Below, piece after piece: positions 1-64,000 of a stretch of 64,000 nt of DNA. Source of the stretch: Bryobacterales bacterium (GTDB taxonomy: Bacteria; Acidobacteriota; Terriglobia; Bryobacterales; Bryobacteraceae). The position numbers and the translations under genes are program-made. Where the stretch lies: positions 1-64,000 of the forward strand of contig JAFAQY010000053.1 in the NCBI GenBank assembly GCA_019261985.1, in the 5' to 3' direction. The notes under the pieces were generated by a model. That model saw only the letters and a program-made list of their open reading frames with translations. It made no database searches and had not been told where the DNA came from. Each line of letters begins with the position of its first letter. Position 1 is the first letter of the stretch.

Positions 1-111
1 CACTGGTCTACCGCCGGAGCCAACTCGATCATTGCCCTACGCTGCTGTCGGCTCAGTGGTCGGTTTCAGGATTTTTGGGAACGTCGTTCGGAGCGCAGGA
101 AGGCCGCGTGA
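1..111 (+). CDS. C-terminal end of a transposase, probably ISKra4 family (cut by the left edge)
   Basis: A frame open from the first base ends at a TGA at 109-111 and encodes 36 residues beginning HWSTAGANSIIALRCC and continuing with an SGRFQDFW motif. The block WS.AGAN.IIALRCC..SGRF.DFW matches my memory of the last conserved block of ISKra4-type transposases. The catalytic part lies outside the window, so I cannot say whether the gene is intact. Bases 112-316 hold no convincing gene and probably contain the end of the element. The family name is inferred from the motif only. Confidence 0.55.
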   Translation, partial: HWSTAGANSIIALRCCRLSGRFQDFWERRSERRKAA

Positions 112-316
112 CCCGCTTTCAGATCATTTTTCTGTCGTGCGCCCGGAATCGGGTGATCCCGTGCGGCGCAATTCCGCGGCCGCTATCGCTGAATAGCGCT
201 CGCGGCGGAACCCCAAGCCGCGGAGCGGGGATAGGTGCTGACGGATGCGAGCCGGGAGGACTGGCCGGAGACGTGCCCCGCGCCGCCGAGGAGGATGCGC
301 GGAAGACTACGGGCAT

Positions 317-1138
317 CTACCGGAAAAAGCCGGCGAACGCGATGATGAAGATGCCGAATAGGATGCGGTATCCGACGAAGAAATTCAGGCTCCGGCGGCG
401 GAGGAAATTTAGGAAGAACGCGATGGTGGCGCATCCGGTAATGGCGCTAATCAATATTCCCAGCAGGAACGCGGTCCGCATCTCCGGGGTGATGCCGCCT
501 TCATGCTTCATCAGGTCCCACATGTCTTTTGCGGCCGCGCCCAAGATAACCGGCGTCGAGAGTAAAAACGAAAAACGAGCGGCCGATGGGCGGTCAACAT
601 CGCGTAACAAACCAGCGGAGATGGTGATGCCGCTCCGCGAAACACCGGGAATGACCGCGATGGCCTGCGCAAAGCCGATCACGACCGAATCGATCACGGA
701 TATGTGCGACAAATCCCTTTTCTTGGTTCCGATCCGTTCGGCGAACCACATGAAGAGTCCGATGACAATCATAGTGGCCGCGATTACGTACGGTCCGCGC
801 AGCGAGGTTTCGGCTTGCTTTTGGAACAGCAGCCCTGCGATGGCAGCGGGTATGGTGCCGATGATGAGCAGCCATAGGAGGTGGCGATTGCGCTGGATCT
901 CCGGATCGCCTCCGGCGTTAATCCCAAGTCCCTGACCGATGACTTGAACCCAGTCGCGGAAGAAGTAAATCAGAACGGCGGCCAAGGTGCCGACGTGAAG
1001 CGCGATATCATAGCTGAGTCCAGGATCGGGCCAGCCGAACAAGCGGGGCAAAATGGCCAGATGCGCAGTGCTGCTGACGGGCAGAAACTCGGTGAGGCCC
1101 TGGACGATGCCCAGGAGAATCACTTCGATTAGGGGCAT
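317..1138 (-). CDS. uppP: Undecaprenyl-diphosphatase UppP (BacA)
   Basis: This integral membrane phosphatase converts undecaprenyl pyrophosphate to the monophosphate, recycling the lipid carrier for peptidoglycan and other envelope polymers. The 273-residue length is normal for the family. The N-terminal motif QGLTEFLPVSSTAHL (Glu17) and the second active-site motif PGVSRSG near residue 175 are both present, separated by many hydrophobic segments. The frame is open far upstream, to 1795, but that extension lies antisense to ppa and is not UppP-like, so I place the start at the ATG at 1138. It is transcribed divergently from ppa. Recognition is secure. Confidence 0.96.
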   Translation of the reverse strand: MPLIEVILLGIVQGLTEFLPVSSTAHLAILPRLFGWPDPGLSYDIALHVGTLAAVLIYFFRDWVQVIGQGLGINAGGDPEIQRNRHLLWLLIIGTIPAAIAGLLFQKQAETSLRGPYVIAATMIVIGLFMWFAERIGTKKRDLSHISVIDSVVIGFAQAIAVIPGVSRSGITISAGLLRDVDRPSAARFSFLLSTPVILGAAAKDMWDLMKHEGGITPEMRTAFLLGILISAITGCATIAFFLNFLRRRSLNFFVGYRILFGIFIIAFAGFFR

Positions 1139-1177
1139 AGGTTTCAGGGTAGCGCGATCGGAGCGCTGGTTTCGGAC

Positions 1178-1720
1178 ATGAGGCCAATATCGCTGACGGA
1201 TTTGGATCCCGGCCGAGGCTGCCCGGATGTGGTGCGGATGGTGGTCGAGATCCCGAGGCATTCGACCAATAAATACGAATACGACAAGGAACTCGGCGTG
1301 TTCAGGCTGGATAGGACGCTTTACTCGCCGGTGCATTATCCGGGCGACTACGGATTTGTGCCCGGCACTCTGGCGGGGGATGGGGACCCGTTCGACGTCC
1401 TGGCGCTTACCGAGGAGCCGACATTTCCGGGGTGCATGATCGAAGTTCGACCGCTTGGGGTTCTGGAGATGGTAGACCGGGCCGAGGGCGATGCAAAAAT
1501 ATTGGCGGTTCCTACCGGGGACCCTCGTTATAAAGAGGTGCTCGAGATCCGCGATGTCCCGCCACATGTTCGGAGGGAGATCGAGCATTTCTTCCAAATC
1601 TACAAAGAGCTGGAGAACAAGAAGGTACTCACGCGAGGCTGGCGGTCGAGGAAGACCGCTTGTCGCTCGATCCGTGCTGCCAGGGAGAGGTATTTGAAAA
1701 CGCGGCCTGCTCCTATCTGA
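1178..1720 (+). CDS. ppa: Inorganic pyrophosphatase (family I)
   Basis: This soluble enzyme hydrolyses pyrophosphate to phosphate and pulls biosynthetic reactions forward. The 180-residue protein has the family I signature DGDPFDVLAL, the substrate-binding stretch EIPRHSTNKYEYDKE, the YPGDYGFVP motif and the late YKELENKKV motif, so the metal and pyrophosphate ligands look complete. It lies head to head with uppP about 40 bp away. The two genes share a theme, since UppP acts on a pyrophosphate lipid, but co-regulation is only inferred. The first roughly 20 residues are less conserved and a start at the internal Met (VRMVVEIP) is possible. Confidence 0.93.
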   Translation: MRPISLTDLDPGRGCPDVVRMVVEIPRHSTNKYEYDKELGVFRLDRTLYSPVHYPGDYGFVPGTLAGDGDPFDVLALTEEPTFPGCMIEVRPLGVLEMVDRAEGDAKILAVPTGDPRYKEVLEIRDVPPHVRREIEHFFQIYKELENKKVLTRGWRSRKTACRSIRAARERYLKTRPAPI

Positions 1721-1901
1721 GAGGGCGGACGCGCGACACGTGCGGAAAAGCAGATTCCTTAGGGGTTCGCGCCGCCGCCGGATGAAGCTGGCCACAGCAC
1801 CAAGGGCCGGCTTGTCGCAATTTTGCGATTACCGAAGAACATTCGATCGTGACTGGCTCTCCCGGCATGCGAAGGCGAGCCGACTCGCCGCTGCGATAAG
1901 G

Positions 1902-2269
1902 TCAGTAGCTAAACTTAACTGTTCCAAAGCTCCGACTCATCCAGTTTAGGTCCAACTCGTCGTTTAGGGCATCCGTATACCCAGTGTCGGCGTTTTCGTT
2001 GGCTCCTTCAGCCAGAACATGGATCAGTTTTTTCCATTTGTTCGCTAGTTCGACAGAGCCTGCCCACAATACGAACTCAGGATGTTTATCGCCGATGTTT
2101 ATCATCGCGCGAATCTTGTCCTCCCTCTCGCTGGACTAGGTTCGGGGTTCTTCCATTTGCTGATCTGAGTTGGCGACACCCCGAGGCGAAAAGCGAGTTC
2201 CCTCTGACTGCAGGACAAAGTTGCAACGCAAGCTGCACGAACGCCTTGCTGTTTCAAGTCGATATTTGC
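1902..2269 (-). pseudogene. Frameshifted XRE-type helix-turn-helix regulator
   Basis: Two minus-strand frames join into one recognisable small DNA-binding protein. The first, open from 2269 to 2102, carries a helix-turn-helix: SQRELAFRLGVSPTQISKWK. About 20 bases further the coding signal moves to another frame reading EREDKIRAMINIGDKHPEF and then WAGSVELANKWKKLIHVLAE, down to the stop at 1902. Losing or gaining one base near 2130 would restore a continuous reading. The upstream part has no obvious start and begins inside the tail of the META/MliC gene. I recall intact proteins of this layout (HTH, then GIGD..PxFV..AGSVE..KW..L) as uncharacterised regulators. Calling it a pseudogene assumes the base sequence is correct. 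Confidence 0.6.
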
Positions 2270-2901
2270 TCAAATTCGATCACCACAGTGTTAAATAAAA
2301 TTGAAGCTGCGGGGACTTGGAACGCTGGTCGTACGGTTTTTGACCACTCGACGAGCACCATTGCGGGGGCGGTTGAATAGAACGTTGCACTTAACATGCT
2401 GTCGGGCCCCATACATCGATAGTTCACCGGACCTTTTGATGCCACACCGGATCGCAGCGCATCTTGCCCGCTGCTTCCAATGCGCTCGAATTCGTAAACC
2501 CCCTTGCCATCCATGAGGGACAAAAGGAGATGATCATCTCGGATCTGATACGACGTAATCAGTTCCAGATCCTGGCCCAGGCGTTCATTTGAGGACCCCG
2601 GCGGACACATTGCGCGCGTCAGCGCCACGGGACCGAATTGAATTTGGTTCGGAGCAGATGTTTTCCAGGCGCCAACTGCGCGATTACAATCGATTCGAGC
2701 GCTCAGGCTGCCATCGCTCCCGAACGAAATGGTGTACTTCGTTTTGTCGTCAGGCGATGCGGATTCGCCGTTCGCGCCCCGGAACTGTACAAGCTGCCAT
2801 GAAGTATTGGCCAAATCCGTCTTTTGCCGCGGTTGCGCGTGTAAACAGGCAGCCGCGGCTAAAAGCGCCCGAACGTGAGTTGACTTGCTCCAATTACTCA
2901 C
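2254..2901 (-). CDS. Exported META-domain protein with a truncated MliC-like C-terminus
   Basis: The 215-residue protein starts with a short hydrophobic export signal (VRALLAAAACLHAQ). A META/HslJ-like domain follows at about residues 28-135, with the typical opening NTSWQLVQF and the segment LTRAMCP. From about residue 158 the sequence VNYRCMGPDSMLSATFY resembles MliC, a periplasmic inhibitor of C-type lysozyme. The MliC part stops abruptly after PAFQVPAAS and is replaced by an unrelated tail, so that domain is probably incomplete. The start is a GTG overlapping the stop of the upstream SYLF gene (GTGAGTAA), which suggests translational coupling. Role inferred: envelope stress or lysozyme tolerance. 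Confidence 0.75.
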   Translation of the reverse strand: MSNWSKSTHVRALLAAAACLHAQPRQKTDLANTSWQLVQFRGANGESASPDDKTKYTISFGSDGSLSARIDCNRAVGAWKTSAPNQIQFGPVALTRAMCPPGSSNERLGQDLELITSYQIRDDHLLLSLMDGKGVYEFERIGSSGQDALRSGVASKGPVNYRCMGPDSMLSATFYSTAPAMVLVEWSKTVRPAFQVPAASILFNTVVIEFEQIST

Positions 2902-3619
2902 CTACCGGAGCTCCTTGGCGTATCTCCTTAGGTGACAATCTAGACAGCAGAGCGATTAACTGCGCGCCGCCCGGAGTCGGCTGGAGATTTGGGTCGCGAA
3001 CAATCTGCCTCGTCGTCAGCCGCTTGCCGTACAGTCTCTGATTCGAATCAATGTCCTGTCTTAGGGTGGCTCCCTTGAGCGAGACACCAGCGAACACGCC
3101 GCGAGAGCGGGACCAGGAAAGAATCTGGGCCCGCATCAGGGCATCCGTTTGGGCCGTGGTCGCGCGGCCAACCGGACCCGCCGCCGCTTCCGCTGCTCCG
3201 CCCAGCGTGAACTTGCTGGCCATCAGTCCGTCCACGCCCCTGGTATTCATCACCAGCATGATGACATCGGTTGCCATCCCTCCTGCTTGAAAACCAAAGC
3301 TGCCGCCCTCGATACGAACCGTCGCGGGCGCGCTCCAGCCCTCCTTGGTGGTATTCCGGCACGAGAGATAGCCTTTACCATACTGAGCTCCGAGGACGAA
3401 AGCGCCTTTTACTAAGCTAGGGATAATGACGATGCAATGAGCCCTGTCGAGCAGATTCTGAGGGATCGCCCTATCGGGTGTTCTCATCACTTCATCGAGC
3501 ACTGCCGTAGCATCTTCCAAGCGTTGTGTGTGCTTACCCGCTTCCACGCCTTGTTCGTGCTTATCCGCGCCGAACGCGGCAGGAATGCTGAGGGCCATGA
3601 GAAGGGCACAAAGCTTCAT
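2894..3619 (-). CDS. SYLF-domain (YSC84-like) exported lipid-binding protein
   Basis: A 241-residue protein with a clear signal peptide (MKLCALLMALSIPAAFGA) followed by a SYLF/DUF500 domain. Recognisable parts are the DRAIPQNLLDRAHCIVIIPS opening, the stretch GGSFGFQAGGMATDVIML, and the GRATTAQTDALMRAQILSWS..RGVFAGVSL core. Family members bind phosphoinositides in eukaryotes; the bacterial role is unknown and probably envelope-associated. It is the first gene of a two-gene unit with the META/MliC protein, overlapping it by 8 bp. Confidence 0.9.
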   Translation of the reverse strand: MKLCALLMALSIPAAFGADKHEQGVEAGKHTQRLEDATAVLDEVMRTPDRAIPQNLLDRAHCIVIIPSLVKGAFVLGAQYGKGYLSCRNTTKEGWSAPATVRIEGGSFGFQAGGMATDVIMLVMNTRGVDGLMASKFTLGGAAEAAAGPVGRATTAQTDALMRAQILSWSRSRGVFAGVSLKGATLRQDIDSNQRLYGKRLTTRQIVRDPNLQPTPGGAQLIALLSRLSPKEIRQGAPVGE

Positions 3620-3744
3620 ATAACTGCCTCCTACGTCTGTCCAACTTGCGGCTGTTACGGTCCGCGAATCCGCCCTCTACCCCTATGAGAGCCAGAGAGC
3701 TTCCCGCGTTTCGGGAGCGCATTCTGGCGGCGACGGCAACGAAT

Positions 3745-4107
3745 CTAGTTCGTCACGTCGTCCGTGCGGCTATCTTCCCTCACCGGCACGTATAACTCGT
3801 ACCACCATTTTTGCGCCGCGCTGTTTTCGTATTTCTTCAGCGCGTCCAAGCTCTCGAATTCCATGACAATAGCTTGCTTGAATCCCTCCTGGCCTTGGTA
3901 CCTGACGTTTCTTGTCCATACCCGCTTTAGACCGGGAAACTTCGCAGGAAGCTGCTGGACCGCATCCACCACGGCCTTGATCTGCTCCGGCGTTGCGTCC
4001 ACTTTCCACTTGACCTGAATAATGTGAATGACTGTGGAAGGCGCTTCACCCCAAGCCGCCGCCGCAAACAGGAATAAGCACAATATGATCCCAAGAGCCG
4101 TTTTCAT
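3745..4107 (-). CDS. Exported Dabb (stress-responsive A/B barrel) domain protein
   Basis: A 120-residue protein with an N-terminal signal peptide (MKTALGIILCLFLFAAAAWG) followed by one ferredoxin-like Dabb domain: VIHIIQVKWKVDATPEQI, then a FPGLKRVWTRN strand and the EGFKQAIVMEFESLDAL segment. Dabb domains dimerise and occur in stress-induced proteins and some monooxygenase-like enzymes. No catalytic residue can be assigned here. Export of a Dabb domain to the periplasm is somewhat uncommon. The gene stands alone, about 125 bp upstream of the start of the SYLF gene. Confidence 0.85.
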   Translation of the reverse strand: MKTALGIILCLFLFAAAAWGEAPSTVIHIIQVKWKVDATPEQIKAVVDAVQQLPAKFPGLKRVWTRNVRYQGQEGFKQAIVMEFESLDALKKYENSAAQKWWYELYVPVREDSRTDDVTN

Positions 4108-4157
4108 ATTCCCGATGATGCCATGCTCCTCAAACCCGCGACGCCATTAACCCGGGT

Positions 4158-4252
4158 GGAGCAGGCTTTAGCCTGCAACCTGGGCTTCAGCCCAGGCCAG
4201 TGCGCGAGCTGAAGCTCCCGTTGCAGGCTAAAGCCGGGCTAAAGCCTGCTCC
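4158..4252. repeat. Cluster of imperfect palindromes (GCTTTAGC / GCTGAAGC family)
   Basis: Four inverted-repeat units lie side by side: GCAGGCTTTAGCCTGC, CTGGGCTTCAGCCCAG, GAGCTGAAGCTC, and GGCTAAAGCC followed by GGGCTAAAGCCTGC. All share a core in which AGC and GCT arms surround a short TTT/TGA/AAA centre. Related palindromes occur elsewhere in the window (16181, 29173, 30248, 31977, 37241, 39075, 61609). The outer ends GGAGCAGGC and GCCTGCTCC pair with each other, so the whole block could fold as a branched structure. Confidence 0.85.
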
Positions 4253-4377
4253 GCCTCTGACGGGCCGGCGGCGGCCGCACGAGGCTGGTTTTGGCGCGCC
4301 GCTTCTGCCCTGTGACGCTGTAACTTCGCGGAACTCGCACGGTACTTACACCGTAGATAGGAGAAAGAGGAGACCTT

Positions 4378-5187
4378 ATGCGAACGCGCCTCGGCATTGC
4401 GACTTTAGCGAGTATCTCTGTGCTGCTGCAAAGCTGCGCCGAATTGGCGCTGGATGGCGCATGGAATTCCGCCCAGGAGGATTTCCACTACACTTACCCG
4501 CTGAATGCCGGCGGCCGGCTCGAAGTCGAAAACCAGAACGGACTGATCGACATTTCGGGCTGGGATCAGAACATGGTGGATATCACCGGGACCAAATACG
4601 CTTCTACCTCAGACCGGCTGAAGGAGCTGCGAGTCGAGACCTCCACCTCCCCCGGCTCGGTGAGCGTGCGCACGGTCCGCTCCGATTCCCTGTGGGGAAA
4701 CGGAGGAGTGCGCTATTCAATCCGCGTGCCGCGGCGTACGGAGCTTTCAAGAATCGTGAGCTCCAACGGCCGGATTCAGATCGATGGCGTGGAGGGTACG
4801 GCTCGCCTGCGTACATCCAATGGAGCGATCCGCGCGCTCGGGGCGAAGGGCGCGCTCGAGGCCGAGACATCTAATGGCGCTGTGGAGGCGACCGATATAA
4901 GCGGCCCGGCGACCGTGCACACCTCGAATGGAAGAATCGAACTCACGTTTGACACTGTTGCAGAGGTTCGCGCCGGCACGTCGAACGGCGCGATCACTCT
5001 GCGGCTCCCGGCGGGCGCGGGCGCGGCGGTCCGCGCCCGCACGTCGAATGGCGCCATTCAGTCGGACTTCGACGTTACTGCCCATGGCGTCATCTCCAAA
5101 CACCGGCTGGAAGGCACCCTTGGCGCCGGCGGCCCGCTGCTGGATCTCAGCACATCCAATGGCCCGATCCGGGTTTTAAGGCGCTAG
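4378..5187 (+). CDS. DUF4097-type beta-repeat lipoprotein
   Basis: A 269-residue protein with a lipobox ending at Cys20 (LLQSC), so it is probably membrane-anchored outside the cytoplasm. The body is a run of about eight repeats of some 19-20 residues with the signature SNG-x-I: NQNGLIDISG, SSNGRIQIDG, TSNGAIRALG, TSNGAVEATD, TSNGRIELTF, TSNGAITLRL, TSNGAIQSDF and TSNGPIRVLR. DUF4097 proteins are thought to form a right-handed beta-helix, and their function is unknown. An AGGAGA-type ribosome site precedes the ATG. It converges on the minus-strand operon at 5184-6788, overlapping by 4 bp. Confidence 0.9.
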   Translation: MRTRLGIATLASISVLLQSCAELALDGAWNSAQEDFHYTYPLNAGGRLEVENQNGLIDISGWDQNMVDITGTKYASTSDRLKELRVETSTSPGSVSVRTVRSDSLWGNGGVRYSIRVPRRTELSRIVSSNGRIQIDGVEGTARLRTSNGAIRALGAKGALEAETSNGAVEATDISGPATVHTSNGRIELTFDTVAEVRAGTSNGAITLRLPAGAGAAVRARTSNGAIQSDFDVTAHGVISKHRLEGTLGAGGPLLDLSTSNGPIRVLRR

Positions 5188-5444
5188 CGCGCGGCTCCGC
5201 CGTCGTTTGCCGGCGCGCCGTTCGCTGCATCGCCAGAGGTTGCGCCCGCGGAAAACTGCTCCGCGGCGCCGGCGGAAAAAGCGTTGCCCGTGAGATTCAT
5301 CGCAACGCCTCCTCCGCCGCTCCCTGGCGCTTCTCCTCCCGATAAGCCGCCGCTTGCCACGCCGGAACTGAGCGCAGCGCCCGGCGCTCGCGTCAGGCTA
5401 GAAGCCTGAAAGAGTTCATCTGGTAACTCGACAGTAAATCGCAT
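5184..5444 (-). CDS. Small Gly/Ala/Ser-rich protein of unknown function
   Basis: An 86-residue protein beginning MRFTVELPDELFQASSLTR and continuing into a low-complexity Gly/Ala/Ser region (SGGLSGG, GSGGGG, repeated SAGA). It has no cysteine, no membrane segment and no known domain. I chose the ATG at 5444 because AAGGAGG sits five bases upstream; an upstream in-frame Met at 5459 lacks such a site. It is the last gene of a three-gene unit, 11 bp after its neighbour. The ordered N-terminus plus flexible tail could suit a secreted peptide or precursor, but nothing proves this. Confidence 0.6.
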   Translation of the reverse strand: MRFTVELPDELFQASSLTRAPGAALSSGVASGGLSGGEAPGSGGGGVAMNLTGNAFSAGAAEQFSAGATSGDAANGAPANDGGAAR

Positions 5445-5455
5445 GGCAGCCTCCT

Positions 5456-5710
5456 TCAAGCGATAATCGCGTACCGCGCCTCAAACTGCACGTTCGCGGC
5501 CGTCAGATTGGTGATCGTAATCCAGTAAGTGACGTGCGCGGGATCGGCGCGCTCAATTGCGACGTTCCAATCCACCTCGGCCGCACCGGGGCGGGCCGTA
5601 TCCGGCACCACTTCCCACAGCACGTGCTGGTTTGCGTCCCAATTGAAGGTGAACCAGCGCTGCGTCTGGCTCGGCGATAGCGTTCCGCGAAATTGAACTC
5701 CCGTTGTCAT
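5456..5710 (-). CDS. Stand-alone copy of the C-terminal beta domain of the upstream putative peptidase
   Basis: An 84-residue protein with a strong ribosome site (GGAGAAGC) before the ATG at 5710. Throughout its length it resembles residues 265-348 of the protein encoded just upstream. Both read GVQ[F/W].GT, then RWFTFNW, [D/T]..RPGAAE, W[N/D]VAIERA, and YWIT[I/V]TNLT near the end. This suggests duplication of an accessory, perhaps adhesion or substrate-binding, beta-sandwich domain. It carries no signal peptide. I know no described function for the family. Confidence 0.75.
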   Translation of the reverse strand: MTTGVQFRGTLSPSQTQRWFTFNWDANQHVLWEVVPDTARPGAAEVDWNVAIERADPAHVTYWITITNLTAANVQFEARYAIIA

Positions 5711-5741
5711 GGTGCTTCTCCTTTTCTCGTTATTGAAAATG

Positions 5742-6788
5742 TTAAATTCGGCCCAGAACGCAGTAGCGTCCTTCAAACGTGACAGGTACCGGAGTCAGGT
5801 TGGTGACCGTGATCCAGTACGTCAAATAGTTCCCGGATGCCCGCTCGATAGCGACGTCCCAAGTGAGTTCCGCCGCTCCAGGCCGCGGAACCGTAGGCAG
5901 CATTCGCCACACCACCAGCTCCCATTCGTTCCAATTAAAGGTGAACCAGCGCGCGGACGAGTTCGCGGCCACCGTGCCGGTCCACTGCACGCCGATACGC
6001 GGATATGCGTAGTTGGGCCATGCCGGAACGGCGCACGCCGCTGCCTGATTCGACCAGAAGGACTGAACGGTGACTCCGTTCAGCACTCCCGTAGACGAGC
6101 AAACGTCGCCGATCTCGCACCAGCCGCCCTGGTTGCAAGTGCCCGCTACACCGAGCCACGCGCTGCCTTCCGGATCGGTCGCCGACTCAACCACTTCGTG
6201 GCTCAAAATCGTGGTGATGGACCCGAGGTTGCCGTTGTTGGTGATCCAGGCGAAATGGATTCTTTGTCCCGCGCGCGTGTAGTACGTGTGCTCCCCAATA
6301 AAATTGGCATTGCTGGAACTCACTCCCTGCGGCATGATCACGCAATACAGCGTCTGGTTGTCAACGTCCGGACCGGGGATGGTTCCGGCGGTGATTTGGC
6401 CGTCGATGAAGTTGCTAACCTGCGAATCGGTGAAGCTGTTGGGCGGGTTGGATGAGGTGATGACGGCGGAGCCGCGCACAAATCCGCGTCCAATTCCGCG
6501 GTATTGCGCAAGTCCGGTCATGTATGAGCTAACCATCATGTTTTGGCAGGCCGCGGTAATTTGCGCCGCGGACGGATTAGGGTTGGCGGTCCAGGCATTG
6601 CCCCAGTAAATCAGGAACACCTGCGTAACTTGCAATACCGTGCCGCCGTTGTCCACGAATTTCGCGGCTGCTCCAGCGCCCCCGAGCGGCGCCACGCTCG
6701 GCTCAATGACGCACGCCTCCCCAGCGTACAGTCCTGAATGAACTACACCGCCGTGTACCTCGGGCGCTTCAACCGCTTTTGTCGGCAT
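5742..6788 (-). CDS. Phi-1/EXORDIUM-like putative metallopeptidase with accessory C-terminal domain
   Basis: A 348-residue protein preceded by an ideal AAGGAGG ribosome site. Residues about 45-255 resemble bacterial relatives of the plant phosphate-induced protein family: a VFLIYWG opening strand, then LSHEVVESATDP (HEVVE at 197-201), CEIGDVC (EIGD at 225-228) and VQSFWSN. The HExxE plus downstream E.GD arrangement is compatible with a metal site, though activity is unproven. Residues 265-348 form a separate domain duplicated in the next gene. No signal peptide is evident; the first 45 residues look disordered. It heads a three-gene operon. Confidence 0.65.
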   Translation of the reverse strand: MPTKAVEAPEVHGGVVHSGLYAGEACVIEPSVAPLGGAGAAAKFVDNGGTVLQVTQVFLIYWGNAWTANPNPSAAQITAACQNMMVSSYMTGLAQYRGIGRGFVRGSAVITSSNPPNSFTDSQVSNFIDGQITAGTIPGPDVDNQTLYCVIMPQGVSSSNANFIGEHTYYTRAGQRIHFAWITNNGNLGSITTILSHEVVESATDPEGSAWLGVAGTCNQGGWCEIGDVCSSTGVLNGVTVQSFWSNQAAACAVPAWPNYAYPRIGVQWTGTVAANSSARWFTFNWNEWELVVWRMLPTVPRPGAAELTWDVAIERASGNYLTYWITVTNLTPVPVTFEGRYCVLGRI

Positions 6789-7040
6789 ACATTTTCCTCC
6801 TTAATTCGGACGATTTTTTGAAAAGCAATAACGGTGGTGCATGGCGGCTGCCACTGCCTTAACCCACGATTTACTGCAAAATCGCGCGCGATAAGCCGCA
6901 AAACGCAAACCGATCGGGTAGAGACTATCCGATTGGGTTGTGGGGCAAGATGCAATCCTGCGCGCGATTGCCAATCGCGCTGTTCGGGGTTGGCAGGAAC
7001 GCCGCAAGCCTCCGACTCCAGTTAGATAGACTGTTTACTC

Positions 7041-8408
7041 ATGCCTATCGCGACGATCAACCCCGCCACGGGGCAACTGCTTAAGAGCTTCGAGCCTCTC
7101 ACGCCTCAACAGATCGAAGCCAAGCTGCAACTCGCATCCGAAACATTTCCGAAGTTCCGCGCCCTGAGCTTTGCGGAGCGCTCGCGCATGATGGGCAAAG
7201 CCGCGGAAATCATCGAACAGGGCAGGGAAGAGCTCGGCCGCCTGATGACAACCGAGATGGGCAAGACGTACCGGTCCGCCGTGGACGAAGCCGTCAAATG
7301 CGCCTGGGCATGCCGGTATTATGCGGAAAACGCAGAACGGCTTCTGAAAGACGAAATCGTAGAAACCGGCCCGGCTAGAACTCTCGTCCGTTACCAGCCG
7401 CTGGGAGTAGTGCTGGCCGTGATGCCGTGGAATTTCCCTTTATGGCAGGCGTTTCGGTTCATCGCGCCGGGCTTGATGGCTGGAAATGTCGGTTTACTGA
7501 AGCATGCTTCGAATGTTCCTCAGTGCGCCCTCAAAATCGAAGAGATTTTGCACGAAGCCGGATTTCCTGAAGGCGCGTTTCAAACGCTCCTGATCGGCGC
7601 GAACCAAGTGGAACCGGTTCTTAACGATCCGCGCGTTGCTGCCGCAACGCTCACCGGGAGCGAGGGCGCCGGAGTTCAAGTCGGCGTCGCGGCAGCGAAG
7701 AACATCAAGAAGGTGGTTCTCGAATTAGGCGGCAGCGATCCGTTCATCGTAATGCCGAGCGCGAAACTAGAAGACGCCATCGCCACGGCCGCGAAAGCGC
7801 GGGTGATCAATAACGGCCAGTCGTGCATCGCCGCGAAGCGCTTCATCGTTCATGAGCACATCGCGGACGAATTCGAGCGCGGCTTTGTTGCGAAAATGGA
7901 AGCTTTAAAAATCGGGGATCCGATGGACGCATCCACGGACGTCGGGCCTCTCTCTTCCGCCGAAGCGGTCAAATCGCTGCACGAAGCCGTATGCGCCAGC
8001 GTAAAAGCCGGAGCTCGCGTGCTGACCGGAGGCAAGCCTCTGGAATGTTCGGGCAGTTATTACGCGCCCACTGTGCTTACAAACATCCCGACGGAGTGTC
8101 CGGCCTACCGCGAGGAGTTGTTCGGCCCTGTCGCTTGCGTCTTTCGCGCCAAAGATATTGGCCAGGCAATTGCAATCTCGAACGACACGCGATTCGGGTT
8201 GGGCGCGAGCGCCTGGACGAATGATCCGCGCGAGCAGGAACGGTTCGCGAACGAAATCGAAGCCGGCATGGTATTCATCAACAAAATGGTCGCTTCCGAT
8301 CCGCGCTTGCCGTTCGGAGGAGTTAAGGCTTCCGGGCATGGCCGCGAATTGGGCGTGCACGGAATTCACGAGTTCACGAATATAAAAACTGTTTGGATCG
8401 AGGGCTAA
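7041..8408 (+). CDS. gabD: NAD(P)-dependent succinate-semialdehyde dehydrogenase-like aldehyde dehydrogenase
   Basis: A 455-residue aldehyde dehydrogenase oxidising a semialdehyde, most likely succinate semialdehyde, to the acid with NAD(P)+. Visible motifs are PWNFPLWQ, the coenzyme-binding LTGSEGAG, the catalytic glutamate in LELGGSDPF, the nucleophilic cysteine in NNGQSCIAAKR, and EELFGPVACVF. The opening ATINPATGQ and the short length match the GabD/Sad branch. It is followed with no gap by a beta-hydroxyacid dehydrogenase and an M24 peptidase-like gene, so the three probably form a catabolic operon. Substrate is inferred from family resemblance. Confidence 0.88.
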   Translation: MPIATINPATGQLLKSFEPLTPQQIEAKLQLASETFPKFRALSFAERSRMMGKAAEIIEQGREELGRLMTTEMGKTYRSAVDEAVKCAWACRYYAENAERLLKDEIVETGPARTLVRYQPLGVVLAVMPWNFPLWQAFRFIAPGLMAGNVGLLKHASNVPQCALKIEEILHEAGFPEGAFQTLLIGANQVEPVLNDPRVAAATLTGSEGAGVQVGVAAAKNIKKVVLELGGSDPFIVMPSAKLEDAIATAAKARVINNGQSCIAAKRFIVHEHIADEFERGFVAKMEALKIGDPMDASTDVGPLSSAEAVKSLHEAVCASVKAGARVLTGGKPLECSGSYYAPTVLTNIPTECPAYREELFGPVACVFRAKDIGQAIAISNDTRFGLGASAWTNDPREQERFANEIEAGMVFINKMVASDPRLPFGGVKASGHGRELGVHGIHEFTNIKTVWIEG

Positions 8409-9305
8409 TTGGCAAACATTGGATTCGTCGGTCTTGGCACGATGGGCGGCAACATGGTGGACCGCCTGCTCGCCAAAGGCCACACTGTTACCGGATACAA
8501 CCGCACGCGCGGGAAGGCGCAGTGGCTTATCGATAAGGGCATGAAGTGGGGGGAGTCGCCGCGCGCGGTCGCCGAAACTTCCGGCGTGACCTTTTGCATG
8601 GTTACCAATTCGAAAGCTCTCGAAGAAGTCGCCGGGGGCGAAAACGGATTGCTCGCGGGCCTCAGCGCCGGAAAATATTTTGTGGATATGAGCACCGTCG
8701 CCGCTGCGGCCAGCCGCGATTTGGCTGCGAAGGTCCGCGCCAACGGCGCTGATATGGTGGACGCGCCGGTTTCCGGCAGCGTCATCACGCTTCAGCAAGG
8801 CAAGCTTTCCATTATGGTCGGTGGGCGCAAGGAGGCTTTCGAAAAGCTGAAACCGCTGCTGCTCGATATCGGGCCGAAGGTCACGCACGTGGGCGATAAC
8901 GGGCTCGCCCTCGTGATGAAGATTGCAACCAATCTAAGCCTGATGGTGCAAATGCTGGCATTCTCGGAAGGCGTTCTCCTCGCCGAAAAAAGCGGAATCC
9001 CGCGCCACATCGCCGTCGAGGTGTTGACAAACAGCGTCGTCGGCTCGCCGATGGTCCAGTATCGTGGTCCGTTCGTCCTCAAGATGCCGGAAGAAGCGTG
9101 GTTCAACGTCAACATGATGCAGAAGGACATGTTGCTGGCGCTCGAGCTCGGGCGGCAGGTGGATGTGCCTTTGCCGACCACGGCCGTGTCCAATGAGTAT
9201 CTGACGGCCGCTCGGGCAATGGGCCTGGTGGACAAGGATTTCGCGATAGTATTTGAGGTACTGGCCCGCATGTCAGGAGTGGCGTCGGGGGTGCGGGAGG
9301 GATAA
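8409..9305 (+). CDS. NAD(P)-dependent beta-hydroxyacid dehydrogenase (HIBADH/GarR family)
   Basis: A 298-residue oxidoreductase acting on a 3-hydroxy acid or reducing a semialdehyde. The N-terminus holds the Rossmann motif GFVGLGTMGGNM and the cofactor segment GYNRTRGKA. The substrate signature DAPVSGSVITLQQGKL and a conserved lysine in GLALVMKIATN complete the active site. Translation must start at the TTG immediately following the TAA of the upstream gene, so it is probably coupled to the aldehyde dehydrogenase. Members include tartronate semialdehyde reductase, 3-hydroxyisobutyrate dehydrogenase and glyoxylate/succinate-semialdehyde reductases; the exact substrate cannot be read from sequence. 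Confidence 0.88.
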   Translation: MANIGFVGLGTMGGNMVDRLLAKGHTVTGYNRTRGKAQWLIDKGMKWGESPRAVAETSGVTFCMVTNSKALEEVAGGENGLLAGLSAGKYFVDMSTVAAAASRDLAAKVRANGADMVDAPVSGSVITLQQGKLSIMVGGRKEAFEKLKPLLLDIGPKVTHVGDNGLALVMKIATNLSLMVQMLAFSEGVLLAEKSGIPRHIAVEVLTNSVVGSPMVQYRGPFVLKMPEEAWFNVNMMQKDMLLALELGRQVDVPLPTTAVSNEYLTAARAMGLVDKDFAIVFEVLARMSGVASGVREG

Positions 9306-9307
9306 AT

Positions 9308-10660
9308 ATGGCTCTAAAAACGTATGGATCGATGGCGGTCGATTGGGAGCAGCGTATCGACCTGGACCGCTTGCGCAAGGACCGCCTCGCGCGCGCCCAG
9401 GCGCTGCTGAAGAAGTCCGAATTGGGCGCGCTCCTGTGCTTCGACATGAACAATGTGCGCTATATTACCGCCACGCACATCGGCACCTGGGCGCAGGACA
9501 AGATCAGCCGTTTCACGCTTCTTCCGCAGAACGATGATCCCATCCTCTGGGATTTCGGCTCGGCCGCAAAGCATCATCAGCTTTACTGCCCGTGGCTGGG
9601 CGGGGGGCGCTCGCGCGCGGGAATTCCGCTGCTGCGAGGCGCGATGTCGCCGGAGATGGGACGCGCCGAAGATGTCGCCCGCAAAATCAAGATCGAACTC
9701 GAAATGCGAGGCCTGCATAGGGAGCCTGTTGGGGTCGACATCGTCGAGCCGCCGATTCTTTTCGCGCTCCAGCGCGAAGGCATCACCGTCGTGGATGGCC
9801 AGCAGCTTATGTCCGATGCGCGCGAGATTAAAACGCAAGATGAAATGGCGCTGCTGAATCATTCCGCCATGATGGTGGACGCCGCCTACGACGAACTCTA
9901 CCGCGCCATGAAGCCCGGCATGCGGGAGAACGAAGCCGTCGGGCTGGTGAACAAAGTTCTATACGATCTTGGCTCGGAGTATGTGGAAGGCGTGAACGCC
10001 ATTTCCGGCGAGCGCTGTAACCCCCATCCGCACGTGTTTTCCGACCGCGTGCTCCGCCCCGGCGATCCCGTTTACTACGACATTCTGCACTCCTACATGG
10101 GATACAGAACGTGTTATTACCGGTGTTTCACCATCGGGTATGCATCGCGGGCCATGATCGACGCCTACAAGCGGTGCCGCGATTATCTGGATGCTGCAAT
10201 CGCTTTAGTACGTCCGGGTCGAACGACAGGCGAAATCGCGGCTGTGTGGCCAAAAGCCCAAGAGTTTGGGTTTCCTGATGAAGAGGCCGCGTTTGCGCTG
10301 CAATACGGGCACGGCATCGGCCTGGCGATTTGGGAGAAGCCCGTCATTAGCCGGCTGGTTTCGCTGGATCATCCTCACGAAATCAAGCCCGGAATGGTGT
10401 TCGCGCTCGAGACACTGTGGCCCTCGAAAGACGGGTGGAGCGCGGCGCGAATCGAGGAAGAAGTCGTGGTAACCGAAACGGGCCATGAAGTGATTACGCG
10501 GTTTCCGGCAGAGGAACTGATGGTGGCCGGAGCGCACTATTTCACCTTCCGCGGACAGCTCCCGACGACGCGCGAGCATGAGGCGCCGCCGAGTCCGGGC
10601 GTTCTTGAAATGATCGAGGCCAGCGCCCGGCAGGAGCAGGTCGCTGTACCAGGCGATTAA
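9308..10660 (+). CDS. M24-family (Xaa-Pro peptidase / creatinase-like) protein with an altered metal site
   Basis: A 450-residue protein with a creatinase-like N-terminal domain (residues about 20-175, motif FDMNNVRYIT) and a pita-bread catalytic domain. The metal ligands usual in M24 peptidases are Asp, Asp, His, Glu, Glu. Here I see Asp258, His335, Glu368 and Glu383, but the second Asp position reads Cys269 (in GYRTCYYR). The enzyme may bind one metal, be inactive as a peptidase, or act as a lyase or hydrolase as other M24 relatives do (creatinase, DddP). It closes a three-gene run with two dehydrogenases, two bases after its neighbour. Confidence 0.8.
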   Translation: MALKTYGSMAVDWEQRIDLDRLRKDRLARAQALLKKSELGALLCFDMNNVRYITATHIGTWAQDKISRFTLLPQNDDPILWDFGSAAKHHQLYCPWLGGGRSRAGIPLLRGAMSPEMGRAEDVARKIKIELEMRGLHREPVGVDIVEPPILFALQREGITVVDGQQLMSDAREIKTQDEMALLNHSAMMVDAAYDELYRAMKPGMRENEAVGLVNKVLYDLGSEYVEGVNAISGERCNPHPHVFSDRVLRPGDPVYYDILHSYMGYRTCYYRCFTIGYASRAMIDAYKRCRDYLDAAIALVRPGRTTGEIAAVWPKAQEFGFPDEEAAFALQYGHGIGLAIWEKPVISRLVSLDHPHEIKPGMVFALETLWPSKDGWSAARIEEEVVVTETGHEVITRFPAEELMVAGAHYFTFRGQLPTTREHEAPPSPGVLEMIEASARQEQVAVPGD

Positions 10661-10726
10661 TCAGCAGCGTCAACCGGGAATTGGAAACAAGGTTGCAGCA
10701 TCGTAGTTTTCGGATATGACGAACAT

Positions 10727-11146
10727 ATGAACACGGGCTCGTTTTCGGCTTTACCGGACCCGGCCCTATTTGAGCCGAATCCGCACTTTGCGGACGCGGT
10801 AAATCGGAACATCATTCAATCCGAGATTGAGGGCGGTGTTCATATGCGCGATCTCCTGCCCGGGTCCGTAGTATCTATCCAAACGTTGAACCACATGTAC
10901 AAGATGGTGGTCCTGGGAGAAGATACCGCGCTCATCTCCGGCCACCCGGCATTTTGTCCCGACCCAACCGAAGTGCGCATTCACGGATGCACTTGGGGCG
11001 GGTCGATGCTGCGCAGCAAATTCCTGGGACGCGGAATGCATCTGGAATTCGAGCACCCGGTGTATAAAACCATTCTGACTTCGCGGATTCTGGACATCCA
11101 AGCCACCGAGGCGCGGCAGAGCGGGAACCACGCCGCGCGTGCTTGA
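10727..11146 (+). CDS. Conserved hypothetical protein
   Basis: A 139-residue soluble protein without signal peptide or membrane segment. The middle is a compact, probably beta-rich region: LLPGSVVSIQTLNHMYKMVVLG, ISGHPAFCPDPTEVRIHGCTWGGSML, and a GRGMHLEFEHP segment. I recognise this pattern only as a recurrent uncharacterised protein of Acidobacteriota. Two cysteines lie in it, with no obvious metal-binding spacing. It follows the M24 gene at 66 bp on the same strand and could be transcribed with it. It ends two bases short of the convergent LuxR-type gene. Confidence 0.7.
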   Translation: MNTGSFSALPDPALFEPNPHFADAVNRNIIQSEIEGGVHMRDLLPGSVVSIQTLNHMYKMVVLGEDTALISGHPAFCPDPTEVRIHGCTWGGSMLRSKFLGRGMHLEFEHPVYKTILTSRILDIQATEARQSGNHAARA

Positions 11147-11148
11147 AT

Positions 11149-11610
11149 TCAGCTGACCAACCCGGCCTGCATCGCCAAACGCACCAGTGACGCGCTTTCG
11201 TGACAGTTCATCTTTTCCAAGATGTGCGACCGGTGACACACGGCGGTTTTGAAACTGATGCCTAACCGCGAAGCTATACTCTTCGTATTCAAACCTTCAG
11301 CGATTAGACGAAGGACTTCGATTTCGCGCTGCGTAAGCCTTTCCAACTGCCCGGCGGGAGGCGTTTTGCGAGACGGATGAACACCATCGCCCTTATGCCG
11401 GCCACGCAAAATATCGGTGAGCTGCTTGCAATTGGACCGCAAGGAATCGCGTTGATTTCTGAGATCCGAGCAATTGGACTGCAGGGAAGCACGCTCATTT
11501 TCGTTCTTTTCCATAATCTCACCCAGCCTGCGTTTGGCATCGGCAATATCCTCGAGCAGAGAGGCAATCTCTAACTCTTGCGCGATCGTCAGAGCCAGGG
11601 CATGTTCCAT
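11149..11610 (-). CDS. LuxR-type (GerE) helix-turn-helix regulator with a coiled-coil N-terminus
   Basis: A 153-residue protein. Residues about 1-75 are charged and heptad-like (repeated SNC.DLRNQRDSLRSNC), probably a coiled coil. From about residue 90 a GerE domain follows: LTQREIEVLRLIAEGLNTKSIASRLGISFKTAVCHRSHILEKM. There is no receiver or sensor domain, so how it is controlled is not visible; the coiled coil and the two repeated SNC cysteines could mediate dimerisation or redox sensing (inference). The HTH itself is unmistakable. Confidence 0.85.
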   Translation of the reverse strand: MEHALALTIAQELEIASLLEDIADAKRRLGEIMEKNENERASLQSNCSDLRNQRDSLRSNCKQLTDILRGRHKGDGVHPSRKTPPAGQLERLTQREIEVLRLIAEGLNTKSIASRLGISFKTAVCHRSHILEKMNCHESASLVRLAMQAGLVS

Positions 11611-11983
11611 ATAGTTTTAACCCTTTAAGAAATTCTACATCAGAATTTCATTCGATCAAATGTTTTTTTGGCGCAGTGAGCATTACGCCTTTTTTGGCAG
11701 ATGAATCGGATGATTTTCCATTAGGCACGTCGGATTCGGGCGCATGTGCTTCGTTCGACGCCACGGATTTTGTTGCCTTTTTCGTTTATGCTGAGGTTGC
11801 ACGACTTCTCCCGCGGCTTACATTCCGTCATCGGATAAAGATCCGATTTCAAAGCGTTCGCGTACAGATTTATAATCTTAATTCGTTAGGCTTTTCCTCG
11901 GAATCACTAGCCGCAGGTCAGTTACTTCCTCGGCGGAAGTGGATTGTACGAGCACCCTTTCACCTTCTACAACGGAGACAGCG
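11611..11983. other. Intergenic region between divergent regulator and small conserved gene
   Basis: About 370 bp that is more AT-rich than its surroundings and separates two divergently transcribed genes, so it should hold promoters for both. I cannot point to a convincing -35/-10 pair. One plus-strand frame (11676-11987) is open but has no recognisable protein character. Confidence 0.5.
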
Positions 11984-12217
11984 GTGACACGAGCGAAGTT
12001 TCGACTTTCTACTGCCACTTTCGGAATCACATTGAGAGAGGGCAAAATGCGCCCGATCCTGGTTCCTAGGGATTCTGTGATCGAAGTCCTTGATTTGCAA
12101 CAAAACGCGCAGCGGATGCTGAACGCCGATTGGGACGGTGTTCTCGTAAAGCTCTTCGCGCAAGACATTCAGGAACGCGGGGAATTACTGCAATACTTCA
12201 CCGCGGCAAACGGCTAA
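11984..12217 (+). CDS. Small conserved acidobacterial-type protein
   Basis: A 77-residue protein starting at a GTG (11984) with GGAG about eight bases upstream; the frame is open further up but the extension has no protein-like character. The body reads ILVPRDSVIEVLD, then LNADWDGVLVKLFAQDIQERGE. The combination of a P..SVIEVLD strand with W.G..V..F..D...RG is one I recall from small uncharacterised proteins in Acidobacteriota. No catalytic motif is visible. It lies divergently from the LuxR-type regulator, which could control it (inference). Confidence 0.6.
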   Translation: MTRAKFRLSTATFGITLREGKMRPILVPRDSVIEVLDLQQNAQRMLNADWDGVLVKLFAQDIQERGELLQYFTAANG

Positions 12218-12699
12218 AAGCCGGGACGCGAGTGAGATGCGAGCTGCCCTGTATGCAAACCCGCCTCCGCGAGCATGCAATTATTTCTTCAATGCGTCAA
12301 TCGTTTCCGGAAAAGTCAGTATTTACATCTTCCACTTTGTTAAAAAATATCGTTAAACAGTTTCCGAAAAAACTTCGTATCCAGATGTCCAGGCGGCAAT
12401 TCGGCTCATAAACGTAAGACAAGTACTGGCCTTGCAACTGGGTGTGAGCCTAGCCACCTTCTCAGGCTGCACACAACGGTAACGAATCTGCATTCAATAA
12501 ACCCGGCGGAAGCCACTCCTAAGACGCAGGATTGTGCAGTAACATTTCCGGTTTGGCGATAACATTTTCGGAGATATTACGAGGCGTCGGGTGCGCCTTT
12601 TCTCGGATCTCTTCGCCCGGCCGCAGCGAAACGTGCCCTCGCTCAGGCCCCACCAAATAGCGAGATCGGGTCACATGCGGGTTCGATGCGAAACTGCAA
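12218..12699. other. Gene-free stretch with two direct repeats resembling an insertion-sequence end
   Basis: No convincing gene lies here. At 12540-12551 and 12560-12571 the motif TAACATTT[C/T]CGG occurs twice with a 20-bp period, flanked by GTTTGGCG. Repeated short motifs of this kind are found inside the ends of IS21-type elements, so this may be a relic of one, but no transposase remnant is visible. A plus-strand frame at 12130-12411 overlaps the previous gene and looks random. Confidence 0.3.
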
Positions 12700-14361
12700 T
12701 TACTCCGCCAGGAATCGATGCACCAGCTGAACCGCCACCGAGCCCTCGCCCACCGCCGAGGCGACGCGCTTCACGCTCTTCGAGCGTACATCGCCAACGG
12801 CAAAAACTCCCGGCACGCTGGTTTCGAACAAGTACGGCTGCCGCCGCAGCGGCCAACGCGCCGCTTTGAGATCTTCGGCCGAAAGGTCGGCGCCCGTTTT
12901 GATGAACTCCTTCTCGTCAAGCGCCACGCATCCGTTAAGCCAGGCTGTATTCGGTCTCGCTCCCGCCATAGAAAACAAGTGGCGGATGGTGTGTGTCTCA
13001 GTGGCTCCGGTCTTGAGGTTCTTCCAGGCAACGCGCTCGAGGTGTTCTCCCCCCTCGAGCCCTACAACCTCCGTGAACGGCCGAAGTGTAATCGAGGGCG
13101 ACTCTTCGATCCGGCGGATCAGATACCGTGACATGCTATCGGTCAGGCCCGGGCCGCGCACCAGAATGTGCACATGTTTGGCGAGGCTTGACAGAAACAC
13201 AGCGGCCTGCCCCGCCGAATTGCCGCCTCCGACGATGGCCACCTCCTCTCCGCTACAGAGCTGACCTTCCATCTGAGTCGCGCCATAGTATACGCCGACA
13301 CCCTCGAACCGGCTTAAATTCGGAAGCGCCAGCTTGCGGTATTCGGCGCCCGATGCGACGATCAGCGTACGGCCCTGCACGGGTTCGTTGTCGACGCAAT
13401 CTACAACGAATGGGCGGCGATCGCACCTCAGCCCCTTTGCCACCCGGGCGATTGCGACTTGGGCCCCGAACTTCTCAGCTTGAATGAAAGCTCGCCCCGC
13501 GAGCTCTTGGCCGGTGATGCCGGTGGGGAAGCCCAAATAGTTTTCAATGCGGGAACTGGATCCGGCTTGGCCGCCCGGGGCGGTGCTCTCCAGCACCAGC
13601 ACGCCGAGGCCTTCGGAAGCCGCGTAGACCGCCGCGGCCAGCCCTGCCGGCCCTGCGCCGACCACCACCAAATCGTAAATCCGGTGCTCGTCGATTTCCG
13701 CATTGAAGCCCAGGCAGCCGGCCACTTGCGCATTGCTTGGATTCGTTAAGGCGGGACGCTCGGGGCACATGAGCACCGGAATTTGGTCCAGGCTCACCCC
13801 GAACTGCTGCAGCAATTCTTCTACGCCGGCGTCGCGCTCCAGTTCCAGATATGTGTATGGATGGCCGTTGCGCGTTAAAAACTCCTTCAAGCGAAGGGTG
13901 TCCGCGGAATATCGCGATCCGATCAAAATAAGATCGCCCCAGCTTTGCGCAATCAACGCCGTGCGGCGCCGCACAAACGCGCGCAGAAAAATCTCACTCA
14001 GCTCCGGATCGGTCTGAACGATGTTGCGCAGCGTTGGCTGGTCGATTTCCAGGAGCTCGGTATCCACTACCGCGCGCGTGCGAACCAGCGTTGGGCGGCC
14101 CGCCAGCATGTTGACCTCGCCGGTGAACTGCCCGGCTTCATGCGCTGCGATGCCGATCTCGCCGTGACCCGCCGGGCTGACCACTTCCAGGCGGCCTTTA
14201 AGCACTACGAATAAGCTTCGAACGGCTGTGCCCGGCTCGAAGATCACCTCGCCTGCCGCAACTCTCCGGCGCTTGCCGACCGGCGTCAGCCGGTTGATTT
14301 GAGCCTCGGTCAGCTTCGGAAAAATCGAATTATGGTCTGCTTCGGGTGTGGGCGGCGGCAT
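12700..14361 (-). CDS. Cyclic-nucleotide-binding domain fused to a thioredoxin-reductase-like flavoprotein
   Basis: A 553-residue fusion. Residues about 15-135 form a cNMP-binding beta-roll (FEPGTAVRSLFVVLKGRLEV, then GEVNMLAGRPTLVRTRAV). Residues about 140-215 look thioredoxin/glutaredoxin-like. From about residue 230 a pyridine nucleotide-disulfide oxidoreductase domain follows: FAD motif VVVGAGPAGLAAAVYAASEG, NAD(P)H motif VAIVGGGNSAGQAA, and C-terminal FAD motif GVFAVGDVRSKSVKR. The region where thioredoxin reductase carries CxxC reads VYYGATQMEG, so the redox cysteines are missing. It probably transfers electrons to something other than thioredoxin, gated by a nucleotide or other ligand (inference). 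Confidence 0.9.
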   Translation of the reverse strand: MPPPTPEADHNSIFPKLTEAQINRLTPVGKRRRVAAGEVIFEPGTAVRSLFVVLKGRLEVVSPAGHGEIGIAAHEAGQFTGEVNMLAGRPTLVRTRAVVDTELLEIDQPTLRNIVQTDPELSEIFLRAFVRRRTALIAQSWGDLILIGSRYSADTLRLKEFLTRNGHPYTYLELERDAGVEELLQQFGVSLDQIPVLMCPERPALTNPSNAQVAGCLGFNAEIDEHRIYDLVVVGAGPAGLAAAVYAASEGLGVLVLESTAPGGQAGSSSRIENYLGFPTGITGQELAGRAFIQAEKFGAQVAIARVAKGLRCDRRPFVVDCVDNEPVQGRTLIVASGAEYRKLALPNLSRFEGVGVYYGATQMEGQLCSGEEVAIVGGGNSAGQAAVFLSSLAKHVHILVRGPGLTDSMSRYLIRRIEESPSITLRPFTEVVGLEGGEHLERVAWKNLKTGATETHTIRHLFSMAGARPNTAWLNGCVALDEKEFIKTGADLSAEDLKAARWPLRRQPYLFETSVPGVFAVGDVRSKSVKRVASAVGEGSVAVQLVHRFLAE

Positions 14362-14372
14362 GAGATTCGACG

Positions 14373-15392
14373 CTAATGGCCGGTCGTTAAAACTACGCGG
14401 AATCTGGCGTCTCCCTTCATCATCCGCTCATAGCCTTCGGAGGCGCGCTCCAACGGGAGAATTTCATTCATGGATCGCACACCGGTCAGAACGCTGAATG
14501 CCAGAGTGTCTTGCGAATCGATCGATGTCCCGGAATACCAGCCCTTGACCGAGCGTCTGCCGCTTAGCAACTGGAAAGGGGAGACTTCGAGCGAAGCCGC
14601 GGCGCCGATGACCATCAATGTCCCGTTTATCCCGAGGCCGCCAATTACCGATGTCATCGCATCTCCGGACGTGACGGTTGCCAGGATTACTTGCGCGCCG
14701 CCCAGCTTCAGAAGCTCGGCCGCGGGGTCCTGGGCTTTACTGTCGATGTATTGCAGAGCGCCGAGTTTTCGGGCTAGCGCCTCTTTATCGCGTCCTCGCG
14801 CGATGGCAATGGTTTTGTAACCCATCTTCGCGGCAAACTGCACGCCGAGATGACCGAGCCCGCCGAGGCCGAGAACCGCGACGACTTCGCCGGGGCGTGC
14901 CCCGCTGTTGCGGAGACAGTTGTAGGTGGTGACTCCCGCGCACATCAGCGGCGCCCCATCGGCCGCCGGCAAATCCTCGGGGACGTGCGCCAGCGCCTCG
15001 GAGCGCGCGATGGTGTAATCGGCGTAGCCGCCGTCGCTGGTTATGCCGGTGATGTAGGTAGCCGTCTGGCAACCGAAGAAGTTGCCGCGCCGGCATGCGT
15101 CGCAATAGCCGCAATATCCTCCATTCCAGCCGATTCCCGCCCGATCGCCGATCGCCCAACCGGACACGTCAGATCCGAGTGCGTCAACGATGCCGATTAC
15201 TTCGTGCCCCGGAACACGCGGGTACGACAGGCCGGGGAAATGGCCGTCCTTCACAATAGAATCGCTGTGGCAGATTCCGCACGCTTGGATCTTGACGCGT
15301 GCGGACCCGGCGGCCGGCTCCGGAATGTCGCGTTCAACAAGTTCGAAAGGGCCGCCGGCACGGGACACCTGAATCGCGCGCATTTTGGGCAT
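14373..15392 (-). CDS. Zinc-dependent alcohol dehydrogenase (MDR family, AdhA-like)
   Basis: A 339-residue medium-chain dehydrogenase oxidising alcohols or reducing aldehydes with NAD(P). The catalytic zinc ligands are present in CGICHSD and GHEVIG. The structural-zinc cysteines appear as CGYCDACRRGNFFGC, the last one further away than usual. The Rossmann motif VLGLGGLGHLGVQFA follows. AAGGAGC sits five bases before the ATG. It is 27 bp downstream of the cytidylate-kinase-like gene and 11 bp upstream of the flavoprotein gene, all on the same strand, so a three-gene transcript is likely. The alcohol substrate cannot be inferred. Confidence 0.92.
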   Translation of the reverse strand: MPKMRAIQVSRAGGPFELVERDIPEPAAGSARVKIQACGICHSDSIVKDGHFPGLSYPRVPGHEVIGIVDALGSDVSGWAIGDRAGIGWNGGYCGYCDACRRGNFFGCQTATYITGITSDGGYADYTIARSEALAHVPEDLPAADGAPLMCAGVTTYNCLRNSGARPGEVVAVLGLGGLGHLGVQFAAKMGYKTIAIARGRDKEALARKLGALQYIDSKAQDPAAELLKLGGAQVILATVTSGDAMTSVIGGLGINGTLMVIGAAASLEVSPFQLLSGRRSVKGWYSGTSIDSQDTLAFSVLTGVRSMNEILPLERASEGYERMMKGDARFRVVLTTGH

Positions 15393-15419
15393 ATTTGCTC
15401 CTTCATCGGAAAAATAGGC

Positions 15420-16049
15420 CTAGCGAACGAAGCACGTTTGGACTGACTGCAAGCAAGCCAGGATCGTCTGCACCACGCAGTCGTCACCCATGGCCGAATT
15501 GACCATCAAGTGAAAATACGGGCGAGGCGGCCATTCCACCCCGAAGTTTTGTTTGATGAAGTCCGCGCGCTCCACGTCTACCGTTTCTGCGAGTTCAATG
15601 GCCTCTTTCTCGCTATAACCAGCCGCTTGCAGCCTGCGGACCTTCTCCTCAAACGGAGCGTAAATGAATACATTCAATGCATCGGGTGAATCGTGGAGAT
15701 AATACGCGGAGCCGCGGCCGACAATCACGCAATTTCCTTCCCTGGCCGCGTTCATCACAAGTTGTTCGGTGATGGCGCGAATGCCCTCAGCATCGGCGAG
15801 CTTCAGCCTGGGCGTGCTGAGGCTACCCTCAAAACTGCCGCGCAGAAAGGATTTCATCAAGCGGTAGGAGAGCGGATCGGGTCGTTCCTCGCGCTCCTGC
15901 ACGAGCGTTTTTTCACACTCTAAAGAACGCGCGATTTCAGTGGTGAGGGCCTGGTCCCACAATTTCCAGCCCAGACGCTGGGCAACTTTCTCGGCGATTA
16001 CATTCGCGCCGCTTCCATATTCACGGTCGATGGTTAGGACGTTGATCAT
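15420..16049 (-). CDS. Cytidylate-kinase-like family protein
   Basis: A 209-residue P-loop kinase-fold protein of the Cmk2-like group. It opens with ITIDREYGSG-type sequence (LTIDREYGSGANVIAEKVAQRLGWKLWD), where the glycine-rich loop is atypical compared with true Cmk. It continues with CVIVGRGSAYYL and IYAPFEEKVRRL, standard elements of the group. Members are commonly annotated as cytidylate kinase-like, but their substrate is not established. It is the first gene of the unit with the alcohol dehydrogenase and flavoprotein. Confidence 0.85.
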   Translation of the reverse strand: MINVLTIDREYGSGANVIAEKVAQRLGWKLWDQALTTEIARSLECEKTLVQEREERPDPLSYRLMKSFLRGSFEGSLSTPRLKLADAEGIRAITEQLVMNAAREGNCVIVGRGSAYYLHDSPDALNVFIYAPFEEKVRRLQAAGYSEKEAIELAETVDVERADFIKQNFGVEWPPRPYFHLMVNSAMGDDCVVQTILACLQSVQTCFVR

Positions 16050-16180
16050 AGTGCCTCACTCGACTCGTTTACTTGCCTTTTTCAGGCGCCATCCCGATAC
16101 GCCGGCTGCGAAATCGGAACGAACAGCAACCCCAAGCCAAAGGATTGCACGATTCGCGAACCAACGGCGGGTTACAAGGT

Positions 16181-16206
16181 GTGGGGCAGCCTAAAGGCTG
16201 CCCCAC
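16181..16206. repeat. Perfect palindrome of the GGCTAAAGCC-related family
   Basis: GTGGGGCAGCC and GGCTGCCCCAC are perfect inverted arms around a TAAA centre. It lies between two divergent gene starts and lacks a T-run, so it is not a standard terminator. It resembles the palindromes at 4158 and 37241, although its centre differs slightly. Confidence 0.7.
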
Positions 16207-16283
16207 CCGTTTGTCTTTCAGATCTCGCGAGGTTTGACTTTCAGATCCTCCGGCGGCGACATTAGAAATAGACCTGCCTGTTT

Positions 16284-16889
16284 ATGAAATTTGCAATTCT
16301 GCCTGTTCTGGCCTTATTCGTTTGTGCTTGCTCTGAAACGCCTACCGAGACCAAAACCAAGACTCCCGAGAAACCGCCCGAACCGATCACCGGACGACAA
16401 GCCTTCCAATACACGTATCCGTCCGCCCGCATGTGGGCTCCCGACGCCGAGCCGCTCACCGTCCAAAGCCTCAACCTGGAGAAAGTGACATCGGAGGACG
16501 GGAAAGCCGGAGCATGGGAGATAGTTTATGTTTCCATGCAGCTCGGCCGCGCGCGTACGTATAGCTGGAGCGCGATCGAACTGGATAACTTGCATAAGGG
16601 TGTTTTTGGGGGCGCCGATGAAGCATGGCGCGGGCCCGTTGGGCAGCAGCGGCCTTTTCCATCTCAAGGCTTGAAAATCGACACGCCCGAGGCATTGAAC
16701 ACCGCAACCAAAGAGGCCGCGAAATACCTGAGCAAGCCCGGAGAAAAGCCACCCATCACTTTTTTGCTCGAATCCACGCCGCGCTTTCCGAATCCTGTTT
16801 GGCGCGTACTCTGGGGTCCTTCGGTGTCGGCGGCGAAATATAGCGTGACCGTCGATGCCACAACCGGCGATCCGCTAGCCCGCGATTGA
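16284..16889 (+). CDS. Hypothetical lipoprotein
   Basis: A 201-residue protein with a lipoprotein signal (VLALFVCACSE) followed by a charged Thr/Pro/Lys linker. The remainder has no catalytic motif I know. Recognisable stretches are FQYTYPSARMWAPDAEPL, WEIVYVSMQLGRARTYSWSAIE and a C-terminal PVWRVLWGPSVSAAKYSVTVDATTG. The final segment resembles the last strands of PepSY-type domains (W.V......Y.V.VDA.TG). It probably sits in the periplasm anchored to a membrane; the role is unknown. Confidence 0.75.
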   Translation: MKFAILPVLALFVCACSETPTETKTKTPEKPPEPITGRQAFQYTYPSARMWAPDAEPLTVQSLNLEKVTSEDGKAGAWEIVYVSMQLGRARTYSWSAIELDNLHKGVFGGADEAWRGPVGQQRPFPSQGLKIDTPEALNTATKEAAKYLSKPGEKPPITFLLESTPRFPNPVWRVLWGPSVSAAKYSVTVDATTGDPLARD

Positions 16890-16943
16890 TCGTGGGGTAC
16901 AACACGGGTCTGTGATAACATTCCGACACGAAACGTCGATAGA

Positions 16944-17285
16944 GTGCATATGTACGACTCTCTACCTGATGCCGATGCTGTCCTAGCCCAGTTCAACCGC
17001 TTGATGCAGGAAATCCTGCGCGGGACGATGAATCGCAACACCTTCCGGCCCTGGGAGGTGGAACTGCTCCTGGATATAGATGGGTGCAATCTGGGCGATG
17101 GCGCCAAGCGCGAGGCGCTCAAACGCTATCAGCGGGCGGTCCAGCGGCATATGGAAAAAGGCGCGCGCCTGCCATTCAAGCTCTCGGAGTATTTGGAGTC
17201 CGTTAGAGCCAAGCGTGCCGCGCGGTCGCAAAACGATGGAGGCCGAACGGCCCCGGCGGTGGACGGCCGCATGGTTGTGGTCTAG
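16944..17285 (+). CDS. Hypothetical protein
   Basis: A 113-residue soluble protein, largely helical and charged. The central block reads RNTFRPWEVELLLDIDGCNL followed by KREALKRYQRAVQRHMEKGARLPFKLSEYL. I recognise it only as a recurrent uncharacterised protein in Acidobacteriota. The frame can start at a GTG (16944) or an ATG two codons later (16950); neither has a good ribosome site, and the ATG is equally likely. The last 15 or so residues look disordered. Confidence 0.65.
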   Translation: MHMYDSLPDADAVLAQFNRLMQEILRGTMNRNTFRPWEVELLLDIDGCNLGDGAKREALKRYQRAVQRHMEKGARLPFKLSEYLESVRAKRAARSQNDGGRTAPAVDGRMVVV

Positions 17286-17371
17286 GGATTGTGGTCTATC
17301 GATCTAAGCGTAACCCACGCGGACGCAGATGGGCCTGTCACAAGTTATCCTGAAGTCGAGGAGTAACCCTT

Positions 17372-17707
17372 ATGGCTTGTGGGGGCGGTATGGGCGGCGG
17401 CCCTTTGATCGTGGAAGAGAACAAGACCGGACGCAAAGTGTTTTGCGTGAAATTCCAACGCGAAATGCCGGGGCTCGATGAGGTTCCCTTCGACAATCAT
17501 CCGTTAGGTCAGCGGATCTACGAAAATGTCTCGAAAGAGGCCTGGAAGATGTGGCTCGAACAGATGAAAATGATCATGAACGAGTACCGCCTTAATCTCG
17601 GCACCCAGGAAGCCCAAGAGTTTCTGCTCAAGCAGATGGAAGACTATTTCTTCGGCGAGGGCGCTGCTTTACCGCCGGGCTACGTTCCTCCCCGATCGAA
17701 GAATTAA
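17372..17707 (+). CDS. yggX: Fe(II)-trafficking / oxidative damage protection protein (YggX family)
   Basis: A 111-residue protein of the YggX family. After a glycine-rich extension (residues 1-10) come KVFCVKFQREMPGLDEVPF, LGQRIYENVSKEAWKMWLEQMKMIMNEYRLNL and a C-terminal MEDYFFGEG region, matching the small family proteins of about 90 residues. The conserved cysteine of the FC motif is present. In E. coli the protein guards Fe-S proteins against oxidative damage and may handle iron. It lies 23 bp upstream of a membrane-protein gene. Confidence 0.88.
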   Translation: MACGGGMGGGPLIVEENKTGRKVFCVKFQREMPGLDEVPFDNHPLGQRIYENVSKEAWKMWLEQMKMIMNEYRLNLGTQEAQEFLLKQMEDYFFGEGAALPPGYVPPRSKN

Positions 17708-17730
17708 CGGCAGAGGAACTAAGCGCCACG

Positions 17731-19095
17731 GTGCCTCGCGGGCTTCGATCCTACGTTCTTCTCTTTGTATTCCTTTCGGTCCTTTACCACTCCAATCTCC
17801 GGCCCATCGCTTCCGGCGATTCGCTGCCTGCTTCCCTGATCCCGTTTTCCGTTCTGCTGGATGGATCGGTGCGCCTGGATCGTTTCGGCCCCTATTTGGA
17901 CGAGCACGTGGCGTACGAATCGTCGGTGATCCAGAAAAGCGGGGGACATTGGTATAGCTGGTACCCGATCGCCGGCCCCGTGATCGCCACGCCGTTGTAC
18001 CTGCCGATTGTCAGTGTTCCTTTGGTCCGCCAATTGTCTGCCGGTTCGCTGGTCGCATTCGCGCGAATGTTTGAAAAGGTGATTGCCGTCGCGCTGGCGG
18101 CAGGATCGGCTCTGGCGCTTTTGTTTTTGCTGCAACGGATCGCGCCGGGCATGGCTTGGCCGCTAACGGCGTTATTCGCCATCGGCACCGGGAATTGGTC
18201 CACATCCAGTCAAGCTTTATGGCCGCATACGTTCGGAGTCCCGGCCATCCTCGGCTGTTTTTACGCGGTGGAGCGCTTCAGTTCACAACACACGCAATCG
18301 TCGGCGTGGCAATGGACGGCTGGCATATTCGCGGCCTTCGCTCTGGCGATCCGGCCTACCAATGTGGCCCTTCTGCCCGCGCTCGCAATCGTGCTCTGGA
18401 TTCAGCGGGCGCGAGTCGCGGATTATGCGCGCATCTTCGTGCCTGCGCTGGTCGCCGCCGGCCTGGTAATCAGTTACAACATCGCCGTATTCGGCCGCGC
18501 GTTGGGCGGATATCAGGCGAAGGCAAACACTGATTTCTTTTCCGGACTCGCCGGCATTCTCGCAAGCCCGGGACGAGGCCTTCTGATTTATACGCCCGTC
18601 GCGGTATTCGCGGTCTGCGCCTTTTTTCCCGGCGCTGGCGAACTGCGCCGCAAGCACAGGCCGCTTGTGGCCGCGGCGGCCGTCTTCATGGTCGCGCAGA
18701 TTGCGATTATTTCTGTGTGGCCGGTGTGGTGGGGCGGGTACTGCTGGGGTCCGCGGCTGCTGACCGAAATTTTGCCTTCCATGATGGTACTGATCGCCAT
18801 CGGTATGCCTGTAATTCACGGCCCCCTGAAATGGGTCTTTGTCGCAGCCGCTGTTTATGGTTGCTTCATTCAGGCGCTCGGTGTTTACTGCTACCCGAAG
18901 GGCCGCTGGGATCACTTACCTGTCAGCGTCGATAACGCACCCGCGCGCCTATGGAATTGGACGGACAACCCGATCGGCAGAACCATCGGCGGCGGCATCG
19001 CCTGGGAACCTTATGCAATCGTCGCGGCGGGTGCCCGAGGCGGATTGCCGGCCGCCGCTCAGGAGCTTCAGCGATTGGGAATCAATGCCTATTGA
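17731..19095 (+). CDS. Polytopic membrane protein, glycosyltransferase-39-like
   Basis: A 454-residue protein with about ten hydrophobic segments and a GTG start. The first external loop (SGDSLPASLIPFSVLLDGSVRLDRFGPYL) and the later WPVWWGGYCWGPRLLTEILP block are hallmarks of a large uncharacterised group of membrane proteins in Acidobacteriota, whose fold resembles GT-C glycosyltransferases. A role in transferring sugars from a lipid carrier at the membrane is inferred from that resemblance only. Its last 11 bp overlap the start of the pseudouridine synthase gene, suggesting coupled translation. Confidence 0.75.
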   Translation: MPRGLRSYVLLFVFLSVLYHSNLRPIASGDSLPASLIPFSVLLDGSVRLDRFGPYLDEHVAYESSVIQKSGGHWYSWYPIAGPVIATPLYLPIVSVPLVRQLSAGSLVAFARMFEKVIAVALAAGSALALLFLLQRIAPGMAWPLTALFAIGTGNWSTSSQALWPHTFGVPAILGCFYAVERFSSQHTQSSAWQWTAGIFAAFALAIRPTNVALLPALAIVLWIQRARVADYARIFVPALVAAGLVISYNIAVFGRALGGYQAKANTDFFSGLAGILASPGRGLLIYTPVAVFAVCAFFPGAGELRRKHRPLVAAAAVFMVAQIAIISVWPVWWGGYCWGPRLLTEILPSMMVLIAIGMPVIHGPLKWVFVAAAVYGCFIQALGVYCYPKGRWDHLPVSVDNAPARLWNWTDNPIGRTIGGGIAWEPYAIVAAGARGGLPAAAQELQRLGINAY

Positions 19096-20035
19096 GCGGC
19101 AGAGAGCCAGAGCGGCCCCGGTTGCGTCAGAAAACGGCGTGCTGACTTTTCGCGCCGAGCCGGCTGACGTAGGCAAGCGGCTCGATCATTTTCTTCAAGA
19201 CAAAATGACAACGTATAGCCGCTCCCGTCTGCAAGCGTGGATCAAAGAGGGGCGCGCGCTGGTTGATGGCCAAGCCGCGAAAGCATCCCACCTGCTTAAG
19301 GCACGGGAACGCGTCGATGTCTCACCCGGTAAATTGCCGCCCCTGCGCGCCGAGCCCGAAGATCTTCCTGTCAAAATCCTCTACGAAGACGAAGCCGTCA
19401 TCGCCATCGATAAGCCTGCCGGGCTGATCGTCCACACCGGCGCGGGCGCTCACTCGGGCACCCTGGTGAACCGTCTGGTTCATCATTTCCATTCCCTGTC
19501 CGCCGCCGGCGGCGAGCTTCGCCCGGGAATCGTGCACCGACTCGACAAGGAGACCAGCGGAGTCCTGCTCGTCGCGCGCACGGATGCCGCGCACCGCGCG
19601 CTGGCTGGGCAATTCGCGAGCCGTACCGTGGAAAAGATCTATCTCGCCCTGGTGCACGGGCGCATTCGCGGCGAGGCCGGACGCATAACCCGGCCCATCG
19701 CGCGAGATCCCGTCCGCCGCGTTCGGATGACCGTCCGGCTTGGCTCCGGCCGCCCCGCGCTCACGGAGTATCGGGTGTTGGAGCGCTTCGATAAATACAC
19801 TTTCCTTGAAGTGCGGATCGGCACCGGACGCACGCATCAGATTCGCGTGCACCTGGCGAGTGAAGGTCATCCAGTCGCCGGCGACCGGCTATACGGAGCT
19901 CCGCCGGCAAATCGCATGTTTCTGCATGCCTGGAGGATTACGTTCACCACGCCGGCTATCGGAGAGCGTGTAAGTGTTGAAGCGCCGCTGCCCGAAGAGC
20001 TTGAGCAGTGGCTTTCAAGTCTACGTATAATTTAG
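19085..20035 (+). CDS. rluD: RluA/RluD-family 23S rRNA pseudouridine synthase
   Basis: A 316-residue enzyme converting specific uridines in rRNA to pseudouridine. An N-terminal S4 RNA-binding domain (KRLDHFLQDKMTTYSRSRLQAWIKEGRALVDG) precedes the catalytic domain, with IDKPAGLIVHTG and the active-site aspartate in HRLDKETSGVLLVA, then RTHQIRVHLA near the end. Length and domain order fit RluD. I chose the ATG at 19085, where it overlaps the upstream gene by 11 bp, because the open frame further upstream is antisense or shadow sequence. Confidence 0.92.
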   Translation: MPIERQRARAAPVASENGVLTFRAEPADVGKRLDHFLQDKMTTYSRSRLQAWIKEGRALVDGQAAKASHLLKARERVDVSPGKLPPLRAEPEDLPVKILYEDEAVIAIDKPAGLIVHTGAGAHSGTLVNRLVHHFHSLSAAGGELRPGIVHRLDKETSGVLLVARTDAAHRALAGQFASRTVEKIYLALVHGRIRGEAGRITRPIARDPVRRVRMTVRLGSGRPALTEYRVLERFDKYTFLEVRIGTGRTHQIRVHLASEGHPVAGDRLYGAPPANRMFLHAWRITFTTPAIGERVSVEAPLPEELEQWLSSLRII

Positions 20036-20045
20036 GTAGCATTTA

Positions 20046-21020
20046 ATGAAGTTCCCGACTTTCGTTATTTTGGCTGCTGTTCCATTGCTGGCGCAAACAC
20101 CGCAAGCGCCAAACAGCCAACCTCCCCAACAGGCTGTCGAACTAGACGATCAAAGCCCCATCCGCTTCGATGTCACCCGCGTCGGCGTCCTGTTCACCGT
20201 CTCGGATAAAAAGGGCCGCTTCATCACGGACCTCACGAAAGACGAGTTTGAGATCAGCGAGAACAAGAAGCCGCAAAAGATCGCCGAATTCACCGCGGAG
20301 AGCGATTTGCCGCTGCGATTGGCGATTCTGATCGATACCAGCAACAGTATCCGCGAGCGATTCAAGTTCCAGCAGGAAGCCGCGACCAGCTTCATCGAGA
20401 CCGTTGTCCGTCACGGTCGAGATAGAGCCATGCTGGTAAGCTTCGATACTTCGGCGGAGTTGGTTTCCGATCTTACGGACGACACGCAGAAGCTATCGGC
20501 CGCCGTTCGCGACCTGCGCCCCGGAGGCGGCACGGCTCTTTACGACGCCATTTTCTTCGCCTGCCGTGACAAGCTGATGAAGGAGCAGCCGCCCGAGAAG
20601 TTCCGCCGCGCCATGGTGCTGCTGAGCGATGGAGAGGACAACCAGAGCCACTGGACCCGCGATCAGGCTCTGGAAATGGCGCAAAAAGCCGACGTCGTGA
20701 TTTACACCATCTCGACAAATATTTCGCACATCGATACCGATGGCGATAAAGTCCTGCGGTATTTCGCCCAGGAGACCGGGGGATCGGCTTTCTTCCCGTT
20801 CAAGGCTTCGGATCTGGCGCAATCGTTCGAGAACATCGCCAATGAGCTGCGGCACCAGTACATTGCCCTCTACCGCCCCGAGCCATTAAAGGCCGACGGC
20901 CTGTATCACAAGCTTGAAATCAAGGTGAAGAACCGCAAAGACCTCGTGGTCCGCGCGCGGCAGGGCTACTACGCGCCGCTACTCAACCTTTCGCCAGAAG
21001 CTCCGGCGAAGGGCAAGTAA
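20046..21020 (+). CDS. Exported VWFA-related domain protein
   Basis: A 324-residue protein with a signal peptide (FVILAAVPLLAQ). An N-terminal beta region (VLFTVSDKKGRFITDLTKDEFEISE) precedes a von Willebrand A domain whose metal-dependent adhesion motif is present as LIDTSNSIRERF, with a downstream DGEDNQS. This is the acidobacterial VWFA-related subfamily, present in many copies per genome; it probably mediates protein-protein contacts in the periplasm. It starts 10 bp after the pseudouridine synthase gene. Confidence 0.9.
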   Translation: MKFPTFVILAAVPLLAQTPQAPNSQPPQQAVELDDQSPIRFDVTRVGVLFTVSDKKGRFITDLTKDEFEISENKKPQKIAEFTAESDLPLRLAILIDTSNSIRERFKFQQEAATSFIETVVRHGRDRAMLVSFDTSAELVSDLTDDTQKLSAAVRDLRPGGGTALYDAIFFACRDKLMKEQPPEKFRRAMVLLSDGEDNQSHWTRDQALEMAQKADVVIYTISTNISHIDTDGDKVLRYFAQETGGSAFFPFKASDLAQSFENIANELRHQYIALYRPEPLKADGLYHKLEIKVKNRKDLVVRARQGYYAPLLNLSPEAPAKGK

Positions 21021-21225
21021 TTTAATCGGCCCAGTACCCACTTGCGGCGTTGGCCTTACCTGAGGGTCTGCAATTAAGCACTCGCGCTGGATCGTTTCGC
21101 CAGAGGGTGTTCATCGAATTTTGCCCGATAATCCCGAAACATCATTCGCGTTGATACGGTCTATCATCCACACAGTATTGACTTCTTCCCCAACAGACGA
21201 TAATGTCGCCATGAAAAGGGGGTTC

Positions 21226-24200
21226 ATGGTCTCGTTTTATAACCGTAGCCGTGTCGCGCGGTCAATCGCCGCGCTGGCGCTGGCAGTTCTTAGTTCCACT
21301 TTCATAAATGCGCAGGGGGCGACCAACGCCTCGGTCTTGGGAACGGTCACCGATTCCTCCGGCGCTGTCATTCCGAACGCTTCCGTCCAGGTGAAAAACG
21401 TTGCCACCGGGCAGGCGCAGCAAACCTCTTCCGATGGCCAGGGCCGCTATACGATTGCGGATCTGCCCGTCGGGAATTATGAAGCGCAGGCTTCCGCGCA
21501 GGGCTTTCAAACCGTCATCCGCCGGGGCGTTACGCTAACCGTCGGTGCCCAATCCGTGGTCGATTTCTCGCTGCCCGTCGGACAGGCGCAGCAAACCGTC
21601 ACGGTGGACGCAACGGTTTCGCAAGTCGACACCGTGTCTACCGCAGTGGCGTCTTTCGTCGAGCAGAAACAAATAAACGACCTGCCGCTTAATGGGCGCA
21701 ACTTCACCGATCTGGTGACACTGGTCCCGGGAGTCGCGGGCGGATCGCAGGTCGGCAATGGCGGAAACAATCTTCTGTATGGCGTCGAGAACAATTTCAG
21801 TGTTTCCGGCGCGCGATCCGAAGGGCAACAGTACCTGCTGGACAGCACCGATATTCAAGGTTTTTGGAACCACGGATCGGGATCGGGCGTAATGGGCACA
21901 ACGCTGGGCATCGAAGCCATCGCGGAGTTCTCCGTGCTCACCAACACGTATAGCGCGCAATTCGGCGGAAACGGAGCAGTGGTGAACGCGGTCAGCAAGT
22001 CCGGAACCAACGGCTTCCATGGATCCGCGTACGAATTTTTCCGCAATAGCGCGCTTGACGCGCGAAAGCCCTTCGATGGCTCAACCGTTCCGCCGTTCCG
22101 CCAGAACCAATTCGGCGGCAGCCTGGGTGGACCCATAAAGAAGGACAAGCTGTTCTTCTTCGTAAACGATGAACAACTTATCAACGCGCTCGGCCAGACC
22201 GTGGTCGCGCTGGTTCCCGATGCTAACGCGCATCAGGGTTTGGTGCCCTGTTCCGCCGCGCCGACCTTCACCTGCAACCCAGCGACGAGTCTCGCCAATG
22301 TCGGGGTAAGCCCGAAAACGGCGGCCCTTCTCGCGCTATATCCCCTCCCTACGGCGTCCGCGGGCCCCGGTATTGGCACCATTCCGGAAGTGGATACCAC
22401 ACCCGGTAACGAGAATTATTTCCTCGCGCGCACCGATTACACGATGTCGGGCAAGGATTCGCTATTCGTCCGCTATGTGCGGGACCATGGCGATATTACG
22501 TATCCTTTTCTTGGCTCGGCTCTGCCGCCGCGGTGGCCGGAGGTGGGGCAAACACGCAACCAGTTCGCGACCATAGAGTGGCGCCGCGTGATTTCGCCCA
22601 CGCTGCTGAATCTCCTGCGATTCAGCTTCACCCGGACGCGCGAAACGGACGTGCAGCAACACCCGGATCAGATTTCGGCGCTGGACTTCTTTCCCGAGCG
22701 CGGGCAGAACGGGGGCGTGAACGTTACCGGTCTATCGTCGTTGGGAACAAGTATCTACGCGCCGCTTCTTGAAGTGCAGAACAAATTTCCTCTCTCCGAT
22801 GACGTGTTCTGGACACATGGCTCGCATAGCATCAGACTCGGTTCATTCTTCAGCCGCGTACAGAGCAATTTCCAGCAGCAAGGGTGGTGGGGCGGCTTCT
22901 ACACGTTCCCGAGCGTGACCAATCTTCTGCTGGCCTCTCCCAGCCTTTTCCAAGGGCCGGAGCCGGGCCTAACCGACTCCTATCGCGATTTCCGCGAAAT
23001 AGAAATTGACGGATACCTCCACGATGAGTGGAAGGCGCTCCCCAAACTAACGTTGAACATCGGTCTCCGCTATGAGTGGATCAGCAATCCCACTACGAAC
23101 GTTCACCCGCTCAAGACGCTCATCAATCCGCCGTTTGGAACGTTCCAGCAGGTCGAGCACGTGTTCGCAACGAATCCTTCCCTGAAGAACTTCGATCCCA
23201 GGTTTGGACTCGCCTATGATCCGTTCGCCGATCATAAAACGTCGATTCGCGCGGGCTTCGGAATTTTCTACGATCCCATTCGAGCGCGCAGCTATGCGTC
23301 AGGCTATTACTTCAACCCGCCGTATGCGCTGGCGTTCGTCTCTCTTCCTGCGTTCCCAAATCCGTTCCCGGGCGCTTTGCCGCCTACGGCCCAACTCGTG
23401 GGCGTTGACTATAACACCGCCAACACGCCGCACATGTATCAATGGAATTTCAACGTTCAGCGCGAAATTTTTGAATCCACTATTTTGACCGTCGGTTATG
23501 TTGGCTCCCGAGGTTTGCACCTATACGGGGCGCGCGATATCAATCCCGTGTTGCCGGCGGTTGTGAATGGCGTGCAGGTCTTTGGTGTGCCCAAGGGCAC
23601 ACCTGCCAATCCCGCGGCCGGCATCGTCAGCAACCCGCGGCTCAATCCGGCCGGCGCGGCGTTGAGCAGCGAGGCGCCCGTGGCAGACTCGAGTTACAAC
23701 TCTTTACAGGTGGGACTGAACCGGCGCTTTTCGCACGGTGTGCAAGGCCAGCTTTCCTATACATGGTCGAAATGCATGGACGATGCCTCCGGGACCTACG
23801 GCCTGGAAGGCGGCATTCCCTGGTCCGACCCGCTGAACGGTTCCTTCGATCGCGGCCGGTGCGGGTTCGACCGTCCGCACGTTTTCCGGCTGAGCGGGGT
23901 TTATACACTGCCGTTCAATCAAAACATTTTGACCAAAGGATGGCAGATCAGCGGAAATCTGCTGGTGCAGAGCGGCCCGCCCTGGAACGTTACTGTCGGA
24001 TTCGACCAAGCCGGAACCGTCGTGGCCGGCAGCGAGCGGCCCAACCTGGTCCTGCCCGCGGACCAGGCCATCACTGGGAACGTGAACCGATGGGGCAATC
24101 CAGCCGCGTTTTCTCTACCCGCGCCCGGCACGCTCGGCAATCTACAGAGAGATTTTTTGTGGGGCCCGGGCATCGTGAACTTCGACTACTCGGTTATCAA

Positions 24201-24408
24201 GGAAACGGCCATCAAGGAACAGATCCGCCTCCAATTCCGCGCCGAGTTCTTCAACCTGTTTAACCATCCCAATTACGCCTTGCCCAATGCGAGCGCGTTT
24301 GTGCAGACGGTCAACGGCGGGGGCGCCCCCAATCCGAGCTTCGGCAAAATCCTCGGGACGACCACCAGCGCACGGCAGATTCAGTTTGCCTTGAAGCTTC
24401 TTTTCTGA
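21226..24408 (+). CDS. TonB-dependent outer-membrane receptor with carboxypeptidase-regulatory-like domain (Oar-like)
   Basis: About 1060 residues. After the signal peptide (ALALAVLSSTFINAQ) comes a carboxypeptidase-regulatory-like beta-sandwich (GTVTDSSGAVIPNASVQVKN), then a plug region (EQKQINDLPLNGRNFTDLVTLVPGV) and a large beta-barrel ending RQIQFALKLLF with the terminal Phe typical of outer-membrane proteins. Such receptors are strongly expanded in Acidobacteriota and are thought to import large substrates. I place the start at the ATG at 21226 because AAGGGGG lies just before it; 21211 is a possible alternative. Confidence 0.92.
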   Translation: MVSFYNRSRVARSIAALALAVLSSTFINAQGATNASVLGTVTDSSGAVIPNASVQVKNVATGQAQQTSSDGQGRYTIADLPVGNYEAQASAQGFQTVIRRGVTLTVGAQSVVDFSLPVGQAQQTVTVDATVSQVDTVSTAVASFVEQKQINDLPLNGRNFTDLVTLVPGVAGGSQVGNGGNNLLYGVENNFSVSGARSEGQQYLLDSTDIQGFWNHGSGSGVMGTTLGIEAIAEFSVLTNTYSAQFGGNGAVVNAVSKSGTNGFHGSAYEFFRNSALDARKPFDGSTVPPFRQNQFGGSLGGPIKKDKLFFFVNDEQLINALGQTVVALVPDANAHQGLVPCSAAPTFTCNPATSLANVGVSPKTAALLALYPLPTASAGPGIGTIPEVDTTPGNENYFLARTDYTMSGKDSLFVRYVRDHGDITYPFLGSALPPRWPEVGQTRNQFATIEWRRVISPTLLNLLRFSFTRTRETDVQQHPDQISALDFFPERGQNGGVNVTGLSSLGTSIYAPLLEVQNKFPLSDDVFWTHGSHSIRLGSFFSRVQSNFQQQGWWGGFYTFPSVTNLLLASPSLFQGPEPGLTDSYRDFREIEIDGYLHDEWKALPKLTLNIGLRYEWISNPTTNVHPLKTLINPPFGTFQQVEHVFATNPSLKNFDPRFGLAYDPFADHKTSIRAGFGIFYDPIRARSYASGYYFNPPYALAFVSLPAFPNPFPGALPPTAQLVGVDYNTANTPHMYQWNFNVQREIFESTILTVGYVGSRGLHLYGARDINPVLPAVVNGVQVFGVPKGTPANPAAGIVSNPRLNPAGAALSSEAPVADSSYNSLQVGLNRRFSHGVQGQLSYTWSKCMDDASGTYGLEGGIPWSDPLNGSFDRGRCGFDRPHVFRLSGVYTLPFNQNILTKGWQISGNLLVQSGPPWNVTVGFDQAGTVVAGSERPNLVLPADQAITGNVNRWGNPAAFSLPAPGTLGNLQRDFLWGPGIVNFDYSVIKETAIKEQIRLQFRAEFFNLFNHPNYALPNASAFVQTVNGGGAPNPSFGKILGTTTSARQIQFALKLLF

Positions 24409-24482
24409 CCCGGCACGCGGTTGAACCAGCGCTATGGCGCACAAATAATCGCCCGAATACACCCGCTCGGTATAATCGGGGT

Positions 24483-24866
24483 GTGAAGCTATGCGCGCCG
24501 CTGCTGGCGGCCCTTTTATTGGCTGGATGCTCGAAAAACATTCAGACGCCCGAAGCAGTCAGGTCCGCGGTGATGGAATATTTGAATTCGCGCGCGGCGC
24601 AGACGGGTCTCGACATGAATGCGATGCAGGTGGAAATTGGCGCGACTACTTTCGAGAAAGATACTGCTCGGGCAACGGTTTCGATTACTCCGAAAGGTAC
24701 GGGCGGCCCGGGCATGCAGATGACGTACAATTTGGATCGAAAAGGCGACAAGTGGGTGGTGCGGCCGGGCGGCAACCCGCATGGCATGTTGACGCCGCAG
24801 AATCCAGGCAGCGCGACGGAAGGGCAGCCTCTGCCCGCCGGACATCCTCCAGTCGGTAAAGAATAG
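24483..24866 (+). CDS. Hypothetical lipoprotein
   Basis: A 127-residue protein beginning with a lipoprotein signal (LLAALLLAGCSKN) and a GTG start. The middle shows AVRSAVMEYLNSRAAQTGLDMNAMQVEI followed by ATVSITPKGTGGPGMQMTYNLDRKGDKWVV, a small alpha/beta fold of the kind seen in periplasmic NTF2/cystatin-like proteins. The tail is Pro/Gly-rich. No specific function can be given. It ends five bases before the FAD reductase gene, so the two may be co-transcribed. Confidence 0.75.
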   Translation: MKLCAPLLAALLLAGCSKNIQTPEAVRSAVMEYLNSRAAQTGLDMNAMQVEIGATTFEKDTARATVSITPKGTGGPGMQMTYNLDRKGDKWVVRPGGNPHGMLTPQNPGSATEGQPLPAGHPPVGKE

Positions 24867-24871
24867 GACAA

Positions 24872-26047
24872 ATGAAAACAGTCGCCGTATTAGGCGGTGG
24901 TCCAGCGGGCGCTTTCGCTGCCGCGGGGCTGGCACAGGCTGGACTCAAAACCACCCTGTTCGATGAAAAGCTCGGCTGGGAGAAGCCATGCGGTGGCGGG
25001 CTTACCTACAAGGCATACACAAAATACCCCTTTCTAATCGATAATCCTTGCCCGAAACGGCTGGTCCACCAAACGGTGCTGGGAGCGCCCAAGACCGGCG
25101 AAGCGACCATGGATTTGGCGCATCCGCTGGTGATTTATTCGCGACTGGATCTAAATCGAATGCTACTGGAGCGGGCGGAGCGCGCGGGCGCGGCGCTGGA
25201 ACAGTCGCGCATCATGCAGATTGAGAAACGCGACAACGGCTGGCTCTTAAAGACCCGCAACGGGGCCGCTGAAGCCGATTACTGCATCATTGCCATGGGC
25301 GCGCGGAACCCCCTCCGCGACGTGGGTACTCAATGGAGCGCGGCGGACACGATGAGCGCGCTCGGCTATTACGTGCCTGCAACGCGGGAGCGCATCGACA
25401 TCCAGTTCCTTCCGAAGCTGGAAGGGTATATTTGGGTTTTTCCGCGATGCGGACATCTCTCGGTGGGCATTTGCGGGAAGGGCGAGCCCGCTCAGTCCCT
25501 CCGGGCGCGGTTGGAAGCTTATATGGAGGAGCGCAGCATCTCACGCACAGATGCAGTTTTCTATAGCCATATGTTGCCTTCGCTCGAGACGGGCGGGTGG
25601 CGCCGCAACCGCGTGGCCGGCGAGGGCTGGATGGCGGTCGGCGATTCCGCCGGACTCGTCGATCCGATCACCGGCGAAGGCATTTACTACGCGATGCGCT
25701 CCGGCGATCTGGCCAGCCAGGTGGTGGTAAACGATGCGTATGGGCTCAGCGAAAAAGCCGAAGCGTATCGAGCGGCTCTCGCGCAAGAGTTTTCGCACGA
25801 CCTCGAGTTCGCCGCGATGCTCGCCAAGCGGGTTTTCCTAGGCCGGTTTCTCTTCCGCACGGTGCCGCAGCGGATGGTGGAATTTATGCGCCGGAGCCAG
25901 CGTTTCCGCGATTTGATGCAAGACCTCTTCGCCGGAACGCAGCCCTACTTGACGCTTCGCAATCGTCTGCTGCGCAATCTGAACGGAACGTTGCAGGAAG
26001 CGCTCATGAGCTTCTTTCTGGACCGGGTGATACCGGAAAATTCGTGA
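24872..26047 (+). CDS. FAD-dependent reductase of the geranylgeranyl reductase family
   Basis: A 391-residue flavoprotein. The N-terminal dinucleotide motif [20 protein letters not shown], the [11 protein letters not shown] segment and the [26 protein letters not shown] block define the geranylgeranyl reductase/halogenase-like group, which saturates double bonds of isoprenoid chains or oxidises related lipids. The C-terminus is helical and may contact the membrane. Its TGA overlaps the GTG start of hemL by four bases (GTGA), implying coupled translation. A link between an isoprenoid reductase and tetrapyrrole synthesis is suggestive, but the product is unknown. Confidence 0.85.
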
Positions 26048-27321
26048 AGACCGCCCGCTCCGAAGCGCTTTTTGAGCGCGCCCAATCCATAATTCCGGGA
26101 GGCGTGAACTCGCCCGTCCGCGCCTTTCGAGGTGTCGGCGGCGCGCCCCGGTTTATCGTTCGCGGCGAAGGCTCGCGGGTGTACGACGCCGATGGGAACG
26201 AATACATCGATTACGTCTGCTCCTGGGGACCGCTTCTGCTCGGCCACCGGCCGCCGCAAGTGATTGCGGCTCTGCGCGAGATTTTGGAAGAAGGCACCAG
26301 CTTCGGAGCGCCAACCGAGCGCGAAGTGTTGCTTGCCGAGTTGATTTCTCAAACGGTCCCATCGATGGAGATGGTACGCCTGGTGAATTCGGGCACCGAA
26401 GCTACCATGAGCGCGCTACGGCTGGCTCGCGGCTTCACCGGGCGCGATCTCACAATCAAGTTCGAAGGGTGCTATCACGGCCACGTCGACTCGCTGCTGG
26501 TGAAGGCCGGTTCGGGGATGGCTACTCTTGGGATCGCCGATGCAGCGGGGGTGCCGCCCGCATTCGCGGAAACCACCATCGCTCTTCCGTTCAACTCCAT
26601 AGCGGCGGTGGAGGCAGCCTTCAAAACGCACGGAGATAAGATCGCATCGGTGATTGTCGAGCCGGTAGTTGGCAACATGGGATGCGTTCCACCCTCCCCT
26701 GGATTTCTGGAAGCCCTCCGCGATCTGACTGCGCGCCACGGAACGCTGTTGATCTTCGATGAAGTGATGACGGGATTCCGCCTGGCTCTCGGCGGAGCGC
26801 AGGCACGCTTCGGAATAAAGCCCGATCTCACCACATTAGGCAAGATCATCGGCGGCGGCTTGCCCATTGCAGCCTACGGGGGGCGGAAGGACATCATGCG
26901 CAAGGTCGCTCCGCTCGGGGCCGTGTATCAGGCAGGCACGCTTTCCGGTAATCCCCTCGCGGTGGCCGCGGGTCTCGCGACGCTATGTCATTTGACCGCG
27001 CATCCAGAAATCTACGATTTGCTGGAAACCCGCTCGGCGCAGTTGGCCCTCCTGAAGACAATGACGCCTCCGGGCGTGACGATCAACCGCGCCGGCTCGA
27101 TGTTCACGTTATTTTTCTCAAGCGACCCTGTCACCGACTGGGAATCCGCGAAGCGCTGCGATACCGCGCGGTTCGCCAAGTTCTTCCATTTTCTACTGGA
27201 GCGCGGAATCTACATCGCGCCTTCACAATTCGAGGCAGGCTTCGTGTCGGCGGCGCACAGCGAAAAGGATATCAGCGCTACCGTTGATGCGGCGCGCGAA
27301 TTCTTCAAGGCTGGCGGCTAA
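26044..27321 (+). CDS. hemL: Glutamate-1-semialdehyde 2,1-aminomutase
   Basis: A 425-residue PLP enzyme that converts glutamate-1-semialdehyde to 5-aminolevulinate in the C5 pathway of heme and other tetrapyrroles. It opens with [25 protein letters not shown], carries FVNSGTEA-like [17 protein letters not shown], the aspartate in [11 protein letters not shown] and the PLP lysine in [12 protein letters not shown]. The open frame extends upstream inside the reductase gene; I place the start at the GTG at 26044, giving the usual family length. It converges on the DinB gene with a 17-bp overlap. Confidence 0.96.
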
Positions 27322-27868
27322 GCGGCGGCGTGATACCGTTGAGCCGCAGATACACCGCCAATTGCCCGTAAGTGTCCTGGCTGTGGGTCATCAGAAAATA
27401 CAGGATCCGCTGCCGCGTCGACATCGGTCCCATGAACGGAAGAGAGGCTACGCGACCCACCAGTTGCTGGTCGCCGAACTCCTTAATAACGGCCACGCCA
27501 TACTCGCCCACGTTCTGAAGAGCGGCCATCGAATCCTTTTTCGAGGTCGCTTTGGGATCGACGGCCGGCGCCGGTGTTTTGGCGCCAAGGCTTTGAAGCA
27601 GCATTACGTTGATTTGCGCCACATGGAGGACGCGCTCACCGAAGGTTTGCTGTTCCGGAGTTGGTTTGAATGTGTATTTGTTCTCCGGCATCGCATCGGC
27701 GAGCCCATAGAGCATGGCATTATTGCGGCTCCAGTCGTTTTGGATCTCGCAAGTGAGAGTCGAGCAAGGCCCCATGAAACTAGGCGGGGTTTGCGCCTTC
27801 GGCGCCTGGGCATGCGCGGCGCTCCAAGTCGTCAAGATCGCGATTATTCCGGCGGTTCTTATGTGCAT
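27305..27868 (-). CDS. Exported DinB-family protein
   Basis: A 187-residue protein with a signal peptide ([17 protein letters not shown]) and a DinB-like four-helix bundle: an opening with [21 protein letters not shown], and a late [20 protein letters not shown]. Histidines in the VLHVAQ and MTHSQD elements could be two of the three metal ligands typical of the fold. DinB proteins are often thiol or metal-dependent transferases, but an exported version has no assigned function. It is the last gene on the strand of the aromatic-degradation cluster and may simply be downstream of it. Confidence 0.8.
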
Positions 27869-27871
27869 ATG

Positions 27872-28528
27872 TCAGCGTTTAGTCTGAAGCTTATGATACC
27901 CGAGTTGCTTGCGGGCTTCGGCTAAGGTCGTCCCTTGGTTAACGAACTTGCGGATTTCGTTTTCGATGGCGTCGATGTCTTCGGCGGCGGCGAGGATTTT
28001 TTCCTCGTGCTCTTTGGGAATAACGACAACACCATCGGAGTCGCCGCGGAGAATATCGCCTGGATGAACGCGGGCATCGCCGATGTTTACGGCGCAGTTC
28101 ATCGCTTCCACTTGGACCCGGTCCTTACCCGTCCGCATGGAATAGCTGCGGCTATAGATCGGGTAGCCGAGTTCCAACGAAAGATGCGTGTCACGGCATG
28201 CGCCATCGATCACCGTCCCGGCGATGCCGCGGCGATGCGAGACCCACGTGAGAATATCGCCCCATACGGTCGCGTTTTCGCGGCCGCCGTTATCGAGGAC
28301 AATCACACTGGCGGGCGGGACATCATCTATGTAATCGCCCACCGTGCCGGGCGGGGAGCCGGCCGGGCCATACAGAATCGTGTACGCGCGGCCGGTCATG
28401 CGGAATCGGTGGTCTAGTGGCTTGATTCCGAGGCACTGGCCGGGAATGCCGAGGCGGTCTAGGGCATCGCTGAGTGAAGTTGTATCGAGCTTCGAAGCTC
28501 TTAAAACATTTTGGTCTTCGTTTGGCAT
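27872..28528 (-). CDS. RraA-family protein (4-carboxy-4-hydroxy-2-oxoadipate aldolase-like), copy 2
   Basis: A 218-residue member of the RraA fold, which includes class II pyruvate aldolases acting last in the protocatechuate and gallate 4,5-cleavage pathways. It shows SDALDRLGIPGQCLG, ATVWGDILTWVSHRRGIAGTVIDG and then ACRDTHLSLELG. The pair Asp (in WGD) and Arg-Asp (in CRD), 20 residues apart, matches the metal/substrate site I recall for the aldolases, but the acidic residue expected three positions after Arg-Asp is Leu. Its ATG overlaps the stop of the upstream paralogue by one base (TAATG), so the two are translationally coupled. Confidence 0.8.
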   Translation of the reverse strand: MPNEDQNVLRASKLDTTSLSDALDRLGIPGQCLGIKPLDHRFRMTGRAYTILYGPAGSPPGTVGDYIDDVPPASVIVLDNGGRENATVWGDILTWVSHRRGIAGTVIDGACRDTHLSLELGYPIYSRSYSMRTGKDRVQVEAMNCAVNIGDARVHPGDILRGDSDGVVVIPKEHEEKILAAAEDIDAIENEIRKFVNQGTTLAEARKQLGYHKLQTKR

Positions 28529-29178
28529 TAGGCTTTCTTCAGCATGTGTTCGTAATTCGCGCCCATTACCTGGCTGATCGGTTTTCCTTCGCGAATCGCT
28601 TGGGCCATGGCTTCTTCGCGGGCCATGATCTGCTCGGCGGTGTCTAGCGCTCTTTCGATCTCGCTCGCGGCGACAAACACTACCGCGCTTGAATCTGCGA
28701 TGACGTAATCGCCCGGATTAACGGTGACATCCCCCACGGTGATGGGCTCGTTCATCGCGACTTCGACGATGCGTCCGCGCGCGGTGCGCGCTGTCGCGTT
28801 GCGGGCGAAGACCGGAAAATCGAGGCGGCGGCTATCGTCGATATCGCGAGCGGGGCCTTCAACGATTACACCGGCGACTCCTCGGACTTTTGCTCCAATC
28901 GAGAGATTGCCGCCCCAGGAAGCGGCATCGAGGCCGGTCCGCTGCTCCACCACGATAATGTCGCCCGGCTGAGCTGCTTCGATTGCGGCCGTGCACAAAT
29001 GCCGGGTGTTCGCGCGTCCTTCCGCTCGATCCAACTTCACCGTGAGCACGCGTCCGGCGATGCGGCGATCCGTTGATAGGCGCTGGATTCCCGTCACGGC
29101 TCCCCGCAGTCCGAGTTTGTCGAGGGCATCGGAGACGGCGCAGGAATCCAGCCGGCTCAACCTAGAAATGTAGGACAT
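28528..29178 (-). CDS. RraA-family protein (4-carboxy-4-hydroxy-2-oxoadipate aldolase-like), copy 1
   Basis: A 216-residue paralogue of the following gene: SDALDKLGLRGAVTG, ASWGGNLSIGAKVRGVAGVIVEG and PARDIDDSRRLDFPVF. It keeps the Arg-Asp pair with an acidic residue three positions later (RDIDD), but the upstream Asp of the aldolase motif is replaced (WGGN). Tandem copies with complementary changes could form one hetero-oligomeric enzyme; this is speculation. Its ATG lies inside a palindromic repeat (29173-29192). The neighbouring LigB- and LigJ-like genes support a role in aromatic ring-cleavage catabolism. Confidence 0.8.
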   Translation of the reverse strand: MSYISRLSRLDSCAVSDALDKLGLRGAVTGIQRLSTDRRIAGRVLTVKLDRAEGRANTRHLCTAAIEAAQPGDIIVVEQRTGLDAASWGGNLSIGAKVRGVAGVIVEGPARDIDDSRRLDFPVFARNATARTARGRIVEVAMNEPITVGDVTVNPGDYVIADSSAVVFVAASEIERALDTAEQIMAREEAMAQAIREGKPISQVMGANYEHMLKKA

Positions 29179-29226
29179 GCTTTAGCTTGTCCTTTCATGC
29201 GGAACAGGGCAAGCTGAAGCATGCCC
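29173..29226. repeat. Two palindromic repeats of the GGACAAGC family around a gene boundary
   Basis: GGACATGCTTTAGCTTGTCC at 29173-29192 and GGGCAAGCTGAAGCATGCCC at 29207-29226 are imperfect palindromes of the dispersed family. Reading on the minus strand, the first contains the ATG start codon of the RraA copy 1 gene. The second directly abuts the TAG stop codon of the LigB-like gene (29226-29228). Confidence 0.85.
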
Positions 29227-30218
29227 TACTCCCAGTAAACGAAGGCCATCCCATTGCCGGTGCCTGCTTCGGAGCGGTAGCACGGAACATAATCGACCTG
29301 ATGATATTTGCGGCCGGTTTCGTTCATCGCCGAGATCACCGGGAACCAGTTTTTGATTTCGGCGGTGCCGACCTTGAAGATGTTCTCCGGGATCTTCTCA
29401 AGCGCGGTTTCGTCGCCTTTCGACATCGCCGTCAAAATCTGCTGGTCGAGATCTTCGTCGATAACAAAATGGCTGAGCCCGCCCGACGCCATTACGGCCA
29501 CGCGTCCGAAACCTCCGTAGTTCTTGATGGCTCTATACAGCGCCCGCCCCAGATCAAGGCAGCGGCGGTTTTTGGGCACGTTGTGCGGAAAATGAACGTT
29601 CAGAATAATCGGCACGCTGGGTGGCGGCGTGTCGCCCAAAATCGAGTGGTACAGAAAACCGTAGGCGTGCGGTATTCCTCCACGCGGCGCGGCTTTGGGC
29701 GTGGTGTCGGACTGCGCCAGGTCGAAGTTTTCGTCCGCGAGCGAATCCAGGATATGGTCGGCCAGCGCGCTCGCGCCTTGATAATTAACCGCCTGCTCGG
29801 GAGCGTTGCCCGGCTCGGCGATGGCAATCCCGGGAACATCCTCATGCAGATGCTGATGGTTGTAAATTTGGGACCCGCGATAAACGGTGATGGACGGAGT
29901 TAGTCCTTCGTCGAAGAATTCGCGCTGATCGTTGCCCACGATCACGACCGCGTCGGGGTTCACTTCCTTGAACTTTTGCGCCAGAACTTCCATCGCGGCG
30001 CGGCAGCGCTTATGACGGCCGCGGCGAGTCTCCGCATCGATTTGATCGCCGAAGCCGGGGGCGCGCTCTTTTAGCAATGACTCAAAGTCATAAGTCTTGC
30101 CGCGGAACCAGTGGCGCTTATTTTCGCGGTCCGCCTTGGCCCGCAGGTCCCACATTTCGGGCGGGGTGGATAAGAGCGGGCCGTGCGCCGACCCGATACC
30201 TAGAACAATTTCTGCCAC
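29226..30218 (-). CDS. LigB-family extradiol ring-cleavage dioxygenase
   Basis: A 330-residue class III extradiol dioxygenase, opening catecholic rings such as protocatechuate or gallate at the 4,5 position. By comparison with LigB, His12 (GSAHGPLL) and Glu287 (GTAEIKNWF) fit two metal ligands and His250 (ASGGLSHFV) the catalytic base. The position of the third ligand, LigB His61, reads Gln98 (VGNDQREFF), a change I believe also occurs in other LigB-like subgroups. No small LigA subunit gene is nearby. Neighbours are LigJ-like and RraA-like genes, which supplies the pathway context. The exact substrate is inferred. Confidence 0.85.
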   Translation of the reverse strand: MAEIVLGIGSAHGPLLSTPPEMWDLRAKADRENKRHWFRGKTYDFESLLKERAPGFGDQIDAETRRGRHKRCRAAMEVLAQKFKEVNPDAVVIVGNDQREFFDEGLTPSITVYRGSQIYNHQHLHEDVPGIAIAEPGNAPEQAVNYQGASALADHILDSLADENFDLAQSDTTPKAAPRGGIPHAYGFLYHSILGDTPPPSVPIILNVHFPHNVPKNRRCLDLGRALYRAIKNYGGFGRVAVMASGGLSHFVIDEDLDQQILTAMSKGDETALEKIPENIFKVGTAEIKNWFPVISAMNETGRKYHQVDYVPCYRSEAGTGNGMAFVYWE

Positions 30219-30247
30219 GAATGTCCCTCCTCTTTGGACACGCTTAT

Positions 30248-30338
30248 GGACAAGCTGAAGCTTGTCCCTCCTCTGTGGACACGCTTATGGACAAGCTGAA
30301 GCTTGTCCTACCTTTTTCCGACAAGCTGAAGCTTGTCC
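30248..30338. repeat. Three copies of the 20-bp palindrome GGACAAGCTGAAGCTTGTCC, partly in tandem
   Basis: Perfect or near-perfect copies lie at 30248-30267, 30289-30308 and 30319-30338. The first two are part of a longer tandem unit of 41 bp that includes GGACACGCTTAT; the third has CG instead of GG at its left end. The block fills the gap between the LigB-like gene and the ABC permease gene, whose TAG stop codon overlaps the last copy. Within a transcript each copy would fold as a hairpin. Confidence 0.92.
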
Positions 30339-31183
30339 TACCTTTCCGGCCGCCAGCGTGAAAAGTGGCGCTCCAGCTTCTCCGCTGCCGCCGTCAACAA
30401 AATTCCGGCGAAGGCGATGATCAGTACTCCAACGAACAACGTATCTGTTGCGAAGGTCTGGCCGCCATAGGCGACCATGAACCCAATTCCCTGGCTTCCG
30501 CCGAACATTTCACCGACGACTACGCCGATCAACCCGAGCGCCACGCCTTGCCTCAAGCCGGTGAGGATAAAAGGAACCGATCCGGGCACCGCGACGGTCT
30601 TGAAGATCTGCCAATCGGAGGCGCAATAGGCGCGCGCAGCCCGAAGCAGGTCGTTATCGACAGCTCTAATCCCGCCGATCGTGTTCACCAGGACGGGGAA
30701 GAAAGCCGTTATGAACACAATGAACACCTTGGACCACATCCCGATCCCAAACCATATGATGATCAATGGCACCATTGCGACGCGCGGTGTTGCATATAGC
30801 GCTGTTAGCAGCGGACCGAACAGCATATCGACACGCCGGTACCAACCGATGATCACGCCCAGAATCACGCCCGCCACGGACGCGAGCGCGAAGCCGATCG
30901 CGAAATTGATTCCGCTGTATCTCAAGTCGGAGAGGAGCTGGCCGTGCGTGGCCGCGTCCCAAAAACGCGCGGCAATCGCGGAGGGGCCGCTGAAGAAAAG
31001 AGGCGAAATCTTGCCCGCGGACCAGAAAGCCTGCCAGATGGCTAGCAACAGAAAAACGGTGCCGCCGCCAAGAATAAGCGATTCATTGCGCTTGAAAAAG
31101 CCGCGTTTGGGAGGGCTAAACACGTCGTCCTGCGCTTGCGGCAGGACGGCCACACGATCGATCGGCGGCGGGAGGGCACTCAT
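30338..31183 (-). CDS. ABC transporter permease (nitrate/sulfonate/taurine type)
   Basis: A 281-residue inner-membrane permease with about six hydrophobic segments after a cytoplasmic N-terminus. It has the binding-protein-dependent transport signature in the EAA-like loop (DNDLLRAARAYCASDWQIFKTVAVPGSVPFILTGLRQG). This subfamily (SsuC/TauC-like) imports small organic anions. It is translationally coupled to its ATPase gene by a four-base overlap. In this context it probably imports an aromatic acid. No periplasmic binding-protein gene is present in the cluster. Confidence 0.9.
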   Translation of the reverse strand: MSALPPPIDRVAVLPQAQDDVFSPPKRGFFKRNESLILGGGTVFLLLAIWQAFWSAGKISPLFFSGPSAIAARFWDAATHGQLLSDLRYSGINFAIGFALASVAGVILGVIIGWYRRVDMLFGPLLTALYATPRVAMVPLIIIWFGIGMWSKVFIVFITAFFPVLVNTIGGIRAVDNDLLRAARAYCASDWQIFKTVAVPGSVPFILTGLRQGVALGLIGVVVGEMFGGSQGIGFMVAYGGQTFATDTLFVGVLIIAFAGILLTAAAEKLERHFSRWRPER

Positions 31184-31962
31184 ACCGTCATCCCGATCCG
31201 CTCCGGCTTCTCTTCCACCAACTGCCAGATGGTGTCTTCGATTTCGAGAAAGCGGGGGTCTCGCTTAAGGCTCAGGGTGCGCGGACGGCCGAAAGGAATG
31301 CGAAAAACGTCCTTCACGCGCCCCGGCCGGGCGCTCATCACGACTACGCGATCGGCCAGATAAATCGCCTCGTTGATCTGGTGCGTGATGAACATCACAG
31401 TTTTCCGGGCTTCGCTCCAGATCTTTAGAAGTTCCGATTGCATGAACTCGCGCGTTTGCGCATCGAGCGCGGCGAAAGGCTCATCCATGAGCAAAACTTT
31501 CGGGTCGGCCGCCAGCGCCCGCGCAAGATTCACGCGCTGCTGCATTCCGCCGGATAGTTCGGAAGGATAGTGGCGCTCGAAACCGCTAAGGCCCACGAGC
31601 TTGACGAAGTGTTCGGTTCGCTCTTGCATGGTGTGCTTATCGAAACGTTTCTGCAGCTCCATTCCGTAACGAATGTTGCCTATGATCGTGCGCCAGGGCA
31701 ATAGACTCGAGTGTTGAAAGACCACCGCGCGGTCTGCGCCCGGCCCAGCTACACGCTTGTTATCGATTTCAACCACGCCCTGCTCGTATGGCAGCAACCC
31801 CGCAACGATATTGAGCATGGTGGTTTTCCCGCAGCCGCTGGGGCCGACGATCGCCATGAACTCGCCGTCTTCAACGGACAACGAAACGTCGGCAAGCGCG
31901 AGGACCTCACGCGAGCCGCGCCAGTAGCGCTTCGTGAGATGCTCGATCGCGAGTTTGACCAT
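31180..31962 (-). CDS. ABC transporter ATP-binding protein (nitrate/sulfonate/taurine type)
   Basis: A 260-residue ATPase that energises the neighbouring permease. Walker A GPSGCGKTT, the Q-loop region QHSSLLPW, signature LSGGMQQR, Walker B VLLMDEPFAALD and the switch histidine in ITHQINEA are all present. The C-terminus is slightly extended beyond the core domain. Its last bases overlap the permease start. The gene lies between the LigJ-like hydrolase and the LigB-like dioxygenase, so transport and catabolism are probably co-expressed. Confidence 0.93.
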   Translation of the reverse strand: MVKLAIEHLTKRYWRGSREVLALADVSLSVEDGEFMAIVGPSGCGKTTMLNIVAGLLPYEQGVVEIDNKRVAGPGADRAVVFQHSSLLPWRTIIGNIRYGMELQKRFDKHTMQERTEHFVKLVGLSGFERHYPSELSGGMQQRVNLARALAADPKVLLMDEPFAALDAQTREFMQSELLKIWSEARKTVMFITHQINEAIYLADRVVVMSARPGRVKDVFRIPFGRPRTLSLKRDPRFLEIEDTIWQLVEEKPERIGMTV

Positions 31963-31976
31963 GCTTATTCCAGGAA

Positions 31977-31996
31977 GGACAAGCTGAAGCTTGTCC
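31977..31996. repeat. Copy of the GGACAAGCTGAAGCTTGTCC palindrome
   Basis: A perfect 20-bp copy between the amidohydrolase and ATPase genes. On the coding (minus) strand the amidohydrolase stop codon TAG (31996-31998) runs directly into the repeat. Confidence 0.92.
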
Positions 31997-33018
31997 TACG
32001 CGCCCGAGGCTTGCCCAATTTTCAGATTAAACAGCTTTTTCGCGTTTTCTTCAAAGATCAATTTTTTCTCGGCCGCGCTGAGGAAATCCATGGCTTCAAT
32101 GGCAAGGCGCGGCGTTTCATCGAGCCAGCGGCCGGTACGCGGATCCTTGACCGTGCCTACGCCTGGCCGCTCCGTGCCGAAAAGGCACCGGTCCGGTCCG
32201 ACGGTTTTGAACAGCAGCTCCAAAGAATCCTTCGAGTACAGGACCGTGTCGTACCACAGGTTGCGCATGCGGTCCTGGAAACGCTCGTTGCCGCGGCGGA
32301 GGAAGCTGGCTTCAAAGCGGGCGAACTGGTACGGAATGGCGCCGCCGCCGTGCGACACCAAAATCTTCAGCGCCGGGAAATCCTTGAACACGTTCGAGCT
32401 CAGGAGCGAAACGACGGCGATGCTCTCCTCATTGATAAAGTGCAGGGAATAGCTGAGGCGCTCCGAGCAGCAGCCCGCGGAATGGATGTGGCCCGGGATA
32501 TCGAGCTCCACCATTTTTTCGTACAACGGATACCAATACCTGTCGCCGAGCGGAGGCGTTTCCACCCCACTGCATTCGCCGGGATCGGGGTTGATCAGGC
32601 AGCCCACAAAGCCGAGCTCTTTCACGCACCGCTCCAACTCAGGAATACAGTTTTTCGGGCTGATACCGGGGCCTTGCGGCAATCCGCAAAGTCCATGAAA
32701 GACGTTCGGGAACAGAGCGCATTGGCGCGCGATGATGTTGTTGGTTTCTTCGATGTACCAGGTCACCAGCTTGTTATTCTCGCGGTGCATCAGCTGGTAT
32801 GGCCGGGGCGAGACCAACTGCATGTCGATCCCCGCTTCCTTGAGCTGTTCCAGATGCGAGGACCCGCCAAAGACAGGCTTATTCAGGGCTTTGACGATGT
32901 CGTCGTCGGTGGCTCCGGTGCTGCCGCGCCCGTGCGCTCCGCGATGCGCCAAAATGCCGGCTTTGTAGACGTACAGACTGTCCGGCGCGGTGACGTGGGC
33001 GTGGGAATCGATAACCAT
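31996..33018 (-). CDS. LigJ-like amidohydrolase (4-oxalomesaconate hydratase / ACMSD family)
   Basis: A 340-residue TIM-barrel metal enzyme. The N-terminal HxH motif (MVIDSHAHV, His6 and His8), the inner histidine in PGHIHSAG, and a late GPDRCLFGTERPG segment with an acidic ligand region place it in the amidohydrolase-2 family. Its length and setting, next to LigB-like and CHA-aldolase-like genes, suggest 4-oxalomesaconate hydratase, which hydrates the ring-cleavage product before aldol cleavage. A decarboxylase of the ACMSD type is the main alternative. It is the first gene of the minus-strand cluster. Confidence 0.8.
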   Translation of the reverse strand: MVIDSHAHVTAPDSLYVYKAGILAHRGAHGRGSTGATDDDIVKALNKPVFGGSSHLEQLKEAGIDMQLVSPRPYQLMHRENNKLVTWYIEETNNIIARQCALFPNVFHGLCGLPQGPGISPKNCIPELERCVKELGFVGCLINPDPGECSGVETPPLGDRYWYPLYEKMVELDIPGHIHSAGCCSERLSYSLHFINEESIAVVSLLSSNVFKDFPALKILVSHGGGAIPYQFARFEASFLRRGNERFQDRMRNLWYDTVLYSKDSLELLFKTVGPDRCLFGTERPGVGTVKDPRTGRWLDETPRLAIEAMDFLSAAEKKLIFEENAKKLFNLKIGQASGA

Positions 33019-33358
33019 GATATCTCCAGGTATGGGAAGGAAGATTGAACTATCGCGAGAGCTAGGTTATCATACGGTCCCCGGCGACTGCGGTATGCAG
33101 ACGCCAGACGCCAGCAGAAGCCTCTATGGAGCGGGGCTGCGGATTGGGGGTCGCCCGCGGAAAGGCTTCGGCTTCCCTATTAGCGGGGCGCGGCGCATCA
33201 CCGAAATTGCGTAAACAATGCTATGCTGAACCACTAATGAGTGTTCATGTCGCCCACCGGCCGACGTGAAATTCATCGAATTTGCGCCGAGTTCGAGCAG
33301 GCTCCGCGTTTGAGCGACCAGTGATCCGGCCGTAATTCTCCGGCGGATAGGTAGGGAG
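33019..33358. other. Divergent intergenic region upstream of the aromatic cluster
   Basis: About 340 bp between the start of the LigJ-like gene (minus) and the formamidase-like gene (plus). It must contain both promoters. I see no convincing operator palindrome or -35/-10 pair, no member of the dispersed repeat family and no gene. Confidence 0.5.
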
Positions 33359-34372
33359 ATGAATCATAAACTGAGCTCGCTTTTTTGTTTCGCGTCTGTT
33401 GTGCTGGTGCGCGACCCAGTGGTTCGCGCGGCGGATGTCACGCTGGCGGCAACTCCGTCGACTGTCGTGTGGGGCTACTATTCCGCGCAAGCGAAGCCGG
33501 CGCTCACCGTTAAATCGGGCGATACCGTTCGCATGCAGACCCTCTCGACCTGTGCTCCGGACCCGATGGCTGCCGAAGGCGTCCCCGTACCGCAATACGA
33601 TCGAGACATTCACGCGCAAGTGACCGACAAGGGACCGGGTGGTCATATTCTCACCGGTTCCGTTGCGATCGCGGAGGCTGAACCCGGCGATGTGCTCGAG
33701 GTTCAGATTCAGAGGATCGACATCGACGTTCCTTTCGCATGCAATAGCTTTGGACCCGGGCGCGGCTTTCTGCCGAACGATTTTCCGTACGCGCGCACAA
33801 AAGCGATTCCGCTAGACCTCACCCGCATGGTTGCCCGGTTTGCGCCTGGCATCGAGATTCCTTTGCACCCGTTTTTCGGCAGCATGGGAGTGGCGCCGCC
33901 GGGTGGCGGACGCATAAGCAGCGGGCCGCCTTGGATGCATGCCGGGAATATGGACAATAAAGAGCTGGTCGCAGGCGCCACTCTATTCATCCCTGTCCAC
34001 GTGAAGGGAGCGCTCTTTGAGGCAGGCGATGGGCACGCCGGGCAAGGCAATGGCGAAGTGGATATCACCGCGCTCGAGACCTGGCTGACAGGGACCTTCA
34101 AGTTCATCGTGCATAAAAACGAACATCTGTTGTGGCCGCGCGCGGAAACGCCCACTGCTTACATTTCCATGGGATTCGACGAGGATCTAAAGACGGCTAC
34201 CGAAATGGCCGTCCGGAACATGATTGAATTTCTTGTTACCGACAAGCACTTGAGCAAAGAGGATGCGTACGCGCTTACCAGCGTCGCGGTGGACGTCGAT
34301 ATCACGCAGCTTGTGGACGGCAAAGTCGGCGTCCATGCAATGTGCCCGAAAAACATTTTTGTCCGGAAGTAG
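33359..34372 (+). CDS. Exported acetamidase/formamidase family protein
   Basis: A 337-residue protein with an N-terminal export signal ending near VRAADVT. The core follows the formamidase fold: GDTVRMQTLSTCAPDPM, GHILTGSVAIAEAEPGDVLEV, the glycine-rich MGVAPPGGGRISSGPPWMHAGNMDNKEL and GDGHAGQGNGEVDITALET. These enzymes hydrolyse short amides to ammonia and a carboxylate. Export is unusual for formamidase but common among acidobacterial relatives. It is 22 bp upstream of a gamma-glutamyltransferase gene; together they could release ammonia from amides and glutathione-like peptides (inference). Confidence 0.88.
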   Translation: MNHKLSSLFCFASVVLVRDPVVRAADVTLAATPSTVVWGYYSAQAKPALTVKSGDTVRMQTLSTCAPDPMAAEGVPVPQYDRDIHAQVTDKGPGGHILTGSVAIAEAEPGDVLEVQIQRIDIDVPFACNSFGPGRGFLPNDFPYARTKAIPLDLTRMVARFAPGIEIPLHPFFGSMGVAPPGGGRISSGPPWMHAGNMDNKELVAGATLFIPVHVKGALFEAGDGHAGQGNGEVDITALETWLTGTFKFIVHKNEHLLWPRAETPTAYISMGFDEDLKTATEMAVRNMIEFLVTDKHLSKEDAYALTSVAVDVDITQLVDGKVGVHAMCPKNIFVRK

Positions 34373-34394
34373 ACAGATCATAAGGAGAGATCTA

Positions 34395-36125
34395 ATGTCT
34401 GTACCGCGAAAGCCCCTCCGCTATATTTTTTTGTCGGCGTTTTTAATGGCATCGCAGCGGCACTTGCCGGCGCAAGACGAACCCGCAGCGGATGCCGGCC
34501 GCTGGCAAGCCCGCTCCATGGTGCAGACCAAATTCGGAATCGTCGCCACCAGTCAGACGCTTGCCTCGGCCGCGGGCGCGCACATTCTCGAAATAGGCGG
34601 TAATGCGATTGATGCCGCGATCGCCGCCAACGCCGTTCTGGGCGTCGTCGAGCCCATGTCGGACGGGATGGGCGGCGATCTCTTCGCAATCGTTTATGAG
34701 GCGAAGACCGGAAAGCTTTACGGGCTGAACGCCAGCGGTTGGGCGCCGGCGGGGCTCACGCTCGATGCCCTCGAGCGCAAGGGGTTCAACAAAATGCCGC
34801 AGCGCGGCATCTACTCCGTCACGGTTCCCGGCGCGGTGGCGGGATGGGACACGCTACGAAGCAAATTTGGAAGCATGCCCTTCCAGCGCATACTCGCACC
34901 GGCCATATATTACGCCGAAAATGGATTTCCCGTGACCGAGATCATCGGATCTGCCTGGCAAGGCGCAACGAAAACGCTATCCGCCAACAAAGGCGCAAAA
35001 GATACCTACCTTCCCGATGGCCAGGCGCCGAAAATCGGCGGCATCTTCCGCAATCGCGACCTGGCAGGTTCGCTGCGCTTGGTGGCCGCGCATGGCCGGG
35101 AAGGCTTTTACAAGGGATCGACAGCGGAAGCGTTGATCCGTGAAGCCAAAGAAGACGGCGTCGAATGGACTCGCGCGGACTTGGCGGAATTCCAGCCGGA
35201 ATGGGTGACGCCGATCTCGACTACGTATCGCGACTGGACCGTTACGGAATTGCCGCCCAACGGCCAGGGAATGGCGGCGTTGGAGATGCTCAACATCATG
35301 GAGCGCTTCCCGCTGTCTGAATACGGGCACAACAGCGCCAAGGCCCTGCATGTGATGATCGAGGCCAAGAAGCTCGCCTACTCCGATCTATTGCGCTATG
35401 TCGGCGATCCTCGCTATACCAAAGTGCCGGTCGAAAGGCTTGTGTCGAAGGACGCAGCGTCCGCGCGGGCGAAGTCGATTTTGGTTAACCGCGCTTCCTG
35501 CTCAGTAACGCCGACTGAGCTGGCGTGGCTGGCGCGACTGCCGGGCGCCGACACGATTTATATGTCCGCTATCGATCGCGAAGGCAATATGGTCTCGCTT
35601 ATCCAAAGTAACTACAGCGGGTTTGGGTCCGGAGTGGTCGCGCCCGGAACCGGCTTCGCGTTGCAGAACCGGGGCGCGCTGTTTTCTCTGGAGCGCGGCC
35701 ATCCCAACGCGATCGCGCCCCGTAAGCGTCCGCTGCACACGATTATCCCCGCCTTTATGCAGAAAGGCGACACGCGCATAGCCTTCGGCATCATGGGAGG
35801 CTGGAACCAGTCTCAGGCGCACGCGCAGTTTGTGTCTAATATTGTCGATTTCGGAATGAATATCCAAGCAGCGCTCGAAGCCGCGCGGTTCACTAAAGGA
35901 ACTTTCGATGGATGCGATTTGTTCATGGAGACGCGCATCCCGGCGGAGGTGGTGAAGGAACTCGAATCGATGGGCCATGTGATACAACTGGCGGGTCCAT
36001 ATTCTGGCCGCATGGGCGGCGGGCAAGCTGTCATGAGCAACGCGAATGGCGTCCATTTCGGCGCTTCGGACCCCCGCAAGGACGGGGCGGCCGTGCCTGA
36101 GAATCCGGTGTTCGAAAACCGGTGA
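34395..36125 (+). CDS. ggt: Gamma-glutamyltransferase family protein
   Basis: A 576-residue Ntn-hydrolase with signal peptide (YIFLSAFLMASQRHLPAQ). The opening GIVATSQTLASAAGAHILEIGGNAIDAAIAANAVLGVVEP is typical, and the autoprocessing Thr is in GADTIYMSAIDREGN, dividing large and small subunits. The usual TTH around the nucleophile is DTIY here, a variation seen in acylase-like members. PYSGRMGGGQAV near the end matches the family. The start at 34395 has AAGGAGAG upstream. It acts in the periplasm on gamma-glutamyl compounds; cephalosporin-acylase-like specificity is an alternative. Confidence 0.9.
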   Translation: MSVPRKPLRYIFLSAFLMASQRHLPAQDEPAADAGRWQARSMVQTKFGIVATSQTLASAAGAHILEIGGNAIDAAIAANAVLGVVEPMSDGMGGDLFAIVYEAKTGKLYGLNASGWAPAGLTLDALERKGFNKMPQRGIYSVTVPGAVAGWDTLRSKFGSMPFQRILAPAIYYAENGFPVTEIIGSAWQGATKTLSANKGAKDTYLPDGQAPKIGGIFRNRDLAGSLRLVAAHGREGFYKGSTAEALIREAKEDGVEWTRADLAEFQPEWVTPISTTYRDWTVTELPPNGQGMAALEMLNIMERFPLSEYGHNSAKALHVMIEAKKLAYSDLLRYVGDPRYTKVPVERLVSKDAASARAKSILVNRASCSVTPTELAWLARLPGADTIYMSAIDREGNMVSLIQSNYSGFGSGVVAPGTGFALQNRGALFSLERGHPNAIAPRKRPLHTIIPAFMQKGDTRIAFGIMGGWNQSQAHAQFVSNIVDFGMNIQAALEAARFTKGTFDGCDLFMETRIPAEVVKELESMGHVIQLAGPYSGRMGGGQAVMSNANGVHFGASDPRKDGAAVPENPVFENR

Positions 36126-36134
36126 TCGTAATAC

Positions 36135-37109
36135 CTAGGGAACAATCGCCTCCGCAATGGCATAGAAACGCGGGTTTCTCGCGGCGACAGCCGCGCCGAT
36201 CGACGCTGATGTCAACTCGGGCGGCGGCTTCCATTCCTTTACGCCGCGGGGCAGACCTACGATGCTCCCGTCCTGCCGTGTCAAATAGCGCTTCATCGAT
36301 TCCGGGCCGAACATGGGAGCCAGCTCGATCAGCTCGAGGCCGTTCTCACAGAAAAATTCGCGCTCCCGATTATCGGGGATTCCGAACACCCACGGCTCGC
36401 CCCACGTGTTTAGGGTTTGCGTAAATGGAATTCCTGCGTTGCCGCTCAGCATGTCGCGCGCGGACTGGCTGGCGAAATCCATTACCAGTGAACTGCCCGC
36501 GGCGGATTGCGCGATACTTCGCAGGGTCCTGCGGACAGAGTCCTCGGGAATATACATGCTCACGCCTTCCCAGATGAAGAACGTCTTTTGCGACGGTTCA
36601 TAACCCGCTTTGCGCAACACGTCCATCAATCCGGCGGACTGAAAATCGATGGCCGCATAGACCACATTCGGCGGCTTTTTCCCGAGGACCGCTTCGACAC
36701 GCGCCATCTTGTACTCCTGAGTCGGTTTGGCGTCCAATTCGAATACCGCTACGCCTTGGAGTAAATCGGCGAAACGGTAAGCGCGCGAATCGAGACCCGC
36801 TCCCAGGATCACGACTTGAGTTGCGCCGTTCCGCACCGCTGTTTCTAAGTGCTCATCGATATAACGGGTCCTCACGATCATAAGGACCATAAGACCAACC
36901 ACTTGATAATCCTGAGTTGCATCGAAATATCCTTTGGTGATCGCCGCGCCAATAGGGTGCTCCTGAATGAGCGCCAGCTCTTCCGGGCCGATAAAGCGTT
37001 CGGCCAACCAGTCCGGATTGCGTACCGAGGGATCGGGGTCACGCGCGCCGAGAGCGCGGGCCGCGGCAACCAGGATGGAGGTCCGCGAAGGAAGCAGGGC
37101 GTGTTCCAT
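36135..37109 (-). CDS. Class I SAM-dependent methyltransferase (TIGR00027 / leucine carboxyl methyltransferase-like)
   Basis: A 324-residue protein with the group's opening (SRTSILVAAARALGARDPD), a helix with TRYIDEHLETAVRNGATQVVILGAGLDSRAYRF containing the SAM-binding GAGLDSR motif, and FELDAKPTQEYK carrying the acidic residue that contacts the cofactor ribose. FFIWEGVSMYI is the post-motif typical of this group. Substrates of bacterial members are mostly unknown; O-methylation of a carboxylate is the usual guess. It converges on the gamma-glutamyltransferase gene. Confidence 0.9.
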   Translation of the reverse strand: MEHALLPSRTSILVAAARALGARDPDPSVRNPDWLAERFIGPEELALIQEHPIGAAITKGYFDATQDYQVVGLMVLMIVRTRYIDEHLETAVRNGATQVVILGAGLDSRAYRFADLLQGVAVFELDAKPTQEYKMARVEAVLGKKPPNVVYAAIDFQSAGLMDVLRKAGYEPSQKTFFIWEGVSMYIPEDSVRRTLRSIAQSAAGSSLVMDFASQSARDMLSGNAGIPFTQTLNTWGEPWVFGIPDNREREFFCENGLELIELAPMFGPESMKRYLTRQDGSIVGLPRGVKEWKPPPELTSASIGAAVAARNPRFYAIAEAIVP

Positions 37110-37240
37110 GCAAAGCTATTGTAAGGTGCTCCCCGTTAAGGCGATCGCGGCGGCAGGCGGGTTGGCATTGCCAAGCCGCCTGGGGGTTATGGGAAGGAAC
37201 GGTCTCGTGCTTAATTGCGGAACTTCACATACCCCACCAG

Positions 37241-37290
37241 GCGGGCTGAAGCCCGCCGCAGGCTAAAGCCGGGCTAAAGCCTGCCCCACA
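37241..37290. repeat. Palindromic repeats of the GCTGAAGC / GCTAAAGC family
   Basis: GCGGGCTGAAGCCCGC is followed by GCAGGCTAAAGCC and GGGCTAAAGCCTGC. The arrangement is the same as in the second half of the block at 4158. It lies in the gap between the methyltransferase promoter side and the end of the tricorn-like gene. Confidence 0.85.
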
Positions 37291-37319
37291 GTGGGCTGCA
37301 TGGCAACTTCAATTCGGGG

Positions 37320-40300
37320 CTAGCGGCGCGCTGGGAGCTCGGCCAGAAGCTCTTTCACCGCGGCGTCGAGCTGCGAGTCGCGGCCGGTGTAGCTCTCGCC
37401 GACGGGCCTCGATGCTGCGACATCCACTGCGCGGGGCCGCCGCTCCATGTCGTCTCCCGCGGCGGTGCGGATTCGCGAATGCGGCAGGCGGAACACTGTT
37501 CCATCCAATAGGGGCACGTTCCAGGTGTAGATGATCCAGCCCGCCGTCGGCTCGCCGACTACCTTGCCCAGGCCGAGCGCACGGTAGCCCTCGGTGAAAT
37601 CCTCGGCATCGGACAGAGAATGCTGATTTACAACCAAGACCGTCGGGGCTTCCAGAGCACGCTGGCCGAGCACGGTGCGAGCGGGCGCTTCATTCAATCC
37701 GCGTTCAGTCATCCGGAGATACGGACGCCGCGCGAAGACGTCGAGCGCGTAGGCGTTCACGAAGCCGCCGTTGTTGTTGCGAATATCGATCACCACGCCT
37801 TCGCGCGACTGATTTTCCGCATCCAGGTCCAGCGCCAGCCTGTCGAGTGCTTCCTGCGACATGTCTTGCATGTGCACGTAGCCCAGGCGGCCGCCGCTTA
37901 TCTTGGCCACGTACTCACGGTTTTGATTCACCCATTCGCGATACAGCAAGTTTCTCTCGGTCGCGAGGTTTACCGGCTGCACCGGAACTTCGCGTCCGGA
38001 AACCGTCAGCGAAACGCGTTTACCGATGGTGCGATCCAGAAGTTGATCGACATTCGTATGCCCGTCGATGGCCACACCCTCTACGGCCTCGAGTACCTCG
38101 CCCGGTCTAATTCCGGCGACGTCCGCGGGCGAGAGCGGAATCACTTCCGTAACTTTCAATTTTCCGGAGTTCTCATAGCCCTCCCGGTCGAAGCGCAATC
38201 CTAGCCGGCCGGTTGTGGTTTGAGCATTACCGGCGGGCGCGTTTGCGCCGAGATGGGACGCATTCAGCTCTCCGATCATTAGCAGCAGCAACCGGCGCAT
38301 CTCATCCGATGTCGCGGCCCCCGCGATCAGCGGCTCATACTGGATCCGGACGGCGTTCCAATCCACGCCGTTGAAGTTGGGATCGAAAAACTGATCGCGC
38401 AAAAAGGTCCAGGCCTGGCGGAAGACTTCCGTCTTCTCGCTCGCAAAATCCACGTCGATTTCGGCATTCACGGCGAGTTGCTTCGGCTGGCGCGAATCCA
38501 GCGCGACCGAATAGACGCTGCCCCGCTCGAGATAAAACACTTCCTTGCCGTCCGGGGAGAACTGAACGCTTTCTTTTCGTCCCGGCGTGGAAGTGAGTTG
38601 GCGCGCGACCGCGGCCTCGCGCGCGAGATCGTCGAGGGAATATGAATACAGATTCTGCTGGCCGGCCGAAATCGCCACCAGCACGGCCGTTTTTCCATCG
38701 GGACTAATCTGGATGCTATTCACGCTCAGACCGATAGGCAGCACCGATAATCGCTCGCGGATGCCGTCGAACACGATTTTTAGCGGCTCATGACCGGGCT
38801 TTTCGGTTGTGGCGGAGGCCGGCTTCGGAGCCTCGGGCGCGCTTCCGTTGCTGCTGGTAGCCGGCAGCGGCTCCGGCTGCTTCGGATCGCGAAAGAGATC
38901 GCGAAATTGATCTTCGCGGAACCGCGGCGTCCGTGGGAGCAGATCGATGCGCGCGACTTGATTGTTCTCGGTCCGCTGGGTGGTCGTGAACAGCAGGTAT
39001 TTTCCGTCCGGGCTCCAGGCCAGATTGTCGCTATAAGTATTTGCCAGGAAGCTGATTGGCCGCGGCTCTGCGTCGCAAGCTTCAGCTTGCCCGGGACAAG
39101 CTGAAGCTTGTCCTACTTCGGTTACCGGCGCCGCCCAAACATTGCGGAACGACTTCTCGCCGACGTCGACATACGCCACCCATCGGTTGTCAGGCGACCA
39201 TGCGAAGGGCGAATCGTCCGACAACGGCGGCAAGCCGAAGCGGCCCTTGGCCAGAACACGATTGCGTTTCGTAGCCAGGTCCAGAACTCGCAGTTCCGTT
39301 CCCGCGCGCAAGAACGCGAGCGATTTGCCGTCCGGTGAAAAACGCGGAGCATCGTCCGGTCCTTCGGTAATCTGGGTTTCTTTTGCTGTTGCGAAATCGT
39401 ACAAAAATACTTGCCCTTGGCCGTTGCGCTGCGAGACGTACGCGAGTTTCCGGCTATCCGGGCTCCATGCGGGCGCGGATTCGGGCGCGGAGGTGTGAGT
39501 TATTCTGCTGGCATCGCCCCCTTCTTTCGAGGCGGCGGCAAACACCTCGCCGTGACTGACGAAAGCGACTTTTTTGCCGTCCGGAGAGAGCCGGAGATCC
39601 TCGAATCGCCCGTTGAGTGAAATGTGCTGCACGGCCTGGCCGGACGGAGCGCCCCGCCGGGTGATTTCAACCGGCGCGGCCTTGGCCGTGGTGGTATCGA
39701 GCTTCCAGATGCGGAAATCACGCTCGAAAACAATAGCGCGGCCGTCGGCCGAAATGGCCGGCCACAAAACACGGCCGTTCGTGAACTGAGTCACCTGCTG
39801 CGGTTTTCCATCTATCGCAAAGCGTACGGCGCGGCGGCCTTGATCAAGCGGAGGCAACCCCGCCGCGCCGGACGCGCTTTGCGCTGGGTTATTGGAGAGC
39901 GCGCGTTTCCAGATATTCTGTGCGCCGCTCCGATCGGACATGTAATAGATCGACCGGCCGTCCTTGGCCCACATGGGCCAAGCCTCTTTGGCGCCGCCTT
40001 CCGTGATCCGCTCGTAGCGGGCCGGCGAGCCTTCGTGGCGCAACCAGATTTCCGACTCGTCCAAATGGCTGTGCCCCTTCCGCCACCACTGATTGCCCGC
40101 AAATCCACGAGCGGTGAGCGCAAGCACGCCGTCCAAGGGCGAGGGCGCAGCGAAGTATTCCGGAAGATAGCGATCGCCGCTCACGATCATCGCCGTCCCG
40201 CCGTCGCGATTAACGCGGTAAATATCTGTCGTGCCGATGTCGCGGGCGCCTGACGAGAAATAGATCCAGCGGCTGTCGGGCGACCACCCTTCGACCAGCT

Positions 40301-40619
40301 CATTGGAGTCGTCGAACGTGAGCCGTTTCAATTCACCGGTAGCGAATGTGAGCAGATACACATCGCCGTTGCCGGTGCGCGTGGAGGTAAATGCCAGGTA
40401 CTTGCCGTCGGGCGAATAGAGTGGGCGGGATTCCGTCGCGGGGTGGGAAACCAGCAGGTGTGCATCTCCGCCTTTCGCGGCAACCGTCCAAATATCTCCG
40501 CCCGAGACAAAAGCAATCTCCGAAGCATCGGGCGAGATGGAGGGCTCTCCGAAATAGGGTTGCGGCTCGGCTGCCAGGCAGGCGGCCGCCCCCAATAAAA
40601 CCAACCCATATTGGCGCAT
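37320..40619 (-). CDS. Exported tricorn-like S41 protease
   Basis: A 1099-residue protein with signal peptide (YGLVLLGAAACLAAEP). Residues about 25-640 hold WD40/TolB-like beta-propeller repeats (recurring FSPDGK and WSPDSR). A helical linker, a PDZ region (ADVAGIRPGEVLEAVEGVAIDG) and a C-terminal S41 core follow: GVVIDIRNNNGGFV and the nucleophile region NQHSLSDAEDFTEGYRA with GEPTAGW. This fits tricorn-type proteases that trim peptides, here in the periplasm. An unusual peptide, GQASACPGQAEAC at residues 503-515, is encoded by a copy of the dispersed palindrome. The ATG at 40619 was preferred over 40742 because the signal peptide follows it. Confidence 0.9.
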   Translation of the reverse strand: MRQYGLVLLGAAACLAAEPQPYFGEPSISPDASEIAFVSGGDIWTVAAKGGDAHLLVSHPATESRPLYSPDGKYLAFTSTRTGNGDVYLLTFATGELKRLTFDDSNELVEGWSPDSRWIYFSSGARDIGTTDIYRVNRDGGTAMIVSGDRYLPEYFAAPSPLDGVLALTARGFAGNQWWRKGHSHLDESEIWLRHEGSPARYERITEGGAKEAWPMWAKDGRSIYYMSDRSGAQNIWKRALSNNPAQSASGAAGLPPLDQGRRAVRFAIDGKPQQVTQFTNGRVLWPAISADGRAIVFERDFRIWKLDTTTAKAAPVEITRRGAPSGQAVQHISLNGRFEDLRLSPDGKKVAFVSHGEVFAAASKEGGDASRITHTSAPESAPAWSPDSRKLAYVSQRNGQGQVFLYDFATAKETQITEGPDDAPRFSPDGKSLAFLRAGTELRVLDLATKRNRVLAKGRFGLPPLSDDSPFAWSPDNRWVAYVDVGEKSFRNVWAAPVTEVGQASACPGQAEACDAEPRPISFLANTYSDNLAWSPDGKYLLFTTTQRTENNQVARIDLLPRTPRFREDQFRDLFRDPKQPEPLPATSSNGSAPEAPKPASATTEKPGHEPLKIVFDGIRERLSVLPIGLSVNSIQISPDGKTAVLVAISAGQQNLYSYSLDDLAREAAVARQLTSTPGRKESVQFSPDGKEVFYLERGSVYSVALDSRQPKQLAVNAEIDVDFASEKTEVFRQAWTFLRDQFFDPNFNGVDWNAVRIQYEPLIAGAATSDEMRRLLLLMIGELNASHLGANAPAGNAQTTTGRLGLRFDREGYENSGKLKVTEVIPLSPADVAGIRPGEVLEAVEGVAIDGHTNVDQLLDRTIGKRVSLTVSGREVPVQPVNLATERNLLYREWVNQNREYVAKISGGRLGYVHMQDMSQEALDRLALDLDAENQSREGVVIDIRNNNGGFVNAYALDVFARRPYLRMTERGLNEAPARTVLGQRALEAPTVLVVNQHSLSDAEDFTEGYRALGLGKVVGEPTAGWIIYTWNVPLLDGTVFRLPHSRIRTAAGDDMERRPRAVDVAASRPVGESYTGRDSQLDAAVKELLAELPARR
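39075..39113. repeat. Palindromic repeat pair inside the tricorn-like protease gene
   Basis: GCAAGCTTCAGCTTGC (39075-39090) and a perfect GGACAAGCTGAAGCTTGTCC (39094-39113) lie inside the coding region without disrupting it. On the coding strand they read GQASACP followed by GQAEAC. The same pair in the same order is found inside smc. Confidence 0.92.
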
Positions 40620-40710
40620 GGATTGATAATAACGTGTTTTTGCGTGGTATTCTCTGTATCGTGTTCGCATCCACAGTCCGTCAGCCGTTTCGCATTCTGG
40701 AGCGCTGGTC

Positions 40711-43572
40711 TTGAGTTTCGTACAGCTCAAAGGCGCCTCCATTGCCGATCCGCTTTATAACGAACTGAGGGCTGCGATCGGCGGCGAGGTCCGTTTTGAC
40801 ACTATTTCGCGGGCGCTTTATTCCACTGACGCGAGCGTGTATCAAATCCGGCCGCGCGGCGCGGCCATTCCGAAAACGCGCGAGGACCTGATCCGCATCG
40901 TCGAAATCTGCCGTAAGCACCGCTGCCCCATCACCGTGCGCGGAGGCGGCACTTCTCAGGCCGGGCAGGCTATCGGCGAGGGCTTGCAGGTCGACATTTC
41001 CAAGTACTACAACCGGCTGCTCGAGGTGAACGCGGAGGAACTATGGGCGCGCGTGGAACCTGGAATTGTTCTGGATGAGTTGAACGCCCAGCTTGCTCCG
41101 CTGAAGTTACGCTTTGCTCCGGATATCTCCACGGCAAGCCGCGCGACCATAGGCGGCATGATGGCGAACAACTCCGCGGGCGCGCGCAGCGTGCTTTACG
41201 GCAAAACCATCGATCACGTTCTGGAACAAACGGTCCTGCTTTCCGACGGCAGTGTTGCGCGCTTCCGCGAGATGGGGCGCGGCGAAATTCCCGCGGGCGA
41301 TAGCCTGGAAGCCGCGCTTTATCGAACCGTGCTGCGGCTGGCGCACGAAAACTGGGCGGAAATCGACCGGCGTTACCCGAAAATCCGCCGGCGAGTGGGC
41401 GGCTATAACCTGGACGAGTTTACCGATGCTGGAAAGCCGGTGAATTTGTCGAAGATGATGGTGGGATCGGAAGGCACGCTAGGGATTGTATTGGAGGCCA
41501 AGCTACGGCTGGTGCCGCTGCCCAAGGCGAAAGCGGTGATGGTGGTGGCCTTCGGAGATCTGCTGGAATCGCTGGCGGCCGCGCCGGCGATTCTTCATCA
41601 CAACCCTTCCGCGGTAGAGGTGATGGATAAATCGATTCTCGACCACACGCGCCAGAACGAAGTCCTGCACAAGCTTCGTACGTCGGTGATCGAGGGCGAT
41701 CCGGCATCCACGTTGTGCATCGAGTTTTACGGCGATCGCCCCGAAGATCTTCCGCCCCGATTAAACGCGCTCGAACAAGACCTGCGCGCCCGCAAACTCG
41801 GTTATCACTACCGGTCGGAAACCGATCCGGCCGGCCAGCAGCGCATCTGGAGCCTGCGCGAGGCGGCGCTTGGCCTGTCGATGGCCATGAAGGAAGATGC
41901 GAAATCGATTTCGTTTGTAGAAGACACGGCCGTTGCGCCGGAGCGTTTAAGCGAGTTCATTGGCCGTTTCCTCGATCTGCTGAAACGTCACAACACAACG
42001 GCGGGAATCTACGCGCATGCTTCCGTCGGATGCCTGCACGTCCGCCCGGTTGTGAATATGAAAACCGAGGAGGGCGTGCGCGAGTTTGAGGCGATCGCCA
42101 GTGAAGTCGCGGACCTGGTGCTGGAGTTCGGCGGGGCGCTTTCGGGTGAACACGGCGATGGCTTGGTGCGCAGTCCTTTTATGCGCCGCATGTTCGGAGA
42201 CAAGCTTTACGAAGCCTTCCGCGAAATTAAACGCACGGCCGACCCGGACGGGCTTTTCAATCCCGGCAAGATCGTGGACGCGCCGCCCATTACACAGAAT
42301 CTCCGCTTCGGACCCAAGTACAACAGTCCCAAGCGGCGGTCGTATTTCGATTATTCGGAATACGGCGGATTCGGCGGGGCGGTGGAGATGTGCAGCGGCG
42401 TGGGGGCGTGCCGGAAGAAGCTCGCGGGCACCATGTGCCCTTCTTATATGGCGACGCGTGAGGAGACGCATGCGACTCGCGGCCGCGCGAATGTGCTGAG
42501 GCTCGCGATGAGCGGCCAGCTTAGCGATGCGGGCCTTGCGGATCACGGTGTCTACGAAGTCCTGGATCTGTGTCTCGAGTGCCGGGCATGCAAAACCGAA
42601 TGTCCGGTCGGCGTGGACATGGCGGCGTTCAAGAGCGAGTTTCTCGCCGAATACTGGAAGAGCCACGGCACTCCGATACGAGCCAAGGCTTTGGGAAGGA
42701 TCGGCGCGGCATCGATTTGGGGGAGCAGGCTCGCTCCGGTGTCAAACTGGGTGGCGAGCGCAACCCGACCGTTTATCGGGGTCGATGCCCGCAGGCCGCT
42801 GCCGGCCTGGAAGAGGCAGACGCTTCAGAAACTGCGCGGCACAAGCCTTCACGGTGTGAAAGGCTCGCCGGTAACTCTCTTCAACGATACGTTCTTGAAT
42901 CACTACCACCCCGAAATCGGCATCGCCGCCATTGAGGTGTTGGAGCGCGCCGGGTGCTCGGTTAACGTCGTCCGGCCGGGGTGCTGCGGGCGCCCGCTTA
43001 TTTCCCAAGGCCTGCTCGGCGAGGCCCAAACAAATGCGGCCAAAATTGTCGATGGCCTGCTTCCCGTCGCCCAACGAGGCGAAAAGATTTTGTTCTGCGA
43101 GCCGAGCTGCCTATCCGCGGTCAAAGAGGACATCCCGTCCCTGCTTCGGGGCGGCCAACAGGAAAAAGCTCGAATCGTCGCGAAATCCGCCATGCTATTC
43201 GATGAATTCGCGGCGGGGCTGAACCTGCCGCTGCGGAAAGGCCCTTCGCGCATTTTGCTGCACGGCCACTGCCATCAAAAATCCCTGGGCCTATTGCCGG
43301 CCAGCACGGCCCTGCTTTCGCAGATCCCCGGTGCGAGCATTGTCGATCTGGATGCCGGCTGCTGTGGGATGGCGGGATCTTTCGGCTATGGCAGGGAGCA
43401 CTACGATGTGTCGGTCGCGATAGCCAACCGGAAACTGCTTCCAGCAGTAAGAGAGATGAAGCCGGGTGACGTACTGGTCGCGCCCGGTACTTCGTGCAGG
43501 CAGCAGGTGAAAGATCTCGCCGGAGCATCCGCGCTGCATCCGGCGGTGCTGATTCGCGATCTGATGAAATAG
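40711..43572 (+). CDS. FAD-linked oxidase fused to Fe-S/CCG subunit (GlcD-GlcF type, D-2-hydroxy acid dehydrogenase)
   Basis: A 953-residue fusion. Residues about 40-240 bind FAD (PITVRGGGTSQAGQAIGEG, GGMMANNSAGARS), and residues about 240-540 form the FAD-oxidase C-terminal domain (SGEHGDGLVRSPF). Fe-S clusters follow: CSGVGACRKKLAGTMCPS and CLECRACKTECPVG. The end holds two cysteine-rich CCG motifs (PGCCGRPLISQG and AGCCGMAGSFGYG). This matches fused D-lactate, glycolate or other D-2-hydroxyacid dehydrogenases that pass electrons to quinone. Translation starts at TTG. It is divergent from the tricorn-like gene with about 90 bp between. Confidence 0.9.
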   Translation: MSFVQLKGASIADPLYNELRAAIGGEVRFDTISRALYSTDASVYQIRPRGAAIPKTREDLIRIVEICRKHRCPITVRGGGTSQAGQAIGEGLQVDISKYYNRLLEVNAEELWARVEPGIVLDELNAQLAPLKLRFAPDISTASRATIGGMMANNSAGARSVLYGKTIDHVLEQTVLLSDGSVARFREMGRGEIPAGDSLEAALYRTVLRLAHENWAEIDRRYPKIRRRVGGYNLDEFTDAGKPVNLSKMMVGSEGTLGIVLEAKLRLVPLPKAKAVMVVAFGDLLESLAAAPAILHHNPSAVEVMDKSILDHTRQNEVLHKLRTSVIEGDPASTLCIEFYGDRPEDLPPRLNALEQDLRARKLGYHYRSETDPAGQQRIWSLREAALGLSMAMKEDAKSISFVEDTAVAPERLSEFIGRFLDLLKRHNTTAGIYAHASVGCLHVRPVVNMKTEEGVREFEAIASEVADLVLEFGGALSGEHGDGLVRSPFMRRMFGDKLYEAFREIKRTADPDGLFNPGKIVDAPPITQNLRFGPKYNSPKRRSYFDYSEYGGFGGAVEMCSGVGACRKKLAGTMCPSYMATREETHATRGRANVLRLAMSGQLSDAGLADHGVYEVLDLCLECRACKTECPVGVDMAAFKSEFLAEYWKSHGTPIRAKALGRIGAASIWGSRLAPVSNWVASATRPFIGVDARRPLPAWKRQTLQKLRGTSLHGVKGSPVTLFNDTFLNHYHPEIGIAAIEVLERAGCSVNVVRPGCCGRPLISQGLLGEAQTNAAKIVDGLLPVAQRGEKILFCEPSCLSAVKEDIPSLLRGGQQEKARIVAKSAMLFDEFAAGLNLPLRKGPSRILLHGHCHQKSLGLLPASTALLSQIPGASIVDLDAGCCGMAGSFGYGREHYDVSVAIANRKLLPAVREMKPGDVLVAPGTSCRQQVKDLAGASALHPAVLIRDLMK

Positions 43573-43612
43573 CCAGCGGGATTGGGATTTCGAGGGACCC
43601 AACGTAGCCGCT

Positions 43613-44113
43613 TTACTCGGGCTTCCTGAACAAGCTATCGAAGGCGGCGCGAGCGTCGTTCGGGTTGCGTGGGACGGGCACATTCGCGACGGGCCCGTTC
43701 GTCGCGTTCCCTGAACTGGGCTGAGGTGTATCCCTGGCAACCGTCAGCCGCGGCTTGAAGAGCTCGCACTCGTTGGCTTGATCCTTTGCCGCAATCCGCA
43801 CGGGCACGGGTTTCAGGCACTGGAACCGGGTGGACGGCTCGAAATGCGCACACTGCTTGCAGCAGTGGAGCGACGACCCACACTTGGGACAGTTCCCCCG
43901 AAAATCTGTATCGCCGGGTAGCGTGGAGGCGCAATTATAGCAACGCGCCGCCGTTACCGCCTGCACCAGCCGCGGCAAGCGCGGGCCGGTGACATCTATC
44001 GGTGGGCGTGGACCTTGCGGGCGCGGACGTTCTTCACGCCGGTGCCCATTTTCCGAGGATTCGCGGCCGGAGTCCATGTAGCCGCGCTGCCGGTACTTGC
44101 GATCGCCTTCCAT
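43613..44113 (-). CDS. Hypothetical zinc-ribbon protein
   Basis: A 166-residue protein. A basic, disordered N-terminus (about residues 1-50) precedes a cysteine cluster: CYNCAS, then CPKCGSSLHCCKQCAHF and later CLKPV and NECELF. The paired CxxC motifs indicate a zinc ribbon, possibly two metal sites. The C-terminal third is again disordered. I recognise the arrangement as an uncharacterised acidobacterial protein; nucleic-acid or protein binding is a guess. It converges on the FAD/Fe-S gene. Confidence 0.7.
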   Translation of the reverse strand: MEGDRKYRQRGYMDSGRESSENGHRREERPRPQGPRPPIDVTGPRLPRLVQAVTAARCYNCASTLPGDTDFRGNCPKCGSSLHCCKQCAHFEPSTRFQCLKPVPVRIAAKDQANECELFKPRLTVARDTPQPSSGNATNGPVANVPVPRNPNDARAAFDSLFRKPE

Positions 44114-44542
44114 AAAAGTGCTGGTTGGCTTACTCCTTTAGAAGTAGAACTTCGTTTTCAGAATTGCTTTGCCACTGGGCTGGGAGACTTTCGGGCGCGC
44201 CACCAAATGTGGCGTCTTCTGATTTGAGGAAACCCTAAACAACTATGTACCACGAATATAAATCGGAATCCAGTGAAATCTTCGCCTCCCATCAATTTCC
44301 ATACAATCTTCGATGAAATAAACCCTCCCGTCGTGATCAAACAAGGCCCAGGGCCGGTGGAAATCTCATCAAACCCGCCGGCCGCGCCGGACGGTGGGTC
44401 GCGCGCCCACATGGATTTCCCGGCGTCCAATAACCTTATCGGCACAACAGCCTACAGACTTTGTATCCTGGAAGAGCGCACGGTAGCCTGGCCCCTCCGG
44501 TGTGTGCGCATCAACGGGACCTCGAGGCCAAGGAGAATCGGT
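44114..44542. other. Divergent intergenic region
   Basis: About 430 bp between the zinc-ribbon gene and the next plus-strand gene. A plus-strand frame is open through the second half (from 44273), but its translation lacks protein character and the ribosome site lies only at 44530. I see no RNA gene or repeat of the dispersed family here. Confidence 0.5.
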
Positions 44543-45556
44543 ATGCGCTTTCGTTTGCACAAGTCCGCTATTAGTACTACAGTACTCTCCGCCATCTTGG
44601 CGCTGGCGCCTGCCGAGGCCCAGACCGCTAAGAGCGTCGCGAAAGCTCCCAAAACGTGGACTCCTGCGCGGATGACGGACGGTCACCCGGACCTCCAGGG
44701 ATATTGGACCAATGCCACGTTTACGCCGCTGGAGCGCCCGGCCGAACTCGGAATCAAAGAGTTCTTCACGGAGGAAGAGGCGGCGGCGTTCGAAAAACAA
44801 AGACTGCTTCGGGAGAACAGCCAGACGGCGGACGACCTCCATTATGACAATGTCGCGTGGCAAACCGAAAATTATGCCAAGGGTGTTTCGAGCTATCGCA
44901 CTTCTTTGATCTTCGATCCACCGGACGGAAAGATTCCGCCGCTGACTTCCAACGGACGGAAGCGCGCCGTCGCGCAAGCCGAAAAAGCGCGGCGCCGAAA
45001 TCTGGCGGAAGGCGCCTCCGATCGCAATCTCGCCGAGCGTTGCATCTCCTGGGGCGCGGAAGGACCGCCGATGCTGGGTACGACTTATAACGCGAACCTG
45101 CAGATCGTGCAGACCGCCTCCTCTGTCGCGATTTATACAGAAATGGTGCACAATGTTCGAATCATTCCGGTGGGTGGACGTTCCCACCTTCCCTCCGGCA
45201 TCCGGCAGTTAGACGGCGATTCCCGCGGACACTGGGACGGCGACACGCTGGTTGTCGACACCGCTAATTTTACCGATGAGACACCTTTCCGCGGCTCACC
45301 CGCCACCGCGCGGCAGGACATCTACTCTAGTGAGAACTTACACGTCGTTGAACGTTTCAAGCTTATCGACTCGAACACGATTCAGTACCGCTTCACAGTG
45401 GACGATCCAGCGGTGTGGGAAAAGCCGTGGAGCGGCGAGGTCATGATCCACCGTTTCGAAGGTCCGATTCTCGAATACGCCTGCCACGAAGGAAATTACG
45501 GTTTGGCCAATATCCTGGCTGGAGCGCGGGCGGCGGAACAGAAAGCCGCGAAATAG
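44543..45556 (+). CDS. Exported conserved hypothetical protein (acidobacterial family)
   Basis: A 337-residue protein with signal peptide (AISTTVLSAILALAPAEAQ) and an AGGAGA ribosome site before the ATG at 44543. The mature part begins with MTDGHPDLQGYWTNATFTPLERP, a hallmark of a very large uncharacterised family in Acidobacteriota. It continues with ERCISWGAEGPP, a strand-rich middle, GHWDGDTLVVDTANFTDETPFRG and a final EYACHEGNYG. The repeated tryptophan/aspartate motifs suggest a beta-rich periplasmic protein. No enzyme activity is known to me for this family. It stops three bases before the HAD gene. Confidence 0.85.
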   Translation: MRFRLHKSAISTTVLSAILALAPAEAQTAKSVAKAPKTWTPARMTDGHPDLQGYWTNATFTPLERPAELGIKEFFTEEEAAAFEKQRLLRENSQTADDLHYDNVAWQTENYAKGVSSYRTSLIFDPPDGKIPPLTSNGRKRAVAQAEKARRRNLAEGASDRNLAERCISWGAEGPPMLGTTYNANLQIVQTASSVAIYTEMVHNVRIIPVGGRSHLPSGIRQLDGDSRGHWDGDTLVVDTANFTDETPFRGSPATARQDIYSSENLHVVERFKLIDSNTIQYRFTVDDPAVWEKPWSGEVMIHRFEGPILEYACHEGNYGLANILAGARAAEQKAAK

Positions 45557-45559
45557 AGG

Positions 45560-47263
<1,704 letters not shown>

Positions 47264-47310
47264 TTACTTATTTTAACGTTACCCGCGAAGTCCGCGATTA
47301 TCATCAAAAG

Positions 47311-47886
47311 ATGGTTTTGTCGGATGTCGATATTCAGCGCTACATTTCCGAAGCAAAGATCAAGATCACTCCCGCGCTTCCGCCCGAGCAGTTGGGAAGC
47401 TGCTCAGTGGATTTTCGGCTCGGCAACGAATTCAGCATCTTCGAGCATAGCCGCCATCCGTATATCGACCTGAAGGAGCGCGCGGCCATTCAGGACATCA
47501 TGCGCACGATCACCGTCGCGCCGGGCGAGCCCTTTATTCTTCAGCCGCACGAATTCGCGCTGGCGATCACGGAGGAGACGCTTGAATTAGACGACGACGT
47601 TCTAGGGCGCCTGGAGGGCCGGTCCAGCCTCGGGCGAATCGGGATCATCGTGCACGGAACCGCGGGCCTCTTCGATCCAGGATGGGTGGGAAAAGCGACG
47701 CTTGAACTCAGCAATCTGGGGCGGATGCCCGTGGCTCTATATCCCGGAATGCGCATCTGCTCATTTACCTTCGAGCAGCTCTCGTCGCGCGTGGCGGTCC
47801 CGTATCGCAAGAAGGCTGGGAACAAATACGCCGGCCAGGATCGCCCGCTTGCAAGCAAGCTGGCGAGCGAGACCGGGGCGCGTTGA
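47311..47886 (+). CDS. dcd: dCTP deaminase
   Basis: A 191-residue enzyme deaminating dCTP to dUTP, feeding dTMP synthesis. The conserved core is present: LGSCSVDFRLGNEF, QPHEFALAITEETLELDDDVLGRLEGRSSLGRIGIIVHGTAGLFDPGWVG and ALYPGMRICSFTFEQL. The catalytic glutamate lies in the HGTAG..DPG region of the family fold. I use the ATG at 47311 (MVLSDVDIQRYI); the open frame extends 17 codons upstream, but that part is not family-like. A bifunctional dCTP deaminase/dUTPase is possible but cannot be judged here. Confidence 0.93.
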   Translation: MVLSDVDIQRYISEAKIKITPALPPEQLGSCSVDFRLGNEFSIFEHSRHPYIDLKERAAIQDIMRTITVAPGEPFILQPHEFALAITEETLELDDDVLGRLEGRSSLGRIGIIVHGTAGLFDPGWVGKATLELSNLGRMPVALYPGMRICSFTFEQLSSRVAVPYRKKAGNKYAGQDRPLASKLASETGAR

Positions 47887-47947
47887 GCTAAGCAGGACCG
47901 GTTCTTCTAAAACCCGAATCTTGATTGGCAAAGGACTAAATTGGACC

Positions 47948-48076
47948 GTGAACGTGAGCGTCCGCGAAGCAAAGGCGCAGTTTTCAAAGTTGCTGGATGT
48001 TGTGGAACAGGGCGAGGAAGTTGTGATTCTGCGGCGGCTAACTCGCTGCCTCGCTCATAGTTCCTTGAAGCGATAA
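47948..48076 (+). pseudogene. Truncated Phd/YefM-type antitoxin
   Basis: The 42-codon frame begins VNVSVREAKAQFSKLLDVVEQGEEVVILRR, the clear start of a Phd-family antitoxin (residues 1-30). The expected continuation (typically GKPVA.LV) is replaced by unrelated residues at about 48038, exactly where the minus-strand IS481-like remnant begins. No toxin partner follows. This is a stump left by the insertion and later decay. Confidence 0.8.
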
Positions 48077-48256
48077 AGGCTGTCGCGGGAATAGCCCATC
48101 ATCTTGCACGCATCCGAGACGCTGCCCAGCATGTCGGCGAGCTTCAGCAGCCCCACCTTGTTCTTGGTGATCTTTTGATGTGTATTCACTGACATTCTCC
48201 TTTGGCGCTTTCGCGCAGTCTATCATTGGATGTCAGATTAAGTCTGAACTACCACA
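48038..48256 (-). mobile_element. Remnant of an IS481-family insertion sequence
   Basis: On the minus strand, an ATG at 48195 starts a frame reading MSVNTHQKITKNKVGLL, then KLADMLGSVSDACKMMGYSRDSLYRFKEL, the N-terminal helix-turn-helix of IS481-type transposases. It stops at 48055 after 46 codons; a one-base loss after KEL would explain the stop, and all sequence beyond about 48038 is missing. Upstream, 48231-48256 reads as a likely terminal inverted repeat, beginning TGTGGTAGTTCAGAC on the minus strand. The element truncates the Phd antitoxin gene on its left. Confidence 0.8.
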
Positions 48257-48428
48257 CCACCTTTAGGTTTACGACCCGGTCCGGCATCTCCTCCGGGGTC
48301 GGCACAAGCTTACCTCTTCTCTGGGGAGTCGTCAGTTTCCGATCACTCGTGTGTTCGGATCACTGGGGGTCCACCGGGTGCGGACGGTTCGCGGCTGACC
48401 TGCGTGGGCTGCGCGTGAAGTCCGTCGG

Positions 48429-48520
48429 AAAGCCGGATGCTGGAAATCGGCACGTCCGGCTTGATGAGCGGGGAGGGGAAACGGACCTCGGTATCGCGCC
48501 TCTCGTCGACTCCACGCGTT
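48429..48520 (+). ncRNA. Group II intron 3' remnant (domain V and probable domain VI)
   Basis: Bases 48430-48462 form the classic domain V hairpin. The lower stem AAGCCGGA pairs with TCCGGCTT and contains the AGC catalytic triad; a CG bulge precedes TCCGG; the upper stem TGC/GCA is closed by a GAAA-containing loop. The following GC-rich stretch to about 48520 (GCGGGGAGGGGAAACGG and beyond) has the look of domain VI and the intron 3' end. No reverse-transcriptase gene is present, so this is a relic. It sits between the IS481 remnant and the end of the ROK gene. Confidence 0.65.
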
Positions 48521-48543
48521 GCGAGCGTGGAATTAACCGGCGG

Positions 48544-49716
48544 TCAGGCCCGGAATTCGCGCGGATCGCCAAAATCTTTTTGTAGCACAAGAGCGACGGT
48601 TCCGCGCATGCGGCCGTGTCCAGCTTCGGAGGCGGGAACGAGCTGCGGCGTGGCGCCGCCCAAGACGTGAACGCGCATTTCCGACTCAATCGCCGGGCCG
48701 AAACGGCGCCACGCCGAAGTGAGCTCGCCAACAAGAATGATTCGTTCCGGCGCGAGTCCCGCAACGATCATTCGCAAGCCCCGGCCGAGATACCGGGCCT
48801 GGGTATCCAACGCTTTGATCGCGCAGGCATCGCCTTCGTCGGCGAGCGTCAGTAAGTCCGTGAAACTCGACTCACGCCCGGAGGACTCGCGATAATAGCG
48901 CAGCGCCGCTTGGTTTGACCCATACACTTCCCAACACCCGCGGCTTCCGCAAGTGCAGGGTGGGCCGTTGGGATCCAGCGGAACATGGCCGAATTCTCCG
49001 GCCATGCCTTGGAATCCGCGCGCCAACTGGCCGTTCATCAGAACTCCCGTGCCGATTCCCTCCGACACTGTCACCGCGACCAGATCGCGCACAGACTCCA
49101 TATGATCGAACCAGACGGCGGCGAGGACGCACGCATTCGCGGCATTTTCCAGCTCGACTTCGATGCCGGTAGCCGCTGAAAGCGGCCCCCGCAGATCGCA
49201 ATCGCGCCAGCCGAGATTCGGAGCGAATTCCAGAATGCCTGTGGCATGGTTGACGCGGCCGGGAAGGCTGATGCCAATCCCTTCGATCTTTTTACCTCTG
49301 CTGACCGCGATCAGCGGCTCAATACAGCCGAGGATCCCCTTGATTCCTGCCTCTGGATCGCAAGGAGTTTTGACCCTCTGCTCGGAGAGAAACTTTCCGT
49401 TGACGTCAGCAAGGACCACGCTGGTTTCGAGCGGCCTGACGACTACGCCGATAATGACGCGGTTTTCATTGAGGCGGAGAAACGTCGGCCGCCGGCCGCG
49501 CGGGAGGCGGCCTGTGGGCCCTTCCACCACCCAGTTCTCCCGTATGAGTGCCTCCACAATCAGCGAGACGGTAGACCGCTGCAATCCGGAAAGCCGCGCG
49601 ATATCCGCGCGTGAAATCGGCTGGCGCGTCCGGATGAGATTCAGCACAATGCGGCGATTAATATCGCGCACCACCTCGGTAGAGGCGGTTTGCACAAGGG
49701 GTTTGGGGACGGCCAA
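48544..49716 (-). CDS. ROK-family transcriptional regulator / sugar kinase-like protein
   Basis: A 390-residue protein: an N-terminal winged helix-turn-helix (residues about 15-75: NRRIVLNLIRTRQPISRADIARLSGLQRSTVSLIVEALI) fused to a ROK domain with NALGWR-like PNLGWRDCDLRGPL, TVSEGIGTGVLMNGQL, EFGHVPLDPNGPPCTCGSRGCWEVY (the ROK zinc motif CxCGxxGCxE) and a phosphate-binding loop. This is the NagC/XylR type: a repressor released by a sugar or sugar phosphate. No sugar operon is adjacent in the window, so its regulon is unknown. Confidence 0.93.
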   Translation of the reverse strand: MAVPKPLVQTASTEVVRDINRRIVLNLIRTRQPISRADIARLSGLQRSTVSLIVEALIRENWVVEGPTGRLPRGRRPTFLRLNENRVIIGVVVRPLETSVVLADVNGKFLSEQRVKTPCDPEAGIKGILGCIEPLIAVSRGKKIEGIGISLPGRVNHATGILEFAPNLGWRDCDLRGPLSAATGIEVELENAANACVLAAVWFDHMESVRDLVAVTVSEGIGTGVLMNGQLARGFQGMAGEFGHVPLDPNGPPCTCGSRGCWEVYGSNQAALRYYRESSGRESSFTDLLTLADEGDACAIKALDTQARYLGRGLRMIVAGLAPERIILVGELTSAWRRFGPAIESEMRVHVLGGATPQLVPASEAGHGRMRGTVALVLQKDFGDPREFRA

Positions 49717-49883
49717 GTCGTAGTATACGCAAACACATCGCTAACCGCCGCGCTAAGGATTGCAGCCTCGAATCACTCTGTCACGCTTCGCGCGCAAGCC
49801 CAATCAAATAAGTAGAGACGCGTCGGCCGCTCGGGAGCGTGATGAACCCGCGCAGCCTCGACCGGCCGCATAGAGGCATCAGC

Positions 49884-50180
49884 ATGAAAATAAATAGAAC
49901 ATTGTTGGCGGCCATCGCGATGGCGGCGATGCTCGCCACGGACGCGAAAGCCGTATGGGTTAGAACACCGCCACCCCCGCCCAGGTCCACCGCCGTAATT
50001 GGAAGGCCCCCGGGGCCTGGATTCGTTTGGACTCCGGGCTTCTATCGGTGGAGCGGAAGGAACTACGTGTGGGTTGGAGGAAGGTGGAGACGTCCTCCCC
50101 GCCGAGGCGCGGTCTGGATGCCTCCGGTCTGGCGCCCTGGACCCGGCGGCTGGACGTTCGTGGCGGGCCGCTGGCGATGA
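49884..50180 (+). CDS. Small exported YXWGXW-like repeat protein
   Basis: A 98-residue protein with a signal peptide (NRTLLAAIAMAAMLATDAKA) and a mature part rich in proline, tryptophan and arginine: GPGFVWTPGFYRWSGRNYVWVGGRWRRPPRR, then VWMPPVWRPGPGGWTFVAGRWR. The pattern G..W.PG.Y.W....Y.WV.G.W matches BcpO-type WxxGxW repeats found in small periplasmic proteins of unknown role. I start at the ATG at 49884 because the signal peptide begins there; the frame opens 15 codons earlier. Confidence 0.8.
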   Translation: MKINRTLLAAIAMAAMLATDAKAVWVRTPPPPPRSTAVIGRPPGPGFVWTPGFYRWSGRNYVWVGGRWRRPPRRGAVWMPPVWRPGPGGWTFVAGRWR

Positions 50181-50289
50181 AGACCGCGGGCCTTCGCTCA
50201 GTTTCCGTTCACCCGCCGGGCATCGCCCGGGCTGTGTGGGGCGCCGTCGGCGATTGCCGTTTTGTTCACGGCAACAACGGGCCGCAGTT

Positions 50290-50455
50290 GGTGATCTTAT
50301 CGGCTGGCACGCCTTTCGGCAAAGCTATCGAACATGGCTCGATAACAGAAGCGCTGGGTTGCGTTTTGAAGGAATTGATGCCATACGGGGGGACGCAGAC
50401 GACCATGACGGTGTACGGCAAGCCATTGCAGACAGCAAAACGTCAGCCGATCCGC
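50290..50455 (+). pseudogene. Decayed tyrosine recombinase (phage integrase) C-terminus
   Basis: Fragments of an integrase catalytic domain appear in two frames. From 50299: IGWHAFRQSYRTWLDN, matching the HxxR box (WH.LRHT..T.L). About 20 bases later, in another frame: LKELMPYGGTQTTMTVYGK, matching the QELMRHASI.TTM.VYGK box with the nucleophilic tyrosine, followed by TAKRQ. The second box has lost its Arg-His (read as Pro-Tyr), and at least one frameshift separates the boxes. It lies about 260 bp left of the partial tRNA copy and is probably debris of an element that once used that tRNA as its site. Confidence 0.65.
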
Positions 50456-50708
50456 CGACGCGAGTGCCCCTTGACCTGCCGTCGGCGACTGAAAATCTGG
50501 TGAAAGAGAGCAGCTTCGTCGCACCGGTCCCAGTTCAAGCGAAATGGGATTATTATGCTTTCGATAAATTATCTCGGAATTTCTTTAACGCAAGGGTAAT
50601 GTTGTGCTTTTGGTGGCACTACGGCGCAAAGCTTGCGTTACGCCACCAGCCAATCGGCTACCGCGGGAATAGATGCAGCACGCCAGCATCGTAAGTTATT
50701 GAGGGAGT

Positions 50709-50753
50709 TGGTTGCGGGGGAAGGATGTGAACCTTCGACCTCTGGGTTATGAG
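50709..50753. repeat. Distal attachment-site copy: 3' part of the initiator tRNA gene
   Basis: These 45 bases match 51909-51953, the 3' half of the fMet tRNA gene from the CCA end to the anticodon, with two mismatches. The copies are exactly 1200 bp apart and in the same orientation. After the anticodon the similarity ends. This is the expected product of integration into a tRNA gene, where one copy restores the gene and the other marks the far end of the element. Confidence 0.85.
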
Positions 50754-50896
50754 TTCTACAATTGCTTCACTTTGGTTGATTTGATCCGATTCTTCAATGG
50801 GATAAGCGAAACAGATTCCCTCCTGGTTTTTGCTGTTTGGTTTGCTTCGTCAGCAATTTGTTAGCAATCTGCCCGGCGCGGCTGGGAGATCCTCGT

Positions 50897-51355
50897 TTAT
50901 CTGTGGTTCACCTTGCGAGTAAGCGATTTAGACGCCGATCCAAAAAACACCTCGGGTGAGACGTTGAAGCGCTTGCTCAGTTTCTCGATGTGAGATTTTG
51001 CAAAGGCTCGTTTACCGTTGAGAACTTCGGAAACGATGCTCTCCGTCCCGAACACCTCGATCAGATCAATTTGGCGTAGACCGTTGGACTCCATCAAATG
51101 ACGTACAACATCGCATGGCGTCGCCTTTGGAAGCGAATAATTCTTCTCTTCGAAGTCTTCGATTAAAAGCGTCAGAAGCTCGAGAATGCGGGTTTCCTCA
51201 GCGGTGCGGTTGCGTTTTGCCAGCAGTCTTTCAAGAACGGCGGTGTAGCGCTCGTTTTCTTCTTCCGTGTGGATGACGTGTGGCAACACCTCGACCAGCA
51301 ACTTGGTGTACTCTCGCTTGTTTTCAATTTCAGCCGGGTGCGTCATTTCTTCCAA
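50897..51355 (-). CDS. higA: HigA-type antitoxin with HTH domain
   Basis: A 152-residue protein. The N-terminal part is helical and acidic (EIENKREYTKLLVEVLPHVIHTEEENERYTAVLERLL), and the C-terminal part is a XRE-type HTH: MESNGLRQIDLIEVFGTESIVSEVLNGKRAFAKSHIEKLSKRFNVSPEVFF. This is the long HigA form in which the antitoxin neutralises the toxin and represses the operon. Its start overlaps the end of higB by 13 bp, with the toxin gene first, as usual for hig loci. Confidence 0.9.
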   Translation of the reverse strand: MEEMTHPAEIENKREYTKLLVEVLPHVIHTEEENERYTAVLERLLAKRNRTAEETRILELLTLLIEDFEEKNYSLPKATPCDVVRHLMESNGLRQIDLIEVFGTESIVSEVLNGKRAFAKSHIEKLSKRFNVSPEVFFGSASKSLTRKVNHR

Positions 51356-51657
51356 TTCCCCTTGTGGTACTCAGAGTGGGTCAACACGTGACGGATCAGC
51401 ACCGTCTGATCGTCATAAAAGATCTCGGTTATCAGTCGGAAGTCATTGCCGCCAATGTTGAACACCGTAAAGACCCTCTTCTGATCTCCTCTTCCGACAG
51501 CAACGCTGTCCGCGTTTGGGTATGTCTGCCGGATATCCTCTAAGCTTTTCCATCGTGCTCGTTTCGCGATTCTGAACCAACTGTCCAGTGACGTCGCCGC
51601 TTTCGGCCCGTACAGTTTTCCAGACTCCAGCAACTTCTTTCGACTGATAATGTGCAA
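51343..51657 (-). CDS. higB: HigB-type mRNA interferase toxin
   Basis: A 104-residue toxin of the HigB (RelE-fold) group: MHIISRKKLLESG, an Arg/Lys-rich WFRIAKRARWKSLEDIRQTYPNADSV, VFNIGGNDFRLITEIFYDDQTVLIRHVLTHSEYHKGNWKK. The YxKG/HSEY ending and basic residues match ribosome-dependent mRNA cleaving toxins. It is the first gene of the module and is coupled to higA. It appears intact. The ATG at 51657 is used; a longer open frame upstream belongs to another reading frame. Confidence 0.9.
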   Translation of the reverse strand: MHIISRKKLLESGKLYGPKAATSLDSWFRIAKRARWKSLEDIRQTYPNADSVAVGRGDQKRVFTVFNIGGNDFRLITEIFYDDQTVLIRHVLTHSEYHKGNWKK

Positions 51658-51707
51658 TCGTTCGCGCCTTCGGGTTCACGATGCGAAAACTTCCAGCTTC
51701 CTTAGCG

Positions 51708-51736
51708 ATCTTCGCGAAATGCGAAGAACTTGTCAA
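51708..51736 (-). promoter_or_regulatory. Probable higBA promoter and operator
   Basis: On the minus strand TTGACA (51731-51736) is followed after 17 bases by a weak -10-like GAAGAT (51708-51713). Overlapping the spacer is an inverted repeat, TTCGC-N5-GCGAA (51711-51725), suitable as a binding site for HigA. The distance to the higB ATG is about 50 bases. Autoregulation is normal for hig operons; this site is inferred from pattern alone. Confidence 0.5.
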
Positions 51737-51908
51737 TGCTCGGTTAAAAACGTGAATTGGATCCCTCACGATACTTGGTTGGACCCAAAGCCCTATCATT
51801 CGCGGCAAGTACCCGGTTTCACTGGATTTCGTCTGGGGTCTCGTCGGCTATTGCCAACGATGCTTGCGACACTGAGCTGGGAAAATCGACCGGGAACTGA
51901 TCGATTTT

Positions 51909-51985
<77 letters not shown>

Positions 51986-52024
51986 CTCATATCGTAACAA
52001 TAGCCGCGGGGGAGGGTCAATTTC

Positions 52025-52195
52025 TCAGTCCGATTTTTCTTCCGCGCGCTTGCGCAGAACGTGCAACACGGTCTTGACGGCAAACAAGCCGAGGAAGAGC
52101 AGAGTCGCAAGCCGGATTTTACCGTCCAGCGTAATGCCGGCCAGGATCGCCAGCAGCGCGAAGGCGGCCATCGTAAATCGGAATCTTCTGTCCAT
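52025..52195 (-). CDS. Small membrane protein
   Basis: A 56-residue protein with two hydrophobic segments (FTMAAFALLAILAGITL and LATLLFLGLFAVKTVLHVL) and a charged C-terminus (RKRAEEKSD). The ATG at 52195 lies 16 bases after the stop of the TonB gene on the same strand, so it is probably the last gene of that unit. No family is recognised. Confidence 0.6.
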   Translation of the reverse strand: MDRRFRFTMAAFALLAILAGITLDGKIRLATLLFLGLFAVKTVLHVLRKRAEEKSD

Positions 52196-52211
52196 CCGTT
52201 GACTGCGTGAG

Positions 52212-53240
52212 CTAGCGCTGCGAGGCGACGTTGTAGGAAAACGCCATCTGGAGGCGCACTTGGTCTCCTTTATATTCGATGGGCAGCGGCGGCAACGGGT
52301 TCGACATGCTGAGTCCCGCGACAGCAGCGCGATCGAATGCTTCAACTCCGGATGGCGTCGCGATCACCACTTTCGGAACCAACCCGCGGCGGTCGATACT
52401 GAATTGGAGCAGCACGACACCGCGGCGCCCGAGGCGGGCGCTTTCGGGGATTACGGAGAGCCAGTTCCGCTTTACTAACGCCAGCACCTGCTGGAGATAT
52501 GGCTTAAAGTCGACGTTCTGCGGATCGCTAAGCAGTTGCAGGGTGCTGCACTCCTGGCATGGCGCCGGCACGGGAGCACCCGTAAGCGGAGGCGCCATTT
52601 CGCCGATGTCGCCAACGGTCACTCCCCCGCCACCGCCTGGCCGGGGAGGCAACTTCGCCAGTTGCGGCGTCGGTTTGGGCAGATTGAGTTTGACGTCCGG
52701 GTTCGGATTGGGTTTGGGCGACGTACCGCCGGTTACGCTCTCGAACACCAGCTTCGGATGTTCCGCCGGAGGGGGCGGCCCAGCGGATGGAGCGCCCACT
52801 CCAATGGTGGGAGCCATCGGCGCGCCCGAAAGCGCCTCGATTTTCGGAGCTTCGAGAGCAGAAATCGTCGCTTGTGCCGGGGCCGGAGCGCCGGGAGCGG
52901 GCACCGGCGGCCGAAAACGTTTCGCCTGCGCGGGTTGACCCTCGGTCGCGCTGCGAAGGTCCAGGCCGCGCGTCACCTGTCCCTTATTCGGGTCCTTCTG
53001 GGTGGGTTCGAGCACCCGCGGAATATACAACGGCGTTGCCTTCTTGAATGCGATATCAACGCTGGGGGTTTCCTGGATGGGCAATTTCGCATCGGGGGCA
53101 AGCAGGACCGCGGAAATGATAACCGCATGAACTGCGACTGACCCCACAGCATCGCGCAGCAGCCGCTTGCGGGTGATGGGTTCGCGCCACTCGCGAAGCA
53201 GGTTCAGCTCGGCTGTTTCGGCTGGTGGCGCTGCGAGCAT
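52212..53240 (-). CDS. tonB: TonB-family energy transducer
   Basis: A 342-residue protein with a short cytoplasmic N-terminus, one membrane anchor (SVAVHAVIISAVLLAP at about 35-50), a long proline/glycine-rich periplasmic spacer and a C-terminal TonB domain (RGVVLLQFSIDRRGLVPKVVIATPSGVEAFDRAAVAGLSMSNPLPPLP). It would couple the proton motive force to outer-membrane receptors such as the Oar-like protein in this window (partner inferred). A CQEC motif sits before the C-terminal domain. Start ATG 53240 lies 4 bp after the upstream gene; ExbB and ExbD genes are not in the window. Confidence 0.88.
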   Translation of the reverse strand: MLAAPPAETAELNLLREWREPITRKRLLRDAVGSVAVHAVIISAVLLAPDAKLPIQETPSVDIAFKKATPLYIPRVLEPTQKDPNKGQVTRGLDLRSATEGQPAQAKRFRPPVPAPGAPAPAQATISALEAPKIEALSGAPMAPTIGVGAPSAGPPPPAEHPKLVFESVTGGTSPKPNPNPDVKLNLPKPTPQLAKLPPRPGGGGGVTVGDIGEMAPPLTGAPVPAPCQECSTLQLLSDPQNVDFKPYLQQVLALVKRNWLSVIPESARLGRRGVVLLQFSIDRRGLVPKVVIATPSGVEAFDRAAVAGLSMSNPLPPLPIEYKGDQVRLQMAFSYNVASQR

Positions 53241-53244
53241 TTTG

Positions 53245-54204
53245 CTAAAACCCGCTCTCTGCCAGAGCGGATGCGACTCGGTGAGAGTGCAATTCAATTT
53301 TATCAAGAATCGCGCACGCGGCCTCCAGAGCCGCCAAACCGTGTCTCCCGGTAACTCGCGGAAGCTCACGGGAAATCATGCTTTGAAAGAAATCTTCAAG
53401 TTCCAGACGCAGCGGCTCGTCTTTGGTTACCGGAAGAGCCGCGAAATCGATCGCCATGGGCGGTTTTACGCGAAACCGCACGACGTCTTTGCGGCTATAG
53501 TCGAGCGATATGTACTCGTGCGGCTGAAACACCCGCAGTTTACGTACGCGCTCGGTTGAGACGCGGCTCGCCGTAAGGTTCGCCACACAACCGCCGGGAA
53601 ACTGCAGCCGCACGTTGGCGATATCTACTTTGGGCGTGAGGATCGAAATACCGGCCGCGCGGATTTCTTCCGGCGTGTCCCCGGTCAGCGTGAGAACAAT
53701 ATCGATGTCGTGAATCATAAGATCCAGCACGACATCCACATCCAGACTGCGGGGCGTGAACTCGCTGAGGCGGTGGATTTCGAAAAACAGGGGTTTAGTG
53801 ATCACGGAGTTGAGCGCGATCACGGCCGGGTTGAAGCGCTCCAGGTGCCCGATCTCGAGGATTCTGCCGGTGCGGGCCGCGGTTTCCACCAAGGCCGCCG
53901 CCGCGGGGATAGAGTGCGCGATCGGCTTCTCCACCAGCACATCTATGCCGAGTTCCATCAAGGCGCAACCGATTTCGGAGTGCGTACTCGTCGGCGTCGC
54001 CACAACCGCGCCATCGGCCGCTCGGGCGAGGTCTTCCAGAGAGCCGAAAATTCGGCAGCCGTAAGTCGCGGCGGCTTCTCGCGCCCGCATGGCTTCAACG
54101 TCGAAAATGCCGGCAAGGCTCGCGTGCTCGGATTGATGAATTATGCGAAGGTGATTGCGGCCGAAGGCGCCCGCGCCCACGACCGCAATTCTGGGAACAT
54201 CCAT
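53245..54204 (-). CDS. Gfo/Idh/MocA-family dehydrogenase (GnnA-like candidate)
   Basis: A 319-residue NAD(P)-dependent sugar dehydrogenase. The Rossmann motif VVGAGAFGRNHLRI, the EKP motif (VLVEKPIAHS) and a GHLERFNPA segment followed by DVVLDLMIHDIDIVL are present. The last two are typical of members linked to lipid A sugar modification, such as UDP-GlcNAc 3-dehydrogenase, though no lpx gene is adjacent here. It lies between a DinB gene and tonB on the same strand with tiny gaps, so an envelope role is plausible. Confidence 0.88.
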   Translation of the reverse strand: MDVPRIAVVGAGAFGRNHLRIIHQSEHASLAGIFDVEAMRAREAAATYGCRIFGSLEDLARAADGAVVATPTSTHSEIGCALMELGIDVLVEKPIAHSIPAAAALVETAARTGRILEIGHLERFNPAVIALNSVITKPLFFEIHRLSEFTPRSLDVDVVLDLMIHDIDIVLTLTGDTPEEIRAAGISILTPKVDIANVRLQFPGGCVANLTASRVSTERVRKLRVFQPHEYISLDYSRKDVVRFRVKPPMAIDFAALPVTKDEPLRLELEDFFQSMISRELPRVTGRHGLAALEAACAILDKIELHSHRVASALAESGF

Positions 54205-54212
54205 TCCCGCGC

Positions 54213-54764
54213 CTAGGGCTTGGCCGCCGCTTGCTGCATCCGAGCCCGCGTCTCCTCCATCCTGCGCGTCAGATGTGGAACCACGCCGACCATGCGTTCC
54301 AAAAGCATAAGCTGACCACGATGGTGCATCTCATGTTCTTTCACGCTCATGATCATGTCGAAGCGGCTCCGCGAGGGGGGTTCACCTCCGGGGGGCATTG
54401 TCACAACCTCGCCCAGAAAGCTCTCTGGGAGCGTTTCCAGCCAGTTCGCGAAGTGATCGCGGCCATCTTTGAGTTGTTTGACGATCTCGGCCTTTCGCTT
54501 GCCGGATTTCTCATCCGCGATGCGCGGCTCGATAAACGCCATGAAATCGAACCCGGTCATGCTGGTGCGCTTCTGGACGCCAAGAGCCTCATATGGGAAA
54601 TCCGGAATATGCGCGATATGGATTAGCATTTCGCCGATGCTACGGTTCTCAGGGGTCGCGCGAAATCCGTACTTATCTTCTGGAATGTCTTCCGCGATTT
54701 GAATGGTGTTGTTGCGGACGGTGCGGAATGCCGCCGCAAGCTCTTTTGCTCCGTAGTAGTTCAT
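54213..54764 (-). CDS. DinB-family protein
   Basis: A 183-residue cytoplasmic four-helix-bundle protein: ELAAAFRTVRNNTIQIAEDIPEDKYGFRATPENRSIGEMLIHIAHIPDF and, near the end, SRFDMIMSVKEHEMHHRGQLMLLERM. Histidines in LIHIAH and EHEMHH are placed as the DinB metal triad. Such proteins are often thiol transferases or of unknown role. It heads a four-gene minus-strand run (DinB, Gfo/Idh, TonB, small membrane protein) and is divergent from the TPR membrane protein gene. Confidence 0.88.
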   Translation of the reverse strand: MNYYGAKELAAAFRTVRNNTIQIAEDIPEDKYGFRATPENRSIGEMLIHIAHIPDFPYEALGVQKRTSMTGFDFMAFIEPRIADEKSGKRKAEIVKQLKDGRDHFANWLETLPESFLGEVVTMPPGGEPPSRSRFDMIMSVKEHEMHHRGQLMLLERMVGVVPHLTRRMEETRARMQQAAAKP

Positions 54765-54836
54765 TCACACATTCTATCGGAGGGCACGTACCTCAAGCAG
54801 CGGCTTTCGTGTCAGCCAGTGTTATTCTGGCCGCTT

Positions 54837-56627
54837 GTGGCAACCAAGCGCGCGGATCCAGCAGGGCGGCTGAACCAGCGCGACCTCTGGCTGGCGGCTC
54901 TGCTGGTATCGCTGCTCCTGCTCGCCTACATTCCGGCGCTCAGCGGGGGCATGGTCTGGGATGATGACGCTCACATCACCCGGCCGGAGCTACGCTCGCT
55001 GGGCGGCTTGGGCCGCATTTGGTTCCAGCTGGGCTCCACGCAACAGTACTATCCGCTTTTGCACACCGCCTTTTGGTTGGAATATGCCTTGTGGGGCGGC
55101 GATGTGCGCGGATACCACCTTACGAATCTGGCGCTGCACGCGTGCTCGGCTCTGTTGCTGGTCGTGTTGCTGCGGCGGTTGGAAATGCCGGGAGCCTGGC
55201 TGGCCGGCTTTTTATTTGCTTTGCATCCTGTCTGCGTAGAATCCATCGCGTGGATCTCAGAGCAGAAGAACGCGCTCTCGACTGCGTTTTATTTGGGCTC
55301 GGCGTTGGTTTATCTGCGCTTCGACCAGAGCCGCCGCCGCGCTGACTACTATGGCGCGCTCGCGCTGTTTGTGGCGGCGCTGCTGAGCAAGACGGTAACC
55401 GCAACCTTGCCGGCGGCCTTATTGGTCGTGCTTTGGTGGCGGCGAGGAAAGCTCGATTTGAAGCGCGATGTGCGGCCGCTATTGCCTTGGCTCGCCATGG
55501 GGGTCGCGGCCGGGATTTTCACAGCGTGGGTGGAACGGCGCTACATCGGCGCCGGCGGCGCGAATTTTTCCCTGGCCTTACTCCAGCGTGTGCTGCTCAG
55601 CGGACGAATCCTTTGGTTTTACCTGGCAAAGCTGGTTTTGCCTATCAATTTGCTGTTCACTTATCCACGCTGGACCGTGGACCCGAGAGTTTGGTGGCAG
55701 TGGTTGTTTCCAACCGGCGCCGTTATTCTGGCGGCGGCTCTGGTGCTGCTGGCTCGAAGATTTCGCGGCCCACTCGCCGGCTTCTTGTTCTTCGCGGGAA
55801 CTCTCTTCCCCGTGCTCGGCTTCCTCAATGTTTACCCGTTCATCTTCTCGTTCGTGGCGGATCACTTTCAATATCAGGCGAGCCTCGGGATTTTAGTCCC
55901 CGCGGCATACGGGCTCAATTGGGCGAGCCGCAAGCACGCCATCATTCCCGCGATCGTAATCGCTGCCATGGCCGCGCTGACGTGGAATCAGACCGGAGTG
56001 TTTCGAGATGCCGAGACGCTCTATCGCGACACCCTGGCTCGCAATCCCGACAGTTGGATGGCGCACAACAACCTGGGTTTCGTGTTGGCCGCAATGCCCG
56101 GGCATCGAGACGAGGCTATTCAGCATCTCGAAGCAGCCGTTCGTTTAAACCCTGGCGCCGCGGAAGCGCACATGAACCTTGGTGTCTTCCTCGCGGAAAC
56201 GGGGCACTTGGAAGAAGCTGTGGCGCACTACCGGGCAGCGCTCGAAATTTATCCTACGTATGCCGTCGTTCACAACGATCTCGGCGCCGCGTTATCCCAA
56301 CTTCCCGGCCGCTCGGAAGATGCCATCGAGGAGTATCGGGCAGCGCTCCGGATCAATCCCAATTACGCCGAAGCCCATAACAACCTCGGCAGCCTGCTGC
56401 TTCACACGGCCGACGGGCAGTCGACGGCCATAAAGGAATTTCAAGAGGCTCTGCGCCTGAATCCGGGCTTGGTTGAGGCGCACGCGAATCTCGGGTCCGC
56501 GCTGGCGAGCACGCCGGGAAGGCAAGACGAAGCGATCTTCCACCTCCAGGAGGCGTTGCGGGTACGTCCCGATCTACAAGCGGAGCGGCAGTTGTTATCC
56601 AACCTTCTGGCTGCGCGGCAGCGCTGA
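54837..56627 (+). CDS. Membrane protein with C-terminal TPR repeats (GT-C glycosyltransferase-like)
   Basis: A 596-residue protein. The N-terminal two thirds contain about ten hydrophobic segments, with the loop GGMVWDDDAHITRPELRS after the first, resembling the PMT/GT39-like family often called TPR-domain O-mannosyl/GlcNAc-like proteins; ESIAWISEQKNALSTAFYL is another marker. From about residue 390 four to five TPR units follow (NPDSWMAHNNLGFVLAAMPGH, NPGAAEAHMNLGVFLAETGH and so on). I use the GTG at 54837 because the earlier ATG overlaps the divergent DinB start. The TPR part is duplicated at 58941. Confidence 0.85.
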   Translation: MATKRADPAGRLNQRDLWLAALLVSLLLLAYIPALSGGMVWDDDAHITRPELRSLGGLGRIWFQLGSTQQYYPLLHTAFWLEYALWGGDVRGYHLTNLALHACSALLLVVLLRRLEMPGAWLAGFLFALHPVCVESIAWISEQKNALSTAFYLGSALVYLRFDQSRRRADYYGALALFVAALLSKTVTATLPAALLVVLWWRRGKLDLKRDVRPLLPWLAMGVAAGIFTAWVERRYIGAGGANFSLALLQRVLLSGRILWFYLAKLVLPINLLFTYPRWTVDPRVWWQWLFPTGAVILAAALVLLARRFRGPLAGFLFFAGTLFPVLGFLNVYPFIFSFVADHFQYQASLGILVPAAYGLNWASRKHAIIPAIVIAAMAALTWNQTGVFRDAETLYRDTLARNPDSWMAHNNLGFVLAAMPGHRDEAIQHLEAAVRLNPGAAEAHMNLGVFLAETGHLEEAVAHYRAALEIYPTYAVVHNDLGAALSQLPGRSEDAIEEYRAALRINPNYAEAHNNLGSLLLHTADGQSTAIKEFQEALRLNPGLVEAHANLGSALASTPGRQDEAIFHLQEALRVRPDLQAERQLLSNLLAARQR

Positions 56628-56645
56628 GGCGATACGATTGCGGTA

Positions 56646-56918
56646 ATGGAGCACGCGCCGGAGTACACGGACACAGACCCGCGAGTGATGGAGGTGTGGT
56701 TGGATTTGCTACGGCACATGGACCCGGGTGAAAAGCTGGCCCAGAGCCTAAACCTAACAAACATGGCATTTCGCCTGAGCGAAGCTGGCGTCCGGCTCGC
56801 GCATCCGGACGCGGACGAACGCGAAATTTTCTTACGCGCCGCCGCTCGGCGCTTGCCGAAAGACTTAATAATTCGCGTTTACGGATGGGACCCCGGGGAC
56901 AATGGCGACGCCGGCTGA
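56646..56918 (+). CDS. Small protein paired with a nucleotidyltransferase
   Basis: A 90-residue acidic, helical protein (DTDPRVMEVWLDLLRHMDPGEKLAQSLNLTNMAFRLSEAGVRLAHPDADEREIFLRAAARRL). Proteins of this pattern (M.P.EKL......N....L...G.R..HP.ADE.E...R.A) are, as I recall, regularly encoded immediately before a nucleotidyltransferase-fold gene, as here with a 17-bp overlap. The constant pairing suggests a partner or antitoxin-like role, but nothing is established. It begins 18 bp after the TPR gene. Confidence 0.7.
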   Translation: MEHAPEYTDTDPRVMEVWLDLLRHMDPGEKLAQSLNLTNMAFRLSEAGVRLAHPDADEREIFLRAAARRLPKDLIIRVYGWDPGDNGDAG

Positions 56919-57474
56919 TGCGCTCTGCCGGCCGCTGGAAATCCTGGACAAAATGGAAATTCCGTATGTGGTCGGCGGCTCCACTGCAAGTTCGGTTCAT
57001 GGGATTCCACGAACCACTAATGATGTGGATGTTGTCGTTGACCTTGCACACGATCAAATACCGGAATTGGTGTCTGAACTGAAGACCGACTTCTATGTAG
57101 ACGCCGATATGATTCGAAAAGCCCTCGCGCTTGGGCGAGCCTTCAACATTGTCCATTTCCAAAGTGCATTCAAATGCGATTTGTTTCCGCTCCATACAGA
57201 CGAATTCAGCCGCGCCGAGTTCGGCAGACGCCGTTTCGCCGTCATAACCTCCCTCGGCCCGGAACCGATTCAGTGTGCGATTGCGAGCGCCGAGGATACA
57301 ATGCTGCGAAAACTGCAATGGTACCGTGCCGGAGGCGAAACCTCCGAGCGTCAGTGGAACGACCTCCGGGGTATGTTGCGCGCCAGCGGGGACAAGCTGG
57401 ATCGCGAGTACCTTCGAAAATGGGCGAAGCATCTCCGGGTTGACGATTTGTGGGAACGCCTACTCAACGAGTAA
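56902..57474 (+). CDS. Nucleotidyltransferase-fold protein (AbiEii / DUF6036-like)
   Basis: A 190-residue protein with the nucleotidyltransferase signature GGSTASSVHGIPRTTNDVDVVVDL (the GG[S/A] turn followed by the DxD pair) and a C-terminal helical half with EDTMLRKLQWYRAGGETSERQWNDLRGMLRASGD, the usual substrate-selection region. Related proteins include AbiEii-type toxins that modify tRNA, and uncharacterised enzymes. Its overlap with the small upstream gene defines a two-gene module. Defence or toxin-antitoxin function is possible but unproven. Confidence 0.82.
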   Translation: MATPADALCRPLEILDKMEIPYVVGGSTASSVHGIPRTTNDVDVVVDLAHDQIPELVSELKTDFYVDADMIRKALALGRAFNIVHFQSAFKCDLFPLHTDEFSRAEFGRRRFAVITSLGPEPIQCAIASAEDTMLRKLQWYRAGGETSERQWNDLRGMLRASGDKLDREYLRKWAKHLRVDDLWERLLNE

Positions 57475-57504
57475 CGCGGCGGTCTTGCCGACAACTACTC
57501 CATC

Positions 57505-57669
57505 TTACCGACCAAAGTGATTTATTACAGCCGCAACCAGAATGAGGATACCTACAGCCGCAATAGCTAAGACTCCTATCCACGGGAACGGCTGAGGGCT
57601 CTTGATTACCGGTATCGCCACCTCTCTCTCGGATCGAGAGTGCGAAGTAAGGAATTCTGCATCGGGCAT
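57505..57669 (-). CDS. Small single-pass membrane protein
   Basis: A 54-residue protein with a hydrophilic N-terminus and one clear membrane helix at the end (WIGVLAIAAVGILILVAAVI), followed by NHFGR. I begin at the ATG at 57669; an upstream start at 57717 would overlap the preceding decayed M50 gene. It may have been part of that locus. No family is recognised. Confidence 0.45.
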   Translation of the reverse strand: MPDAEFLTSHSRSEREVAIPVIKSPQPFPWIGVLAIAAVGILILVAAVINHFGR

Positions 57670-57674
57670 CGCGC

Positions 57675-58764
57675 TTAGGCATTCGGTCTCGCTTTCAGAG
57701 ATCTTCCGCAATGCCAATCGTGTTGTCCCGAATGCAATGCCAGCCCTTCAATGAAGCTGCGCGCCGCCGCCCAGCTACGGAGTGCGTCCTCATAAAGTCG
57801 CTCGCCCATCGCAATGTCCGCTTCGGCAAACACAATCGGCCTAGTTCTGTCGAGTTTCTTTGCTCGATCAAGCCATACTTTGGCGTTTGCCGGATTCTTC
57901 CCCTCGCGAGCACATTGGGAAGCCGCATTGAAAAAACACCAAGCGCGCAGTTTGTTCGTGGCGCCGCAGTTTGACTCGGCCAAGGCGTTCTCAAGGTGTT
58001 GGGAAGCCGCCCGCCCGTCGCCTAGATCCACACTTCTGTAGTACGCCAGCATTTGGGAGTAGAAGTAATGGGCCTCCGAAGGCCCGGCGCTTAAGGATTG
58101 CGCGACCAGTTCCGGGTCCCATTCACGAGGCAACACCCCGTCGGCGTCTTCCGCCATAAGCGCAAGGAAGGAGATCCATTTCCGGGATCGCTCCGGATAC
58201 CTTAGCAGTTGCCATAATCGAGCGGAATCAGATAACGTTCCACTGGTCGAGAGGGGAATAAGCGAGACTAAAGGAAAGATTGCACCCCAAAAGAGACTGC
58301 CGATCCAATCGCCTGCACCCACTTCCGAATTTCGCCCAAGCAACGCCGCTAACCGCGAAGAGTAGAATGCTCGCCAGCGGGCCGCCCGCAACCATCCATG
58401 CAAGACCCGCAGGTCGAAGCGTCTTCGCTACACGCGGCATCACGCCACCGCCAAACGTGCAGCCGTCAAGCCGAAACCTCCAATGGCCGGCGATTTTGTA
58501 AAGCGAAAAGCCCCCTACCGAGATGCCTCTGGATTCGACGCCCGCCAGCTGGCCGGCAATCAGGTGCCCCGCCTCATGGACGGCGATAGCGACGTAGATA
58601 GCTGGCAACCAGAGCAGGCCATTAAAGGAAGGATTCAAGTCCGCCCATTCTGCAAGAAATGGGGCGAAAATAAAGGCCAACGAAAACAACGTGAGTCCGA
58701 ACAACAACCACCAGGGCTTTCGCGGCGGTTCTTGTTCCAGGTCGAGAATCGGTGTCGCTGACAT
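57675..58764 (-). pseudogene. M50-family membrane metalloprotease (site-2 protease-like) with a frameshift
   Basis: The N-terminal half (from 58764) has two or more hydrophobic segments and the zinc motif HEAGH in IYVAIAVHEAGHLIAGQLAG. A VSGVAWAKFGSG segment follows, where the frame is lost at about 58318-58320. Deleting one base of the GGG there (CCC on the plus strand) continues into the second frame, AGDWIGSLFWGAIFPLVSLIPL, through a long helical, TPR-like C-terminus to the stop at 57675. The joined protein would be about 360 residues. Either a genuine pseudogene or a sequencing error at a homopolymer; the rest of both frames looks well conserved. Confidence 0.7.
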
Positions 58765-58940
58765 AGTCGGTAAGCGAAGGCAAATCGGGAGAGTTGATGA
58801 ACCTCAGCGGTTTGAGCCGCATTCGGCTAAGTGCTGGGTCGACGGGAAGCTTTTCATGTCGAGGCCACGCCGGGGCGAACCGTATTTTTCGCTCGTAATT
58901 CCCGCCGCCGAACGTCACTGGGCCTTGCACATGGGCAGGC

Positions 58941-59591
58941 CTGACGTGGAATCAGACGGGAGTCTTTCGAGATGCCGAGACGCTCTATCGCGACATGCTG
59001 GCTCGTAATCCCGATAGTTGGATGGCGCACAACAACCTCGGATTCGTGTTGACCGGGATGCCTGGGCTCCGGGACGAGGCGATGCAGCATCTCGAACAAG
59101 CGGTTCGTTTAAATCCGGCCGACGCGGAAGCACAAATGAACCTTGGTGTCTTCCTCGCGGAAGCGGGGCACTTGGAAGAAGCTGTGGCGCACTACCGGGC
59201 AGCGCTCGAAATTTATCCTACGTATGCCGTCGTTCACAACGATCTCGGCGCCGCGTTGTCCAACTTCCTGGCCGGTCGGAAGAGGCTATCGAGGAGTATC
59301 GGGCCGCGCTCCGCAGCAATCCCAACTACGCCGAGGCACACAACAATCTCGGCAGCCTGCTGCTACACACGCCCGGCGGAGGGCCTGCCGCGTTGCAGGA
59401 ATTTCAAGAAGCGCTGCGCCTGAACCCCGGAATGGTTGAGGCGCACGCGAACCTCGGCTCGGCGCTGGCGAGCACGCCGGGAAGGCAGAATGAGGCGATC
59501 TTCCACCTTCAGGGAGGCGTTGCGGGTACGTCCCGATCTACAAGCGGAACGGCAGTTGTTATCGAATCTGGTCGCGGCGCGCCAGCGCTAA
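58941..59591 (+). pseudogene. Truncated, frameshifted duplicate of the TPR region of the 54837-56627 gene
   Basis: These 651 bases align end to end with 55977-56627, the TPR-coding tail of the upstream membrane-protein gene. One stretch (59164-59257) is identical over 94 bases to 56200-56293. The copy lacks the membrane part, loses one base near 59259 and gains one near 59512, so TPR repeats continue in two frames (LGVFLAEAGHLEEAVAHY in the first, then PGRSEEAIEEYRAALRSNP in the second). The final tail is scrambled. The region 58765-58940 before it has no recognisable gene. Confidence 0.85.
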
Positions 59592-59724
59592 CGGGGCGAT
59601 ATGTAGGGCGGCGATTGCGGAGTGCCACAAGATAATGTGCCCCACCCGCTTTACTTTCTCTTCCTTTGCGTTTAGGATGTAAACACTCCCCCTTATAAAC
59701 GTCTGCTATTAGGAGGGGATTGCG

Positions 59725-62700
59725 TTGCTGAAACTGAAACGAGTCGATATCCAGGGATTTAAGTCGTTTTACGACCGCAGCGATCTTCGGTTCCATGGAA
59801 CGGGGATTGCCGCCATCGTCGGACCGAACGGCTGTGGAAAATCCAACATCAGCGACGCCATTAGTTGGGTCCTGGGCGAACAGAGCGCGAAGAGTCTTCG
59901 TGGAGCTCGCATGGAAGATGTAATCTTCGCCGGCACGCGCGACCGCAAGCCGCTCGGCCTGGCGCAGGTGACTCTGACAATGGTCGACCCAGCGGCGGCT
60001 ACACCGATTCCCAACGCTCCGCATCACGCTCATATCGAAACTTCGGTTGGTCCGGATGGTGAAACTCACATCGAGGCGCATTCTGAATTGCCGGCGAATG
60101 CAAACGGGAACGGCGTGCACCCGCAGCATCCCAAGCCGGAAGAGATCACGATTACGCGGCGGCTTTACCGCTCCGGTGAAAGCGATTACCTGATTAACGG
60201 CCGCCCGGCGCGGCTGCGCGATATTCAGGACCTGTTTATGGGCACCGGTCTTGGCCCGGAAAGCTACGCCATTATCGAGCAGGGGCGCATTGGGCAGATT
60301 CTCTCGAACAAGCCGGCTGACCGCCGGGCCGTTATCGAAGAAGCTGCCGGCATCGGCAAGTATAAAACCCGCAAGCGGCTGGCCGAGGCGAAGCTCGAAA
60401 GCGCCCGGCAGAACCTTTCGCGCGTGTTCGACATTCTCGAAGAGGTCGGCCGTCAGGCGAACTCTCTGAAGCGGCAGGCTTCGAAGGCGAAGCGGTACGA
60501 AGAGCTGCGGACGCAAATGCTCGGCCATCTGCGCCGCGCGGTGGCGGGTCGGTTTACAGTACTCGAGCGCGAAGCTACGAAACTGGCGCTGGACCTGAAC
60601 GAAGCGCAGACCGCTTTTCAGGGATTCTCGGCACAAGTGCAGGAAAAGGAAGTCGAGCACACCTCCACGCAAGAAGCCTGTTTCAAAACGGAGGCGGCGC
60701 TGACTTCGGCGCGAAGCCGGGTAGCGGAACTCAATCTCGAATCGGAGCGTACGCGCGGCCGCTTGGAAATGCAGGCGAAGCAGATCGCTGCGATCGATGA
60801 GCGCCTCACCACCGGCGAGGCCGAGACACAGAACCTGGAAGCGCGGCATCAACAGGAAAACGCGGAATTGCAAGCGCACACGCAGACGCTTGCGCAACTC
60901 GAAACCGCGAGTGCCACCGCGCGGGAGAATCTCCAGGCCAAGACCGCCGAACGCGACGCGCTCCAAACCAGCCTGCGCGCGCGTGAGCGCGCCATCGAGG
61001 TGTCGCGTCAGCAGGTGCTCAGGCTTCTGGGCGAAGCATCCACTTTGCGCAATCAGCTCGCCCAAATCGACGAGTACCTCGCGGGAATGGAACGTGACTC
61101 CGCCCGGTGCAAACGGGAAGAAGAAGCCGCTTCCTCCGACCTTGCGCGAATGGAGCAAATGAAGAAGGATCTCTCCACGCGATTGTCCGCCCGGCAGATG
61201 GAGCTTGAGTCCCTAGCGGATCGCCGCCGGCGAGTGGAAGAGGAAATCAAGCAGCGGCAGGCCAGCACGGTCGCCGCGCGAGCGCGGTTGGAGGAGGTCC
61301 GCGGCGCGCTCTCGCGGCAAAAGGCGCGCAAAGATTCGCTCGAAGAGATTCTTTCGCACCGGTCCTACACAACGGAAAGCGTAAAGCGGCTCTTCGAACA
61401 CGAACCCGTGGAGGGTTTCAAGCCGGCGGGCGTGCTGGCGGATTTTGTAGAAGCAATCGATCCGGCTTGGGAAAAAGCCTGCGAAACGTTCCTTCACGAG
61501 GAGTTGGAATACGTCGTGGTCAATGGATGGGCCGAAGCCGAGCGTGGCATCGAGCTGATGTACGCCGAATCGGATGGCCGCGCGACATTCCTCGTGCATC
61601 TGCTCGTAGGACAAGCTTCAGCTTGTCCCGAACAAAGCACTGGACAAGCTGAAGCTTGTCCTACCGGCGTTGCCGGCCGGCTTAGCGATACGCTTCGATT
61701 AACCAACGGCCTCGCTGCCGCGCCTCAGGATCTGGCGCCGCGTCTTTCTCGCTGTTTCCTGGTCTCCGATCGAGCTACGGCGCAGCAGTTGGCTATCACT
61801 AATCCTGATTGCTACTTCCTGTTGCCCGACGGAGTGAGCTATCACGGACACGCGGTCAGCGCCGGCCGGAAAACCGGTGGCGGCCCGCTCGCGCTTAAGC
61901 GCGAACTGCGCGAACTGAACCTGCAGGTGGACCAGCGGCAGCGTGAAACCGACGCTCTGGCGGGCGAAATCGAAGAACTCGAGCGCAGCACGTCGCAATT
62001 AAGGGAAGAGCTGGAACACGTCCGCCATTTGCAGCAATCGCAAGAAAAGGATGCGTTGGCGCTGGATCACGAACAGCGCAAGCTGGCGGAGGAGTTCACT
62101 CGCTCCGGATCGCGGCTTTCTGTAGCTCGGCTAGAGCTGGAGCGTTTGGGGCGGGAAGACAGCCGCGCTCGAGCGCAGCGCGAAGAGAGCCAGCGTGTCG
62201 TGGCCGAAAAGGAACAGGCGCGCTTCGAGCAGGAGAAAGAACTCGAAGCCGCGCGCGCCGAATTCGAGCGAATGCAGGCGCAAGCTCACAGTATTGGCGA
62301 AGAGCATGCGGCACTCCGCGCCGACCTCGCCGGCCGCGATGAACGTTTGAGATCGGAGAAGGCAGCCGCGGCAAGGTTGGAGGCGCAACTCAGCCACCTC
62401 GCCACGCGGCGCGACGAGCTGGCTCGCGAACTGGAGCGCATGGGCGTGGAGCGCGCCCGCTTGCTTGCCGATAACATCGAGCTCGATCGGAAAGCGGCAA
62501 GCCTTGCGGAAGCAACAGCGGACGCTGCCGCGGAAGTAGAAAGGCTCGCCACGGAAGAGACCGCCGGCCGCGCGGCGCTACTCGCTCTTGAAGAATGTTT
62601 GAAAGCCCTGCGCGCTGAAGCTCAGACCGCGCAGGACCGGCGCAGTGAACTCGAAGTCGAGTTGGTCAAGAAGCAAGGCGACCTCAAGTATCTCGACGAG

Positions 62701-63456
62701 ACCAGCCGGAAGGAGTTGAACGTATCCGCATCGGACGTCGCCGCGGGAGAATCCGAAGCGTCCGACGCGGAGGAAGCCGAGCAGCGGTATCAGGAAATCC
62801 GCGCAAAAATCGACGCGCTGGGGCCTGTCAACCCGCAGGCGCTTGAAGAATATCGCGAAGCGCAGCAACGCTACGACTTCCTCAACACGCAGCGCCAGGA
62901 TTTGCTCGATTCCATCCGCGATACGGAGAAAGCGATCCACGACCTGGATATCGAATCGCGGCGGCGATTCAAAGAAGCGTTCGACTCTATCAACGAGCAC
63001 TTCCGCGAGATGTTCCGGACCCTTTTCGGCGGCGGCCAGGGGGAGATGCGGCTCACGGACGAAGAAAATATCGGCGACAGCGGGATCGACATCATGGCTT
63101 CGCCCCCCGGCAAGCGTTTGCAAAATGTCGCGCTACTTTCCGGCGGCGAGAAATCCCTCACCGCAATGGCTCTGCTGATGGCGATTTTCCGCTACACCCC
63201 CAGCCCCTTCTGTATTCTCGACGAAGTGGACGCGCCGCTGGATGAACCCAACATTCAGCGCCTCACGCGCCTGATCAAAGAGATGTCGGAGACCACCCAG
63301 TTCATCGTGATCACGCACGCCAAGCGGACCATGGAGGCCGCGCAAGCGCTCTACGGTGTAACCATGCAGGAGCCGGGCATTTCGAAATTGGTCAGCGTGC
63401 GCTTCGAGCCGGTAGATGAAAAGGGCACCCAGGTAGTAGAGCTAGCGGCGGTGTGA
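59725..63456 (+). CDS. smc: Chromosome segregation protein SMC
   Basis: A 1243-residue SMC that compacts and organises the chromosome with ScpAB. Walker A is GPNGCGKSN (about residues 32-40); long coiled coils surround a central hinge (about 540-720); the C-terminal head has the signature LSGGEKSLTAMAL and Walker B PFCILDEVDAPLDEPN. AGGAGGGG precedes the TTG start. In the hinge region residues 629-646 are encoded by two copies of the dispersed palindrome (GQASACPEQSTGQAEACP). An N-terminal insert near residues 115-135 (ANANGNGVHPQHPKP) is also unusual but may be lineage-specific. Confidence 0.95.
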   Translation: MLKLKRVDIQGFKSFYDRSDLRFHGTGIAAIVGPNGCGKSNISDAISWVLGEQSAKSLRGARMEDVIFAGTRDRKPLGLAQVTLTMVDPAAATPIPNAPHHAHIETSVGPDGETHIEAHSELPANANGNGVHPQHPKPEEITITRRLYRSGESDYLINGRPARLRDIQDLFMGTGLGPESYAIIEQGRIGQILSNKPADRRAVIEEAAGIGKYKTRKRLAEAKLESARQNLSRVFDILEEVGRQANSLKRQASKAKRYEELRTQMLGHLRRAVAGRFTVLEREATKLALDLNEAQTAFQGFSAQVQEKEVEHTSTQEACFKTEAALTSARSRVAELNLESERTRGRLEMQAKQIAAIDERLTTGEAETQNLEARHQQENAELQAHTQTLAQLETASATARENLQAKTAERDALQTSLRARERAIEVSRQQVLRLLGEASTLRNQLAQIDEYLAGMERDSARCKREEEAASSDLARMEQMKKDLSTRLSARQMELESLADRRRRVEEEIKQRQASTVAARARLEEVRGALSRQKARKDSLEEILSHRSYTTESVKRLFEHEPVEGFKPAGVLADFVEAIDPAWEKACETFLHEELEYVVVNGWAEAERGIELMYAESDGRATFLVHLLVGQASACPEQSTGQAEACPTGVAGRLSDTLRLTNGLAAAPQDLAPRLSRCFLVSDRATAQQLAITNPDCYFLLPDGVSYHGHAVSAGRKTGGGPLALKRELRELNLQVDQRQRETDALAGEIEELERSTSQLREELEHVRHLQQSQEKDALALDHEQRKLAEEFTRSGSRLSVARLELERLGREDSRARAQREESQRVVAEKEQARFEQEKELEAARAEFERMQAQAHSIGEEHAALRADLAGRDERLRSEKAAAARLEAQLSHLATRRDELARELERMGVERARLLADNIELDRKAASLAEATADAAAEVERLATEETAGRAALLALEECLKALRAEAQTAQDRRSELEVELVKKQGDLKYLDETSRKELNVSASDVAAGESEASDAEEAEQRYQEIRAKIDALGPVNPQALEEYREAQQRYDFLNTQRQDLLDSIRDTEKAIHDLDIESRRRFKEAFDSINEHFREMFRTLFGGGQGEMRLTDEENIGDSGIDIMASPPGKRLQNVALLSGGEKSLTAMALLMAIFRYTPSPFCILDEVDAPLDEPNIQRLTRLIKEMSETTQFIVITHAKRTMEAAQALYGVTMQEPGISKLVSVRFEPVDEKGTQVVELAAV
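61609..61661. repeat. Two palindromic repeat copies inside smc, in frame
   Basis: GGACAAGCTTCAGCTTGTCC (61609-61628) and GGACAAGCTGAAGCTTGTCC (61642-61661) are perfect copies in opposite orientation separated by 13 bases. They do not interrupt the smc frame. The TAG that usually borders the element is read out of frame here (GTA GGA), so no stop arises. Both arms could pair with each other in DNA or RNA. Confidence 0.93.
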
Positions 63457-63498
63457 AAGCAGCCCGAAGGAGTTATCGAACCCGGTGAACAGCCGGAT

Positions 63499-64000
63499 GT
63501 GATCCTGAGGGGCACAAAGAGCGTCGGAATTGAGATAACGCGTCTTTATTTGGAGGACGGGACGGATCTGCAAAGTGAGCAGGTGCAACGACAGCGCCGG
63601 AGCGATGCGTTCAACCGCGCAAGAGACCTGCATCTAACCTCGTGTGGAACAGTCGGCGATCTCACGCTTGTGTTCAACAGTGCCGTCCCCATCTGGGATG
63701 TGGCGGGGTTGGCCAACGATATCGCCGGCCTCGCGGCTAAACTTGCGGATGCGAGTGTAGGTCAGGTTCAGCGAACAATGTATCGTCATATTCCGCTTCT
63801 TGACGCCGTGTTCGTTGGCGGCCAGGGCGAAGGATGGCAATACGCGACCACATATGGAGGCTACGGCGGATTTACGGAGCTACAACGGCTGCAACAAGTC
63901 GTAATGGATAAGGAAGGCAAGGCCTATCGTCCGTGTGCCTCCTGCTGGCTCCTGGTAGTGGTAGATTTCGCAGACCACATCCGCGAGATTCCGCGAAAGT
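63499..64000 (+). CDS. Hypothetical protein, cut by the right edge; true start uncertain
   Basis: A frame is open from just after the smc stop (63457) to the end of the window. Its translation looks like real protein: VIEPGEQPDVILRG, then KSVGIEITRLYLEDG, LTLVFNSAVPIWDVAGLAN and YRPCASCWLLVVVDFADHIREIP. The first plausible start codon is a GTG at 63499, but protein-like sequence extends about 12 codons upstream of it, so the 5' end may be missing. The pattern PD..L.G....GIEIT resembles uncharacterised restriction-like or DUF proteins; I cannot name the family. Confidence 0.6.
   Translation, partial: MILRGTKSVGIEITRLYLEDGTDLQSEQVQRQRRSDAFNRARDLHLTSCGTVGDLTLVFNSAVPIWDVAGLANDIAGLAAKLADASVGQVQRTMYRHIPLLDAVFVGGQGEGWQYATTYGGYGGFTELQRLQQVVMDKEGKAYRPCASCWLLVVVDFADHIREIPRK

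Follow-up and report, generated by a model that had tools for sequence, protein, structure and literature searches.

How does a dispersed palindrome come to be read as protein in the middle of smc, and does SMC make any use of it? The gene in question lies at 59725 to 63456 (plus strand) of a 64,000-nucleotide stretch of Bryobacterales DNA, the whole of which was analyzed and is here called the window. Translation starts at a TTG codon after AGGAGG, and the 1,243-aa product matches TIGR02168 (952.9 bits; cut-off, 567.35) and PF02463. In its own genome assembly (6.49 Mb in 138 contigs, 98.83% complete), smc is single-copy, with the exception of one weak further match (E value, 3.7e-4; query residues 610 to 689) that has three internal stops and falls in a stretch with other REP copies. 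Of 61 genomes from the same genus, family, order, and class, 59 encoded SMC, and the best-matching named relatives of the protein are from Bryobacterales/Acidobacteria assemblies. Two further repeats were observed in the window. The 3' part of a tRNA-Met gene (51909 to 51985, minus strand) is repeated (50708 to 50753 and 51908 to 51953; 96% identity, 1.2 kb apart) and is reminiscent of a remnant attachment site left by an integrated element. A TPR-like gene has its end (55970 to 56625) duplicated 2.96 kb downstream at 58934 to 59589 (84 to 90% identity), directly upstream of smc, and this second copy looks frame-disrupted.

The doublet and its place in the SMC hinge

An earlier note on this DNA had described two inverted 20-bp palindromes in phase with smc. 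Both are present, GGACAAGCTTCAGCTTGTCC at 61609 to 61628 and GGACAAGCTGAAGCTTGTCC at 61642 to 61661, and they encode SMC residues 629 to 646 (GQASACPEQSTGQAEACP) as claimed. The position given for the unit was correct but its size was not: because each palindrome bears an outward GTAG, the true unit is slightly larger than 61609 to 61661 and extends from 61606 to 61664. This 59-bp doublet consists of two inverted 23-bp GTAG-tagged palindromes, each matching the genome consensus at 23 of 23 positions. The first REP, GTAG plus palindrome (GTAGGACAAGCTTCAGCTTGTCC; 61606 to 61628, plus strand), is translated as VGQASACP. It is followed by a 13-nt spacer (CGAACAAAGCACT, 61629 to 61641) and by the second REP (61642 to 61664), an exact consensus copy on the minus strand with the plus-strand reading GQAEACPT. 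Overall, the doublet is translated in phase as V628 to T647 of SMC (VGQASACPEQSTGQAEACPT), a segment with two cysteines ten residues apart, and the smc open reading frame runs unbroken over it. As single-stranded DNA, the 59 nt fold into one hairpin whose 23-bp stem encloses a loop of 13 nt (−26.7 kcal/mol; z score, −11.14), and 0 of 200 shuffled sequences were equally stable. Inverted REPs that make one hairpin are the arrangement expected of a REPIN or BIME.

On either strand, only one of the three phases of the doublet is free of stops. In the direction of smc, one phase gives an immediate TAG, another gives TGA in the second palindrome, and the third, open phase is the one in use, bearing out the proposal that the TAG is avoided through phase. 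The length of 59 bp is not divisible by three, and the smc flanks must therefore have changed as well. No direct repeat was seen by eye at the flanks of the doublet, where native loops do not align.

The doublet falls in the variable loop of the SMC flexible hinge domain (residues 568 to 690; 61426 to 61794, plus strand; PF06470, 41.9 bits), between the conserved motifs GRATFLVH and GRL. To compare loop lengths, we used 44 loops from an SMC alignment of 48 rows (47 loci, fewer than the 59 genomes with SMC), omitting L051 (a broken row), L052 (two rows from a gapped genome), and L067 (a duplicate). The loop has 25 residues here and 14 to 29 in the 43 relatives, and the sequences are unrelated. 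Congener loops (n = 19) have 17 to 24 residues, most often 20, and are exceeded by only 1 to 8 residues in the present SMC. The loop lengths therefore do not support the claim that the element simply added 18 residues.

The hinge was also modeled with AF2 (SMC residues 532 to 732), using an alignment, A1, of 76 hinges (75/80 usable loci plus the window). The model had a mean pLDDT of 86.4 overall, with its lowest values in the block of residues 101 to 110 at the middle of the element (mean, 54), and its best solved match was the Geobacillus SMC hinge 5h69. The element residues (97 to 116 of the modeled fragment) are placed between predicted strands at 91 to 93 and 118 to 121, and no regular structure is predicted across fragment residues 94 to 117. 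The low loop pLDDT may be due in part to the absence of relatives sharing the sequence. Of the suggestion that the element is tolerated in a surface loop of the hinge, the part on tolerance in a loop is supported by the length-variable site in the 43 relatives and by the unstructured, low-confidence stretch in the model.

The REP-type peptide was not found in any other sequence of A1 (0 of 75 hinges) or of the SMC alignment (0 of 47 rows). The doublet is thus in phase in a conserved gene and missing from these homologues, as expected of an intragenic REP. A peptide conserved in SMC throughout the lineage was considered and rejected, as it is missing from the related hinges examined. The earlier note had held that relatives with the peptide but without the repeat would speak against it; 22 congeners have no repeat, and their alignable SMC rows have no peptide.

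The REP family and its candidate transposase

The window contains 16 occurrences of the motif GGACAAGC (expected, 2.41), and the 23-nt repeat family has nine copies there at an identity of at least 73%, a recurrence that is not due to chance. Genome-wide, the palindrome has 229 matches per strand with up to two mismatches, and the GTAG-tagged 23-mer has 221, a figure in which the few palindromes bearing GTAG on both sides are counted twice; the reversed control gave 0 in each case. These are the features of a GTAG REP family, namely a palindrome that is short, present in many copies, and tagged with GTAG on one side. The tagged 23-mer had 0 matches in 22 congeners (65 to 100% complete), and within the taxonomic family, 13 of 237 genomes, this one included, had matches, the next richest having 46 and 20. 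Patchy distribution among genomes is described as usual for REPs (PMC3733652).

To analyze orientation, 129 REPs (up to four substitutions, GTAG kept) were collected from stretches chosen around exact REPs. Among the 42 neighboring pairs (starts no more than 150 bp apart), GTAG faced outward (+−) in 32, while 6 pairs were ++, 4 were −−, and none faced inward (−+), so that doublet orientation looks non-random. Spacers of the 32 outward pairs ranged from 1 to 102 bp, with 8 at 1 to 2 bp and 7 at 7 to 9 bp, as raw counts without a null model. Because of this range, and because classical REPINs have preferred spacings, we use the label REP doublet of REPIN type.

Most copies lie outside genes. Of 90 exact REPs, 39 were intergenic, 37 were at a gene edge, and 14 (11 sites) lay within predicted genes, whereas 82% within genes and 9% at edges would be expected if copies were placed at random in these stretches. 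REPs are accordingly depleted inside predicted genes (14/90 versus ~82% expected), and the family is mainly extragenic according to our own gene prediction, which came from a purpose-written codon-usage script rather than curated annotation, in stretches chosen around REPs. In 20 of the 90 cases, the REP supplies the TAG stop of the upstream predicted gene, as REP ends do in other bacteria (PMC3733652), and such copies are therefore probably within transcripts. This bears on a role of the doublet at the DNA or RNA level, with the hairpin tuning smc at the level of transcription, translation, or mRNA decay, or else marking a protein-binding site. The strong 23-bp hairpin and the probable transcription of the stop-supplying copies are in keeping with such a role, but the mid-gene position of the doublet and its absence from 22 congeners make it very improbable.

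The genome has five Y1-transposase matches. One of them, on contig C119 (locus L001), matches REP_Tyr_transpos at 88.7 bits (cut-off, 80), with two exact GTAG REPs directly upstream; directly downstream, several inverted copies follow one another, of which one is exact. Here, the REP found in smc borders a RAYT gene on both sides. No such REP was present within ~1.5 kb of the other four Y1 loci. The C119 RAYT is likely the cognate of the REP family. Because exact REPs flank this gene and its match passes the cut-off, we regard the element as a doublet of GTAG REPs that likely has its cognate RAYT in this genome and, judging its mobility from sequence, as a mobile element of the RAYT type. In other bacteria, TnpA_REP has been described to cleave single-stranded REPs close to the hairpin, with CT or CA as the cleavage site (PMC8266576).

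Other in-phase copies and the fate of native loops

Exact REPs were found in phase and well inside six predicted genes with recognized domains: smc, a tricorn-like protease gene, the housekeeping genes carB (L203, contig C45) and murF (L233, contig C103), a heparinase-like gene, and a gene for a spermidine-synthase-like membrane protein. The tricorn-like gene (37320 to 40619, minus strand; PD40 repeats and Peptidase_S41) lies in the same window as smc and carries an exact in-phase copy at 39094 to 39116 (minus strand; VGQASACPGQAEAC). In smc, carB, murF, and the tricorn-like gene, the REP reads VGQASACP, followed in three of these by GQAEAC. The reading is RTSFSLS plus GQAEACPT in the heparinase-like gene and RTSFSLS plus KLKLALL in the membrane protein. 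The five other inside copies are located close to the ends of genes or within a short ORF, and for some of them, the predicted start may be wrong. One of the five encodes the C-terminal tail with which TrpA (L244; C129:1832-2644) ends (VGQAEACPTAGQAEACPTGSRP). An ORF at L250 with an in-phase near-consensus REP had no Pfam match and so was not counted as a conserved gene.

A separate observation concerns locus L192 (C24:13037-13059), at which a REP read as KLKLVLL leads directly into the lipoprotein-like signal LALVLVVLAGC, while congener relatives carry different sequences at the REP position. The protein presumably resembles an efflux membrane-fusion protein, and the REP may supply part of its lipoprotein signal peptide.

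These copies bear on whether the segment has been kept for the sake of SMC itself, be it as a two-cysteine loop, as a contact for DNA or a partner, or through an altered segregation or mutation phenotype. The doublet is perfectly intact in smc, and REP-tagged replication and repair genes have been speculated to be non-fortuitous targets (PMC3733652). However, the same peptide is found at the C terminus of TrpA and within the unrelated CarB, MurF, and tricorn-like protease, it occurs in none of the other A1 hinges, REPs are depleted from predicted genes, and the spacing of the cysteines has, by reading, no obvious metal-site pattern. We therefore consider a function in SMC very improbable; the selected coding function that had been proposed found no support, and tolerance in the loop is the more likely of the two.

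Comparison with congeners also bears on what became of the native loops. A pure insertion of ~20 codons into a congener-type SMC loop would give ~37 to 44 residues, and 25 were found; the native loop therefore seems to have been lost, a statement that describes a difference from congeners rather than an observed event. Judged in this way, the element appears to stand largely in place of the native loop instead of forming an extra 18 residues. The carB segment has 39 residues here and 34 to 38 in 19 congeners, one more than in most of them, with ~8 encoded by the REP. The murF segment has 50 residues versus 38 to 44 in 20 congeners (40 in 14 of them), with ~18 encoded by the doublet. Congener identity in the carB and murF segments is 62 to 83%. 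In three of the four comparable genes, smc, carB, and murF, the final length is well below that of native loop plus element, and these look like cases of partial or near-complete replacement; the loss could have been part of the insertion, could reflect later trimming, or could stem from a shorter ancestral loop.

In the tricorn-like protease, by contrast, the segment has 53 residues versus 38 in two usable congener relatives (49 and 44% identity) among four aligned, L326 and L306 having been set aside as misaligned. The excess of 15 residues is close to the ~14 encoded by the element, and this REP looks like an addition, which disfavors replacement as a general rule. In the heparinase-like gene (L231), the segment has 72 residues here and 70 to 107 in only four aligned relatives. 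We regard it as doubtful that RAYT-driven intragenic REP insertion generally replaces loops instead of adding to them; if it did, a mobile element would supply essential proteins with new linkers.

Origin and significance of the smc doublet

Taken together, the explanation that we hold to be very probably correct is that a GTAG REP doublet, probably moved by a RAYT, entered a tolerant loop of the SMC hinge and is read as an inert linker. The doublet belongs to a GTAG REP family that, among congeners, was found only in this species, and a RAYT (TnpA_REP, a Y1 transposase), for which we propose the C119 gene, probably moved it. It would have entered the hinge loop, perhaps recently, in its sole stop-free phase, and would have been retained because the loop tolerates varied sequences, accepting very different ones of ~14 to 29 residues. 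Much of the native loop was seemingly lost, together with the insertion or afterwards. Of many REP insertions, mainly those in phase in tolerant loops would survive. The protein is presumed to be made and to work, with the element as a neutral linker whose two cysteines would be incidental.

That the doublet was placed in smc by the assembler, through the collapse or false joining of reads at a dispersed repeat, is scarcely credible. The assembly is a draft of 138 contigs, contigs are often joined at dispersed repeats, and in one congener, a contig passes from smc into a dnaB-like gene inside the same loop region. However, SMC residues 1 to 1233 form one alignment with 76% identity to G006, the homology being continuous over the element, carB, murF, and the tricorn-like gene likewise contain the REP in phase, and 59 bp is short relative to the usual sequencing reads. 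In that congener (G015:C386:1-4500, L051), smc ends in the hinge loop and is followed by the dnaB-like gene (PF00772). The contig is most likely chimeric, and a biological break of smc at this loop in G015 is unlikely, given that the contig continues into the dnaB-like gene.

Several known systems are similar. To our knowledge, no RAYT moves the palindromic elements of Rickettsia. As cited in PMC3733652, these are in-phase palindromic repeats in unrelated conserved proteins, like the present ones, and RPE-1 insertions are longer than the smc REP. The smc case resembles GTAG REPs, described in 2013, that were found in phase inside conserved genes, many of them replication and repair genes, of which more than half are dimers or groups encoding 20 to 30 aa and for which loops and linkers were proposed as tolerated sites (PMC3733652). 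The smc doublet shares with them the GTAG palindromes in phase, the dimer, and the loop site, and differs from the cases in that text in that native loop residues appear to be replaced. The words "SMC" and "hinge" are absent from the main text of that paper. With the REPINs of Pseudomonas fluorescens (PMC3116915), the doublet shares inverted orientation, a long hairpin, high copy number, and a RAYT; as described, those elements are extragenic with preferred spacings, whereas here a copy is coding and spacers in the family range from 1 to 102 bp. The group 3 REPtron of Stenotrophomonas likewise has a 23-nt REP of GTAG plus palindrome, described as perfect, with a small loop and cut by TnpA_REP (PMC8266576), and the likeness is one of described architecture. 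In Solibacter usitatus, high-copy REP-like structures have been reported together with a class 3 TnpA (PMC6006769).

The intragenic in-phase REP is thus an already known phenomenon, of which smc is a new and well-resolved example; the loop-replacement pattern is the part that we did not meet in the literature covered. A literature search for REPs in connection with the SMC chromosome segregation protein returned no paper, a result for that search and not a claim of absence from print. In smc, a palindrome of a transposase-linked family has turned into coding sequence of a chromosome-organizing protein, and the 22 congeners without the repeat, together with the 19 congener loops, permit its comparison with the native state. 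With carB, murF, and the tricorn-like gene, it constitutes a small natural experiment on the effects of REP insertion and on the tolerance of protein loops.
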